Below are positions 1 through 64,000 of a DNA stretch of 64,000 bases, piece by piece. Origin of the DNA: Nothopassalora personata. Lineage: Eukaryota; Ascomycota; Dothideomycetes; Mycosphaerellales; Mycosphaerellaceae. Where the stretch lies: positions 806,001 to 870,000 of the forward strand of contig CM066292.1 in assembly GCA_033816765.1 (NCBI GenBank), read 5' to 3'. A program made the translations under genes and the position numbers. The notes under the pieces are model-generated. The model saw nothing but the letters and a program-made list of their open reading frames with translations, was not told the origin of the DNA and did not search any database. Within the stretch, counting starts at the first letter, position 1, and each line of letters begins with the position of its first letter.

Positions 1-163
1 TGTTGGCACTAAGACTTCCGTCGGGGTTCGTCTTTAATATCTTATGTTGCACTGGTTCTTTTTCTTCCATGTAGTCGCTTCTTCGGCTTAGCGCGTCGGC
101 GCGGCCATTCTCTCGTCCTGGAGTATATTTGATTTCGAACTTATACTGTCCTAGCAGCTCCGA
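1..163 (-). pseudogene. pol continuation beyond an in-frame TAG (end of RNase H and start of linker)
   Basis: The pol frame stays open from the TAG at 164-166 to the window edge and reads SELLGQYKFEIKYTPGREN followed by GRADALSRR. This is the conserved end of the Ty3/gypsy RNase H region (YTPGxxNxxADALSR in the family). The coding sequence therefore goes on after the stop, and the stop is a nonsense mutation and not the end of pol. In this family the residue at the TAG, after RRQAR, is normally Trp; TGG to TAG is a RIP-type transition. Integrase and any chromodomain would lie further left. Confidence 0.8.
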
Positions 164-2062
164 CTAGCGGGCTTGCCTTCGGGTAAGTTCTTTCGTCGTC
201 GTGAAGTACGTAAGATTCTTGTGGTCAGAAAGAATCGTTAACTTCGGTGGGCCCTCGACATATACTCTCCAATGTTGCATGGCAGCAACAATGGCTAGAA
301 GCTCTTTGTCATGGATGTCGTAGTTCTGTTCCGCTGTGGTCATTTTCCGGGAGTAATAGGCTACTGGGTGTCTCTGCCCATCGTGTGTCTGCGTTAGACA
401 CGCGCCTATTGCCATATCAGACGCATCGGTCTCGATGTGGACTTCCTTGCTACCATCGAATGATCGAAGCGTAGGGGCTGAAGCGCATTGTTCCTTGAGT
501 TTCTTGAATGCTTCAATCTGTTCTTTTCCCCATTTCCAAGTGACGTCCTTTCTTGTAAGCATCGTCATTGGTGCTGCTGTCTTTGAGTAGTCCTTAATGA
601 ATTTCCGGTTGTAGTTCGCTAGTCCAAGGAATGATTGTACGTCCTTGACTGTTTTCGGTTCTGGCCATTCTCTAATTGACTGTGTCTTCGCAGGGTCGAT
701 CGTTATTCCTGTAGTGCTAATGATAAAGCCTAGGAATTTAACTTCTTTCTTATGGAATTCGCATTTCTCGGGTGCCGTCTTGAATCCTGATTGCGTGAGT
801 CGTTCGAAGACGTCCTGGACTTGTCTTATGTGTTCCTGTAGGGATCCTTTCGTGTAGACTAGTATGTCGTCCATGTAGGCGATAACGCATACGTCGAGTA
901 GGTCTCTAAGTGTTTCGTTGACAAGGTCCTGGCAGGATGCGGGTGCGTTGGTTAATCCCATTGGCATAACTAAGAATTCGTAGAGTCCGTATCTTGTTCT
1001 AAAAGCGGTTTTCCATTCTTCTCCTTCTGCCATCCGTATAGCGTAGAAGGCATCTCGTAGGTCAATCTTCGTGTACCAGTCCGATCCGGTTAATCTGTCT
1101 TGTGCTTCTTCGATGTTGGGTAGCGGGTATCGGTTCTTAATCGTGATCTCGTTTAACTTCCTGTAGTCTTGTACGAGTCGTAACTTCCCGTTTGCCTTTG
1201 GAACGAACATGCATGGAGTTCCTGCACTTGAGGTGGATCTTCTTATCCATCCTTTGGCTAGCTTCTCCTTCAGCCATTCTCGTAGGGTCTGTAGCTCTTT
1301 CTCAGACATTTGATATAGGGGTCCCCATGGAGGCTCTTTCCCTGGCTGAATGTTGATCTTGTGATCCCATGGGCGGTGCTTAGGTAAGGCGGTTTTGCCT
1401 CTTTCCTCTTCAAAGAGTCGCGACCACTTGCGATACTCCTTGGGAATACTCAACTCTGAGATGTTAGTATTCTTCGATGGTGCGTTACTTCCATCACTTC
1501 CAGTGACTTCGTGACCCGGCGGCCCCACGCCAGTGTCTGTCCCGGTCGAAGGTGGTTCTTCTGTCCTTCTATTCGGCGCAAGCTGTATCTCGTTTAGCTG
1601 TTTCCTTGCCTCATCTGCCAGTGAACGCTGCCACTGCGCAGGCTGAATGTCGACAACGCAATCGCATTCCCTAAATGTGAGTACTCCTCTTCTCCAGTCG
1701 ATTACTGGATTGTGCTTTCTCAACCAAGGCATACCTAATACTATGTCATGACTGGCCATATCAGTGACATCCAAGGTAATATTCTCGTGGTGCTGTTGGA
1801 TAGCCAGTGGCAATGGTATCGTCTCCCATTCCACGCTAGGTAACGATAATCCGTTTACCGCGATCAACTCGTAACCCCATTTCTTCTTTAGGGTAGCTAA
1901 CCCGTTTCTTCTTGTGAAAGACTCGGAGATAAAATTCCCCGCTGCTCCTGAGTCGATCATGACACTAGTCTTGTGTCCGTTAACGATTGCTTGTGTCTGG
2001 AAAACTGTGTTTGATGTCGATGCGTGAGCCTGAATATTGCATAACTCCCTCCGGTCGCTCAT
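164..2062 (-). CDS. pol: Gypsy-A Pol: protease, reverse transcriptase, RNase H (ended by premature TAG)
   Basis: Polyprotein that matures Gag, copies the element RNA into cDNA and degrades the template in the virus-like particle. Visible in 632 residues: an aspartic protease motif DSGA near residue 37; a linker rich in Pro/Thr/Gly (about 160-200); RT from about 240, with the first catalytic Asp in KIDLRDAFYAI (D334) and the YMDD box at 396-399; RNase H with TDAS (D546), KELLA (E587) and SDHKNL (D613). The start ATG (2062-2060) lies two bases after the gag stop, in another frame: TAG-GA-ATG, which suggests termination-reinitiation. The stop at 164-166 falls in RRQAR-stop-SELL, where the family has Trp, so Pol is probably cut before integrase in this copy. 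Codon use and composition look unmutated. Confidence in family and domains is high. Confidence 0.93.
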   Translation of the reverse strand: MSDRRELCNIQAHASTSNTVFQTQAIVNGHKTSVMIDSGAAGNFISESFTRRNGLATLKKKWGYELIAVNGLSLPSVEWETIPLPLAIQQHHENITLDVTDMASHDIVLGMPWLRKHNPVIDWRRGVLTFRECDCVVDIQPAQWQRSLADEARKQLNEIQLAPNRRTEEPPSTGTDTGVGPPGHEVTGSDGSNAPSKNTNISELSIPKEYRKWSRLFEEERGKTALPKHRPWDHKINIQPGKEPPWGPLYQMSEKELQTLREWLKEKLAKGWIRRSTSSAGTPCMFVPKANGKLRLVQDYRKLNEITIKNRYPLPNIEEAQDRLTGSDWYTKIDLRDAFYAIRMAEGEEWKTAFRTRYGLYEFLVMPMGLTNAPASCQDLVNETLRDLLDVCVIAYMDDILVYTKGSLQEHIRQVQDVFERLTQSGFKTAPEKCEFHKKEVKFLGFIISTTGITIDPAKTQSIREWPEPKTVKDVQSFLGLANYNRKFIKDYSKTAAPMTMLTRKDVTWKWGKEQIEAFKKLKEQCASAPTLRSFDGSKEVHIETDASDMAIGACLTQTHDGQRHPVAYYSRKMTTAEQNYDIHDKELLAIVAAMQHWRVYVEGPPKLTILSDHKNLTYFTTTKELTRRQAR

Positions 2063-2064
2063 TC

Positions 2065-4080
2065 CTAGGGAGCTGATCCTTTTCCCGAATGGTATGTGGT
2101 TCGCTGTGCTTCGTGCCTAGAGGCTTCGGCTAGAACCTGTAGCTCGTTGCCCTGTGTCCACACTTGTAGTCTGTTGCGTTCCTGGATCTTCTGCGTTTCT
2201 GAGTAGAGTGCGCGTGCGTGCTGCACTATGTTGCGTAATTCATTCGATATAAATGTTCCTGACGGTGTAAGATATCCGGTTCCTGTTATTCGGCTTCCTA
2301 TCGGTGGTCGTTCTGTAACGGTGGTTGCTAGATTCTCGGTTGTTTCCATGAGTGGGTATCCCCAGGCCATGCCTCGTAGGGTGTCGAGTGTCTTGTCAAA
2401 CTCAATGGAATGTAGCCTCCTTCGTCCACCTATCTTAGGTAGGAATTCCTCGTGCCTTCTTTGTAGGTAGATGATCATGTCGTATAGTCTCTTGGGTGCA
2501 TCTACCGTGAAGGTAAGTTGTTCATTGTCGTCGTCAGTGTCGCTCTCTTCTCCTTCGGAGGAATCTTCTTCGCTGGATTCTTCCGGATCCTGTTCTTCCT
2601 CGATGGTATCTAGCCCGGTGGTTTCTTGACTTTCTTCCTGTGGTTCTGGTGACCATGATCCGTTCCATCCTGGGTCCTGATTTTCTTTATCGCTTCCATC
2701 TTCGTTGAAGTAGGATTCATCGATGTCCACTTCTCTGAGCGTGGCGTTTTGCCTATGCGTCGCTCCTAGGGTTCCTCGTGGTTGCTGAGGCCAATACCCT
2801 GCGCCTGATTTCGCGGCGTAGTGGATTTGACACGAGTCTTGGTAACAGAATCGCCAATGAAGGTTTCCATGACCATTTCGAGACTCGGATTCGGTCTCGT
2901 AGTCGACTCTTCGTGTCATCATGTTGAACTGTCGTGGTTGGTTCTTCGCATCAGATGGAATGACCACCATTTGCTGCCCATGGTATCCTCCTCGTCCTTC
3001 TGAGGGGTCCAGGAGAGGCGTCGTGTTTCTGTTGCTAGCTCTCTCCTCCACTCTCCGAGTATAGTCGGTATCTCCTCGAGATCCAACGCTGCTCTCAGAT
3101 TTACTAGTTCGGGGTTGCATCATATTGAATTGCTCGCGGCGCACCATATTTTTACCGCGGCAATCTCGCGCCATGTGGCCTTCCTTACCACAGGCATAAC
3201 ATGTGAGTTTTCCTTTTCCTTTGAAGGGCTTTCCGTGGCCCCTACTCTTATCGATCTTCCGTCCTCGTTGGGTAACGTCCAGTTCCATTGGCTGTGGTCC
3301 ATAGTAGGGTTGGCTTTGTCGTGAGAATTCTCCCTTCGCAACGTATCCTCCTAAGAGTCTGCGGTCCGGAGCATATCCTGCTATTCCTCCTACTTTGGAG
3401 TCGTATTTCTTCTCCTGGTGTCGTTCCCAGAGCTGGTCATCGATGTTGATCGACGCCTTCATTAGCTCTTCGAGGTTGGTGATCCGTCCCCCGTGTCTCA
3501 TTAACTCGTCCTTGACGGAGTCTTTGAGTCCACGTCGGAACATAGTCATCAACGCCGTCTGGTCCCATCCGGTAATTTGTCCGTATTCTTCGAATTTGGC
3601 TGCATACTCTAAAGTAGACGTCTTCTGCTTCAGGTGTTGAATGATTCGTATGGCCTGTTGGACTTCGTTCGAGGTTCCAAAGATTGATTTCATCTTCTCT
3701 TTGAAAAGGGTGTAGCTCCTGAACATTCCAGTGGGGTCTAATCGTCCCATACCTTCAAGGTATTCCTTAAGGTAAGGTTTGATCCAGTTCTGCGCACTTC
3801 CGCGAAGGTACGTGATGGCGAAGATAGTTCTTTTATCGGCATCGACTGGGTTGAACATGAGATACATATCCATCTGATTGATCCAGTCGTCGAACTTGGC
3901 CCTGTCTCCATAGAAGAGGTCTGGCTTAGCAGCCTTAACGTCGTTCTTCCTTGGAGTAGGCTCGTCATCGTCATCAGACTCATCGTCCTTCGTAGTGGTC
4001 TGTTGTGGTGGCGCACGGCGGATGCTTCCTGCTTCGCTGGGGGCGGGTGTTCCCCTACCAGCTGCTTGAGTAGCGCTCAT
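2065..4080 (-). CDS. gag: Gypsy-A Gag, with CCHC zinc knuckle and long acidic C-terminal extension
   Basis: Structural protein of the virus-like particle. I start it at ATG 4080-4078 (MSATQAAGRG). The frame is open up to an ATG at 4128, but that one lies inside the LTR, whose edge I place at 4098. About 671 residues. The order is a charged N-terminus (DDESDDDDE), a retrotransposon capsid domain with FYGDRAKFDDWINQ and YLRGSAQNWIKPYL, then a zinc knuckle CYACGKEGHMARDC at about 294-307. An unusual tail of about 360 residues follows, with a Glu/Asp/Ser-rich stretch (EESSEEDSSEGEESDTDDD). PMELDVT before the knuckle is also found in the TR-GAG Gag. The stop TAG at 2067-2065 is two bases before the pol ATG. 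The family call is firm; the exact start is inferred. Confidence 0.9.
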   Translation of the reverse strand: MSATQAAGRGTPAPSEAGSIRRAPPQQTTTKDDESDDDDEPTPRKNDVKAAKPDLFYGDRAKFDDWINQMDMYLMFNPVDADKRTIFAITYLRGSAQNWIKPYLKEYLEGMGRLDPTGMFRSYTLFKEKMKSIFGTSNEVQQAIRIIQHLKQKTSTLEYAAKFEEYGQITGWDQTALMTMFRRGLKDSVKDELMRHGGRITNLEELMKASINIDDQLWERHQEKKYDSKVGGIAGYAPDRRLLGGYVAKGEFSRQSQPYYGPQPMELDVTQRGRKIDKSRGHGKPFKGKGKLTCYACGKEGHMARDCRGKNMVRREQFNMMQPRTSKSESSVGSRGDTDYTRRVEERASNRNTTPLLDPSEGRGGYHGQQMVVIPSDAKNQPRQFNMMTRRVDYETESESRNGHGNLHWRFCYQDSCQIHYAAKSGAGYWPQQPRGTLGATHRQNATLREVDIDESYFNEDGSDKENQDPGWNGSWSPEPQEESQETTGLDTIEEEQDPEESSEEDSSEGEESDTDDDNEQLTFTVDAPKRLYDMIIYLQRRHEEFLPKIGGRRRLHSIEFDKTLDTLRGMAWGYPLMETTENLATTVTERPPIGSRITGTGYLTPSGTFISNELRNIVQHARALYSETQKIQERNRLQVWTQGNELQVLAEASRHEAQRTTYHSGKGSAP

Positions 4081-4097
4081 CCTGAGGGCGTTCAAAG

Positions 4098-4506
4098 TGT
4101 TATTGTCTCGTTCCAGGGCTAGTCTCAAAAGAGAGATAAGTCAAGTCACGTGGCGGTATTATTCTTTGGAGAGGCTGAAGCAAGCTGAGCGAAGATAAAT
4201 GATAGGAATAAGAGTTGTATTCCAATCAGTGAGATAGTAACATGAGTTGAACGCATCAGAACCATAAGGGTTTCTAGCGTTCCTAAATACAAAGGAGATA
4301 GAGCGTTTGCTCTCCGTGCTCTCCATGCTCTCCATGCTCTCTCGAGATCACCGAGATCAACGAGATCAAGGAGATCACTTCAGTTGCTCTCTCGGTTCCT
4401 TGGTTTTATTCCTGCGGGTGAGAGAGCACTTCTCGGGCGGAAGCGCCCACCAATTGTGGAGGTCTGATTGGTTAGCTTCCTTCAGCCCCAGATCAGAACC
4501 GTAACA
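4098..4506 (-). repeat. 5' LTR of Gypsy-A (409 bp)
   Basis: In element orientation it starts TGTTACGGTTCTGATC (right end, 4506) and ends GAGACAATAACA (4098), giving TG...CA termini. The left edge is set by comparison with TR-GAG and Gypsy-B, in which the LTR end is followed directly by a similar run: CTTTGAACGCC here, ACTTTGAGCACC and GGTTTCAACGCC there. That run is the probable primer-binding region. The LTR holds two short tandem arrays at about 4312-4376. No second LTR is in the window to confirm the ends. Confidence 0.75.
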
Positions 4507-4600
4507 TTACTCTCCCTTAACTTCCTATCGGCCCGAGAACAAACCCGATTGAGCTTGTCTTCTTAACCTGTAATATCATTAGGTTATACTAAACCTAATA
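4507..4600 (+). repeat. End of a Gypsy-B-type LTR, interrupted by Gypsy-A
   Basis: The sequence closely matches the last ~95 bp of the Gypsy-B LTRs (32040-32134 and about 41290-41386), ending ACTAAACCTAATA. It is followed by GGTCGCCCCC and not by gag, so this is the outer end of an element or a solo LTR whose other part lies beyond Gypsy-A. Confidence 0.7.
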
Positions 4601-4639
4601 GGTCGCCCCCGGATCCGGGGACTTTCGAAGGTCTAAGCT

Positions 4640-7600
4640 AGTATAGCTATTCGACCTCTTTAAGTTCGCTCCTTCCCTCTCGGTACTACTTTCGTATAGT
4701 AATATCTATAGTACGGATATAGTCTATTACCTCTTATTATCCTTCGATAGATAGGAAAAGAACAGGGAAGGCCGCTACCCTTATTTTTCTAGTCCTAACC
4801 TCGGTATATAGGCAATATCCTTAAAGGAGGTATATTAGAGTCTCTTTCTAGCCGTAGCGGCACCTATCGTCGTCTATTTTATAAAACCGGTATAGGTAAT
4901 TACGAAAGAAACCGTATCCTAGACGTAGAGAGTAGTAGGCACTTAAGATAGTCCTCTTATATTATATTTATAGCGGGAGGTACTCTTTATATTGAAAACG
5001 AGAGAAGTAGCTATTCGGGCCGTACTCCTTCTTAGCCTTTACGTTATTAAAACGTTCTCTAGTAGCCTTAGCTACTTGGTTAGTAAGGTGTTCTTAATTA
5101 GTTATACGAAGCGACTTAAAGGTCTCTAGTCTTCTTTAGATCCCTTAGAGCTTTAAGCCTTCTTTAGGCGGTAAGAGCTCGTAAGCTATCTCTATTATCC
5201 TTTTTATAACTATAGGGATAGTACTACTTAGGGCCTTAGCGATTAGGTTATCTTCGGGAAGCTACTTTAGCCTTAGGCTATACTTTAGGACCTAGTATTC
5301 TATGCGGATTTAAGGGGTAAGGAGGTTTACTTCTCTCTTAGTAGACTCGGTAGGAGTAGTACGGAAGACCCCTAGGACTTTTTAAATGCCTTTCCTATAT
5401 TTAGCCTCTAAGGGAGTAATAGCTCTCCTAGATTTCTACTAAATTAGCGCCCCGTAGTCGGCTACGGTAGTAACGTACGATAGGTATAGTATACGTAGTA
5501 AACGAGTAGTTAACATATTCTCTATATTCCGTAGGCGGTTTATTCTATAGAAGAAGGTAAGTACGTTAGTGACTCGGATTTAAATATATTCTTTAAAGAT
5601 AAGATAGGTATTAAACGAGACCCTAAGCTATCGTACGGCTTTTATTGCGGGTTTAATAACTTCTATACTTAGTAGGGTAGTAGAACTATCGTATCCTTTA
5701 CCTTTTATAAAGTACAGGACCTCGGTTTTAGCGAGATTAAATTCTATCGCTTACTTAGTACCTTTCTTTATTAAGAGTCTTACCTCTTTCTCAAGGATTT
5801 TTATGTTATTCTTAAGGCTAGTCAAAGCTACTAGTAGCCTAATATTGTTAATATAAGATAAGGGAGTTACGGTCTTAGTATCCGTAAATAGGTCTCTTAT
5901 ATATATATAAGAAATAAAATCAGCGAAATTAGACTACCTTACGGTACGCCGGTCTCGACGTCCGTAGTCTCCTCTATTTATCCGTCGAAGGATAGTTAAG
6001 TCCTCCGTTCTTCGAGAAATAACTTAGTCTACCTTATAACCTAGTAGGGGAGTCGTAGCTTAATTAGTATTCTTAGGAGACGGTTCTTCGCTACGTAGTC
6101 GAAGGCTCCTTTAACGTCTAGAAAGACTACGCTTATTTTCTTCCCTTTAGCTCGGTACCTTCTAATAAATTAGTAAGGAGGAGGGCTACATCTACAGCTA
6201 AACGTCTCGTTTTACCGCGTATATATAAGTCGTAAAGTAGCGGGCCGGTATTAGCTAGAACACCTAGTCTTTTAGCTAGTATTCTCTTACTTACTTTCCC
6301 TAGGTAGTTAAGAAGCGCTATTATCCTATATACCTTAGGGATCGAGTACTTAGGTTTCCCCGGTTTTACTAGAGTAAATCTAATTACTACTCGCTAATAC
6401 TTAGGGTAGTACCCTTTATTAAATAGCGAGCCGTAAACCTTAAGAAAGGCGTCCGGAATAGCTTAAAATACGCCTTAAATTATAGCTTATATTATACCGT
6501 CCGAGCCTAGGGTTTTACCTTTTACTTTCGAGGAACTATAAGCTAATTAAAGTTCTTCTAGTCGTATTAGGTCCTATTTCTTGTTCCCTCTAGGATAGTT
6601 ATCCTACGAGGAGTCTAGGGGATTATCCGGAGGTAGCGAAGGGAATAGTACGCCCCGAAGGGCCTTATATTTTCCCTTAAAGGTGTCCTATCTATTTATA
6701 GTTAGAATTAGACTATTCCCTCCTATTTCTATATAGGAGGAGGCCTTATCGACCGACGTAAGATTAGTCTTTTCGGGGAACTTATTATAATAGTCTCGTT
6801 TAGTGTTTTTTACAGCGAGAAAGTATTTATTCCTTACGACTAAGTACGCTACTTTATCTAGCTACTTTATCTATACGTATAGTAGATACTCTAGGGCTAG
6901 TAATCTTTCTACGTTCGCGAGACGTTTATTTTCTAAGTTCTTTTAGTTCCGGCGTCTACTACGGTTTAGACTTAGCTACTACCCTAAGTTAAGGGATATA
7001 TAGTTTAGCTGCGGTAGATATAATGTTAGAAAAGGTACCCGCTAGTAGGGCTAGGTCTTCTATACCTTCGAGATCTACTTTACGATCCTTTAGTACTCGT
7101 AAGAAACCTTTCTAATCTACTTTAGACGTATTAATACGTAGTCTATTGCTAGGAGAGGGTAGGGATAGAGAGGAGGTATTACTTCCTCTAATATCTAGAG
7201 AGATTACTAAGTAGTCGGATCCGGTCTCTAGAGTACGCTAGTTTATTTCCGAGCTTAAAGGCCTTTCTTTTATAAAGGTAAGGTCTAAAATGCTCGGGTT
7301 ATTTAGGTATACTCGGTAAAAGGTTCCTATAGTTAGGGTATTTTGTAGAGAGAAGTTATCTACTTTAATCTAGTTAATAAAGGCTTTAGCTCTAGAGCTA
7401 TTATCCTTCCCGTAAGGATCCTAAGACGGGTATCCTATATTAAAGTTACCGAGTAGTACCGTATTTATCGCTAGTATAAATTAGTATAGGGCTTATTTAT
7501 TTATCTAGGTATTCTCGCTATCTTTTCTATTATAGATTTTAAGGATTTAGATCAAATTACCCTTCTTATTTTTTACGGATATTACTTAAAAATCCGGGTG

Positions 7601-7900
7601 CCTATTTTAAACCGGAGTTGTTTCGACTTAGATTTATCTACTAATATAGAAGAGGGTACAATTCCTTACTATACTAGTCCGTAGTATAGACGTAAAGGCT
7701 AGGTAAGCTATAGATCTTCGTAGATTATTTTCTTCGTCTATTGAAAGCTATAGCTCTTAGATTACTAGTATATCGGTCTTTTTGTAGATTACTAACTCGA
7801 GTATAGACTCGGTAGCTACTATACTCCGTCTTAGGTTTGCTTAGAAGATACGTAAAGGTATAACTAGTATCCGGAAGAGCCTAGTTTCTACTCTCTTCTC
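4640..7900 (-). pseudogene. LINE ORF2 relic: endonuclease, reverse transcriptase, C-terminal Cys-rich region
   Basis: Reading the minus strand through RIP-derived stops. About 7800-7180: apurinic-type endonuclease, with a GNFNIGYPS-type segment (family GDFNxHHP) then DPYGKDN, a GTFYR stretch and a GSDYLVISL segment (family GSDHxxI). About 6560-5400: reverse transcriptase, with YINNI at about 5850 in the place of the YVDDI active site and SLKKNIKILE-like helix-forming sequence after it. About 5050-4650: SAYYSLRLGYGFF and a DDDRCRYG segment, resembling the Cys/His region after the RT in fungal Tad elements. Stops are mostly TAG/TAA at Trp/Gln positions. Clearly dead. Confidence 0.72.
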
Positions 7901-7999
7901 TCAATAGTACTCTTTATACCCTTAGGTACTTTACACTAATCTAAAGGCCGTATTTACTTACTCTAGTAGCTTCTTTACTTTTTTTAAAAGTAAGTAGCA

Positions 8000-9560
8000 T
8001 TAATCCCTACGTTGAAGAGAGTTAGTGCTCTTTGCTAGTAAGCTAAAGAGGGGTATTTATAAGTTTAAAGCCTTTATTAAAGGCTATAAGTTTAGTAGTA
8101 ACATTTTATAGACGGTCCTCCTTAAAGGTAATAGAGTCAATACCGTATACGACTACTTTATACTAAGAATCGTCCTCGAGAACTTAGAGGACGGGGATAA
8201 TTATCTTAAGGAGGGTAAACTTCTTCTCGAGTATTTCCTTTACTTTCTCGTCCCGTAGCGTAAGGATAAGATTCCCTTTTTACGAGATGCGAGTTCTAAG
8301 AAGGATAGGGTATTTAGAATATAGGTTAGCTTCTTTAAAAGCCCGGTTAACCGCGTTACGGGTAGCAATTATGTCCAGAGTAGTACTACTATTATTTTGT
8401 ATCCCGAGAACAATTTAGCTACCCCTACCTCTAGTAGAGACTTTACGATTCTTAAATTTAGTTCCTTCGGTAGTGTTCTAGCCCTTCTTAGGTTAAGACG
8501 GAGTTAGCGACAATCGGGGGTAAGTTTAGTACGGTACCGTAGTTTAGGTCCGGATAGTAGGGTCGCCTCCGGAGAGGATACTTATAAATGTTAGTTTTTA
8601 GCCCTTTTAGGTTCCCGTAGGGCCGTTCCTATTATCGACTAGCTTAGTAAGCTTAGCGGCTAACCCTTCTAGGGCGTAAACCTAGTTCTTAATCTTTACT
8701 ATTACTATTAGGAGTACCTTATCTTTACGGAAGGCCCTAAAAAGGCCTAGGAGTTCGAGGATCTTATCTTACCTTTTCCGGTTACTCTCTACTAGAGGGG
8801 CGGAGTTAATAAGTAATTAGTAGGCCTCGTTAAGCTTAGATTCGGCCTCTAAGGCGTTAGATTAGGACGTTCGTACTACTTCGTAGCGTTTTAGCGGCAA
8901 CGTATCCGATATAGTCTCGATAAAGGAGTTAGGCCTTTTTACGCGGACAAATAGGATAAATTTCCTTTATATAATCTTATTTGCTTCCTTCGTATTAAGA
9001 AAGATACTTAAAGGTTACTAGGTTAGCGTAGAAGGGCCGGAGAGTTAGTCTTTATCTCTTACGGGAATAAAGATAGACTCTTCATCTATTTCGTCCATTT
9101 TTAGTAGCAATTTAGTATAGAAAAGAGACACGTATTAGCCTTACGCCGAGAGGGCTACCTAATTATCCTATTTCTAATCGCGTTTAGGTCCTAGCCTAAT
9201 AGTAACACTAGGGTACTCTTCTTACTACTAAGTAGAAGAAGGTGTACTATAGAGGAGAGTAGCTCTTAACTCTTAAGTACGCGGGCCTACGGTAAAGTAC
9301 GCCTTTTTCGTAGGGTAGGAGGCTTCCCTTAGGTATCGTAGAGTGTTCTAGAGAGTACTATTCTAGTAGAATACAGTAGACTTAAGCCTTAGCCCCTAGT
9401 TCTATAACTAGTACCCTACTTCTTCTACTAGGTATAGTATAAGCCTATAGACCCTTTCGACCCTTTGGTTCTACTCGCGCTACGCCTATTTAGGGCTATA
9501 GGTTACCGTAATATAGGGTAATTTAAGATAAAGTATATCATTATAGTAAAAGGTATGTCC
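8000..9560 (-). pseudogene. Probable LINE ORF1 relic
   Basis: Upstream of ORF2 in the element orientation, a minus-strand frame can be followed through TAG/TAA codons (for example 9000-8550) and reads as an ordinary charged protein. I could not identify a zinc knuckle with certainty. The call rests on position (between the presumed 5' end and the endonuclease) and frame continuity, both weak in TG-depleted DNA because TGA stops cannot occur there. Confidence 0.35.
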
Positions 9561-9680
9561 TCCTCTTATATTACTCCCCTCCCTAGGGAAGTAACGTTAT
9601 AATTGAAGTTTCGGCGCCCGGGAGCGCTAAACCGGAAGGGGAAGCCGGCCGTAGCCGGGGCTATGAAGTTAGGAGAAGAG

Positions 9681-10429
9681 GTCTTTAGTACTCTAAATTA
9701 AATAATGTAGAACTCTCTTAGTTTTAGGTGTAGTAGCCTACTTTATAGATTATTAGAATGCTCTTAATAAGGGCTTTTAAATACGGTATGTTTCGCGATA
9801 GGGCGGTCCGTATTCGTAGTTCGAGGGAGGTAAGCACTATAGAATTTAGTAGCGTTAGTACTATTAAAGAACGAATTCTTATATCCTCCTAGAAGTAGAA
9901 AGTAAGAGCCGGAATTCTCTATAGCTACTACTAGACGACTAAATAAGGTAGCTATAGTATCTATTCTAAACCTACTACTTACCTAAATTAGTAGTACCGG
10001 CTCTACCTCCTTCCCTTTCCTCTTAACTAAATTTAGGCGTTTCTCCTTCCTCTAATTCCTCTATTCTCTCTTAAGGGACTAAGTTCCTATAATTCCCTTA
10101 TATTATCGTAAGATTTATAGGTTGTTTATATCCTCTACCTACATCTATAAAGGTACTAAGTTTTCTAGGTAACGTAGACGCCTCTATAATTACGTAGTAC
10201 TTACTTTAAACTATAGTAATGCTAGTTACTACTTACTAGGACCTTAAGATCTTAATTTTACTAAATACCTTAGACGTTAAGTGTTTTAACTTTAAGTCAA
10301 TCTTAAACCGTAACCTTTAGTTATAACCTTAACCGTAAACCTTAACCTTATAAATAGATACTAATATGCTACTAGGTATACACTTAATATCTCCCCTTAT
10401 GAACTACTAAAATAAGGTCTACTAAGTAC
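9681..10429. other. Mutated intergenic sequence, nothing recognised
   Basis: TA-rich and CA/TG-depleted. I see no coding frame or terminal repeats. A short patch at about 10300-10345 has spaced AACCTTA-like and AACCGTA-like words that recall a telomere repeat but never form an array. Confidence 0.4.
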
Positions 10430-10525
10430 CCTATATAGACCGAAATGGGATGTAGCGGTATAGAGCGGTGCTTACGTAAGCAGGGACATTTATCGGTCCA
10501 GGGACCGTGAAATAATAGTGTAGTA
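10430..10525. other. Small island with palindromes and normal CA/TG content
   Basis: Within RIP-mutated DNA this patch keeps TG and CA (GATGTAGCGG, CAGGGACATT, GTCCAGGG). It contains the 12-bp palindrome GCTTACGTAAGC and an inverted repeat GGTCC-AG-GGACC. It may be the end of a DNA transposon or a recent fragment. A short GGATGTAGCGGTA match recurs near 59070. No transposase is seen. Confidence 0.3.
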
Positions 10526-10799
10526 TCTAGATAAGTAGGATACTTAGTAATCTTAAATACCTATGCTCTCTATTTAAGAGGCATAAATTTAATACTATCT
10601 CTATAGTACTTAACTACATAGTATATATATCTTAGTATTAATACTACAGTTTACTATGTTATCTAAATATCTAATAAAGCTAAATGAAATTAAAGAAAGT
10701 CTAACCTAGGAGGTTCCTCTAGGCCTAGGTTAACATAGTCTATTAGTCGTTAATAATAGGTCGAGTAATTCTACTAGTAAAGTTACTAATTAGTAAGGA

Positions 10800-11950
10800 T
10801 CTATATACTTCTAAATATTTAGAGAATAGCCTAGAGCTCTAATTAACGGTTAAATTTACTCTCTTAATTTTAACTCTTAACAATAACAGTACCTATAAGT
10901 AGTACTAGTAAGCTAGATATAATAACATATCTATAATAGTTTTAATACGCCTAATAGAGAGTCCTTATAACTTATAGGTCTACTAGGTATATTACACTAC
11001 TATCTAATAGATATTTGATATATTTTATAAGAATATATATTACCGCTACTTTTTATAATAAGCTAAACTATTCGTTTAGGTAAGTTCTTTTTAGTAATAG
11101 GTAAGAGTAAAGTTCTATTAAGAGCCTATCTAGCTTATATCTATTATATTACAATTTATTAATAAAGCTAGCTAGTAATAAATTAGGCGCTTAAGTAGAT
11201 TATATGTACTCCTAAAGCTAGTAAAGTCCTTTATTAGTGCGATATAGCATTCTAGTTATAGTTTAATACTACTCTTTAGTACTTATACTTGCTAATACCA
11301 ACGTTAAGAAAGGTAGTAATAATGTTATATTACTTATACTTAAGGTTATAGTAAGCTATAAGTACGAAGAGCGCGTATAGTACTACTAGTTTAATAACTG
11401 TAGTATAGGTCTTATCGTAGTCCTCGCCCTTAATTTAAGTATAGCCCTTAAGGACCTATCGTACCTTAAAGCGACTTACTTTACCTATAGTATTGCGCTT
11501 AATAGTAAATAGCTAGCGACCCTTAATAACGCGACGTCTACTTAGTACTACCTACTTAGGTACATAGAGTTAGGTAATATTATTAATAAGACTAGTATGT
11601 TTAGCTTCGTATACCTCTTACTATTAAGACTAATAAGGGGACTCGCGCGACTACTAAAATAAGATAGGTATTAGTATATTATCTTTATCTTATTTAGTAG
11701 CTTAGACATAAGCTATAAACGCTTTAAGTAAGAGTACGGTATCTAGACTTAGTAGTACTAGCTAAATAGCTATTAGTAAGTTTCTTAGCGATAGCTCTAG
11801 TAGTATGCTTATCTATAGTAACTAGTAGGCGTTCTAATATAGGTCGCTAGCCTAGTTTACTAATAGCTACTTTCGGATTATATAGGACTAGTTTAGTTGA
11901 TTATAAGACTAAATCGTTAGTCGGTTATAACACTAAATTGTTAGTTAGTT
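10800..11950 (-). pseudogene. Copia-A reverse transcriptase relic
   Basis: At about 11430-11250 the minus strand reads TVIKLVVLYALFVLIAYYN and then NIITTFLNVGISK. This corresponds to the copia RT core, in which a hydrophobic helix is followed by the first catalytic Asp of the D(V/I)xTAFLNG motif. The Asp codon is now AAC, a RIP-type G-to-A change. Stops occur at Gln/Trp positions. The RNase H part probably extends to about 10560 but is too worn to call. Confidence 0.65.
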
Positions 11951-12989
11951 CTAGTATACTACTATCGTAAGTAACTAGTAAAGAGTTATTAATACCTATA
12001 GTAATATAAGTATTAAGAATCTTATCTAAAAGCTTCGTATTATAGTCCTCCTTAGGAGTAGTAACTAAACGAGGTATCTACTATATATAGGAATCGTTAA
12101 AAGTAGCACTACTTATATTAGTATTAAATACGGTTAGTAATAGTAAGTCTAGTAATGTAAACCGAGACTAGTCTACTAAGTCCGGATTCTCGTATAGGTC
12201 TCTACCCTATAGTAGGATAAACTTACAGTTCTTAGTAAATAAGACATCCTTACTTTAAGGGACCTTATAAAGTAAGGGTACGTATACTTAATAGATAGTA
12301 TATCCTTCGTAACTAATAAGCTTACTAGTAATACCGCGTAGATTAAACTTATAGCCCTTTAGAAGCAAGTGGTTAAGAACGGGTAGTATAGTAGCTATAT
12401 GTACGAAGGTAATTAATACGTAGCTTAATACTAGTAAGTAACTTCTATAGTAAAATACCGCTAAGAGCCTAGCTTAGCGTAATAGTGAGGAAACTGTAGC
12501 TAGTTATAGTACCTTTAGTAGGTTACCCTATATTAGTATCTTACTACTTGTAGTATAGACAATATAGTTACTAACTTTAGGAAGCCTATTCTAATTTAAG
12601 CTATATAGTATAGTAAGCTAAAGAACAATACTATTATTAGCTACCTAACGTAGTAAGAGAGTACTACTATATTTACCTCTACTATCTAGCCGGTAGGTAG
12701 GTATAGTAATACTAAGCTAGGTTTATACTAGCTTACGATAATTATTAAGGTATATAGCCGTACCTAATTTATACAAGCTAGCCTATTAATAGTAATATAG
12801 AGTCTTTTAATAAGTAAATAGGGTAAAGTATTACTCCTTCAGTAAGCTAGGTTAAGTAACCGTTACTGTATATATAGTAATAATACAATATAGCTAGGAT
12901 AGACAAACTATAGGTATATAGCTATATATCTTATATACTTAAGCTTCGTAACATACGAGGTATTCTCGTAGATACTTCAAGTCGCGAGC

Positions 12990-13600
12990 GATTATAAGTA
13001 GACCTACCTTAGTAAGATTAACTAGTTTACGAGGGTAAATATAGCTAAGTTACTCGAACTAAACCTAAGTAGTAGTAGAAGGTACCCTCCCGGATAGTAC
13101 CTCTTATTTATAGTTACTAGTACGACCTTATTTAGCGTAGTATCTAGGTAATAGGTAGGGCTATATAGATATAGTAATCTATTATAGCGGAACACGCCTA
13201 TAATAGGGATCTCGATGTTAAGGCTATCCTTACTAAGCAAAAATAAGATATTCTTATTAGTACGGTAGAAGTAGCTCTTATTAGTAAGCTTCTTAGTAGA
13301 TATAAGGTTTACTACTAGACCTAGTATATGTAGTATCTTAGATAGCTTAAGTAATATATGTCTATTAGGTCTAATAACTAGAATAGTAGTAATACTAATA
13401 ACCTTAGTATTAATAGTATTACTACCTAGTAAGATAGAGATACCGTACGGTCCGTATATACGTAAGTTACTAAGATTATTAGTTATCGAGCTAGTAGTAC
13501 CTAAGTCTACAACCTAGATATCCTTAGTTTTAAGCGACGTAGAGAGTTAGCTTAGTAGTATTACTAATAATAATAGTAGTTTATACTATATAGGACTATT
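12990..13600 (-). pseudogene. Copia-A protease and pre-integrase relic
   Basis: At about 13520-13460 the minus strand reads VDLGTTSSITNNLSNLRIYGP, matching the copia protease pattern LDSGASxHMT. It continues into a SILLGSNT segment and then KDSLNIEIPIIGVFRYNRLL (13240-13160), the GAG-pre-integrase region. A 72-codon stretch (13240-13022) happens to lack stops. This is a piece of the polyprotein, not a separate gene. Confidence 0.65.
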
Positions 13601-13949
13601 TACCTACGCTATTTTAACTATATAGAGTATTAAATACGCTAGTAATAGCTAGGTTACAGTACTCTACTAATAGTAGTTACTATTACTACTAATATTACTA
13701 AGTATTTAGACCGTACTAATCTCCCTCTCTAGCCTTACGCTTCTTATTATCTTTACGTAGCCAAGGGTATAGGGTATAGTAGCGATTAGTTAAGTAACTA
13801 TTCTTCGTATAGTACGTATAGTACTTATAAGTAGTGTTTTTAGCTTTCCTACTATAACTACCCCCTTAAGTACTACTACCGCAAGACCTGCTACGGTTAC
13901 CGCAAGCTCCGCGGTTACTATTATTATTAGTAGGTTACTACTAGTTAAC

Positions 13950-14384
13950 AGTTAGCGTAGCTACGTTTATAGCGAGCTAGTAAAGTTAAGAGATGTTCTT
14001 ATTAAGTAAATTAGATATAATAGTATCTAGTATACTATCCTCTACTACGTAGGTAGGGGATTCGCTTAGCTATAGCCTAGGTCTTAAAATCGGGAGCTAC
14101 CCAGTAGATAAAGTAATATACTACCTAGTAGTTTACGATCCTTAGATTAGTAACTATAAGCTTACTAAGCCTATACTTAAAGTCGTTACTAAACTTCTTA
14201 ATGTTCTTACTATTATATTAGAGGGATTAGAAGTTAGTATACTATATATACTTAGAGGATAGGCCCTTACTAGTATACTTCTTCTTAAGATAGTCCTATA
14301 CCTATTATAAAGTCCTATGTCTAATAAGGGAGGCCTATATTATCTAAATACAGTTTAAGTATATTAGCGTATTAGCTAGCTAAT
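13950..14384 (-). pseudogene. Copia-A gag relic (C-terminal part)
   Basis: Reads through TAG/TAA as a copia Gag (UBN2-type), with SKGLSSKYI, SNDFKYRLSKLIVTNLRI and WVAPDFKT. The frame runs into the Gypsy-C insertion at 14385 and resumes at 21387 with LALVEDL. Confidence 0.6.
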
Positions 14385-14577
14385 TATAAGGGTAGCCTAT
14401 AGCTAACCCCTTACATATAATATATAGTTAGGCCTAACTTAGTAAACTATACGTAACGCGTATACGTATACTAAGTAATGCGTATAGCGTCTATAGAAGA
14501 AGATAAGCTTTAGTTTATCTACGATTAGAAGATAGTAGGCGTACTATATATTACGACATCCCCTTATAGTTATTATA
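14385..14577 (+). repeat. 5' LTR of Gypsy-C
   Basis: Starts TATAAGGGTAGCC (from TG by RIP) and ends CCCCTTATAGTTATTATA. Same length as the 3' copy at 21189, with differences mostly of C/T and G/A type. Confidence 0.85.
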
Positions 14578-14829
14578 GTTCTAAAGCTTACCCTTGTTAT
14601 AATCTTTATATACTATAGAGTCCGATTGTAACGCGCGTAACGGCGAGTTACTTACGCCCTCCCTAAGCCTAAGAGTATAGTAGTAGGCGCGTTACGTAGC
14701 CCTAGTTACGAGAAGAGAGGCCTTAAGGGCTAAGATTAAAGAGTAGGAGATATAGCGGGAGATCGAGTAGTTAGAGATCTTACGCGCTAAAAGTGTACCG
14801 CCTCCGGAGTATATAGGAGGACCGGCTAG

Positions 14830-16160
14830 AGAAGATTACTTCCCTACTATAATCCCCGCCCCTACCTCTATAGCTACTAATGATAATATTATAGTATAAG
14901 GCGCGACCGTAGCGTATACGACTCGACCGCGTCTAAAAGAGCCGACGCCTTTTAGAGGAGACATAATAAAGAAGGTAACGGTATTCCTTAGAGAGCTCTT
15001 ACTTATCTTTAGTATCTTAGGCACTATATATACGACGGACGAGTTGAAGGTCCTATATAGGGTTATATACCTTAGTAGAGGGGTAAGTAAGTAATATTAT
15101 ATAAACTATAGCGTCTTTAACCTTATAGAGTATATATACTAAGACTTTAAGGAGTTCTATTAAAACTTATATAGCAATCCTATAAATTACGTACTTAATA
15201 TTATGTTAGAGTACAAGGTAGTAAAATAGAGGAATAGCTAGATAGTACGCTAATTTACAACTAAGCTAGATAGCATAGAGAACTAGTTAGGTAATTACTT
15301 AGAAGCGTAGCGTATACGGTACCTATTAGTAAAGCTTACACCTCGCTTACGGTCTACTATCGTTAGCTACTATAATATCTCTACGACTAGAGAGTAGCTA
15401 GTAGTCCTAGCCTTACGTATTAAAAGTACCGAGCGCTAAGGTAGTAGCGGAGGGTACGACTACGAGTAGTATATTTATCGTAAGTGTAAAGCTAAGGGTA
15501 GATATAAGCGGGTCAATCGCCTAAAGTAATAGAAGTTAAGTTAAGTACCTAGCGCCTTAGGTATAAGTTAGTAGCGAGACGCCGGTACCTCGTCTATAAC
15601 TAGCTAGAAGTCGAGGGTAGAATACTACGGCTAAGGTAAGAAGGGTTATATTAGGACGGAGTACTAAAGTAGACACCTATAGAGGAACCGTAATAGCGTA
15701 AGCGGTTCGTAGGTTAGAGACTATAGAGGCTATAACTAAGAAGAGTAAATAGGGAAAATGTAGAGAACTAGGTAAGGGTCGCTCCTAAGTCCGGGTTCCT
15801 ATATAGACCCCTTAAGGTAAGTTAACATAACTCTAGCGCGTTACTTACGAGACGTAGTCGAGACGCGTAATAGCTTTTACGAGGCTACGTTTCTCCTAGA
15901 TAACGACGTAGATTAAGCTTAGTATTGTACGAGTATATACTCCGTTACTAAATATAGCCTATTAGTAGTATAAAGCTCCTAAATTTAGAGTCGTACGCGT
16001 AGGAGTAAGGGTATTACTATAGCGCCTATACGGTTTACGTACAACTCGCTAATAATATAGAAGTAGAGAGCGTAAGCGACGCTATCTACTATATAGCGCC
16101 TATAGGTAGGCCGTTAGTTATCTTAGGTAGGCCCTAGTAGTATTATAATTGGATTATAAA
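14830..16160 (+). pseudogene. Gypsy-C gag and protease relic
   Basis: The plus frame reads PTPFRGDIIKKVTVFLREL near 14943, a typical gypsy Gag start. A zinc-knuckle relic YYGQGKKGYIRTEY (family CxxCGxxGHxxxxC, Cys/His codons turned to Tyr) is at about 15630. The protease relic FLLDNDVDQAQYYTS is at about 15890 (family LDSGADxxF). The frame reaches an LGRP-like segment near 16130 and is then broken by the insertion at 16166. Stops are TAG/TAA. Clearly non-functional. Confidence 0.65.
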
Positions 16161-16165
16161 GGCCT

Positions 16166-16662
16166 TATAAGAAAATTACGTAACGGGCTTAGGTTACATA
16201 ATATTAGTAAAGAGATATGTACCCGTGCTATTCTCGGTTACTAACCGCGGACACTGTACTTTTTAGTCGGGTTAGGTAGGGTATAAAGTACAATAATTGT
16301 ATTTTGAGCCTTAGTAGAAGATAGATTCCTATTTTTCTCGCTAGCGAGCTAAGAGACTAGTCGTATAGGGACTATGTCTCGCGATCGGTCTATCGGTCGC
16401 GATTATAATACGTAGGCGTTTTATACGCGTGTATAACTAGTAGTTTTAGGGGTAATATTATGTAGTAATAAATAACGAGGAGTTCCGCCTTATACGTTAC
16501 GCCCCGGGAACGGTACGTCTAGGAGGGGGTATAATTATAAGGGGATTACGTAACGTGCTCGGGTTACCTAACATTAGTAAAGCAATATATACCCGTACTA
16601 TCCTCGGCTACTAACCGCGGATACTATACCTTTTAGTCGGTTTAGGTAGGGTGTAAAGTACG
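16166..16662 (+). mobile_element. Miniature LTR-like element (TRIM-like) inside Gypsy-C
   Basis: Two direct repeats of 127 bp (16166-16292 and 16536-16662), both containing TTACGTAACG near their start and TAGGGTRTAAAGTAC near their end, flank a 243-bp non-coding core. A purine run (AGGAGGGGG) precedes the right repeat, as a polypurine tract would. It interrupts the Gypsy-C protease-RT linker. I could not find a clear target duplication, so a plain tandem duplication is still possible. Confidence 0.5.
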
Positions 16663-16823
16663 GGATATCGCTCTTATAGGCCGATAAGGATAACTAGTAC
16701 TTCTATAGTACTAAGAGGCCTACTGCTTAGTAGCGTAACGTATACGAGTTCCTTAAGAATCCTAAGAGCTTAGAGTAGGTATATACAATAAGTATTTAGT
16801 ATATTACTATAGTAGTATCTAAA

Positions 16824-17300
16824 TGTTAGGTTTAGTATAACCTAATAATATTACAAGTTAAGAAGATAAGCTTGATCGGGTTTATTCTCGGGCCGATAGG
16901 AAGTTAAGGGAGAGTAATAAAGCAGTAGCTGTCTTGTCTTATAAAGACTAAGCAGCAGTAAGGTAGAGGTTAACTTATAGTGTATTCTAAATAGTAATAT
17001 TAAACAGTAAGTTAAACGCCTCGAAGCTATAAGGGCATCTCGACGTTCCTAAATACATAGGAGAATGCTTCTAGCTCGAAGCTCTTAGTAGGCGCGCTAT
17101 ATCGCGCTAGCTCGACATGTTGTAGGCTCGATAGTTATTGCGCTCTTATAGCGTTACGCTACGTCTCATTAGCTTATGCCGTCTCTATAAGCTATAAGGC
17201 ATCGATTAGTTAGACGGGAGTCTTCGCTATATCGATCCGTAACACCGCTATAAGGCATCGATTAGTTAGACGGGAGTCTTCGCTATATTAATCCGTAATA
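16824..17300 (-). repeat. Solo LTR related to Gypsy-A'/Gypsy-B LTRs
   Basis: Flanked by the 5-bp duplication CTAAA (16819-16823 and 17301-17305). The left end TGTTAGGTTTAGTATAACC is the reverse complement of the end of the Gypsy-B-type LTR, so it lies on the minus strand. The start (right end) carries a 56-bp tandem duplication (17191-17246 and 17247-17300) ending CCGTAACA and then CCGTAATA. No internal coding part, hence a solo LTR formed by recombination. Confidence 0.75.
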
Positions 17301-17305
17301 CTAAA

Positions 17306-19620
17306 GTAGAGGGTTCTTTATAGCCTAAGGAGTTTATAGACTTCTAAGATATATACGTACCTAATAAGTAGGTAAAGCGTAAGATGCCCGAAGGAGTTAA
17401 GTATACAATTAATCTTATAGAAGGAAAGAAATCCCCCTTTAAGCTGTTATACTACTAGTTCTTAGCTAAGCTAGAGGCCTTAAAGAACTACCTTACGTAA
17501 GTAATAGAGAGGGAGTAGATTAGGTAATCCGTAAGCGAGGTAGGTATACTGATCCTATTTCTACTAAAGAATAATAGTACTCTTAGGCTCTATATAGATT
17601 ATAGAGGCCTAAATGAGATTTTAGTAAAGAATTAATATCTACTACCCCTAATTAGCGAGATATTAGATAGGCTATAGTGTACGAGGCTCTTTACTACGAT
17701 TGACCTATAGAATACCTACTACCGTATTCCTCTTAAGTAAGGAGACGAGTAGAAGACTACGTTTCGTACGTAATACAGTTACTACGAGTACATAGTAATG
17801 TCTTTTAGGTTAACTAACGTACCTACTACCTTTTAGGGGTCTATTAATAAGGCCCTTACTAGGCTAGTAGATAATATCTACGTAGTTTACCTAGATAACA
17901 TCCTTATCTATAGCGTAACGCGTAAGGAGTATATACGAGCCGTACGCGCGGTACTTAAGATACTACAAAAATCTACCCTATTTATAAATCTAAAGAAGTA
18001 TAGCTTTTTCTAGGAAAGTACTAAGTTTCTAGGGTTTATTATAAGCGTCGTAGGCGTATTAATAGATAGGAGTAGGGTAGCCGCATTAAAGGAATAGCCT
18101 ACGCCTACGACTTTCTATAAAGTTTAATCCTTCCTAGAATTCTATAGCTTCTATAGACGCTTCATCGAAGGGTACTCGAGGATTATAAAGCTACTAATAG
18201 ACCTACTACAGAGATATAAGATTAGTAAGAATACTTATTATAGGCGCCTAGTAAAGGGGACGCTAAGGATTAGTATATAAAAGATATATTAGTCTATCGT
18301 AGAAACGCGATTATAGTACCCGAAGATTATATAGTAAGAGTATAGTTACTATATATATATTATACTAACCTACTAGTAGGACACTTTAGTAAGGTAAAGA
18401 CTAAAGAGCTACTGCGACGTTACTGCTAGTAGGAGTTACTTAGCAAGAATATAAGAGAGTATATAGGAAGCTATAGAGTATATTAAACCTTAAAGGCGAG
18501 GCGCTATCGATACTACGGCGAGTTATAACCGCTCTCTAGACTAGACAGTCTATACTAAGAAATTACTATAGATTATATTACGGACCTACCGCTAAGTAAG
18601 CGAGGTAAATATATGTACAATACGATCCTAGTACTCGTTAACCGCCACTCTAAAATAAACTTATACATTCCTACAACTAAGACATATTTAGCCGCGGAGC
18701 TTACGAGGTTCCTACGAGATAAAGTCGTACGGTACTATAATATTCTAGCGGGTATAGTAAGTAACCGCGGGTCCGTGTTTATAAGCCGGTTCTAGAGTAA
18801 CTTCTACTTTAAAGCGTAGGTAAAACGTAAGCTATCTATAGCCTTTTACCCTTAGACTAATAGTTAGACTAAGAGAGTAAACTAGACGCTAGAGTAGTAC
18901 CTTCGCTATTACTATAGTAAAAACTAGATAGAATAGGCTAAGTAGCTAGCTATTACTAAATTTGTATATAATAATAGCGTCTATCCTACGCTACGTATAA
19001 GTCCCTTCGAGATAGCGTATAGTTAGAGACTAGAAATTATCCTAATACTTATAGGATCCTAAGACGAGATCCGGGAAGGGGAGGTACTAGTAGCGGTAGA
19101 CTTAGTTAACCGTATATAAGAAATACGCGCCGCGCTTATAAAGCGTTAGTAAACCGCTATAGATAACTAGGCTCGCTACTATAATGAGACTTATAAGGCT
19201 AAGAGCTATCGTATAGGTAATATAGTCTTATTATCTATAAAGAACCTAAGGTTAGTATTACTAAAGAAGAAGATAGGTCCGAAGTTTATTAGACCGTATC
19301 GTATTACTAACGCTATCGGTTCGTAGACGGACCGCCTAGTACTACTAGTAGACTTAAGAATCTACGATATATCCTATATATCCCTCCTCGAGTCGTACGC
19401 GGGTAGCGAGAAGGATAGAGGTACTATACCCCTCGCTAATAAGGATAGAGAATATAAAGTAGAGGTAGTACTAGGAAAGTATAGGTATAAGGGTAAAGTA
19501 TAGTACCTAGTACGATAGAAGCGCTAGCTAGAGGAATATAATAGCTAGGAGCTAGTATAAGGACTCGCGAATACTACGTATATAGTAGCCGACTATAACG
19601 CATTAGTAAAGGTAATGTAA
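17306..19620 (+). pseudogene. Gypsy-C pol relic: RT, integrase, chromodomain; RNase H apparently deleted
   Basis: Reads through TAG/TAA: KRKMPEGVKYTINLIEGKK (about 17370), RT with LYIDYRGLNEI, a YLDNI box at about 17891 (family YLDDI, D to N by G-to-A) and KFLGFIISVVGV. Soon after RLLIDLLQRYK-like sequence (about 18200) the frame passes almost directly to the integrase region, so the RNase H domain is missing. The integrase core is visible, including an open stretch at 18613-18795 (NTILVLVNRHSKINLYIPT, VSNRGSVFISRF; family DRGxxFxS). Near 19455 VEVVLGKYRYKGKV, followed by YLVR and EEYNSWE, is a chromodomain, which in chromoviruses guides integration to heterochromatin. Confidence 0.78.
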
Positions 19621-19652
19621 GGCGTAGAAGGGACTAGAGAGTTTATATATCT

Positions 19653-19745
19653 AGACCTTACCCTTTAGTAATAATATAGAAGGGAGACCTTACCTAATAG
19701 TAATAATATAGGAGGAGGCCTTACATTTTAGTAATAATATAGATA
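19653..19745 (+). repeat. Three tandem copies of a 31-32 bp unit
   Basis: GACCTTACC...TAGTAATAATATAG occurs at 19654, 19686 and 19717 (GGCC in the third). It lies just after the chromodomain stop of Gypsy-C. Confidence 0.6.
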
Positions 19746-21188
19746 CGGAAGGTAATATAAGATATAGGAGGAGGGAGAGAAGATTATTTATTTATAAAAA
19801 TAACAATAAATGTAAACTTTTATAGAGGCGTAATATAGAAGCGCTACCTAGATAGAAGATAGGTACGTAGTAAGCGGCTAGTAGGCGTAACGCGCGTAAT
19901 TACTTGTTATCCTTATCCTTCTCCTCCTTATTATTATCCTTATTATACTTACCGCGTAGGGCGGGTAGTAAGAACGCCCTATCTACGGTAGTAGTATTAA
20001 TGTTCTTAGCCTATAAAAACTATAACCGCGGTTAGTATAGGACGCGTATACGAGGTATAGGTTATTTATAGTACGTCCGAGCTCGAAGAGCCCGTTAAGG
20101 GCCCTATTCTACTCTTACTATAGAACTACGGACGTATTAGCTACGGTAGAGAAGGGGCTAGTAGTAGAGGCGCTAGCGAAGCGTACGTAAGTATCGCCTA
20201 GGCGCTTATTCTTATAGGTACTATATTATCTCTTACCCTAAGAGGAGGTTAGCTAAGTTATATAGGAAGTAATAGTAAGGCGTACGCGGCGAGCGTACGG
20301 AGGAGCGTACGCGAGGCGTAGAACTTATACCTAAAATCTACTCGCTAATGTTAGTATTATAGTAGCGTTACTCGTCTAGAGTATCTTACTCCTCCTAGGT
20401 AGGAGGATCGCTAAGCTTATAAATAAGTTTATCGCGCTAGGGGCGCGCGGCACGTAGGCGAGCTACTAGCTATGTAATAGAGACGCTAGTATTACTTATG
20501 TATAGGTACCTACTAGTCCTATAGCGCCTACACTTCTTAAGTAGCTTACCGGTAGTAATACTATTATACGTATCTAGCTCGTCTATTATACGGTTTATAA
20601 GCGTATCGTAAGCGATAAGCGTAGTAAATTCTTACTACGTACGAAGTATAGGAGGTAGCGGAGGTATATCTTAATGTCTATACCTAGACGCTTAGCTAAG
20701 AAGGACTTAGGGGTCTACGGCCCTAATACGCTAAACTTACGCTTTACTAGCGTATCTAGTACGCCTAGCGTACTAGACATCTATAGTAGTGCTAGTAATA
20801 GTATTAGTAGTACTAATATACTACCTATAAGAGCCTCTTAATAAAGTTAGTCTTAGATAGCTTCTTTAGAGGCTATAGTAGTACTAGCGAGTCGCTAGTA
20901 GGAAGCTAGCGAGGAGATAGTAAGTTGCTAGTAGTACTAGTATAATACGCTACGAGAAGGTAGTATAAGTAGGAGGAAGAAGATAGGGGGAAGAGGGTAT
21001 ACTTTTAAATCCTTAAGTAGGCCTTAGTTAACCTAGTAACTATAATACTTACACCCCGATAATAATACGTATGCGATACGTAGGCAAACCGTATAGTACT
21101 AAAACTAGTAAGAAGTAGATAGTCTTATTATATAGGAGCCTCCTAAAGCCGTAAGCTAAGGGTAGCTCGTCCTCGAAGGGGAGGTAGT
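19746..21188 (-). other. Gypsy-C 3' region of uncertain coding content
   Basis: About 1.4 kb between the end of pol and the 3' LTR. On the minus strand long stretches lack any stop except TAG/TAA (for example 20760-20350 and 20170-19900, the latter Gln-rich if the stops were Gln). In TG-depleted DNA this proves little. By position it could hold an antisense gene like the one in Gypsy-B and TR-GAG, but I do not see its Cys cluster or MSSSS-type start here. Confidence 0.3.
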
Positions 21189-21381
21189 TATAAGGGTAGC
21201 CTATAGCTAACCCCTTATATATAATATACGGTTAGGCCTAGCTTAGTAAGCCGTACGTAATACGTAAAAGTACACTAAGTAACGCGTATAGCGTCTATAG
21301 AAGAAGATAAGCTTTAGTTTAACTATAATTAGAAGATCGTAGTCGTACTATATATTACGACATCCCCTTATAGTTACTATA
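21189..21381 (+). repeat. 3' LTR of Gypsy-C
   Basis: 193 bp, ends in CCCCTTATAGTTACTATA. Followed by the target duplication CTAAT. Confidence 0.85.
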
Positions 21382-21386
21382 CTAAT

Positions 21387-22879
21387 TACTAGCGTCCTAC
21401 TCGTTCTATAGATCTTCGACTAAGGCTAGCGTAGTAGTAACTATCGGTTAAGACCTATTACTATTAGTATAGCATATATAATTAGGCTACATTATATACT
21501 TCTAGGGCTCCTTAGTCTAATAAACGTGTTAAAGTATAAAGGGGTATAAAAGTGTTCTAAGTAGATATATAGTATAGTATATAGAATCGGTAAATTTATC
21601 TTAAGTAGCGTAGAGGGCTAGGGTAAGAGTCTATATTATTAGGAGACTTGTCGCCTTTAGCCGTCCTATCTTAAATACTCGTTATAGAGCCTAAAGATAA
21701 GATATACTATTATATATAGTCTACTCTTACGTCCGATCTTTACGCATAGGTTCCTAATTATAAAGTAGCTACTAAGGCTACTAATAAGTTTTACCTACGG
21801 GAGGTAGGAAACTAGAGCTCGGCTAACTATTTCTAGAGAGGAGTATAATAAAGATTCTATTATAGAGAACTATAGTTATATAGGAACTACGCGGGTATAC
21901 TGTTTCTAGTAGCTTCCTATAGACGCCGAACATATACTACGGTACTGTACGTATAGTCTTATTTATGTAATAGAATACCTCTAAGTATTAAGGATGTTGA
22001 ATAACGCTACGCTACTTACGACTTAAACATAGGACATTAGTAGGGGCGGTGTAGTATAGGACTAGATCTATAGTATATATATACCTATAAGTATCGTATA
22101 TACGTATATAACGAAGATAGTCTACTTCTATAAAGTAGCTAGTCGCGTACGGTAAGAGCCGTAGGTCCTATACTTAATTACCGTCCTATATAGTAAAAAT
22201 TAGGGTTACTCCGCCTCTACTCTATAACGAGTACTAAGGTATTACGAGAGTATCTACTAGAGACGTTTAATTACATTCGGTAGGTTTTTATCCTATATAG
22301 AGGATAGACATAAATCTACCGGATTACCCTAGGCAACGCGTTATAGTATATTATTATATATATACGTATAATACAAATAATACGTATACTATGTATAACG
22401 TAAGCGCTAAAGTTACTTAAGCTTAGATCTTAATTTATTATAGCTTTTACTTAGTATAGTATTAAAGTAAAGCGCTATATATAATCGCTAAGCTCTATAG
22501 TAGGCTTCGTATAGAAGGTCCTCTAAAAGTTAAGAGTCTAAGCTTACTAAGGTAACGCCGTCGCTACTCGAGGAAAGGAAGTTGTAACGACGCCCTAAAT
22601 AAACATTTATATATGTACCTACTACTAGAATAATCTACGCTACTATTATTAAGTACTACTTACTACTAGTACTACACTTACTACCCTAACCTCCGCCTAT
22701 ACTAGTCTCTCTTTTAATTGCTACTCTCTCCAAATCCGTACTCCGTTAGCGCTAATACCCTAGAAATGTATTATACGCTTATATAATAATTATAACTATG
22801 CTTATTAGGAAAGGATTAAGGGGCGGAGGGGACGGGGGAAGATAACATTAAGACTAGGAATACGCCTAGGCTATATTAA
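21387..22879 (-). other. Copia-A gag start and leader, then unrecognised mutated DNA
   Basis: The first ~170 bp (minus strand) continue the Copia-A gag frame across the Gypsy-C insertion. The remainder to about 22880 shows no convincing frame or LTR. It is TA-rich with CA/TG depleted. Confidence 0.45.
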
Positions 22880-22971
22880 TACTAACTTCCTCTAACGGTA
22901 ATATATCTACCTATATAAATGCCCTTATAAATAATTTAGCTTCTAAGTCTTTTAGAAATTATTCCGTAATA
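22880..22971 (-). repeat. Partial 3' LTR of Gypsy-A'
   Basis: TTATAAATAATTTAGCTTC through CCGTAATA (22971) matches the right LTR at 30610-30658. In element orientation this is the LTR start (TATTACGG). Further left the similarity is lost. The purine-rich sequence just right of 22971, read on the minus strand (GGAAGGGGTTTAA), fits a polypurine tract. Confidence 0.5.
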
Positions 22972-23024
22972 TTAAACCCCTTCCTAGCTTAGAGTTTATC
23001 ATTTTCTTACTTTACTAGTTTATA

Positions 23025-23474
23025 ATATCTTCTTCTTCCTATAAACGTTAGTAACGAATCGTAGGGTCTAGGTCTAGAAAGTGTTTAGTCTATATTTGTA
23101 AAGGCTATAAGGACTACAATATACATCTTTCTCGTTTAGAATAGGAGCGCCTTTACGAGTCGCATAATAAGCTTAAACTAAAGCTTAGAATAATTTAAGA
23201 GGAGGAAGTACGGTTAAAGATACGTAAGATCTATCTTTATAAATAACTACGCCTAGTAGAGCGTCGTACGGACGATACTCCTACTAAGGAGGTAGACGAG
23301 CTTAAAGAGGAGAAAGTATATTAAAAATTAGCGGCTCTTAAGTAATTATCTAGCGTCTTTCTATTAGCCTCTTCTCTAGATATTCTCGAGATACTAGTAA
23401 ATAAGTAGGCTACCCTTTTAGGTTTAGAGCTATAGGATCCTCTCTTAGGTATAGATCCTCCTTTAGGCTCTTAA
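23025..23474 (+). pseudogene. Antisense gene relic of Gypsy-A': Cys cluster plus coiled coil
   Basis: Lies opposite to gag-pol, between the pol end and the 3' LTR, starting about 53 bp from the LTR. The presumed start codon is ATA (from ATG), followed by four Ser codons and YKR, matching the MSSSSAQRKKRR start of the intact TR-GAG protein. Then come a basic stretch (GSRSRK), a Cys-rich segment (CLVYICKGYKDY, with Tyr at likely former Cys positions), a Glu/Lys/Leu-rich helix (RLYESHNKLKLKLRII, EEEVRLKIRKIYLYK) and an acidic/Gly/Pro end stopping at TAA 23472-23474. About 150 codons. All internal stops are TAG/TAA. Homology to the TR-GAG protein is inferred from layout and start, not from an alignment score. 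Confidence 0.62.
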
Positions 23475-23514
23475 TGGTATATTTATTTTCTTAGTTCTCT
23501 TATTTTTAGTAATC

Positions 23515-23632
23515 GGCTAGGTAGCTTAATAGTAGAGCGCTATTAACATATAATACTGTATACTCTATGTATATAGTTAAGCCCTCGTAGCTATCTTACT
23601 AGAGATTATAGGTTCAATTCCTACCTTAGCTC
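23515..23632 (+). pseudogene. tRNA-like sequence with intron, RIP-mutated
   Basis: Acceptor halves GGCTAGG (23515-23521) and CTTAGCT (23625-23631) pair over 7 bp with two G-T pairs. The D arm TAGCTTAATAGTAGAGC fits an A box with two RIP-type changes. The T arm ATAGG-TTCAATT-CCTAC contains GGTTCAATTCC, a B box. At 118 nt it needs an intron and/or a long variable arm; the anticodon arm is too worn to assign an isotype. It lies between the Gypsy-A' chromodomain and the antisense relic, so it may be a captured tRNA or a tRNA-derived SINE head. Confidence 0.5.
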
Positions 23633-23699
23633 CTAGTAGAGTAAGCTTATATAAAAGCATATATTAGCTTCCCTTAACCGTCTTTTCCTTTTTATACTC

Positions 23700-26600
23700 C
23701 TAGACCTACTACTAATAGTTACATAGGTTTTCTTTTTATTCCTAGGTATTCTCTAAAGCCTTAGATCCTTCCTATTTGATAATGTATTACTAACCTCTTT
23801 CATCTAGAATTTCTTTACCTTTAAAATCGTTTTCTACTCCTAGTTTAGAATAGAAGTTCTCTTAGTAGGGTGTTTTAGAGTTCACTAGTTCTAACTTAGA
23901 GATGTAAAAGACTAGGTGGATTTTTACGTCGGGTAGTAGTAGTAGGCAATAATTAACTACTTATATAACTTTCTTAACAAAAAAATAGTCCGACCTTAAC
24001 GTGATTAAATTTCTTAGTCTTTTCTCCTTATTTTTAGGTTTTTTACAAGGAGATAGACCTTATCCTCCTTTTTTAGTAGAGGTACTATTTTCTTATGTCC
24101 TACTATTATTAAGGAAATTTTCGTTATACATCTTTAATTGTCTTACATGTTTTCTTATATACTTCCTTAAGAGTATTCGTTGTTACAATTATTCTTTCGA
24201 TCTATAGATAGGATCTAAGTATTCTAAATAGGTTAGAATTCTTACTGAAGTTCGTATAGAATAGTATCGTTAAACTTGTCTCTAATTTATAGTTGTTTAG
24301 TACGGTCTACGCTATTAGTAGTAGTAAGACGTAGTTATCTTATACGTAGTTAATATAATATCGTAGGCATTATTCTTTTATTCTCTTAGCTTCTCCGTCT
24401 ATTTTAAGATAATATACTATTAATAGCTTATATTTCATCTTAACTGTTTCTATAAGCGTTTTTTAGTACTTTAATATAAATAACTTATCTCTATCCGTTG
24501 TAAACGCCGAAGGGAATCCGTAGTATTAAATAAATAGATTCGATACGAGGTATTTAAGCTTCTCTACATTATATATTTCCGATATAGGAATAAAGTATAC
24601 GTATCCCGTAAGTCTATTAACTATAACTAGTATTATATCGTATAGTTATTTCGTAACCTAATCTTTTAATAGCATTAGTTTTGTAATAAAGTCTATTATA
24701 ACTTTATTAGTAGTGTACTAAATTAGAAGTAACTATATTTAGCGTGTCTTACAGTCTTATTCCATTAATAGTGTACGTATTACTTAATATAACGCAATAC
24801 TTTTAGTCTTATCTATAGGGATAAGAAACTACATTTTATAAGTTCTATCGTCTTTAAAGTTCTAGGGTATCTATAATTTCATTCGTTATAATATTATTGT
24901 ATACATTGTTCTTGTTTATTCCTCGGTACATAGTTGTTTCCTTATAACATAGGAAATTGCTCGTCCTTCTTATTTAGAGTCCGTACTATACTATAAAATT
25001 CTCTTATATTTATACTAAGACTTTTATGAGAGTTTCACTTTAGTATCTTATATTATACTATTTTCTTTCCTTCTATATAGTTACTTCTTTAGTTTAACGC
25101 GTTAGCGCTACTATTCTCTCTTCCTAGAGTATATTTAGTTCTAAACTTATATTACCTATGCAACTTTAACGAGCGGGCTTATTTTAGGTAAGTTCTTTTA
25201 TTATCGTACAGTATTTAAGATTCTTATAGTTAGAAAGAATCGTTAACTTTAGTAGACCCTTAACTTATACTCCATAATATTATATCTCGGTAATAATAGC
25301 TAGAAGCTCTTTATTATAGATATCGTAGTTCTATTCCGCTATAGTCATTTTCCGGGAGTAATAAGCTCCTAGCTATCTCTATCTATAGTATGTCTATATT
25401 AGACATACGCCTATTACTAGATTAGACGCGTCGGTCTTAATGTAGATTTCCTTACTACTAGCAAATAGTTAAAGCGTAGGGACTAAAGTATATTATTCCT
25501 TAAACTACTTAAACGCTTCATTTCATTCCTTTTTCTTTTTCTAGTTAACCTCTTTACTTATTATTATTATTAGTACTACTATCTTTATGTAGCCCTTAAT
25601 AAATACCCGGTTATAATTAGCTAGTCTAAGGAATAATAGCACGTTCTTAACCCTCTTTAGTTCTAGCTATTCTCTAATTTACTACGTCTTTAGAGGGTCA
25701 ATTATTATTCCTATTGTACTAATAATAATGCCTAAGAACTTAACGTCCTTCTTATAGAGTTTGCAATTCTTAGGTACTGTCTTAAATCCTAAACGCGTGA
25801 GTTGTCTAAATACGTCCTAAACTTATTTTATATAACTATAGAGAAATACCTTCGTATAGAATAGTATATTGTATATATATATAATAACGTATACGGTAAA
25901 TAGGTTCCTCATTGTCTTATTAATAAGTTTCTAGTAGCATACGGATACTTTAGTTAATCTTTAGTATAACTAAGAATCTATATAGTCTATATCTTATTCT
26001 AAAAGCAGTTTTCTTTACTTTTCTTCCGCTATCCGTATAGCGTAGAAAGCATCTTATAGATTAATCTTTATATTCTAGTCTAATCCGGTTAGTCTATTCT
26101 ATACTTCTTCGATGTTAGGTAGCAGATAATAATTCTTAATTGTAATATCGTTTAACTTTCTATAGTTCTATATAAGTCGTGGTTTCCTATTTACTTTTAG
26201 AACGAATATATATAGAGTTTCTACGCTCGAAGTAGATCTCCTTATCTATTCTTTAGCTAGCTTCTTCTTTCTCTATTCTCGTAGGCTCTATAATTCTTTC
26301 TTAGACGTTTAATATAGGAGTCCTTATAGAGGCTATTTCCCTAGCTTAATATTATTATTATAGTCCTATAGGCGGTATCTAGGAAGGGCGTACTTACCTC
26401 TCTCCTCTTTAAAGAGTCGTAACTACTTACGATACTCCTTAGGAATACTTAACTCTAAGATGTTAGTAGCGTTTAATAGTACGTTACTTCTATTACTACT
26501 ATTAACTTCGTAACCCGGCGGCCCTACGCTAATGTCTATCCTAGTTAAAGGTAGTTCTTCTACCCTTCTACTTAGCGTAAGCTATATCTTATTTAGCTAT

Positions 26601-27066
26601 TTCCTTACCTTATTTACTAGTAAACGCTACTACTACGTAGATTAAATATCGAAACGTAATTACATTCCCTAGATATAAAAACGCCTTTCTTCTAGTCGAC
26701 TATTGGATTATACTTTATTAACTAAGGTATACCTAATATAATATTATACCTAGCTATATTAGTAATATCTAGAATAGTTTCCTTATAATACTATTAGATT
26801 ACTAATAGTAGTAGTATTGTCTCTCGCTCTATACTAGGTAAGAATAATCCGTCTATTGTAATTAATTTATACTCTTTGTTTTTCTTTTAGGTTATAATGC
26901 CTTTAGTCCTTATAAATATTTCGAAGGTAAAATTCCTACTTACTATAAAATTTATTATAAGCTAAGCTCTATAACTATTAATAATAACTTATGTTCGGAA
27001 GACTATTTCTACTACTAGTAATACGTAAACTTTTTCTATATAGTATAACTCTCTTTAGTCGCTTAT
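23700..27066 (-). pseudogene. Gypsy-A' pol relic: protease, RT, RNase H, integrase, chromodomain
   Basis: The N-terminal two thirds (27066-25080) match Gypsy-A pol across protease, RT and RNase H. The start is ATA in place of ATG, two bases after a preserved gag TAG (TAG-GA-ATA). The integrase C-terminal part reads YINYV-DNYVLLLLIA and LETSLTILFYTNFSKNSN near 24390-24250. The chromodomain reads GKEILDERG, YIIK and ALENT near 23820-23750. Stops are at Trp/Gln codons throughout. This copy shows what the truncated Gypsy-A probably carries beyond the window: integrase and a chromodomain. Confidence 0.8.
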
Positions 27067-27068
27067 TC

Positions 27069-27734
27069 CTAGGGAGTCAATCCTTTTCCTAGTTCCTATA
27101 TAAAACGTCGTACTTTATATCTGAAGGCATCTACCTAAACCTAGCACGATTCCTTCTATATCCGTATCTATCTTTAGTAAAGTTCCTAGATCTTCCTACA
27201 TTTATAGTCGTCTATAGAGAGCGCCTTTACGCGGCGGACGACATAAGTACCTTTTTAAAGAGAAACTAAGTCTCTCCTACCTTAAACACTACCTCGAACA
27301 CCCCTACTCGAATCTAACCTAAAGTAACTCGGTTAGTAGAAGAAACGCCTCTTAAAAAGCAACTCCTATTATAAACTTTAGCCTACGACGCGACGAATAC
27401 CTTACTACGTTATAAAGAAGAGAAAAGAAGAGAGGAGAAGTAAGGACACGCCCGGATACCTATTAATAAAGTTACCCGGTACCGCACGAAAGGAGAGAGA
27501 ATATAGCGGACTCTCTCTCCGGATAACGACGACTATTAAAGTACCTAAGGCTAGTAGGAACTAAGAAAAGTAGTAAACTGCGTAAACTACTACTTAGCAT
27601 AGCTAGAACTAAGAGAGGCTATAAACTACGTCGACTACGAGACCTAGGTCCTACGAATCTACGAGGAACTAAAACCTCGGGCCCCGTTACGAGATAGTTA
27701 AAGACTCTACGGAGGTCTAGGCTATTCGAGGTAC

Positions 27735-27780
<46 letters not shown>

Positions 27781-30220
27781 TTTCAAACTCGGAGTACGTA
27801 CGGGATCCGGTACGGTAAAGGATAAGCTTAAAACACGGGCGTAAATTCGTTATCTATCCCGGGTAACGAGATAGTAAAATAAGACTACTAGAATGCGGCG
27901 TACTACTATAATAATATATTCGACCTTTCTCTCGTAAATTCCTTCTTTCGAAGAGTTTTTAAATCCGGGTACGCGGGGCTTTTCTCTTTATACTTAAATT
28001 TAGTTATTAGCGACACCTCGTATTATATAGTCTTAGACTTATAGAGTACGTTAATAGAATAATTAATTAGTTCATTAATCCTACATTTCTAGGTAGAGTA
28101 CGCGTATATATTGACTATATTACGTAGTTTATCTAATATAAATGCTCCTAACTATATAAAATATCCGGTATCTATTATTTAGCTTTCTATACGTAGTTGT
28201 TTAGTAACTGCTATTATAAGGTTATATATAACGCTTATAGTTAGACACGTCTAAGCTATTACTTATAGTATATTAAGGGTTTATGAAACTTATAAGGGTT
28301 TTATTATCCTAATATTTTTAGTAGAAACTCTTAGCACCTTCTCTATAAATAAACGATTATATTATATAGCTTCCTAAGTATATTAATAATAAGTTCGTTT
28401 ATTTATGATCGTCGTTAGTATTGCTCTTATCTCCTTTAGAGGAATCTTCTTTGCTTTATTCTTTTAGATCGTAGTCTTCTTTAATAGTATCTTACCCGGT
28501 TATTTCTTAACTTTCTTTCTATAGTTTTAGTAACTATAATCTACTCTATCCTAGGTCTTAGTTTTCTTTATTGCTTATATTATCGTTAAAGTAGGATTCG
28601 TTAATACCTACTTCTTAGAGCGTAGCGTCTTGCCTTTAGATTACTCCTAGGGTTTGCTATAGTTACTAAGGTTAAAATCCTACTCCTAATATTGTAGAGT
28701 AGTAAACCTAATACAAGTCTTAGTAAGATAATTGCTAATAAAGGCTTCTATAACTATTCTGAGATTACGATTCAATCTAGTAGTTAATTAACTCTTTATA
28801 TCATTATTATAAATATTCCACTCTACCTTCCGTAGGTATTAAATTAGCTAGAAACATTCTACTATTATATTTTTACTAGCCGCGTAAATGTACTAAACTT
28901 CTTTTAGCATTATCCCTATAGGTTACTCTCAGTACGTTAAGCCTATAGAGAGTGTATTAAAGGTAGTATTAAATTTATTCAAGCTATCCGAGGGTAGTGT
29001 CGTCCTAGTTACGTTAAGTCTCTTATTCTAGTTCTTTAATAATTTTATCTTACTATAATAAGATTTTTTTTCTTTACTAGAGGCTCGTTTTAGTAGTACG
29101 GTCGGATATATATTATTTAACTGTCGTAGTTAGTTCTCGTAACTATAGTATCCTCCTTATTAGTATAAGGGGTCTAATAGAGGTATTTTACTTCCGTTAC
29201 TAACTCTCTCCGCTACTTTCCGAGTATACTTAGTGTTACCCGGTAATGAAACGCTACTCTCGAGTTTACTAGTTTCTTATTAATTTATATTAATTTACTT
29301 ACGGCGTACTAGATTCTTTTTACCGTAGTAAGGCCTTAATATAGCCTTCCTTACTCTAGGTATAGTAGGTAATACTTTCCTTTTAACTCTTAGGCTTTAA
29401 CTTACCCCTATTCCTACTCTTACAACCATTTTCTATAAAGTCGAGCTCTCTTAGCGATAGTCTATAGTATAGTACATAGTCTCTAGGCTTATAATTATTA
29501 TAGATTCTATTTAAGTCTATATTTTAGCTATTATAGCCTAGTGAAAATCTAGCCTTTCTAAATGGCTTAGAGTTATATTGTTACTCTAGAGTTCTCCTAT
29601 AGAGTTTATTGTTAAGATTAATCGTAACATTAACTAAGCAGTCTAAGTTATTAATCCTTTAACTATCCCTTATTAACTTATTCTTAACTTTCCTTGTTTA
29701 GTCCTACTTAGATATAATATAACTTAAAGTGCTTTACCGTCATAGTTAGTAAGCTAGGCATATTTCTAGAATCTTATAGCGTAGTTAGTAGTAGATATCT
29801 ACTATATTAGGTCTTAGATAATACGTACTATAGTAGTAACTTTGTTTAAGAAACTAAAGACGCTCTTTAACGTATTCTTAAGCGGTAACTTACTTCTATA
29901 GGGACAATTATGTCGTTTATTACTCCTATAGAGACAATTATATAGAAATTACTACTATAGTAACTTATAGAGATGCTAGATTACTACTATAGCAATATAT
30001 TATAGTAGTTGCTCTTTATGACTTCTTTTACCTAAGTATTACACTTGTCTCGATTGCTATAGTAGGAATCTAGGTTACTAATACTTAGGATGTTATTACT
30101 TATATAAGTAGTAGAGGTATTAACAAAATCGTTTACGGTCTAAGGTCGTTAGGCTCTACTTACTTTACTAGGGACGAGTATTCCTCGTTTACTCTATTAG
30201 TCTCCTATTATAGAGAGCGT
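27069..30220 (-). pseudogene. Gypsy-A' gag relic, split by an RX retroposon
   Basis: Aligns with Gypsy-A gag on both sides of RX (27069-27193 and 28093-30220). The zinc-knuckle region falls near 29300-29380. Many TAG/TAA codons replace Gln and Trp. The RX insertion duplicated TCCTACATTTNTAG. The gag stop TAG (27071-27069) is intact, preserving the Gypsy-A type of gag-pol junction. Confidence 0.78.
27208..28078 (+). mobile_element. RX retroposon copy 1 (in Gypsy-A' gag)
   Basis: 871 bp. Starts TCGTCTATAGAGAGCGCC and ends in an AATTAATTAGTTCATTAA tail. The 14-bp target duplication TCCTACATTTNTAG (27194-27207 and 28079-28092) has one mismatch. It contains a (CT)n tract at about 27737-27778. No coding capacity seen. 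RIP-mutated. Confidence 0.85.
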
Positions 30221-30227
30221 TTAAAGC

Positions 30228-30658
30228 TATTAGGTTTAGTATAACTAAATAATAATATACGTTAAGAAGATTAGCTTAATTAGGTTTATTCTTAAACTAA
30301 TGAGACGTTAAGAGAGAGTAGTATTATAGTAGTTATCCTAGTCTTAAAGAGACTTAAGAAACAATAAGATAGAGGTTAGATAGCGGTATATTCTAAATAG
30401 TAATATTAAATAGTAAGTGGAGTGTATCGAAGTTTTTAGAGATTCTTAGCGATTCTAAATATAAAGGATATTTATTAACCTTAGTAATAAGTCTAAGTAG
30501 TCTGAGTACGAGTAGTCTAATTAGCCTAAGTGATTTATGTAGTCTAATTAGTCTAAGTATAAGTAATCTACGTGCTTAGATAAGACTAATGTACGTACCA
30601 ATATATGTTTCTTATAAATAATTTAACTTCTAAGTCCTTAAGGGATTATTCCGTAATA
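30228..30658 (-). repeat. 5' LTR of Gypsy-A'
   Basis: 431 bp. In element orientation it starts TATTACGGAATAATCC (from TGTTACGG) and ends ACTAAACCTAATA next to GCTTTAAACGC, the equivalent of the Gypsy-A primer-binding region. The end is shared with Gypsy-B and the solo LTR at 16824; the start differs. Confidence 0.65.
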
Positions 30659-30711
30659 TAAAGGTACCTTAATATAAAATAAGAGGCGGTAATCCTCTAA
30701 ATAGATATATT

Positions 30712-30992
30712 ATCTGTAGGGAGCGCCTTTACGCGTCGGACGACGTAAGTACCTTCGTCATAATAAACGAAAACTATGTCTCTCCTACTTAAAACTCCCT
30801 AAACTAACTCTTAAGACCCCCTCTTAAAACCTCTCTTAGAAGTCCCCCTCTCCCGTTATAGGTATAAATAACGCGCGAAACCATAAGCGAGTTACCTCGT
30901 ACGAGGAAGAAGAAGGAAAGAAACCTCGAATAACTAAGAGAATTCTATATAAAGAAAGGCCTATAAACTACATAAACTACTAGGTAGAACTA
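30712..30992 (+). mobile_element. RX copy 2, 5' part (outermost of the nested stack)
   Basis: Starts CTGTAGGGAGCGCCTTTACG. It is cut by RX copy 3 at 30993 and resumes at 41577. The flanks AAATAGATATA (30699-30709) and AAATAGGTGTA (from 41999) look like a target duplication with two G/A differences. Confidence 0.7.
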
Positions 30993-31673
30993 TTATCTAT
31001 AGAGAGCGCCCTTACGCGGCGGACAACGTAAGTACCTTTTTAAAGGGAAACTAAGTCTCTCCTACCTCGAATACTACCTTAAACACCCCTACTCGAATCT
31101 AACCTAACGCGACTCGGTTAGTCGAAGAAATACCTCTTAAAAGTAACGCCTATTTTAAACTTTAGCCTACGACGTAACGAATACCTTACTACGATATAAA
31201 GAAGAGAAAAGAAGAGAGGAGAAGTAAGGACACGCCCGGATACCTATAAACGAAGATACCTAGTACGGTACGGAGGGAGGGAGAATACGGCGGACTCTCT
31301 CTCTCCAAATAATAACGGCTATTAAGTACCTAAGGCTAGTAGGAACTAAGAGAGGTAGTAAACTGCGTAAACTACTACTTAGTATAGCTAGAACTAAGAG
31401 AGACTATAAACTATATTAATTACGAGACCTAGGTACTACGGATCTACGAGTAAATAAAACTTCGGGCCCCGTTATAAGATAGTTAGAAACTCTACGGAGG
31501 TACGGGCTATTCGAGGTACTACCTCTCTCTCTCTCTCTCTTAATTTTAAACTTAGAGTACGTACGGGAATATCTAGCGCGGTAAACAATAAGCTTAAAAC
31601 ACGGGCGTAAATTTATTATCTATCCTAGGTAACAAGATAATAAAATAAGACTACCGGGACGCGGCGTACTACC
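30993..31673 (+). mobile_element. RX copy 3, 5' part (inserted in copy 2, split by Gypsy-B)
   Basis: Starts TTATCTATAGAGAGCGCC. It is flanked by a perfect 14-bp duplication ACTAGGTAGAACTA (30979-30992 and 41563-41576). Interrupted at 31673 by Gypsy-B, which duplicated CTACC; it continues at 41392. Contains a (CT)n run at about 31523-31541. Confidence 0.85.
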
Positions 31674-32134
31674 AATTACGGTTTTAAAGAACGGGAAAGA
31701 GAGAGTCTCGAGGGATGCGTACTAGGGAATATAGAAACCGGAGAACAAGACCTACTCGTTCTGACCTCTAACGCGATTAGGTTACGTACGCGACTATAGC
31801 GAACTTATATAGTCGAACACGTAAAGCTAGGCGACTAGACGACTAGACAACCAGTTAACTAGTCGAATAGTCGACTATAGAGCTAAGACATAGTAATGTC
31901 TCCTTTATATTTAGGAACGCTAAGAGCCCTTATAGCTTCGAGGCGTTCAACTTACTATTTAATATTACTATTTAGAATATACTATAACGTAACCTCTACT
32001 ATACTGTTTGTTAAGTCTTTATAAGACTAAGACAACTACTACTTTATTACTCTCCCTCGACTTATTATCGGCCCGAGAATAAAACCGATGAAGCTTATCT
32101 TCTTAACTTATAATATTATTAGGTTATGCTAAAC
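31674..32134 (+). repeat. 5' LTR of Gypsy-B, major part
   Basis: Starts AATTACGGTTTTAAAG. It is interrupted after TAAAC (32134) by TR-GAG and completed by CTAATA at 34517-34522, giving 467 bp, the same as the 3' LTR. Confidence 0.85.
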
Positions 32135-32450
32135 TGTTACGGTCCGGTACGATCGTGCACGTGGAAGAACTTCATTCGTTGGGAATAGGGACACGCGCTG
32201 CCAATGAGCGGGCGCTCTTGTGTGACTCATAGCAGAGCGCTCTTAGTGCTCTACCGAGAGAGCAGGACAGACCGCGCCAAGACATGGCACTATATAGACG
32301 ACGCTCTTTTGCAAGTAGATAGGAGCTTCGTGCTCAACTCATTTTAAGTATACACCATATACTGTTTGGAACCACTACCTTCATAACTGATTGAGACATC
32401 CCTGCAAAGATCCAAGCCCGAGTTGTGATAACGTACAGCGGTTCCTAACA
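32135..32450 (+). repeat. 5' LTR of TR-GAG (316 bp)
   Basis: TG...CA ends. Identical by eye to 34196-34511. It carries a TATATA box (32291-32296) and several CGCTCTT / GAGAGAGC words. ACTTTGAGCACC follows directly, at the place of the primer-binding site. Confidence 0.95.
32291..32297 (+). promoter_or_regulatory. TATA box in the TR-GAG 5' LTR
   Basis: TATATAG in CACTATATAGACGAC, about 190 bp before the gag ATG. It would set LTR transcription of the plus strand. The same box is in the 3' LTR at 34352. Confidence 0.5.
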
Positions 32451-32482
32451 ACTTTGAGCACCACCACCAGGGCCCTTTGCAT

Positions 32483-33475
32483 ATGTCTGGGAGAGACGCT
32501 ACCCGGAGTCCGTCACGACAACAGCCACAGTCAACTGGCATAACGGAACGAATGAGCGAAATGTCGATTACAGGAAGCAGCAAGAACAACAACACTCCTA
32601 TGGGTATGCTGAACCCATTGGACCACCACCGTGCACCTAAGGTGTCTACGCCGGAGACGTTCGACGGGACCAAGGACAAACTGGAGGCTTTTCAACTGCA
32701 GGTTCAGTTGTACCTTCACTTCAACGCACACCAGTTTCAAGGCGAGGCTTCTAAAGTCTTGTACGCCGCATCCTTCCTACGAGGAAAAGCAGCTAGAGGA
32801 TTCCGACCATACCTCAAGGACTGGCTACACAACCAGGGCGAGGGAGAAACACCGAAAACGGAAACTCGAAAAATTTTCCACGACTACGACGAGTTTGAGA
32901 CGAAACTCGATGATCTATACGGGATACCAAATGAGGAGGTATACGCCGACCGACATATCCGACAACTTCGACAGACTACTTCTGTAGCGCTGTACGCCTC
33001 AGAATTCCAAGGATATGCCGCCGACCTGGAATGGAACGACGCAGCTTTGCGATCGCAGTTCTACCTCGGGCTGAAAGACAACGTCAAAGCCGAACTATCC
33101 CGAAACGCCAGCGTCGTTACGCTAGGGGCGATGATCAAGGCAGCAAAGGAGATCGACGAAAGGCTCCAGGAGTTGAGGTACGACCGACACGTACAGCCTG
33201 GATACCAGAGACCCGCCGCGGGCGGAAGAGGGGGCTTCAAGGCCAGAAGTCAGGACCCTAATGGTTACGGAGACCCAATGGAATTGGACGTAACGGAACG
33301 TAGGACAGGAAGGGGGCTGAAGAGCAAAGGTTCCACCTGCTACGTATGTGGCGAGCAAGGCCATTTTGCAAGGAACTGCAAGAAAAAGAACATGGTTAGC
33401 CGCGAGTTCAACGCAATGATTCGCGAAGAGAATACATACCAGGAATGCGAGAACTTCTTCTCGAAATCTGCCTAG
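32483..33475 (+). CDS. gag: TR-GAG Gag protein with CCHC zinc knuckle
   Basis: Structural protein that packages the element RNA. I start it at ATG 32483 (MSGRDATRSPS); an upstream TTG in frame is unlikely as a eukaryotic start. 330 residues, ending at TAG 33473-33475. The capsid part has ETFDGTKDKLEAFQLQVQLY and FLRGKAARGFRPYLKDWL. The zinc knuckle CYVCGEQGHFARNC is at about 286-299, preceded by DPMELDVTERR. The segments PMELDVT and KNMVRRE/KNMVSRE around the knuckle, and RG-A----PYLK, are shared with Gypsy-A Gag, so both Gags probably co-assemble or use the same packaging signals. It lacks the long acidic tail of Gypsy-A Gag. Intact, no RIP. Confidence 0.92.
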   Translation: MSGRDATRSPSRQQPQSTGITERMSEMSITGSSKNNNTPMGMLNPLDHHRAPKVSTPETFDGTKDKLEAFQLQVQLYLHFNAHQFQGEASKVLYAASFLRGKAARGFRPYLKDWLHNQGEGETPKTETRKIFHDYDEFETKLDDLYGIPNEEVYADRHIRQLRQTTSVALYASEFQGYAADLEWNDAALRSQFYLGLKDNVKAELSRNASVVTLGAMIKAAKEIDERLQELRYDRHVQPGYQRPAAGGRGGFKARSQDPNGYGDPMELDVTERRTGRGLKSKGSTCYVCGEQGHFARNCKKKNMVSREFNAMIREENTYQECENFFSKSA

Positions 33476-33587
33476 CAGAAACAACCTGAGGACAGCAAGG
33501 CATCAAACAGCGGCTTCTTGATTTGATGACCTAGGACACAGAAGTCAACACAACGACACGGGACAAATGACTACTGGATATCACGAC
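33476..33587. other. Spacer between convergent gag and antisense gene
   Basis: 112 bp between the gag stop and the antisense stop (33588-33590). Nothing recognisable; it must hold the 3' end of the antisense transcript. Confidence 0.5.
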
Positions 33588-34088
33588 TTACGACGGATGG
33601 CCATCGGGCCACGAGAACGGAGAAGCGAGGCCGGCTCCAAGAAGATCGCTCTCGAGACCAGGGAAGTCCGACAGTTCGGGGTCGTTCGGATCGAACTCTG
33701 TGTTGGCGGCGAGGTGGGCTACTTCCTCGTCGACCCGCGAGTTATTCATGTTTCGAACCTCGCGATTGCGACGGATCCGCTGACGGAGAGCCTCGATCTT
33801 TCGGAAAATGTCTTCCGCGGAAATCTTGAGCCGCTCTATCTCCTGCTCGTCTGACTCGATCTTCTCTGTCAACTCTTCCACGACGCGGTCGAGTTTCTCG
33901 AGGGAGGAGGTGACACAAGGTTTCCCGAGGCGGGTGCAGTTGGCACAAGACATGATGGAAAAATCGGCAATGTAAACGCAGGGGCGCTGATTCCGGCAAC
34001 AGTGGTCGCAAGGTTTAGAAGGAACAAAGGGATCAGCAAAGATTTTAGCAAGACGACGTTTTTTGCGCTGGGCGGAGGACGAAGACAT
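33588..34088 (-). CDS. Antisense Zn2Cys6-type cluster / coiled-coil protein of TR-GAG
   Basis: 166 residues, ATG at 34088-34086, TAA at 33590-33588, opposite to gag and convergent with it. The start is MSSSSAQRKKRRLAK, a basic, possibly nuclear-localising segment. Cys 27, 30, 37, 48, 51 and 58 form CX2CX6CX10CX2CX6C, which fits the fungal Zn2Cys6 binuclear cluster (Gal4 type) spacing. Residues about 62-112 are a Leu/Glu/Lys-rich coiled coil (LDRVVEELTEKIESDEQEI), as in dimerising Zn2Cys6 factors; the C-terminus is acidic (DPNDPELSDFPGLESDLLG). There is no middle-homology domain and the length is short. The ATG is 108 bp inside the 3' LTR, so an antisense promoter in or near that LTR could drive it. 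Relics in the same place in Gypsy-A' and Gypsy-B argue for selection. DNA binding is inferred, not shown. Confidence 0.82.
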   Translation of the reverse strand: MSSSSAQRKKRRLAKIFADPFVPSKPCDHCCRNQRPCVYIADFSIMSCANCTRLGKPCVTSSLEKLDRVVEELTEKIESDEQEIERLKISAEDIFRKIEALRQRIRRNREVRNMNNSRVDEEVAHLAANTEFDPNDPELSDFPGLESDLLGAGLASPFSWPDGHPS

Positions 34089-34181
34089 GGTAAGAAAAGG
34101 GTGGTTGCGGAATTTGAATTTCGGAGGACAGGACCTACTTATGACTAACGAACGACACGTGATCGCTGGGGCATCGATCCT

Positions 34182-34195
34182 AGGGAGGGGGATGG
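34182..34195 (+). other. Polypurine tract of TR-GAG
   Basis: AGGGAGGGGGATGG lies immediately before the 3' LTR, the expected site for plus-strand priming. Confidence 0.75.
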
Positions 34196-34511
34196 TGTTA
34201 CGGTCCGGTACGATCGTGCACGTGGAAGAACTTCATTCGTTGGGAATAGGGACACGCGCTGCCAATGAGCGGGCGCTCTTGTGTGACTCATAGCAGAGCG
34301 CTCTTAGTGCTCTACCGAGAGAGCAGGACAGACCGCGCCAAGACATGGCACTATATAGACGACGCTCTTTTGCAAGTAGATAGGAGCTTCGTGCTCAACT
34401 CATTTTAAGTATACACCATATACTGTTTGGAACCACTACCTTCATAACTGATTGAGACATCCCTGCAAAGATCCAAGCCCGAGTTGTGATAACGTACAGC
34501 GGTTCCTAACA
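34196..34511 (+). repeat. 3' LTR of TR-GAG (316 bp)
   Basis: Reads as identical to the 5' LTR. Followed by TAAAC (34512-34516), the second copy of the target site. Confidence 0.95.
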
Positions 34512-34516
34512 TAAAC

Positions 34517-34522
34517 CTAATA
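34517..34522 (+). repeat. Last six bases of the Gypsy-B 5' LTR
   Basis: CTAATA, corresponding to CTAACA at the end of the 3' LTR (41381-41386). GGTTTCAACGCC, the presumed primer-binding region, follows. Confidence 0.75.
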
Positions 34523-34541
34523 GGTTTCAACGCCCTCTACG

Positions 34542-36836
34542 ATAGGAGACCGATAGAGTAAACGGGGAACACCCGCCCCTAGTAAAGCAAGTAGAGCCCG
34601 ACGACCTTAGACCGCAAACGATACTATTAACGCCTAAGCTACTTATATAGACAACGACACCCTTAAGGTTAGTAAGCTAGAGTTCTACTATAGCGACCGA
34701 GATAAGTTCGACACTTAGGTTACTTAGATAGATATATACTTCTTATTCAACTCTATAGCTAAGGACCTTAAGCCTATCTTTACTACTACCTTTTTAAGAG
34801 GACGAGTATAGTATTAGGTTAAACTATTCCTTAGGAAATACCTAGATAGTAACGGGAACGATAATAGTAATAGAGTCTTTAAGTCTTACAACTATCTTAA
34901 GTATACTATAAAGAGTGTCTTTAGAATCTTAAACGAGATATCTACTACGGTACGCGTTATTTAGTACTTAATATAGAAGACATCTACTACCGACTACGCT
35001 ACGAAATTCTAGGAGTACGCCTAGATTACCGATTAGGACGACGAAGCACTTTAAGTTATATACTGAAGAGGACTAAAGGAGTAAGTTAAAAATAAGTTAA
35101 TAAGGGACGGAAGGGACATTAAGGACATAGGCAACTTAGTTAAAGTTATAATTAATCTTAATAAGAAACTCTACGAGAGAGCTCTAGAGCGACGATACGA
35201 CTCTAAGGTATCTAGAAAGGCCGGATATATACTAGGTTACGATAATCGGAACAATAGAGGCTTTAATAACGTTTACGATAATAATAAGCCTAAGAACTAT
35301 ACGCTATACTATAGACTACAACTAATAGAGCTCGACGTTACCTAAAAGGGTCGTAAGATTAAGAATAGGGGTAAGTTTAAGCCTAAGAGTTTAAAAGGAA
35401 GCATTACCTACTATACCTATAGTAAGGAAGGCTATATAGCGAGGGACTACTACGGTAAAAGAAATATAGTACGCCGTAAGCAGTTTAATATAATATAATA
35501 AGGAACTAGTAAACTCAAGAGTAGTATTAGATTACCGGGTAATACCGACTATACTCGAGGAGTAGTAGAGAGAGTTAGTAACGGAAGTAATATACCTTTT
35601 CTAGACCCCTTATAAGGACGAGGAGGATACTATAGTTATAAGAACTACCTACGATAGGTTAATAACATCTAACGGACCGGACTACTAAAACGAGCCTACG
35701 ACGAAGAAAGAGAAATATAAGCGTAGCGCGACGAAATTCTCGAAGAACTAGAATACGATATATTACGTACCTAGGATAATAGCGTCCTAGGAAGACTTTA
35801 ATAAATTAAAGACTATATTAAGAATGCTCTCGATAAGCTCGACGAGCTTAAAGTAACCTATAAGGAAAGTAGCGAAAGAAGCCTAGGAAACATGCGCGAC
35901 TAGTTAAATACACGATAGTAGAATATTACTAGCTAAATTGACATCTACGAGAGATAGAACTGGACGTTTAGGATAATAGCACGAAGAGTCGACTACGAGA
36001 TTAAACTCGAATCTTGAAATAGTTATAGAAGCCTTTATTAGCGATTCTATTACTAAAACTCGTGTTAGGTTTACTTCTCCGCAAAATTAGGAGTAGGGTA
36101 TTAGCCTTAGTAACCGCGAGGAACCCTAGGAGCGACATATTGATAAGACGCTACGCTCTAGGAAGTAGACATAGATAAATCCTACTTCGATAACGATAGA
36201 AGCAATAAGGAAAACTAGGACCTAGGGTAGAATAGATTATAGTTACCGGAACTATAGGAATAAATTTAAGAAACTACTAGGCTAGATACTATCAAAGAGG
36301 ATTAGGATCCGGACTAATCGAGCGAAGAAGATTCCTCTGAAGGAGAAGAGAGCGACACTAACGACGATAACAAATAACTAACCTTTACGATCGATGCACC
36401 TAAGAAGCTATATAACATAATCGTTTATCTATAAAGAAGGCATAAAGAATTCTTACTAAAAGTATCGGGACGACGAGTACTATACCTAAACGAGTTCGAT
36501 AAAACCCTTAATATATTACGAGTAATAGCTTAGATATACCTAATTATAAGTGTTATAGAGAATCTCGCGATAGTAGTTACCGAGCGACTACCTCTAGGAA
36601 GTAGAATAATAGGTACTAGATACCTTATACCGTTAGGAACATTTATATCGAACGAATTACGTAATATAGTATAATACGTACGCGTACTCTACTTAGAAAA
36701 GTAAAAGATCTAGGAACGTAACCGAGAAAATGTATAGAGACTAAGCGCTTCGCTATAGGTTTAAGCTGAAGCCTTACGGTACGAAATATAACATTCTACC
36801 CAATAGTCGGGAAAAGGATCGACTCCTTACGGATAA
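34542..36836 (+). pseudogene. Gypsy-B gag relic
   Basis: Aligns with Gypsy-A gag from its start (ATA at 34542-34544 for ATG) to its end. A capsid part is visible near 34690-34860. The zinc-knuckle relic (YYTYSKEGYIARDYYGK; family CxxCxxxGHxxxxC, Cys/His turned to Tyr) is at about 35408-35460. The acidic tail (SSEEDSSEGEESDTND) is at about 36317-36365. The stop is TAA at 34-36 of block 36834-36836, derived from TGA and overlapping the pol start ATA (from ATG). Stops fall at Gln/Trp codons. Confidence 0.8.
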
Positions 36837-39800
36837 GCGACCGGAAGGAGTTATATAACATAAGAAAGGCTTAAGCATTACCGATAGTAGAAGTAGTCTT
36901 CCGAATATAAGTAATCGTTAATAGTTATAGGACTAAGGTTATAATTAATTCTAAAGTAAGCGGGAATTTTACCTCCGAAACATTTATAAGGACTAAAAGG
37001 ATCGTAACCCGAAAGAAAGACGAAGGGTATAAATTAATCGCGGTAGACGGATTTTCCTTACCTAGTATAGAGCGAGAAACGATACCGCTACTATTAGTAA
37101 TCTAATAGTACTACAAGGAAATTATTTTAGATAGTACTAATATAGCTAGTTATAACATCGTACTAGGTATGCCTTAGTTAAGAAAGTATAATCTAATAGT
37201 CGACTAGAAGAGAGGAGTACTTATATTTAGGGAATATAATTACGTTATTAACATTTAGCCTACGTAGTAGTCGCGTTTACTAGTAGATAAGGTAAGGAAA
37301 TAGCTAAACAAGATATAGCTTACGCTAACTAGAAGGATAGAAGAACTACCTTCGACCGGGATAGAAACTAGCGTAGGGGCGCCGGGTTACGAAGTTACTA
37401 GTAGTAATAGAAGTAACGCACTATTAAAGGATACTAATGTCTTAGAGTTAAGTATTCCTAAGGAGTATCGTAAGTAGTCGCGACTCTTTAAACAGGAGAG
37501 AGGCAAAACCGCCTTACCTAAGTACCGCCTATAGGATTATAAGATTAACATTTAGCTAGGGAAAGAGCCTCTATAGGGATCCCTATATTAAATGTCTAAG
37601 AAAGAGCTATAGACCCTACGAGAATAGCTAAAGGAGAAGCTAGCTAAAGGATAGATAAGAAGATCCACCTCGAGTGTAGGAACTCTATGTATGTTCGTTC
37701 TAAAAGCAAACGGGAAGTTACGACTCGTATAAGACTATAGGAAGTTAAACGAGATCACGATTAAGAACCGATACCCGCTACCTAACATCAAAGAAGCATA
37801 AGATAGATTAACTAGATTAGACTAGTATACGAAGATTAACCTACGAGATGCCTTCTACGCTATACGTATAGTAGAAGGAGAAGAATAGAAAGCCGCATTT
37901 AGAATAAGATACGGACTTTACGAATACTTAATTATACTAATAGAATTAGCTAACGCACTAGCATCCTACTAGGACCTTATTTACGAAACGCTTAGAGACC
38001 TACTCGACGTATACATTATTGCCTATATAGACGATATACTAGTCTATACGAAAGGATCCTTATAGGAACACGTAAAATAAGTCTAGGACGTCTTCGAACG
38101 ACTTACGCAATTAGGATTTAAGACGGTACCTAAGAAATGCGAATTCTATAAGAAAGAAGTTAAATTCTTAGGCTTTATTATTAGTACAATAGGGATAACA
38201 ATCGATCCTACGAAAACACAGTTAATTAGGGAATAGCTAGAACTAAAAACAGTTAAGGACGTACAATTATTCCTTAGACTAGCGAACTACAACCGGAAAT
38301 TCGTTAAGGATTATTTAAAAATAGCAGCACTAATAACGATGCTTACGAGAAAGGACATTAACTAGAAATAGGAAAAGGAACAAATTAAAGCGTTCGAGAA
38401 ACTTAAGGAACAATACGCTTTAGCCCCTATACTTTGACTATTCGATAGTAGTAAGGAAGTCTATATCGAGACCGATACGTCTAATATAGTAATAGGCGCG
38501 TGTCTAATATAGATATACAATAGGTAGAGACACCTAGTAGCCTATTACTCCCGGAAAATAACTATAGCGGAATAGAACTACGGTATCTATAATAAAGAGC
38601 TTCTAGCTATTATTGCTACTATATAATATTAGAGAGTATACGTCGAGGGCCTACCGAAGTTAACGATTCTTTCTAACTATAAGAATCTTACGTACTTTAC
38701 GACGACAAAAGAACTTACCCGAAGGCAAGCTCGCTAGTCTAAGCTACTAGGGTAGTATAAGTTCGAGATTAAATATACTCTAGGAAAAGAGAACGGCCGC
38801 GCTAATACGCTAAGCTAAAGAAGCGACTATATAGAAGGAAAGGAACTAGTATATCATAAGATACTAAAGACAAACCCCGACGGAAGTCTTAGTACTAACA
38901 TAAGAGAATTTAATAACATCGTACGGATATTAGGCAATAAGGACGAGCAATTCCCTATATCGTAAGGAAAATACTAAAAACCGAAGGATTAAGAAGAAGA
39001 ATATATATAACAACATTACGACGGACTAACTTACTAATACCCTAGAACTTTAAAGAAAATAGACCTAATATAGCGTAGCTTCTTATTCCTATAGATAAGA
39101 CTTAAGGTATTACGCTATATTAAACGATGCGTATACTACTAACGGAATAATGCTACGAGATACGCGAAATACGGTTACCTATAGTTTAGGACGCTACTAC
39201 TGAAACTATAGGACGAAGTTATAATAGACTTTATTACGAAACTCCTACCGTTAAGAGATTAAGTTATAAAATAACTATACAATATAATACTAGTAATAGT
39301 TAATAGACCTACGAAATACGCGCACTTTATTTCTATATTAGAGATATATAATATAGAGCAACTCGGATACCTCGTACTAGATAGACTTATCCGATATTAC
39401 GGATTCCCCTAAGTATTTATAACGGACAGGGATAAGCTATTTACATTAAACTACTAGGGCACGCTTATAGGGACGATCGGGATTAAACATAAGCTATTAA
39501 TACCATATTATCAAGAAATAGACGGATAGACCGAGAGGATAAATTAGACGCTAGAACAATATCTACAACACTATATTAATTACGTATAAGATAACTAGGT
39601 TTTATTACTGCTAATAGCGTAGATCGTACTAAACAACTATAAATTAGAGATGACTTTAACGATACTATTCTATACAAACTTTAGTACAGATCCTAACCTA
39701 TTCGGAACACCTAGATCCTACCTATAAGCCGAAAGAGCAATCGTAACAACGGATACTCTTAAGGAAGTATATAAAGAACCACGTAAGGCGATCGAAGATA

Positions 39801-40260
39801 TATAACAAAAATTTTCTCGATAACGGTAAGACACGAGAAAAATAGTAACTCTACTAAAAGAGGGAGATAAGGTCTATCTCCTTATAAAACCCTTAAGAAT
39901 AAGAAGATAAACTAAGAAACTAGATTACGTTAAGGTCGGACTATTTTCTATCGATAAAGTTATAGGACTAGTTAACTATCGCCTATAGCTACTACCTAAC
40001 GCAAGAATCTACCTAGTCTTCTACATCTCTAAGTTAGAACCCGCGGACGCTAAAACACCTTACTAAGAAAGCTTCTATTTCGAGCCGGAAGTAGAACACG
40101 AATTCGAGGTCGAAAAGATCCTAGATAAGAGAGGTTAGCGATACCTAATTAAATAGAAGGGATACAATAAATTAGAAAATACCTAGGAACTAGAAGGGAA
40201 CCTACGAAACTATTCATAAAGGATCTAGGAATATAAGAAAGAGAAACATATATATAAGAA
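36833..40260 (+). pseudogene. Gypsy-B pol relic: protease, RT, RNase H, integrase, chromodomain
   Basis: Follows Gypsy-A pol throughout: RT with LRLV-DYRKLNEITIKNRYP (about 37718), the active-site box YIDDI at about 38023, and KFLGFIISTIGITID (about 38163). RNase H and the YTLGKENGRAN segment are at about 38770. Integrase follows, with FLFL-IRLKVLRYIKRCVYY near 39080 and FINREDYLLSYLS-like worn parts after it. The chromodomain reads FEVEKILDKRG, YLIK-KGYNKLENT near 40100-40180. Stops are at Trp/Gln codons. A TAG also stands at the RRQAR-x position at which Gypsy-A has its nonsense codon. The end of pol faces the antisense gene. Confidence 0.82.
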
Positions 40261-40309
40261 CTAGAGGGAGTAGGATCCAAAGAAGATATAACGGCCTCCT
40301 CTTAAGTAG

Positions 40310-40872
40310 GATAGGCCTAGAGAGCATTATCTAGAATTAGCGATAACTCCTCCTACGAAGAAATTAGTATTTAGAAGACCGCTTCTAACTCTTCGGGAGT
40401 ACCCTTAGGAACGAGGAGACACGACGAAGGAGTAGATAACGCTTCTACGCCCTCGGCTAGAAGTTTCTATACGTCCTTAAAATTCTTCGTAATCGCCTTC
40501 TCCTCGCGCTCCTCGGTAACGCGTAATTGTTTACGTAGACAATAAACCTTTAATAGCCTCTATTACCTTCTCTTTGGTATTGTTAAGCTCCCGCTTAAGT
40601 TTATAACGTTAATTACGAAGTCTCTCCTATTCGGTCTAAGTAATAGTTACGTTATACTTTACGCCCTTCCGAACGTACTCCGAGTAATAGCTAAATTAAA
40701 CGTCTACTATATATCGCGGACGACTCTTTCCCTTAGGAACCCGCGCCTTCTAATAACTAGTATATAGAGACGGTATTTTGCGACCTTTAGACTCGATACC
40801 TAGCGCTTAACGCTCTCTACGCTCTTAACGGGTTAGCGGCTCCCTACTTATAGCACAATAAGAGACGGACAT
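40310..40872 (-). pseudogene. Antisense gene relic of Gypsy-B: Cys cluster plus coiled coil
   Basis: Opposite to gag-pol, with ATG at 40872-40870, only 47 bp from the 3' LTR start (40920). It starts MSVSYCAISREP, then a basic stretch, and at about 40720-40650 reads FSYYSEYVRKGVKYNVTIT. That is a Cys-cluster half with Tyr in likely former Cys positions (pattern CCxxCxxxxxxC). A Glu/Lys/Leu-rich helix follows (LKRELNNTKEKVIEAIKG). A one-base shift near 40560 moves the coiled coil to the next frame (LRVTEEREEKAITKNFKDV). The C-terminus is acidic, ending near 40310. Stops are TAG/TAA. It has the same layout as the intact TR-GAG protein, but sequence identity is low outside the pattern. Confidence 0.62.
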
Positions 40873-40919
40873 ACCGAGAAGATTAAGACTCGGGACGAGC
40901 TTAGCTAAGAGAGGGATAG

Positions 40920-41386
40920 TATTACGGTTTTAAAGAACGGGAGAGAGAGAGTCTCGAGGGATACGTACTAGGAAATATAGAAACCGGAGAATAAGACCTA
41001 ATCGTTCCGACCTCTAACGCAATTAGGTTACGTACGCGACTATAGCGAACTTATATAGTCGAACACGTAAAGCTAGGCGACTAGACGACTAGACGACCGG
41101 TTAACTAGTCGGATAGTCGACTATAGAGCTAAGAAATAGTAATGTCTCCTTTATATTTAGGAACGCTAAGAGCCCTTATAGCTTCGAGGCGTTCAACTTA
41201 CTATTTAATATTACTATTTAGAATATACTATAACTAAACCTCTACTATACTGTTTCTTAAGTCTTTATAAGACTAAGATAACTACTGCTTTATTACTCTC
41301 CCTTAACGTCCTATCGGCCCGAGAACAAACCCAATTAAGCTTGTCTTCTTAACTTGTAATATCACTAGGTTATACTAAACCTAACA
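40920..41386 (+). repeat. 3' LTR of Gypsy-B (467 bp)
   Basis: Starts TATTACGGTTTTAAAG, ends ACTAAACCTAACA. The target duplication CTACC (41387-41391) follows. Preceded by the purine run AAGAGAGGGATAG. Confidence 0.88.
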
Positions 41387-41391
41387 CTACC

Positions 41392-41562
41392 GTAATAATA
41401 TATTCGACTTTTCTCTTATAAATTCCTTATTTAAAAAGTTTTTATATCCGGGTACGTAGGGCCTTTCTCTTTATACTTGAATTTAGTCGTTAATAACGAC
41501 CTGTGTTATATAGTCTTAGACTTATAAAGCACGTTAATAGAACAATTAATCAATTAATTAAT
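41392..41562 (+). mobile_element. RX copy 3, 3' part
   Basis: Continues RX across Gypsy-B (GTAATAATATATTCG, compare 27910 in copy 1) and ends in the tail AACAATTAATCAATTAATTA. The duplication ACTAGGTAGAACTA follows. Confidence 0.82.
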
Positions 41563-41576
41563 ACTAGGTAGAACTA

Positions 41577-41998
41577 GGAGAGGCATTTATAAACTACGTA
41601 TACTACTAGGGCTAGGCTAGAACTAAGAGAGGTAGTCCTTCCTTTTAAGGGGATTTTCACTCGGTACGTACGACGCTTACGGCTAGCGCGGTGTTTAGAA
41701 ATTCTTCTTCTTTACCCTTTAAGATATAACGTAAAACTTGTCCGATACCTAGAGTAAAGTAATAACCTATAATATAAGATAAGACACGACTACCGGGTAC
41801 GTAGCGCACTACCGTAGTAATATATTCGAGCTTTATCTTAAATACCGAGCTTTATTTATAATCTTTTAAACAGTTTCTACATCCGGGTGTAACGGAGCTT
41901 TTCTCCTTCTATTTTTTAATTTAGTCGTAGGCTACGACCCGTATTATCTAGTCTTAGACTTCTATAGTACATTAATAGAACAGTTAATTAATTAACTA
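41577..41998 (+). mobile_element. RX copy 2, 3' part
   Basis: Resumes the outer RX and ends in a TTAATTAATTAACTA tail at about 41997. Confidence 0.7.
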
Positions 41999-42969
41999 AA
42001 ATAGGTGTAATTAGAAGGTAGTATTCTTACTAAGCGTATTATTAAAGATCCTAGACCTCTTACGGGTATAGTATATAATAAATTAGCTAAAGTATTAAAC
42101 TACTAAAGATATATAAGTATAGTTATAAATGTGTATAGTTATTCTAACTAGATTAAAGACTCCGGCTACTAACTTATAAGTACTAATCGATAATATAATA
42201 GGAGAACTATAGGTAAGAAGCTTACTATAAGATACAACACTTCCGGCTATACTAGCCTAGGGCTTATTCTAGCTAGTTGCTTATATTATAAAAAGAATAT
42301 GTACTTTTATTTAGAATTCTTAAAGAAATATTAAGTTATAAACGCCTTTACTCGTAAATTTCTATTAGGGCTTAGCTACTTTTCTAGTTACTAACTTATA
42401 AGGATTATAAAGTATAGCTATAGGTAAACCTGGCATAATAACATAAAACAACTATCTCTAATAGAGCATAAGCCGAGTCTATAGATAATAGCGCTAGATT
42501 CTTTATTTAAGTAACGAGTATTTAGAGTACGAGAAACGTAGAATATAGTAATAAAACTACTAGACTGTCCTTAGTAGAGCGTATATAACAGTCCACTACT
42601 TATAATTAACTTATTTAGTAAGCTAGAATAGTACTAATGTATCTTAAAGCCTTTAGTAAAAGAGCCTACTATATACTTCTTACTATTACCTATCTTAGCT
42701 ATTCTCTAGCATATAGCTAGATTAAAAGAGAGAGGAAGGAAGTCTTCTACTGAAAGGTGAGTATAATAGAGAGATCTAGATCTACTTTAACGTTTATAGG
42801 GATTTAAAGAAAGCTTAGAAAGTTATTTAAGAAAGCTACTATAATACTTAACGAGCTAAATAAATCGTCTAAACTCATAGTATAATAATAGTAGTACCGT
42901 ACATAGTAGTATAATCTACTATATTTAAGCCTAGAACTTATTTTAACGTTATAGATAGGTTATAGTATA
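41999..42969 (+). pseudogene. Unrecognised coding relic
   Basis: From about 42040 to 42770 one plus frame reads as a plausible protein interrupted only by TAG/TAA: KRIIKDPRPLTGIVYNK, KKLTIRYNTSGYTSLGLILA, YFYLEFLKKY, FLLGLSYFSSY and later LDSLFK-RVFRVRETW. It keeps more varied codons than its neighbours. I do not recognise the family. It may be part of a transposase or of a dead host gene. The final 200 bp show nothing. Confidence 0.35.
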
Positions 42970-42974
42970 GTAGC

Positions 42975-43221
42975 TGTTAAGATGTAGCATCTCAAGGGGA
43001 GCTAACAGTTGGGTTGTGATCTAATAGCCTAAGGCATCCACGATGACTCAGCTTGTCGGAAGACACCTTCTCTCCCTTTTAGCTTAGATAGACATCTAAC
43101 ACAATCAACACATTGGTTCCTGATATATTGCTGCATGCCCTATGGCTATTAGCCAGTTGAAGATTGATCTCTTAATCTACTCCGCTGCTAACTACGTATC
43201 CTGTAAGGTCTCAACTTAACA
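42975..43221 (+). repeat. 5' LTR of Copia-D (247 bp)
   Basis: Compared with the 3' LTR it differs at nine positions by my reading; eight are TG/TA or CA/TA differences. GGTTATAAGCCCGAG follows as the probable primer-binding site. Confidence 0.9.
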
Positions 43222-43679
43222 GGTTATAAGCCCGAGTTTGTGCAGGAGTAAGAGCAACCTATATTAGTACAGGTTACTTGTATCCCTTGCTATTATAGCA
43301 GAAAACATCTAGGAAGCAGAAGTCTACCCTATCTATTCTATTAAGGAGCTTAGTTTAATACTAAGTAATAGGTAATCTAGAAAAGGACTCTATACGGCTT
43401 AATATAAGCCAATACCTTGAAGACACTCTATAGGCAGAACTGCATCGAGATACTATTAAGAGGGACTTTAAGTAAGTCATTTGGAACTCTGCTAGGAGAG
43501 ACAGACCTATGTCCTAGCTCCGAGACTATACCGCTCTTTCTTTACCCTACTAAGCAGGCCTTAGTATCTACACCTACGAACCTTACTATTCTATACTAAA
43601 AGCCTTAGTAGGACCTAAGCCACGACTTTAAAGCATATACACCTTGTTTCATTATATTCAATTTATTATAGATTTACAC

Positions 43680-46600
43680 TAAGAGAAAGGAGAAGAGAAG
43701 GGAACTAAAATCCCAATTCTTAGGAGAGACAACTAGAAGAGATAGTTCAACCTTTAGAGATACAAGATAGAGAGCTAGTTAGCATTCTTTGCAATTGATA
43801 ACCTATTAGAAGTGTTATTTAACAACATTAAGGGTAAGAACCTAAAACTCTAGGAAGAGACTAAGATTAAAGAGATTCTCAATGCACTAATATAGACAAA
43901 ACAGAATGCAGCTTGCTGCTTTAGTATCCTAAGTAGGATTACAGAAGAAGATAAATTTAAGCTTAAGGGCTCTTACGAATCTAGAAAAGCTGCTAAGATA
44001 TAGGTACATCTCTAGAACAAGTATAGCTAGGTGTTACTAACCTATGCACATAAGCTCACAAAACAGTTTGTAAACTTTGAGATAAGTAAAGAGTTCACTA
44101 TTAGATCTGTATAGGCACACCTAGTGTCTCTTAGAAGGAGGATTGCTAATGTTGACCTAGAGGGCCAGCACTATAGGAAAGCTAATGTAAGAATAACCTA
44201 GCTTTTAAGCTCACTGCTACCTAACTACCATATAGCTAGGGATACTATTATAGCTTAGCTGAAGATAGATTATAAAAGGACCTTAAAGATCCTTAAGGCT
44301 TAAGAGGCTAGATTAAATCCCTCTAAGGCTAAGTATAGTATAGTAGCTACCTAGGTTAGGCCCTTAGGTTAGGCAAGATTACTTTCCTGCCTTCTCTATA
44401 AGAAGGACTATCTTATTAAGGACTGCCCTAGTCTCTCTAAGGCAAAGAAGGTCCTTAGATCTTATTCCTAAGCACTATCCTCTTAGAATACAACACATAT
44501 TAAGAAGAGAAGATCTCCACTACCATCTTTAAGAAGAATACTAAGAGAGAAGTCCTCTATAGAGGAACTTAAGAAAATAGTAAAGAAACTTAGCTCTAAT
44601 ATACTATCACTCTAGAAGAACTAGGCCTAGTCTCCTTCCTCTAAAACAAGGAAGACTAGGAAAGGTTTCTCTACCTAAGAGCTACCTAACTTATACAACT
44701 TATCCTAGAAGACAATGTCTAATAATAATAAGTATAATAAAGTGGCTTACTTAACTACAGAAGTCTAAGGCAAGTTCCCCTTATTAGAGTAGTTACTTAA
44801 TTCTTATGCTTTATCCTATATAACTAACTAGAACTGCCTCTTTAGATCTATGACTCCCTTAATAAAGAAGAAATAGATTAAAGTAGGAGGTAGGCATTTG
44901 TTAGCTACTTATATTAGGACTATAGAGATAAGTAGGAGATCTAGCAGGAAAGTTGTTTTAGAAGATGTTCTACTTATACCTAAGCTAGGGGTGAACCTAG
45001 TTTCTTAGAACTAGTTTAGCAAGCAGTTTAGTGTCTAACCTCCTTTATTTTCTCTTGTATCCCCCTCTAGCCAAACTGTTGTCTAGACAAGGCTTCTTAG
45101 GGGGGTTCCATTCATTAATGAGATTTCTCCTCTACTATAGGAAAGGGCACATCACTTATTATGTGCACCACTAATAGAGAATGCCTTTGTAACTGCTAAA
45201 TTAGAGACTAACCTAAAATAGTAGGAGCTTTAGCATAGAAGATTTGTACACTTTAGGAAGAACTTGCTCTAGAATCTTTATAAGGTAATAGACTTAAAAG
45301 AACCTATTCCTATTCCTAGGGATAGCTTCTACTAGTGTAGAGTGTGTTTAATAGCAAAGATAAAGAAGTACAAAGGCAAAGTTACTAAGAAAAGACCTAA
45401 AAGACTTGCCCTTGTATCTATTAACATATATAGTCTACTGCTAACATTAAGGCTAGGGTTCAAATACTAGCTTAAGATTGTTAATAACTTCTCTAGAAAA
45501 AAGTGGACCTATCCTTTTAAGAAAAGAGAAGATGCTCTAGTTGCTCTCTAGAACTAGAATATTAAGGCAGAGAGGAAATTATTAGCATAGTTAAAAGCAG
45601 TTAGGCTTAATAATGTAAGGGAACTTATTGTATTAGTTAAGTAGTAGGAGAAGGATTTGGGAATTGGACTAGAGCATACTAAGGCATACAACTCGCTCTA
45701 AAATAGACTAGTTAAAAGGTCAATACAAACCTTAGAAGACTCTATAAGGGCAATACTTAAAGAGGCCAAGATGCTAATTGAATTCTAGCCTAAAGTACTA
45801 GAAGCCTAAACCTATATAAGGAACAAACTACTAAATGGTCTAGACTATAATAGGTTCAAGGTTTTACTAGATAAAGCCTTTAATAGTATTAAGCCAACTA
45901 TTAACCATTTAAAGGTTTAGGGATGCAAAGCTATTGTCTATATAGACATAAGATCCCAGCCTTAATAGGCAAGAAGTAATAAACTAATAAATAGAGGTAA
46001 AGAAGCAGTGTTTATTAGATACGTTAAAAACATAGCTAAGGCCTAGCTCTTTTAGGAACTAGACATAAAAGCTGTAAAACAACATATATATGCAGACGTC
46101 TTTAAGGACCAACCTAGAGGTAATATAGATCTTAATGTTACAAAGTTAAATCTATTAAGCAATGCACTAGCTAGGAGACCCTTAGGGAGGCTAAGGAAGG
46201 ATATATCCTTAGAGCAACCTGTTTACTATTTAATCATTTAGCAGAGCAGCCTAGTAATAGCCTAGCTAAGAAAGCTGTTTATGCAACTTCCCTAGCCTCT
46301 AAAGAATATAGGGGAATTTCAGAAAATCGATAAGCTAATTAAGATAAGCTTACTAGATCTCAAGGAAAAGAATGTCACTAGGACACAAGTAACTACTCTT
46401 AGATCATCCCTTAGTAAGAGGAGGGCTAACCATGATATTAAGGGCTATGAATAGAAACAGAAAGCCCTAAGATCTATAGTCCCTATACCTAAACTAGCTA
46501 CTAAAGTAGGAGAAGCAATAGACCTCTTAGAGAACCTTGCTGCTTACTACTAAGCTTTCTTTACAGCTATACAATCAGTAGATAATTCAGTACTATAGGA

Positions 46601-46899
46601 TAGTGAATTCCTAGAAGAAGTTAAGGAGATAGCCTTTGTAGCAACTATAGAAGTTATTGTATATAAGTAAGAGATCCTAATTCTAAAGTCCTATAAGGAT
46701 GCTATAAATAACAAGAAATAGGGACACCTTTAGAAGGAAGTAATCTAGAAGGAGCTAGATGCTCTATAGAGCAACAACACCTAGGAGAATGCTGTTCTAC
46801 TAAAAGGAGCAAAATTAGTTACGTTAAGATAGGTCTTTAATATTAAAAGAAGCATTAGTAGAGCTATTAAAAAGTTTAAGGCTAGGCTAGTTATAAGGG
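43680..46899 (+). pseudogene. Copia-D gag, protease, integrase and start of RT (before RX)
   Basis: Polyprotein relic readable through stops. Gag from about 43690 has a zinc-knuckle relic CLLYKKDYLIKDCP at about 44389 (family CxxCxxxGHxxxxC). A protease-like SYALSYITN segment lies near 44805 (family DSGAxxHMT). The pre-integrase segment LWHRR-equivalent (LHRRFVHFRKNLL) is at about 45235, then CRVCLIAKIKKYKGK, and the integrase core LVSINIYSLL, LKIVNNFSRKKWTYPFKKRED (catalytic Asp of the D-x-F pair turned to Asn). RT begins with KARLVIRGFLQ at about 46880, where RX interrupts. TAG replaces many Trp and Gln codons. Confidence 0.8.
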
Positions 46900-46910
46900 G
46901 CTTTTTACAG

Positions 46911-47680
46911 ATTTGATTGATTGATTATTCCATTAACGTGCTATTTGAGTCAAAGACTATGCAACACGGGTCTCGAGAACGAGACCAAAATTTGAGAGAA
47001 GGAGAAAAGCCCCGTCGTACCCCGGACGTAAAAACTCCTTAAAAGATGCGAGCAACGCTCGCTATTCGAACCGTAAATCGAATATATTGCGGCGTAGTAC
47101 GCGCGTACCCGGTAGTCGTGTCTTGTCGAGAATTGCGGTTTGTCGCCTTGCCCCGGGCGAGACAAGTTTTGCGCCCGTGTCTCGTTCTTGTTTTAAAAAG
47201 CCAAGCCGGCCGTACCCGTACGCACCGAGCAAAATCCCAAGAAACACCCGTTGCCTCTGTTTCAAATCCAGTCGCGTTCTCCGGTCTCGAGTGTAGCTCC
47301 TCGGTCGCAGTGGCCTCGCTGTCGTCCCCCCCTCGGCCTCTCTTGGTTCCAGCCGTGCAGTATACGTGGTTTGCGCCCCTAAACGCCTCTCTTGGTTCCA
47401 GCCGGCAGTTTACGTGGTTTGCCGGGACGACAGGTAGACAGCGCCTTCGTTGTTCGAGCGACGTGTACGCTATGTACGTCGCTTTCCCTTCTCGCAGTTC
47501 CGGAGTTCTTGTTTGTAGATTTTGAGCGTATCTCGTTCGTTCGGTTCGTCCGACCTGTCTTTTCTTGTTTCGAGTCGAGTAGGCTTGTATTTTTCGAGAG
47601 AGAGAGTCTTAGTTTCTCTTCGTCGTGACGAAGATACTTACGTCGTCCGCCGCGTGAAGGCGCTCTCTATAGGACGACAG
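46911..47680 (-). mobile_element. RX copy 4, least mutated copy (in Copia-D)
   Basis: 770 bp, flanked by a perfect 11-bp duplication GCTTTTTACAG (46900-46910, 47681-47691). On the minus strand it starts CTGTCGTCCTATAGAGAGCG and ends in a TAATCAATCAATCAAAT tail. Normal CA/TG content, so it inserted after Copia-D had been mutated. It carries two similar ~50-bp segments, each containing CAAACCACGTA and GGCTGGAACCAAGAGAGGC (about 47330-47430). Open frames inside it do not match other RX copies and look accidental. Non-coding retroposon, SINE-like in structure. Confidence 0.88.
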
Positions 47681-47691
47681 GCTTTTTACAG

Positions 47692-49100
47692 AAGTTTAGT
47701 GTTAACTTTATAGAGACATTTGCGCCTATAGTTAGATAGGACACCCTTAGGGTATTTATAGCTATTGTGTGTAAGAAGGATCTCTATCTTTACTAAGTGG
47801 ATATAAACAATGCGTTTATAGAAAGCACCCTCTATAAAGACATCTTTATATTACTACTACTAGGAGTTAAGCTTCTACTAAACATAGTGTTTAAGATCCT
47901 TAAAAGCTTGTATAGACTTAAGCAAGCAGCTAGAGATTAGAATCAACTCTGTGTGTTAAAGCTTAGAGAGATTAGATTTATATAGTTAGAGGTAGATCTA
48001 TGCCTACTTATTTATAAGGAAAAAGAGATCATGATTCTTATACATATAGATAACATTCTAATTGCTATACTAAAGTTAACAGATATTCTCTAGTTTAAAA
48101 GAGAACTTAGCAAAGTCTTTAAGATCAAAGATCTTAGTAAACCTAAAAAGATCCTTAGCATAAGAGTTATAAGGGACAGGAGGAGAGGAATCCTAAAACT
48201 TAACTAGGGACACTTTGTTAGGGACAACCTTGTCAAGATAGGGATAAACTATAAGAAGGCAGCACCTATATACTTACCTATAGACAGCTATAAGGCTCTT
48301 AAACCTTCAAGTTATATAGATAAGAGGTATAATAAGGCAGAGTACTAGAGTATCAATAGTACATAGATATAGCTAGCAACAATTACAAGGCTAGACATTG
48401 CTTTTGCCCTAGGAAGGATAAGCTTATTTGTAAGTGACCTATCTACCTACTACATAAAGGCTTTAAAGAAGATTATAAGATATCTAAGGTTATATCCTAA
48501 TCTTAGCCTTGTCTTCTCTAGGCATAGAGAAGGATGCCTAGTTAGATACTATAACTCTAATTATGCAATAGACAAAGTAGACAGAGTTTCTATCCTTAGG
48601 TATGTCTTCTTCCTCTATAGGGCACTAGTCTCCTAGATAAGCAAGAAGCAAAAGTCTGTAGTAACATCTATAATAGAAGCTAAATACATAGCTATAAATG
48701 CATGTGCAAAGCAATCCCAATTCCTAGCTTCACTACTAAGGGAGATAGACTGTCTAGAGTTAGTAGGAGACTGTTCCTATTAACTAAGGATCACTAGAAA
48801 CTAGGAGACTATGTTAAGCTTAAGACTAGTCCAATTAAGAGGTAACAACTAAGCTGCCCTTACCCTAGTAAGGGATGCACATGTTCATAACAAGTTAAAG
48901 CATATTAATATTGCCTATAATGCTGTTAGGAAACTTTGGTAGAGAAGGCTTATTACTATTAAGTACACCCCAACATCTAAGATAGTTGTAGATAGGTTTA
49001 TAAAGCTAAAGACTAGTCCACACTTCCAGAGGTTTGTAAGCTAGCTCAACCTATTATAGAGGTCTAAATACTACTAATAGGAGAAGAGCAGACTATAACC
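47692..49100 (+). pseudogene. Copia-D RT and RNase H (after RX)
   Basis: Continues the frame as FSVNFIETFAPIVR, YLYQVDINNAFIES (catalytic DINNAF), SLYRLKQAARDWNQL and LIHIDNILIA (family YVDDI). RNase H follows with STYYIKALKKIIRYL and VVTSIIEAKYIAI (family SSTEAEYxA) up to about 49020. Stops at Trp/Gln codons. A clear copia order. Confidence 0.85.
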
Positions 49101-49122
49101 TCCTATATAAGATAAGTAGGAG

Positions 49123-49369
49123 TATTAAGATGTAGCATCTTAAGGGGAGCTAACAGTTAGGTTGTAATCTAATAGCCTAAGGCATCCACGATAACTCAGC
49201 TTGTCGGAAGACACCTTCTCTCCCTTTTAGCTTAGATAGACATCTAACACAATCAACACATTGGTTCCTAATATATTGCTGCATGCCCTGTGGCTATTAG
49301 CCAGTTGAAGATTAATCTCTTACTCTACTCCGCTGCTAACTACGTATCCTGTAAGGTCTCAACTTAACA
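49123..49369 (+). repeat. 3' LTR of Copia-D (247 bp)
   Basis: Starts TATTAAG (from TGTTAAG) and ends CTTAACA; GTAGC follows. It carries seven of the eight RIP-type differences between the two LTRs. Confidence 0.9.
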
Positions 49370-49374
49370 GTAGC

Positions 49375-49509
49375 TATAATATATAGGTCCTAAACTAGTA
49401 TCCTAACTCTCTATATAACTATACTATACAACTTATACAGTAACTTTATAGTAGACTAGCTATTACTTTATGTTTGTAAGCGTACTATATTATAATATAG
49501 TGTTGCTAC
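49375..49509. other. Mutated DNA between Copia-D and RX copy 5
   Basis: TA-rich, nothing recognised. Not coding as far as I can see. Confidence 0.4.
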
Positions 49510-49966
49510 TTATTAATTGATTATTCTACTAACGTACTATATAAGTCTTAGACTATATAATACGAGTTATTACAAACGACTAAACTTAAATATATAGAGA
49601 AAAGCTCTACGTACCTAGATAGAAAATTTCTTCGAAGGACTAAATCTACGAGAGAGAAAGATTAAATAAATTATAGCAGTAGTATACTGCGTACCCGGTA
49701 CTTGTGTCTTATGTCTTATATTACGAGTTATTACCTAACACTAGGCGACATAAGTTTTACGCTCGTTTTTTAAGAACGACTAGTTAGGTTATATTTTAGG
49801 AGTTACGGCCCGCATTTCTTTACCTTTACTGCGCCGGGCCGTTTCGTAGTATAAACGCTAAATTCGAAACTTTAAGAGAGAGAGAGAGAGGTAGTTTCTT
49901 AAATAACCTGTTTCCTCCGTAAAGTCTTTAACCGCCTTCTTTATGCGGTAGCTCGAGGTTTTAGTT
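49510..49966 (-). mobile_element. RX copy 5, 3' part (split by copy 6)
   Basis: Tail end TATTAATTGATTATTCTAC at the left, then the RX body in reverse (GTACCCGGTACTTGTG, GAGAGAGAGAGAG tract near 49880). Interrupted at the 14-bp duplication TCGAGGTTTTAGTT (49953-49966, 50842-50855). The outer ends are approximate. Confidence 0.72.
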
Positions 49967-50841
49967 ATTATTAAAAGTAGAGCAGAGCGCCTTTACGCAG
50001 TAGATAATAACAGTACCTTAGTTATAATAAAAAGAAAATAAATCTCTCTTTTTCAAACATCCTCTTCAAATAAACCTTATAAAGCGATGCCTATTTTAAA
50101 GCGTAAAACGCGATAACGACCTTAAATATAATACGAAGAAGAAGAGAAGAGAGGAGAGGAGAAGATAGGACACGCCCGGATATATATTAACGGAGACCTT
50201 AAAACTATAAGAAAGGAGGGAGAATATAATAGTCTCTCTCTCTCTAGAGAATAACAGCCGTTTAAAGTATCTCGCTATATTAAAGTAACTTCCTATAGCT
50301 CTATAAAGAAACTAAAATCTTATATACCGTCCGAGATGGTTAAAGACTCTATAGAGTAGACGGGCTACTTAAGATGCTACCTTTACCTTTCTCTCTCTCT
50401 CTTAAATTCTCTATTTTAGTATTTATATTATAGGACCGCCTAGCGTAATAAAGGCGAAGAAACGCGCGGTCGTAATTCTCGAAACATAATCTAACTAACT
50501 AGACAAACAATTAGACAACTAGCCCGACGATTAACTGGTTATTCTCGGTCAATTAGGGGTTCTTTAAATTTACGTAGAACTTATCTTACCTAGAGTAATG
50601 AAATGACTTATAATATAAAATATAGGATACGACTAGTAGGCACGCGGCGCGCTACTATAGTTATATATTTAACCTTTATCTTAAATACTAAACTTTACTT
50701 ATGCTCTTTTAAAGAGTTTTTACGTCCGGGTACAACGGGGTTTTCTCTTTATATTTTTGAATTTAGTCGTTAGCTCTAACTTATATAATGTAGTTTTTAA
50801 TTTCTATAGTACGGTAATAGAAAGATCAATTAATTAATTAA
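49967..50841 (+). mobile_element. RX copy 6 (inside copy 5)
   Basis: 875 bp in the opposite orientation to copy 5, with GAGCGCCTTTACGCAG near its start and a TCAATTAATTAATTAA tail. It has about 10-15 extra bases before GAGCGCC relative to other copies. Perfect 14-bp target duplication TCGAGGTTTTAGTT. Confidence 0.82.
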
Positions 50842-50855
50842 TCGAGGTTTTAGTT

Positions 50856-51150
50856 TCTTATATGTCCGTAGCGAGTTACTCGCTTCTAACAGTCATTGTT
50901 ATCTAGAGAGAGAGTCTACTATATTCTCTCTTATTTTAAGCAGTTTTAGGGACTTTATTATTAGATATTCGGACGCGTTCTATCTTCTTCTCTACATTGT
51001 GTTTTAAGGTCGGTATTGTGTTTTAGGCTTTAAAATAGATATTACTTTTTAAGATTTACTTAGATCTCGTACGAGAGCTTTTAAGAGGGAGAGACTTAGT
51101 TTCTCTTCATTATAATAAGAGTACTTACGTCGCCCGCTGCGTAAAGGCTA
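50856..51150 (-). mobile_element. RX copy 5, 5' part
   Basis: Resumes RX (TCTCTTCATTATAATAAGAG, ACGTCGCCCGCTGCGTAAAGG). The usual GCTCTCTATAG terminus is missing or altered, so the end is approximate. Confidence 0.65.
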
Positions 51151-51289
51151 TTACAATATATTAATTAGGTTATAAATTATTCTAGAAATAGTTATAGTTA
51201 GAAAGAGTAGTAGCGGCACTCTAATAGCTTATTAAATAGCTCTTCTTATTGAAATAATATAGTGATTATAGACCTACTAATTTGTTTCT

Positions 51290-51900
51290 ACTTTCTTACT
51301 TAAATATTCCTACTAAAATGTTTCTATAAAAATGTTCCCGCTTAGATATTTCTACTAAAGTGTTCCTACTAAACTATCTATACTAAAATGTTATTACTCG
51401 TTTATTTTTACTTTCCCGCTAGAGTCCCTACTAAGGTATTTGTACTAACTTATTACTACTAAATCACCTCGACTTCCCTACTATAATCTTTCTCTACTAG
51501 TCTAGTAACGCTAAAATATCTCCGTCTTCTACTAAAATATATCCGCTATAATATTTATACTAAGTTCTCCCTACTAAATTGTCTCTATTACATTGTCTTT
51601 ACTAAACTAATATCGTAATCTACAAAAATCCTACTAAAATGTTTCTACTAACTTCTTAGCAGTTAATCGTTTGTATAACTTATCTATAGATTCCCTCTAA
51701 AATGTTTCTCCTTAAGTGTTCCTACTAATTTATTCTCCAATAAATTATTAATCCTATATATTATTTTCGCTAAATTGTTACTACTTTATACTAAATTGTT
51801 TCTACGAATTTTTTATACTAAACCGCTCCTAGTTTTTTACTAAATTATTATTATTAGATTTCAGTTTTTACTAAATTATTTCTACTTTCTCCCTAGAACC
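51290..51900 (+). repeat. Decayed minisatellite with a TACTAAAATGTTTC-like unit
   Basis: Dozens of loosely spaced copies of a unit near CTACTAAAATGTTTC (variants TACTAAATTGTTTC, TACTAAAGTGTTCC), spaced about 14-17 bp. TACTAAA recurs throughout. Imperfect units, no coding frame. Confidence 0.65.
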
Positions 51901-53165
51901 TATATATATTGATAGTAAAGATAATTTCCTACGTTAACTACGACCTCCTATACCTAAGTAATCTATTTTATATAATTAACTGTTAGTACAACCGCAGTAT
52001 GTTATATCTAGAAGAAGTGTTAAGGGCGACAATACTCTCGTTACTATATTATCTTATTAAGTCTAAGAGGCGCTTCTAATCTATAGCGGAGGAGACAACG
52101 TATATATCTACGACCTAATCTAGCTAGCTAGAGAGTAGTGCTTAGATATTATAATTAGAGGTTTCTAGTCTCTACGGTAGATACGAAGGTAGAGATAGAT
52201 AAGTTCTTAGGTAGAAGTACTACTTACTAAATGTAGCTATAGATATATTCCTATATCTAGTTAGTTATAGCTACTAAATAATTGTATCGTTAATAAACGG
52301 TAGCTACTCGACCTATTAGGCTATAAGTTCCTATAGTAGTCTCGAGACCGGTAAGTGAAACGTTTATTATTTAGTACTCTATAGGACTATAGCGCTAAAA
52401 ACTAAGTAGCTAGTATATAAGAAAAGGGCTTAGCTACACTCTTTCGATATTATCTTTAATAGAAACGCTTATATAATATCTACTTAGTCCTGACTATTAA
52501 GGTAGTAATAATACTCCTTTCTAGCGGTTATAGGTTTAGCTTTAGCTCTTATACCCTATATAAAATTCTTCTCTTATATAAGAGTAAGAGTATCTTAGGT
52601 AAATATTACCGTATCCTACGTCTTTAAACTTATAACCTACACCTCCTCTAGTGTCTATAGTTAAGAAAATGTATATACCGTCTACTAGTACGCTAATAGC
52701 CTGAGAAGTAATAATGCTTATACTATACCTAGATTCTACCTTAGTTCCTAGTATAAGAACTAGAACGGTCCTTATCCGCGCTAAATTTACATATATATAT
52801 ATATATTTCTATTGTATCTAGGAGTGGGGCTTTCTTTCTATACTAAGAGTATCTTTACTAGCTATAGAAGAGATAGATAAAAGGACGCGTAGGCTAATAA
52901 TATATATATAATTAAACGTAGTATATAATTAAACGTGGTTTAATTTAGAGACATAGTAGGCCCTGACTAGCTCAAGATACGTATAGCTAGTCTAGGAAGG
53001 AATATAGAGCAACTTAGGTAGCTTAGTAGCGTTTAGAGCTATTTATGTAGGAAATAGTAGAGATATTATAGCTTTAGTAAATTATAATACCTAAAGGTAC
53101 AATAAAATACCTAAATTATAGCTTCGGCTCGCTATTTTATATAGTTACGTTAAATAATAGAACTG

Positions 53166-53208
<43 letters not shown>

Positions 53209-55307
53209 CTCTATAGATTATTAGTTCTAGTAATTCCCTACGCTATAAGCTAATCGTTTATCCCTTTATTATTAAGGTTCCTCCTTCTTTCTCTTTATTA
53301 CGCATTTAAGTACTATTTACCTCTCCTTTAATAAATTCTATACTACCGCTTTTTATTTAGCTTAACGTAGTATAATAACTATAATCTAGTATAATATACT
53401 ACTTTAGTAAAGGGAAAGTAGAGAAGACATTAGCGTATATATAGAAACATATCTCGGTAAAGTAGGTAACGGTAATATTATTATACTGTATTATTACGTA
53501 ATGACTACCTAGAAGTAGCTATAGTCTAAGCATTATTTATTATACGTTTTATATAAGGAGGATATATACTTTAATAACCTTAAAATACTTACTATTAGTT
53601 AATATAGGGGGAAGTTAGTATACTTATATATATTTAAAACAATATAGACTTTATTACCGTTACAAATGGTATTTCCTACTACTTAATTGACCTTAATTAT
53701 AATGTTAATAACCGAGTAAATATAGTAGTAAAGTTGTTAAGGATAATAGCGGCTACCTAGATTACCTACTACTAAGGCTTTATTTAATATTCTTAGTTTA
53801 TTTAACATACTTTAGCCGTTAAGCTGCTACTCCTATGTACTATACGTAAAATGTAGATAGTAGAAGTTATAATAGAGATCTTTACATAAATATAACCGTA
53901 TATACATCTCTTAAATATCCTATATCTATCTTACGTAATATTATAGCTAGGATATTACTTAGGTAGACTATAATATTACTTAAGACAATACTATATCTAG
54001 TAGGTTAGTATCTTAGTAAGCTAATTAGGGTTAAGAGGGACGTTAAGTTATAGCGGGCGTATAGAGTAAGGACTATAATTGCGAGCCTCGCTATCGTTAA
54101 CCCGGAGTTATATAATAAGAAGGCTATTTTACGTAGTACTTAAAGTACTATAGCCTAGGAAAATTTTAATAATCTCCTATAGAGAAGTCTCTATAGGTAC
54201 GGGACGGTTAGAGGCGTACTACTATTAACTGTACGTTTATTTAAAGGTTTATAACTAACGTTATAAAGGTACTAATAATAGTAAGTAGTAGAAGTTTTCA
54301 GCTATTACTAGATTATACTACTAGGACCCGTAAGTAATAAGTAACTTGCTGGCTTATTTCTTAATATTTCCTAATCTTTAAAGTCCTATATAGTCCTCGT
54401 ACATGTCTTAATATAGTATATATAGAAGGATATATAGCTAAGTATATACCGTTAAAACATTCACTTATAACAATTAGTCCGTTTATAGTAGTTCTAGATC
54501 CGGACTAACTAGCTAAACACGCTTAAATTTAGGCTATACCTTATTACAAGACGTCTAATTCTAGAACGTCTATAAATACTAACGAGGGAGTACTCTTACG
54601 CTCTCTCTTAAGATAAAGTAGGTTCTAGGAATCTAGAACGGGCCCCTAGAGAGAATCTTAGATTATACACATAGCTCTAAAGTACTACTATGTTGTACTT
54701 TATACTACTTTCCTATAATTAATTTAATTCCTTAGTTTAAGTTCTAGGGATAGTTAATAAGGGCTAGCTCTTAGTTATCTCTACTAAAGTAGCTAGTAGA
54801 TCCTCGTTGTAAAAAGTAACTAAGATTCATTAGAGAGTAAATACCTATTTAGTACCTTACTACCTTATAGAGAATTTATAAGGGGAAAGTAAGGTCGTTA
54901 ATAATCTTAGTAACATAACTCTCCTACAGAGCATCTACGGCTTACTTACTAGCGAGACACTATAGTATAATTCTACTAAGAGTATACTAATATATCTTAT
55001 TCTTACTCGATAGGACTAGTCTATCTACGAACTCCTTATAAATGTAAATATCCTAGCTTATTAAGAGGCTCACGGTATACTAAAGGTAGTTAAGTTATAC
55101 TAGAACCGGATTTTCTTACTAAAAAGAAGGTCTATAACATTAAACTAGATCTATTAAGTCGTGATATTATTACGTCACTCTAATCTAGATTAGTTGAAGG
55201 GTAATTAATAGACGTTTAGTCTAATAACCCCGTAGGCTTAGCCTCCTATATTACGGTTACTAGAGTTATTAGATTTAAAGACGGATTCTAACAATAAAGT
55301 AATACGT
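51901..55307. other. Long mutated stretch, no gene recognised
   Basis: TA-rich, CA/TG-poor. I could not place a domain on either strand with confidence. It contains an AT microsatellite near 52790-52810 and a (CTA)n microsatellite at 53166-53209. Probably old retroelement DNA. Confidence 0.4.
53166..53209. repeat. (CTA)n microsatellite, about 15 units
   Basis: Uninterrupted CTA repeat. Confidence 0.9.
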
Positions 55308-55560
55308 TATAGGTATTAGTTAGTAAGCTAATTAGTTAGTCACATTGTTTACCTACTTAGGCTATTATATTTTATAGTTAAAGAACCGGTTTAAAGTAGA
55401 TAGTATATTATATTTCTCAACTTAAAAAGAATAGGTATAAGTAAAGTCACGTAAATAGATCTTAGAACTTAAGCCTATTCACATGCTTAATTATACTAGA
55501 TCGTAATATACTCTCTTAGCTCTTATAGCTTATAGGTAAGTAAGTAAATTTACATATAAT
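55308..55560 (-). repeat. Left repeat of Copia-B (probable 3' LTR)
   Basis: TATAGGTATTAGTTAGTAAG and the following ~200 bp match 59262-59500 with many C/T, G/A differences. The pair encloses copia coding sequence on the minus strand, hence the LTR call; the ends are not sharp. Confidence 0.5.
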
Positions 55561-55936
55561 CATATAACCCCCTAGGCTATATACTCCTATTACCTATTAT
55601 ATTAACGTTAGGCCCGTTTACTATATTCTATTTAGACTCTATTACGAGCTTTATAGTAGGCTCTTAATTTAGTAATATTTTAGTAACGGGCTACTAGTAT
55701 CGGTAGTAAAGACTATAATAAGGTTATTATTAAAAAGAGGAATAGGGTCTCTATATATAGTTATATTACTACCGTTTTAGTAATATCTAATTTAGTACGG
55801 AAAGAATGAAAATAGTTTTAGTATTAGTAGCTACTAGTACTTTTATATATGTCTATAGTATTAATTACTACGTTAGCATTAGTATAATACGCTAGTACTA
55901 TAGTAGTTCTTGGGCGTCTTTTACGCTAATACTATA
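55561..55936. other. Copia-B 3' internal region or flank
   Basis: No frame recognised. Ends in ACGCTAATACTATA (55923-55936), the target site of RX copy 7. Confidence 0.4.
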
Positions 55937-56776
55937 TTAATTAATTAATTGTTCTATTAACGTACTTTATAAGTCTAGGACTATATAACACGGGTCGTTA
56001 CTAACGGCTAAATTGAAGTATAAAGAGAAAAACCCCGCGTACCCGGACATAAAAACTCTTTAAAAGGAGGAATTTACGAGAGAAATGTCGAATATATAAT
56101 TCCGGTAATACGCTATATCCCGGTAGTCTTATTTTACTATCTCGTTACCCGGGATAGACGATAAATTTATGCCCGTGTTTTAAACTTATCCTTTACTACG
56201 CCGGATCCCGTATATACTCCGAGTTTAGAATTAAAAGAGAGAGAGATAGTACCTCGAATAGCCCGTACCTCCGTAGAGTCTTTAACTATCTTATAACGGG
56301 ACCCGAGGCTTTAGTTCCTCGTAGATCCGTAGTACCTAGGTCTCGCAGTCGACGTAGTTTATAGCCTCTTCTAGTTCTAGCTATACTAAGTAGCAGTTTA
56401 CGTAGTTTAATACCTCTCTTAGTTCCTACAAGCCTTAGGTACTTAGATAGCCGTCGTTATCCTAAAGAGAGCGTCCGCCGTATTCTTCCTCCTTTTATAC
56501 GGTACCGGGTATCTTCGTTAATAGGTATCCGGGCGAGTTCTTACTTCTCCGCTCTTATTTTCCCTTCTTTATATCGTAGTAATTTATTCGTCGTGTCGTA
56601 GGCTAAATTTTAAAACAGGCGTCCCTTTTTAAGAGGTGTTTCTTCTACTAACCGAGTTGCTTTAGGTCGGATTTAAGTAGGGGTGTTCGAGGTAGTATTT
56701 AAGGTAGGAGAGACCTAGTTCCCTTCGAAAAGATACTTACGTCGTCCGCCGCGTAAACGCGCTCTCTATAGATGAC
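55937..56776 (-). mobile_element. RX copy 7
   Basis: 840 bp, perfect 14-bp duplication ACGCTAATACTATA (55923-55936, 56777-56790). TTAATTAATTAATTG tail at the left; GCTCTCTATAGATGAC start at the right. Confidence 0.88.
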
Positions 56777-56790
56777 ACGCTAATACTATA

Positions 56791-59060
56791 GATAGTATAG
56801 ATAGTACTAGTATATACCTTATTAGTAGATAGCTATAGTAAGGAGACTATACTAACGTATGTAGATCTATACTCTCTTTAAGAATATTTACTAGCTATAT
56901 AAAGCGTTTATACTTCTACGGTATAAGTAGCTTAGTAAGCATATCTATAGGTATGTTATTTATATTAAGATACTAGATATCGACATCTTCTTACTAGTAC
57001 CTTTAGTAGAGCTAGTAGTAGTAGATATTAACGTAGTATAGCTTTATATTAAGCTTCTAGCTATACTAGTTAATAAGTGAGATAGTCTCTATATTATTGT
57101 AATGTATATAGGTACACTAGTTTAACTAAAAGTAAGTTTTAGTAAAAATGCTAGCTATTATATAAGCTCTAATACCACTTATAAGAGTTATAGTAGCGCC
57201 ACTTTAGTTTAGGACCTAGTAACCGTAACTTAGTTGGTTACTCTATAGTCTATTAGTCTACTAAAGAGTATAAATACCTATTAAGATAAGCTAGTCCTAT
57301 CTATATTTACCCTATAGAACGCGTCTAAGGCTGTAAAGAATTTATAATACTATATAAGGTACTTAGATTAGCTATATAGTCTAGTAATGTGTTTACTAGC
57401 GCCGTATATAAGACATAGGCCCTTAGTCTCTAAAAGATAGCGTAGGTACTAGTATAGTAGATTCCAGCTAGCTTCGTTAGATACTATAAGAGTATAGATA
57501 TAACGAAGGTTATATTAGGACGAGTGTATATAGCCGTAAAGTTAAGTAATCTAATACAATATTAATATGTAAGTATAGATATTACCATTAGTATAAAATC
57601 TTCTAGTACTTTCTAATATACGTATTAATTTACTAGTACTATCATTTTCCGTACTTTAGGAGGTATGCTAAATTTAGTAGTAAACATCTTAACGTAGTCC
57701 TCTTAAGATAGCTATAATAGTTTCTTCTACCTATCTTATATTACCTTAATATCCAGGAACTAGGATAGCTACCTAGCTTATATATCTTATATATAGTAAG
57801 TAGACTCTATTTAATACTTATAGTATAGGCTTTATACTTACGATAATAAAGTATAGCTAGGTTATCCACGTAGAAGAAGAACATCACATTATTATAGTAG
57901 ATGTATTTAGAGTCTAAGAGGTAGCCTAGTCCTAGGAAGGCTAGTAGATCAGTAAGGGAGTTATACTATAGTAAAGGGTATTTCTTTAATAAATATAGGG
58001 CCTTAACTAACTTAAGTATAGATCTATTACTAGGATAGTTAATACTAGTAGGTAGCTAAAGGTATATAGTATATAGTAAGTCTTGATTTAAGAAGGCATT
58101 TACTATATTAAATTACATAACTTCTAGACTAAAGATTGTAGCTATATTATAGTAGAGTTAAAATATACTTACTAGTAATATAGTACTATATATGTCTAAA
58201 TAGGTACCTTATAGATCATCTCTTATATATAGCCGTACTTCATAGTTCTTTAGTATATGTTACTTATCTAATTTATATTTAGAAATCTACTTTAGAGCTA
58301 GTACTAAGTAGATGTCCTTATCTTTAGTATTCTTTCCTATCTCTTACTTAGTTACGCATTTAAAGGTACTAGTAGAGAGCCCTTTAGTAAATTCCTTAGC
58401 TATAGTATCTTACTATTATTAAGCGTATAGATACTGAAGTATAGCTCGAAGGGCTATAGGTTTAGGAAAAAGATTATTACGATACTTTAATACCTCCTTC
58501 TATATAGTAAGGGGAAAGTACCTACCTTAGTTATTATATTTAGTATAGTTATAATTAAGTATCTCATTTTATAATACTAGCTAATCTAAATACTACTTTA
58601 TAATCCTTTAGAATTATCTCTTTAAAAGCCTAGATAGCTTAAGTGTAAGTTATCTCTTTCATAGTATATTACCTAGTTTACACTATCCCTTTAGTACTAA
58701 GTACTAAGATCTAAGGGTAGGTTCACTATATATAAGTTCTTAGCCTACCTTAGCTATAGTTCTTATCTAGTAGGTAACTAGTTTAGACGTTATAATAGTA
58801 AAGACATTATATATCCGTTACCTCTAATCTATGTCTACTTACCTTAGCTTAATAAGCTTTATAGTTATAGTAGTAGATCCTAGTATAGTGCATATAGATT
58901 AGATCTCCTTAGAGAATAAGTGCACTAGTTCTACTAGTTTAGTAGCTAATTAGTAAGGATATATATACTTCTAGATAGTAAGAGACTTAGTAAATTACTC
59001 TAACTAACGGGTAAGTTTATTCCATTAGTTATAACTGTTAAGTAGAATAGTACCTATTAG
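56791..59060 (-). pseudogene. Copia-B pol relic (integrase-RT-RNase H)
   Basis: At about 58160-57850 the minus strand reads NIATIFSLEV, FNIVNAFLNQDLLYTIYL (family D-x-V-x-AFLNG), SILKLVKALYLLKKYPLL and VMFFFYVDNLAILYYR (family YVDDL, Asp to Asn). The order and motifs are a copia RT. The rest towards 59060 and 56800 is too worn to divide. It shares short segments with Copia-A (10790-10900 and 58950-59050). Confidence 0.65.
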
Positions 59061-59261
59061 TAAGCCGGATGTAGCGGTAGTAGCTATAATAACTTGTAAT
59101 AGGAGATTCTAATAGAGGTTCTACGTAGGTCTACTAGTACTATATAATAAGTAGTAGGGATAGACATATATATCTATAGTAGCAATATAAGATTTACTCT
59201 TTAAAGTGTCTAAATACACGCACCGTGTTAGTAAGCGCTTAGGCTTATAGCTAATGCGCTA

Positions 59262-59530
59262 TAGGTATTAATTAGTAAGCTAATTAGTTAGTGAAATCAT
59301 TTACTTACTTAGACTTATATAATAATTAGTTAAAAGAACGGTTTAATATAGATAGTATATTATAGATATCTATCTAAGATTATCTATACTAAAAAGAAAT
59401 AGGTGTAAGTAAGTGACTAATCTAATTACGTAAAAAGACCTTAGAATTTAAGTATTATTTATAAGCCTTATTTTACTAGATTATAATACAAACCTCTTTA
59501 TTGATCCTAGTACTCTAAATACTTTTATAA
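59262..59530 (-). repeat. Right repeat of Copia-B (probable 5' LTR)
   Basis: Matches 55308-55560 (AGTAAGCTAATTAGTTAGT and on). It would be the 5' LTR of the minus-strand element. Confidence 0.5.
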
Positions 59531-60532
59531 CTTATAATAACGTTCTACGGGGCTAATTATTAAGTCTAATAATATAGCTATATATACTATAAGATACATA
59601 GATCTATTCGAAGCCTCGCGTTCTTCTACGGCATAGGATAAAGTTCTATAGGTAGTCTAAAGGGGCTTAACTCCTTATACTAGTCCTTAATAAGTCTTAT
59701 TTTATTATTATTATATATAGTTCTTTAACTATTTTTAGAGTAGTCTTTTATTATGTTATTACGACACTTAACTTATTACTAAGATAAAGATTTAATCGAT
59801 TACCGCCTTCTTACATAGCAAATAGTAGGATTTCCTTCTATCCCGTCTTAAATAATATATATTCTATCTACTCCTTAGCTAGGTACCGCTATAATTATTA
59901 CCTTCTAGAACGTAAAGATGCTCTAGCCTATAATTAACGCTCCGACTATTATGTCGTCGCTTTATTCTTAGCCTATACTACAGTTTAATAATACCTAATC
60001 CTACTATTAGCTAGCGTAAACAGTCCCGTATATAGAGCTAGAGTTCTTAGCCTTTTAACCGCTACCGCCTATAACGTAGTAACGAAGATAAACCTTAGAG
60101 TAATATAGATTAGTATTAATGCAATAGGTAATTACTACAGAGCTATGCAATATAAAACAGTATATAGCTATAATACTAACTAAACAGTACTCTACGGTAG
60201 TAGATACTACCGTTATCTTATTTACTAGATATCTAGTACCTACCTAAAGAACTAACTATATCTATAGCTAACCTTAGCTTACTAAGTAACGGTAGTATAA
60301 CTAAGACACTAGTAACTAGTAACGTACCGTATTAATTAGAGGAAAGAAAGAGACTTATAGTTTAGAGTCTAATAATTTTAGGGCTCTAAGGCTAATAGTA
60401 GTAAATAATACGAATTTTCGAGCGTTTAGGTAATTATCTTTCTATTAGAATATTAAGGAGGTAAGAGATGCTCGTAGGCGTAGAGACTAGTAACACTAGG
60501 ACCCGGGGCTAAGTATAGAGGAAGTAAGTTAG
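59531..60532. other. Mutated DNA, nothing recognised
   Basis: No frame, LTR or repeat that I can name between Copia-B and Copia-C. Confidence 0.35.
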
Positions 60533-60690
60533 TATTAATAACTTACTTAAAGTTAATAGGTTATAGGCCCGTACTAGTACATAAGCTATATATATATAGC
60601 TACCTCTCTTCTTCCTTTATAGACATAACAATTAATATATATACTACCTAGTAAGTAGTTATACGCCCTTACGTACTTCTATATAACCTT
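60533..60690 (+). repeat. Left terminal repeat of Copia-C
   Basis: TATTAATAACTTACTTAAAG through TATATACTACCTAGTAAG. Similar to 62864-62985. Confidence 0.5.
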
Positions 60691-60959
60691 CCTTTCTTAT
60701 AACCTTACTAGCGTAATTAACATCCGCCTAAGAAGTAGAGAGTACGGCGACATATATTACTAACCTAAACGTAACGTAACTCGAGTTACTAGTTAATATA
60801 GTCACCGCTAATATAGGGTATAATATAAGTAAGTTAAAGGCGTATAGTAGTAACTACGTAACTTAGAGCGTTAACGTTAAGGGAGTCTTACGCCGTAGTA
60901 AGCTACTATGATATATATAGGCCTAAAAAGAGGAGAACTCGAGTCTAGCGGACTACGAT

Positions 60960-61960
60960 AATAGAGTAACTAATGCTACTAACTATATTACCCTTACTTT
61001 TTTAGACGATATTAATAGTAAACTATTAGCTAAGGACTTTTATAATAAATATAAGCTATTAGTAATACTATAGAATCTCTATTAACTAGATACTAAGTCT
61101 AAGTTCTTTATATTATAGCGTAAGCTCTTTAACCTATTATAGGCCTACGATAGTAAGCATCTCGAGGCCTATATTACGAAAGTAGAGGTACCTAATAACC
61201 GGATCGAAGCTATTAACATAAGCCTTATATTCGATAAGTATACCTTCCTTATCCTTAGGGCTAGCATTTACTCTATGCTTTCCTATACTCTCGTAGATGT
61301 CGCTATTAACTTAAAGGACATTATATTTAATAAGGCTTATACTATATTACGAGATAACGTCCGACTCTAAAACTTTACTCTTAAAATAGATAAGGCTATA
61401 CCATAAGGTATAATCGCACGTACTACTAATAAGAATAAGTAGCTATATAGTTTCTATAGAATTAAGTACGGTCTAGACTACTAGAAGCGGAACCCTAAGT
61501 AAGTACCGGACTAGTTTACTAATAAGTAGTAAGCTACTATAGCTACTATACCTTATTAAGCTAAGTTTACAATTACTAACGCGTTTAATAACTTATTTAG
61601 CTAGGACGAGAACGGTAAATAGCAATTCTAAGATAATAAAGTCTAAAGAGCTACGGGTATATATGATAAAAGCTTAAAGACCTATAAACATAAAATAGGG
61701 ATATTAGGGTAATAATATAAGAAGTATAGCCTCGGTAATAAATAAAGAGCTACGGTTATCTAAGAGCTTAGTTTACTTGGGCTATAACATAGATAACTAA
61801 ACTATAAATAATGCCCGCCTAAAAAGTAGGTAGTACGGTTACTAAACTATAAATATTACTTATCCAAGTAGGAACTACGGTAGATAAATTAAATAAATAA
61901 GAAGCGTTACTTGAAATACATATAAACTTACCTACGTACGAATAAATATAATAGGTACGA
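60960..61960 (+). pseudogene. Copia-C Gag relic
   Basis: The plus frame reads DINSKLLAKDFYNKYKLLVI, RKLFNLL-AYDSKHLEAYIT, SIYSMLSYTLVDVAINL and a worn zinc-knuckle-like YSFYRIKYGLDY near 61460 (Tyr for Cys/His). The pattern of a split-point helix pair followed by a knuckle resembles copia Gag (UBN2). Stops are TAG/TAA. No protease, integrase or RT follows before the right repeat. Confidence 0.5.
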
Positions 61961-61981
61961 GGAGGTAACTTATAGTAAGTA

Positions 61982-62863
61982 TTAATTATTTAGTTGATTA
62001 ATTATTCTATTAACGTACTTTATAAGTCTAAGACTATATAACACGGGTCGTCGCTAATAACTATATTTAAGTATAAAGAGAAAAGCCCCGCGTACCCGGA
62101 CATAAAAACTCTTTCAAAGGAGGAATTTATAAGAGAAAGGTCGGATATATTATTACGGTAGTACGCCGCGTCCCGGTAGTCTTATTTCGCTACCTCGTTA
62201 CCCGGGATAGACGATAAATTTACGCTCGTGTTTTAAGCTTATCCTTTACCGCGCCGGATCTCGTACGTACTCCGAGTTTGAAATTAAGAGAGAGAGAGAG
62301 AGGTAGTACCCTAAATAGCCCGTACCTCCGTAGAGTCTTCAACTATCTCGTAACGGAACCTAAGGTTTTAGTTCCTCGTAGATCCGTAGTACCTAGGTCT
62401 CGTAGTTAACGTAGTTTATACGTCAACGTAGTTTATACCCTCTTTTAGTTCTTGCTATACTAAGTAGCAGTTTACGCGGTTTACTACCTCTCTTAGTTCC
62501 TACTAGCCTTAGGTACTTTAATAGCCGTTATTATCCGGAGAGAAAGTCCGCCGTATTCTCTCTCCTTTTATACGGTGCTAGGTATCTTCGTTAATAGGTA
62601 TCTAGGCGCATCCTCGCTTCTCCTCTCTTCTTTTCTCTTCTTTATATCGTAGTAAGGTATATATTACGTCGTAGGCTAAAGTTTAAAATAGCCGTCGCTT
62701 TTCGAGATGTGTTTCTTCTAGCGACTAAGTTACTTTAGGTTAGATTCGACTAGGAGTGTTTAAGGTAGTTTTTAGAGTAGGGTTCGATGTAGGAGAGACT
62801 TAGTTTCCCTTTTAAAAAGGTACTTACGTCGGCCGCTACGTAAAGGCGCTCTCTATAGATAAT
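61982..62863 (-). mobile_element. RX copy 8 (in Copia-C right repeat)
   Basis: About 882 bp. Target duplication ACTTATAGTAAGTA / ACTTAAAGTAAATA (61968-61981, 62864-62877) with two mismatches. Tail TTAATTATTTAGTTGATTAA at the left; GCTCTCTATAG near the right end. (GA)n tract near 62287. Confidence 0.8.
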
Positions 62864-62985
62864 ACTTAAAGTAAATAGGTTATAGGTCCGTACCCGTATT
62901 TAAGCTAGGTATATATAGCTACCTTTCTTCTACCTTTATAGACATAATAATTAACATATATACTATATATTAAGTAACTCTATAG
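62864..62985 (+). repeat. Right terminal repeat of Copia-C (part after RX)
   Basis: GGTTATAGGTCCGTACC through TATATACTATATATTAAG. Counterpart of 60541-60680. Confidence 0.5.
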
Positions 62986-64000
62986 TAGCGCTCCTCTAGT
63001 TGCGAGGTTATAGGCGACTATTTTTATCTTCTTAATAATAAGCGCTTTAGAGATAGTAAGACCGAGGGCGTCGAGGTAAGCGTCTATAATGTTCCTATCT
63101 ATAGCTATCCTTCTATCTTAAGATTTAACCGGTAATTAGGAAGTAGGGCAAGCTTCGTAATAATCATAAGTAACTATAATTAGTCTAAGAGGCTATATGT
63201 GTTAGATTACCCCTATACTCTCTTAATCTTCTTAGTAGTTCAATACGAGATAAACGTTTATAGTAAGGAAGGCTAAGAAGCTCTACCGGGTGCATCTCTC
63301 TTAATACTAAGACTAGCGTAATATAGGTATTAGGGAGATTTAACATACTATTAGGACTAAAGTATCTAGTAGAGCTCTATAGTAGTACGTATAGCTAGTA
63401 TTAGTAAAGGTCTAAAGTCTACAGAAATGGTTTTATATCGCTACTAGTAAAGGTTCTTATTGACACGACCCGGACTTACTATATAAGTATATACTAGCAA
63501 TTTTTAGTAGCGTTTTAAACTTAAGAAGATCTAGCGTAAGAATAGCGTAAATATAGAGCGCTAGCTATAGGTATTATAGCCGTGTATTTCTTACTATAAC
63601 GATTATATAGGCCGATGTAGTAACGTAGGACGCTAAGCTAAATTGTAGCCTTTAGGATATTAGATAGACTATATTAACGGTAAACGTAACCTAAGTCCTA
63701 CTAGATAGTATTAACCTATTAAGTATAAGAGACGTCGTTAAACATAGGAGGAAGATATAGTAGCTCGACCGCTAAAGATAGTAGCTCCTTCTTACTAGAC
63801 CTAGATAACGAGCCGATTGCTATTAAGTAGCTACTAAGTTATATATACTCTATTACGTCTAGAGAATTAAGTAGTTAAGGTTAAATAGCGTAACGGAGAC
63901 GGTAATATAGGAGCTATATCTCTTCTCTAGCTATATTTAGAAAACCTTACGGACGCGACCGACTCTTAGCTATAGATTAATACCTACTATAGTTTAGTTA
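62986..64000 (+). other. Mutated DNA with an uncharacterised frame, cut by the window edge
   Basis: A plus-strand frame around 63440-63960 reads as a charged protein through TAG/TAA stops (LLTRPGLTI, RFKLKKI, NIEH-L-VL). I do not recognise it. In TG-depleted DNA open frames are weak evidence. Confidence 0.3.

What the first reader, a model, noticed from the sequence alone, without database searches (positions are those of the whole stretch)
33588..34088. Antisense Zn2Cys6-coiled-coil gene conserved in the 3' region of at least three Ty3/gypsy-type elements
Seen directly: TR-GAG has an intact minus-strand ORF with CX2CX6CX10CX2CX6C, a coiled coil and an acidic end. Gypsy-A' (23025-23474) and Gypsy-B (40310-40872) have mutated frames in the same place and opposite orientation, with start codons about 53 and 47 bp from the 3' LTR (108 bp in TR-GAG), Ser-rich starts, basic segments, Cys-rich segments and coiled coils. 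Family knowledge: this Cys spacing is that of fungal Gal4-type DNA-binding clusters. Inference: a retroelement-encoded antisense regulator, perhaps binding LTR or host promoters, kept by selection in divergent elements and in a non-autonomous one. I know of antisense-encoded regulators in other retroelements but not of this one.
Basis: partly seen in the sequence, partly recalled or inferred. Interest (0 to 1): 0.9.

Follow-up and report, generated by a model that had tools for sequence, protein, structure and literature searches.

The report
Swappable antisense regulator cassette in retrotransposons
A fungal jumping gene carries, on its opposite strand, a gene for a probable DNA-binding protein that selection keeps intact and that is exchanged between elements together with the control DNA beside it, as if each element carried its own key and matching lock.

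Summary
The 166-codon minus-strand gene at 33588-34088 lies between gag and the 3' LTR of a complete gag-only retrotransposon. It belongs to a large family in this 54.5-Mb fungal genome: 21 types by my grouping (sequence seen for 10). Of 121 scored copies of this gag, 117 have one just downstream on the opposite strand; full-length Ty3/gypsy elements carry it too (pol E 9/9, K 15/15, J 9/17). The six-cysteine pattern fits 20 of 20 aligned proteins; dN/dS is 0.09-0.22 for the three closest pairs.

New: elements with 95-99.9% identical gag carry antisense genes that differ down to shuffled-DNA identity, and the upstream LTR promoter (U3) changes with them. U3 type matches gene type in 85 of 86 linked hits. 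The predicted DNA-contact loop is the most variable part measured. Best explanation: a self-specific regulator and its target DNA moving as one cassette. DNA binding, expression and sign are inferred. Against: no CGG enrichment, subthreshold Pfam zinc cluster, non-significant U3-protein correlation.

The parts
33588..34088 (-). Antisense gene, 166 codons plus stop (type A)
   Evidence: dN/dS
33915..34010 (-). Six-cysteine cluster, residues 27-58
   Evidence: pattern fits 20 of 20 aligned proteins
33981..33998 (-). Hypervariable CX6C loop, residues 31-36; in Gal4-type proteins (recalled) this loop touches DNA
   Evidence: 0 of 18 residue pairs identical among types A, B, C
33702..33902 (-). Predicted long helix / coiled coil, residues 63-129
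33591..33701 (-). Acidic tail with F and W
   Evidence: net charge -4 to -9 over the last 45 residues in 20 of 20
34161..34179 (.). Dyad / hairpin between the antisense start and the polypurine tract
34182..34195 (+). Polypurine tract AGGGAGGGGGATGG
   Evidence: sequence
34196..34511 (+). 3' LTR
34196..34336 (+). Variable U3 that changes with the antisense gene; shared core promoter begins at 34337
32135..32450 (+). 5' LTR (same U3; shared core promoter from 32276)
32483..33475 (+). gag, 330 aa (Retrotrans_gag, zinc knuckle)
23046..23465 (+). Relic of a type-H-like antisense gene in Gypsy-A'
40464..40827 (-). Relic of an antisense gene in Gypsy-B

Best explanation
The antisense gene encodes a dimeric zinc-cluster-like DNA-binding regulator specific for its own element type. 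It is expressed inward from the 3' LTR side and acts on sites in U3 (and perhaps on the dyad before its own start), so controlling gag(-pol) transcription from the 5' LTR and its own. Regulator and target DNA are contiguous at the 3' end of the element and move as one cassette when elements recombine, which gives many specificities on one gag backbone. Shown: gene, selection, position, linkage, swap boundaries, conserved cysteines, variable loop. Inferred: expression, zinc and DNA binding, U3 as target. Sign: I lean to activation or anti-silencing (about 60:40 over repression) because of the acidic aromatic tails.
For: dN/dS 0.16, 0.22, 0.09 for pairs A-B, A-C, B-C; codon-position bias. 117 of 121 scored gag copies carry one; pol E 9/9, K 15/15, J 9/17. 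Among A, B, C, G, H: gag 98.7-99.9%, core promoter-U5 90-99%, U3 35-51% (shuffled 26%), antisense CDS 32-65% (shuffled 34%). Swap from the antisense end to about 15 bases before TATATA. U3 type equals gene type in 85 of 86 linked hits. Loop identity 0 of 18 against 0.80 in the neighbouring linker. Repeated 7-mers in 8 of 10 U3s at 1/300 or less; 0 of 7 control stretches below 0.05. Acidic tails in 20 of 20.
Confidence: 0.6

Rival explanations
1. Repressor and immunity: the protein shuts off U3 of its own type, limiting copies of the same type; new cassettes escape, as in phage heteroimmunity.
For: At least 13 types sit on one nearly identical gag backbone. Rare types gain from escaping a repressor, whereas a rare activator type has no such gain. 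Complete linkage of regulator and U3.
Against: Acidic aromatic tails in 20 of 20 look like activation domains. Diversity could come only from capturing cassettes of different full-length families.
Confidence: 0.25
2. VANC-like anti-silencing factor: it binds repeated motifs in its own element and removes host silencing rather than acting as a classical activator.
For: VANC targets often form tandem repeats that vary between related elements (PMC5735166, passages); here U3s carry type-specific repeats and the genome has many mutated copies rich in new TAG/TAA stops.
Against: VANC belongs to DNA transposons and a different protein family; no chromatin data here.
Confidence: 0.2
3. Accessory RNA- or particle-binding protein: the cysteines bind element RNA, and the conserved dyad before the polypurine tract is an RNA hairpin.
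For: Stem covaries (50 of 56 cells paired, 7 distinct rows, 0 of 5000 shuffles) with a conserved GG(A/G) centre.
Against: 0 G-U cells among the 56; this would not explain U3 linkage or U3 repeats; basic N-terminus in 19 of 20 fits DNA as well.
Confidence: 0.12
4. The antisense RNA, not the protein, is the function, or the ORF is a passenger.
For: Antisense LTR transcripts without coding capacity are known (review PMC7264820).
Against: Purifying selection on the protein frame, fixed cysteines, purine at -3 of the start in 10 of 10 by my reading.
Confidence: 0.05

Closest known systems
brtn, antisense gene of Boty-like Ty3/gypsy elements of Botrytis (Zhao et al. 2011, Virology; not held, title and citations only)
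   Same: Fungal LTR element, gene antisense between pol and the 3' LTR
   Different: I could not see its sequence, so homology is untested; no zinc cluster or U3 cassette is mentioned in the passages I read
Plant antisense aORF-3R genes (Grande gene23, RIRE2, Retand TRP28; PMC7264820 parts 1-2 read, PMC11963269 passages)
   Same: Same position and orientation; nuclear or DNA-binding role suspected; kept in non-autonomous Retand copies
   Different: Different protein families: no PF04195 in 10 proteins scanned here; no U3-regulator swapping in the passages read
HTLV-1 HBZ (PMC3736048, abstract start in a listing)
   Same: Antisense factor from the 3' LTR that modulates transcription; dimerising helix (recalled)
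   Different: bZIP; no bZIP model among the Pfam matches of 10 proteins here; exogenous retrovirus
VANC of VANDAL elements (PMC5735166, passages)
   Same: Element-encoded, sequence-specific, with changing tandem-repeat targets in its own non-coding DNA
   Different: DNA transposon, other protein family, demonstrated demethylation
Gal4-type Zn2Cys6 regulators (Leu3, Hap1, Pho7, Ppr1)
   Same: Cysteine spacing, linker plus coiled coil, acidic tail
   Different: Below Pfam cutoff; contact loop hypervariable; element-encoded
Immunity regions of lambdoid phages (recalled)
   Same: Repressor and operators exchanged as one block on a shared backbone
   Different: Sign of regulation unknown here; eukaryotic retroelement

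Membership tests
Gal4-type Zn2Cys6 (PF00172) | Six cysteines CX2CX6CX5-12CX2CX6-8C (spacing recalled) | tested here: met
   Type A fits. 20 of 20 aligned proteins fit a looser pattern; type H has 13 residues between Cys 2 and 3.
Gal4-type Zn2Cys6 (PF00172) | Pfam gathering score (21 bits) | tested here: not met
   0 of 10 proteins pass; 6 of 10 show it below cutoff, best 15.8 bits. So I do not file it as a member.
Gal4-type Zn2Cys6 (PF00172) | Fold of the cluster plus coiled coil | tested here: inconclusive
Gal4-type Zn2Cys6 (PF00172) | Zinc and CGG DNA binding | not testable with these tools
   Only indirect: CGG/CCG not enriched in 10 of 10 U3s
brtn of Boty-like elements | Antisense ORF between pol and 3' LTR | tested here: met
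   L040
brtn of Boty-like elements | Sequence homology to BRTN | not testable with these tools
   Paper not held; no row named BRTN, where most rows carry no name
Plant aORF-3R / TRP28 | PF04195 domain | tested here: not met
   No match at E up to 1 in 10 proteins
HBZ-like | bZIP domain | tested here: not met
   No bZIP model among matches at E up to 1 in 10 proteins
VANC-like anti-silencing | Protein matched to tandem-repeat targets in its own non-coding DNA | tested here: inconclusive
   Repeats in 8 of 10 U3s, linkage 85 of 86; binding not tested; correlation p 0.08

The most novel reading that the evidence does not exclude
Retrotransposons of this fungus fall into regulatory specificity (immunity-like) groups: each carries an antisense-encoded regulator with its own recognition loop plus cognate U3 sites, and one gag backbone has taken up at least 13 such cassettes by recombination, because a new specificity escapes repression by, or silencing aimed at, the resident type.
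Probability: 0.28. Interest if true: 0.92.

Novelty: new variant of a known kind. Interest (0 to 1): 0.8.

Why it matters
Antisense genes next to the 3' LTR have been listed in plant elements and in Boty, with function unknown (PMC7264820). This family offers what was missing: many types in one genome, a candidate DNA-binding domain with a variable contact loop, and natural swap experiments in which only the regulator and U3 differ while gag and core promoter stay constant. That makes the question testable: does each protein act on its own U3 only? If so, fungal retrotransposons have self-specific control, comparable to phage immunity or VANC, and proteins annotated as hypothetical in Cercospora, Sporormia, Cladosporium and other fungi may be retroelement regulators.

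Tried and rejected
Chance ORF: rejected by dN/dS, codon-position bias and fixed cysteines. CGG half-site enrichment in U3: not found in 10 of 10. Correlation of U3 similarity with protein similarity over 10 types: rho 0.23, permutation p 0.08, not significant. General 47-sequence profile on the window: missed Gypsy-A' and gave Gypsy-B E 2.4; only the H-type query and the small profile found both. Phmmer of type A against PDB sequences: nothing significant. Minus-strand TATA pattern: 2 of 10. The value for type F in the core-U5 column (25-27%) is an artefact of a cut piece (48 bases) and was dropped; F shares the first 67 bases of the core with A. Searches for a printed description of a zinc-cluster antisense gene or of regulator-U3 swapping in fungal LTR elements (open-licence PMC only) listed none that I recognised; I read only the papers named and cannot exclude subscription journals. 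In LTR Retrotransposons in Fungi (PMC3248453, word search only) antisense and zinc do not occur. Types are my own grouping by identity and open-frame length in search rows; for L to V I saw no sequence, and for M, P, Q, T, U no element context was checked.

Full report
The element. Window 32135-34511 is a complete gag-only LTR element: identical 316-base LTRs, flanking repeat TAAAC, gag of 330 aa, no pol, and the 166-aa antisense gene at 33588-34088. The antisense start lies 107 bases from the 3' LTR; in the 10 types whose sequence I saw this distance is 64-107 bases.

A family. A protein search of the same genome gave 111 rows at E up to 1e-3: 67 uninterrupted family members, 43 interrupted copies and one unrelated-looking 771-aa ORF. 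Further queries (types G, K, J, H and the Cercospora protein P0013; lists capped at 150 rows) raise my count to 21 types. The antisense gene also sits in a full-length element, L040: identical 378-base LTRs, gag 698 aa, pol 1134 aa, antisense 167 aa next to the 3' LTR. Of 41 scored pol rows (out of 3591 candidates), 9 of 9 of group E and 15 of 15 of group K have their own antisense type, and 9 of 17 of group J; the other 8 have none in my lists. Of 121 scored gag rows (out of 1049 candidates), 116 have an antisense gene just downstream on the opposite strand and one more was found: 117 of 121, over 13 types (A, B, C, F, G, H, I, L, N, O, R, S, V).

Selection. NG86 dN/dS: A-B 0.16, A-C 0.22, B-C 0.09, with dS 1.5-4, near saturation; more distant pairs run from 0.14 to 0.60 where dS is defined, and are not informative where it is infinite. 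Codon-position differences are far from uniform. Among 26 type-A copies there are three haplotypes: 15 identical, 10 with one amino-acid change, 1 with a silent change. Of 20 aligned proteins, 20 fit the six-Cys pattern, 20 have an acidic last 45 residues (net -4 to -9) and 19 have a basic start; type H is neutral there. Pairwise identity among the 10 types is 13-63%.

The protein. AlphaFold models of type A (pLDDT 80) and type J (pLDDT 82) show a small cluster followed by a long helix. Structure matches are to Zn2Cys6 chains (6 of 7 and 2 of 4 Foldseek rows; 12 of 16 and 10 of 11 VIA rows), but weak; in the VIA lists the top rows are unrelated helices. In a profile search of PDB sequences the six rows covering the cysteine region are all zinc-cluster proteins, led by Leu3 at E 0.037. 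Pfam Zn_clus stays below its cutoff in 10 of 10. I therefore call it zinc-cluster-like, not a member.

The swap. Among gag-only types A, B, C, G, H, DNA identity is 98.7-99.9% in gag and 90-99% from the core promoter to U5, but 35-51% in U3 (26% against shuffled sequence) and 32-65% in the antisense gene (34% against shuffled). Type F has gag 95-96%. In the 7 gag-only types seen, the shared block GCCAAGACATGGCACTATATAG begins about 15 bases before TATATA, and upstream of it the sequences differ, except that A, G, H and I share some short motifs just before it; after gag, similarity fades within about 120 bases before the antisense stop codon, and for A against H it runs up to that codon. Genome-wide, 86 of 121 U3 hits of types A, I and K lie near an antisense gene in my lists, 85 of them of the same type; 35 have none nearby (solo LTRs or unlisted). 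The exception is a K-type U3 with an N-type gene 7 kb away, inside my wide window for K, probably a different element. For those types the gene and U3 are therefore inherited together.

Specificity clues. In types A, B, C, E, F and P0003 the CX6C loop, which in Gal4-type proteins contacts DNA (recalled), has 13% pairwise identity, and 0 of 18 among A, B, C; the neighbouring linker has 59% and 80%, the second CX6C 52% and 67%. U3 regions have more repeated 7-mers than dinucleotide shuffles in 8 of 10 types (at most 1 of 300), not in A (43 of 300) and H (16 of 300); none of 7 control stretches reaches 0.05. Repeat motifs are mostly type-specific, but GAGAGCA is shared by H, I, J (and once in A) and GCGCGAC by E and K. 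CGG is not enriched and the U3-protein correlation is not significant.

A second feature. Between the antisense start and the polypurine tract, 10 of 10 types have a dyad with a GGA (GGG in A) centre and changing arms: 50 of 56 cells in 7 distinct rows are Watson-Crick, none G-U, 0 of 5000 shuffles reach this (arms placed by hand, one base left out in three types, so the shuffle test flatters it). It could be an RNA hairpin or the operator of the antisense gene.

Spread. Profile searches found 14 and 34 proteins, most from metagenomes, with named fungi: Sporormia fimetaria, Cercospora kikuchii, Cladosporium fusiforme, Saxophila tyrrhenica, Elasticomyces elasticus and Haloplaca. The Cercospora protein is up to 67% identical to interrupted copies here, one of which lies by the 3' LTR of an element with paired LTRs (L035).

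Mechanism. I infer a dimeric, DNA-binding regulator specific to its own U3. Acidic tails with F and W favour activation; the number of types on one backbone favours a repressor that new types escape. I put activation or anti-silencing ahead at about 60:40 and cannot decide without a reporter test.

Known relatives. Antisense genes at this place are known in plants and in Boty (PMC7264820, parts 1 and 2 of 3 read; PMC11963269, PMC8365987, PMC4227169, PMC5987419, passages). The sequence of brtn was not available, so it may be the same family. VANC (PMC5735166, passages) is the closest functional parallel, HBZ (PMC3736048, listing) the closest retroviral one. New here, as far as my searches reach, are the zinc-cluster-like family, its diversity in one genome, and the joint exchange with U3.

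Noticed in passing
window 34161-34179 and nine related loci: Covarying dyad with a GGA/GGG centre between the antisense start and the polypurine tract; RNA hairpin or operator.
   Followed up: partly
G000:C12:1355698-1366475 (L038, L039): Six type-A gag-only elements in a head-to-tail array with period 2056 bases; a type-G pair on C11 has period 2100.
   Followed up: no
G000 C9 start and small contigs C20, C21, C30, C31, C33, C34, C39, C40: Fourteen rows of an H-like relic with the same count of stops (4 TAG, 3 TAA), some 14.8 kb apart: perhaps a subtelomeric repeat.
   Followed up: no
L054:731-945 (type K U3): A 71-base U3 repeat holds CGG-N10-CCG twice, a spacing like that recalled for Put3; type I has CGG-N11-CCG near the LTR start. 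Not statistically tested.
   Followed up: no
G000 type J copies: 9 of 24 near-identical J antisense genes carry a single TAG and one a single TAA, so an early-stop variant has spread.
   Followed up: no
P0016, P0018, P0020, P0041, P0045: Metagenome relatives are auto-named 'regulator of replication initiation timing', probably a coiled-coil misannotation.
   Followed up: no
8 J-like pol copies such as G000:C6:4452187-4455585: No antisense gene in my lists; may carry an unseen type, which would mean that full-length elements swap cassettes too.
   Followed up: no
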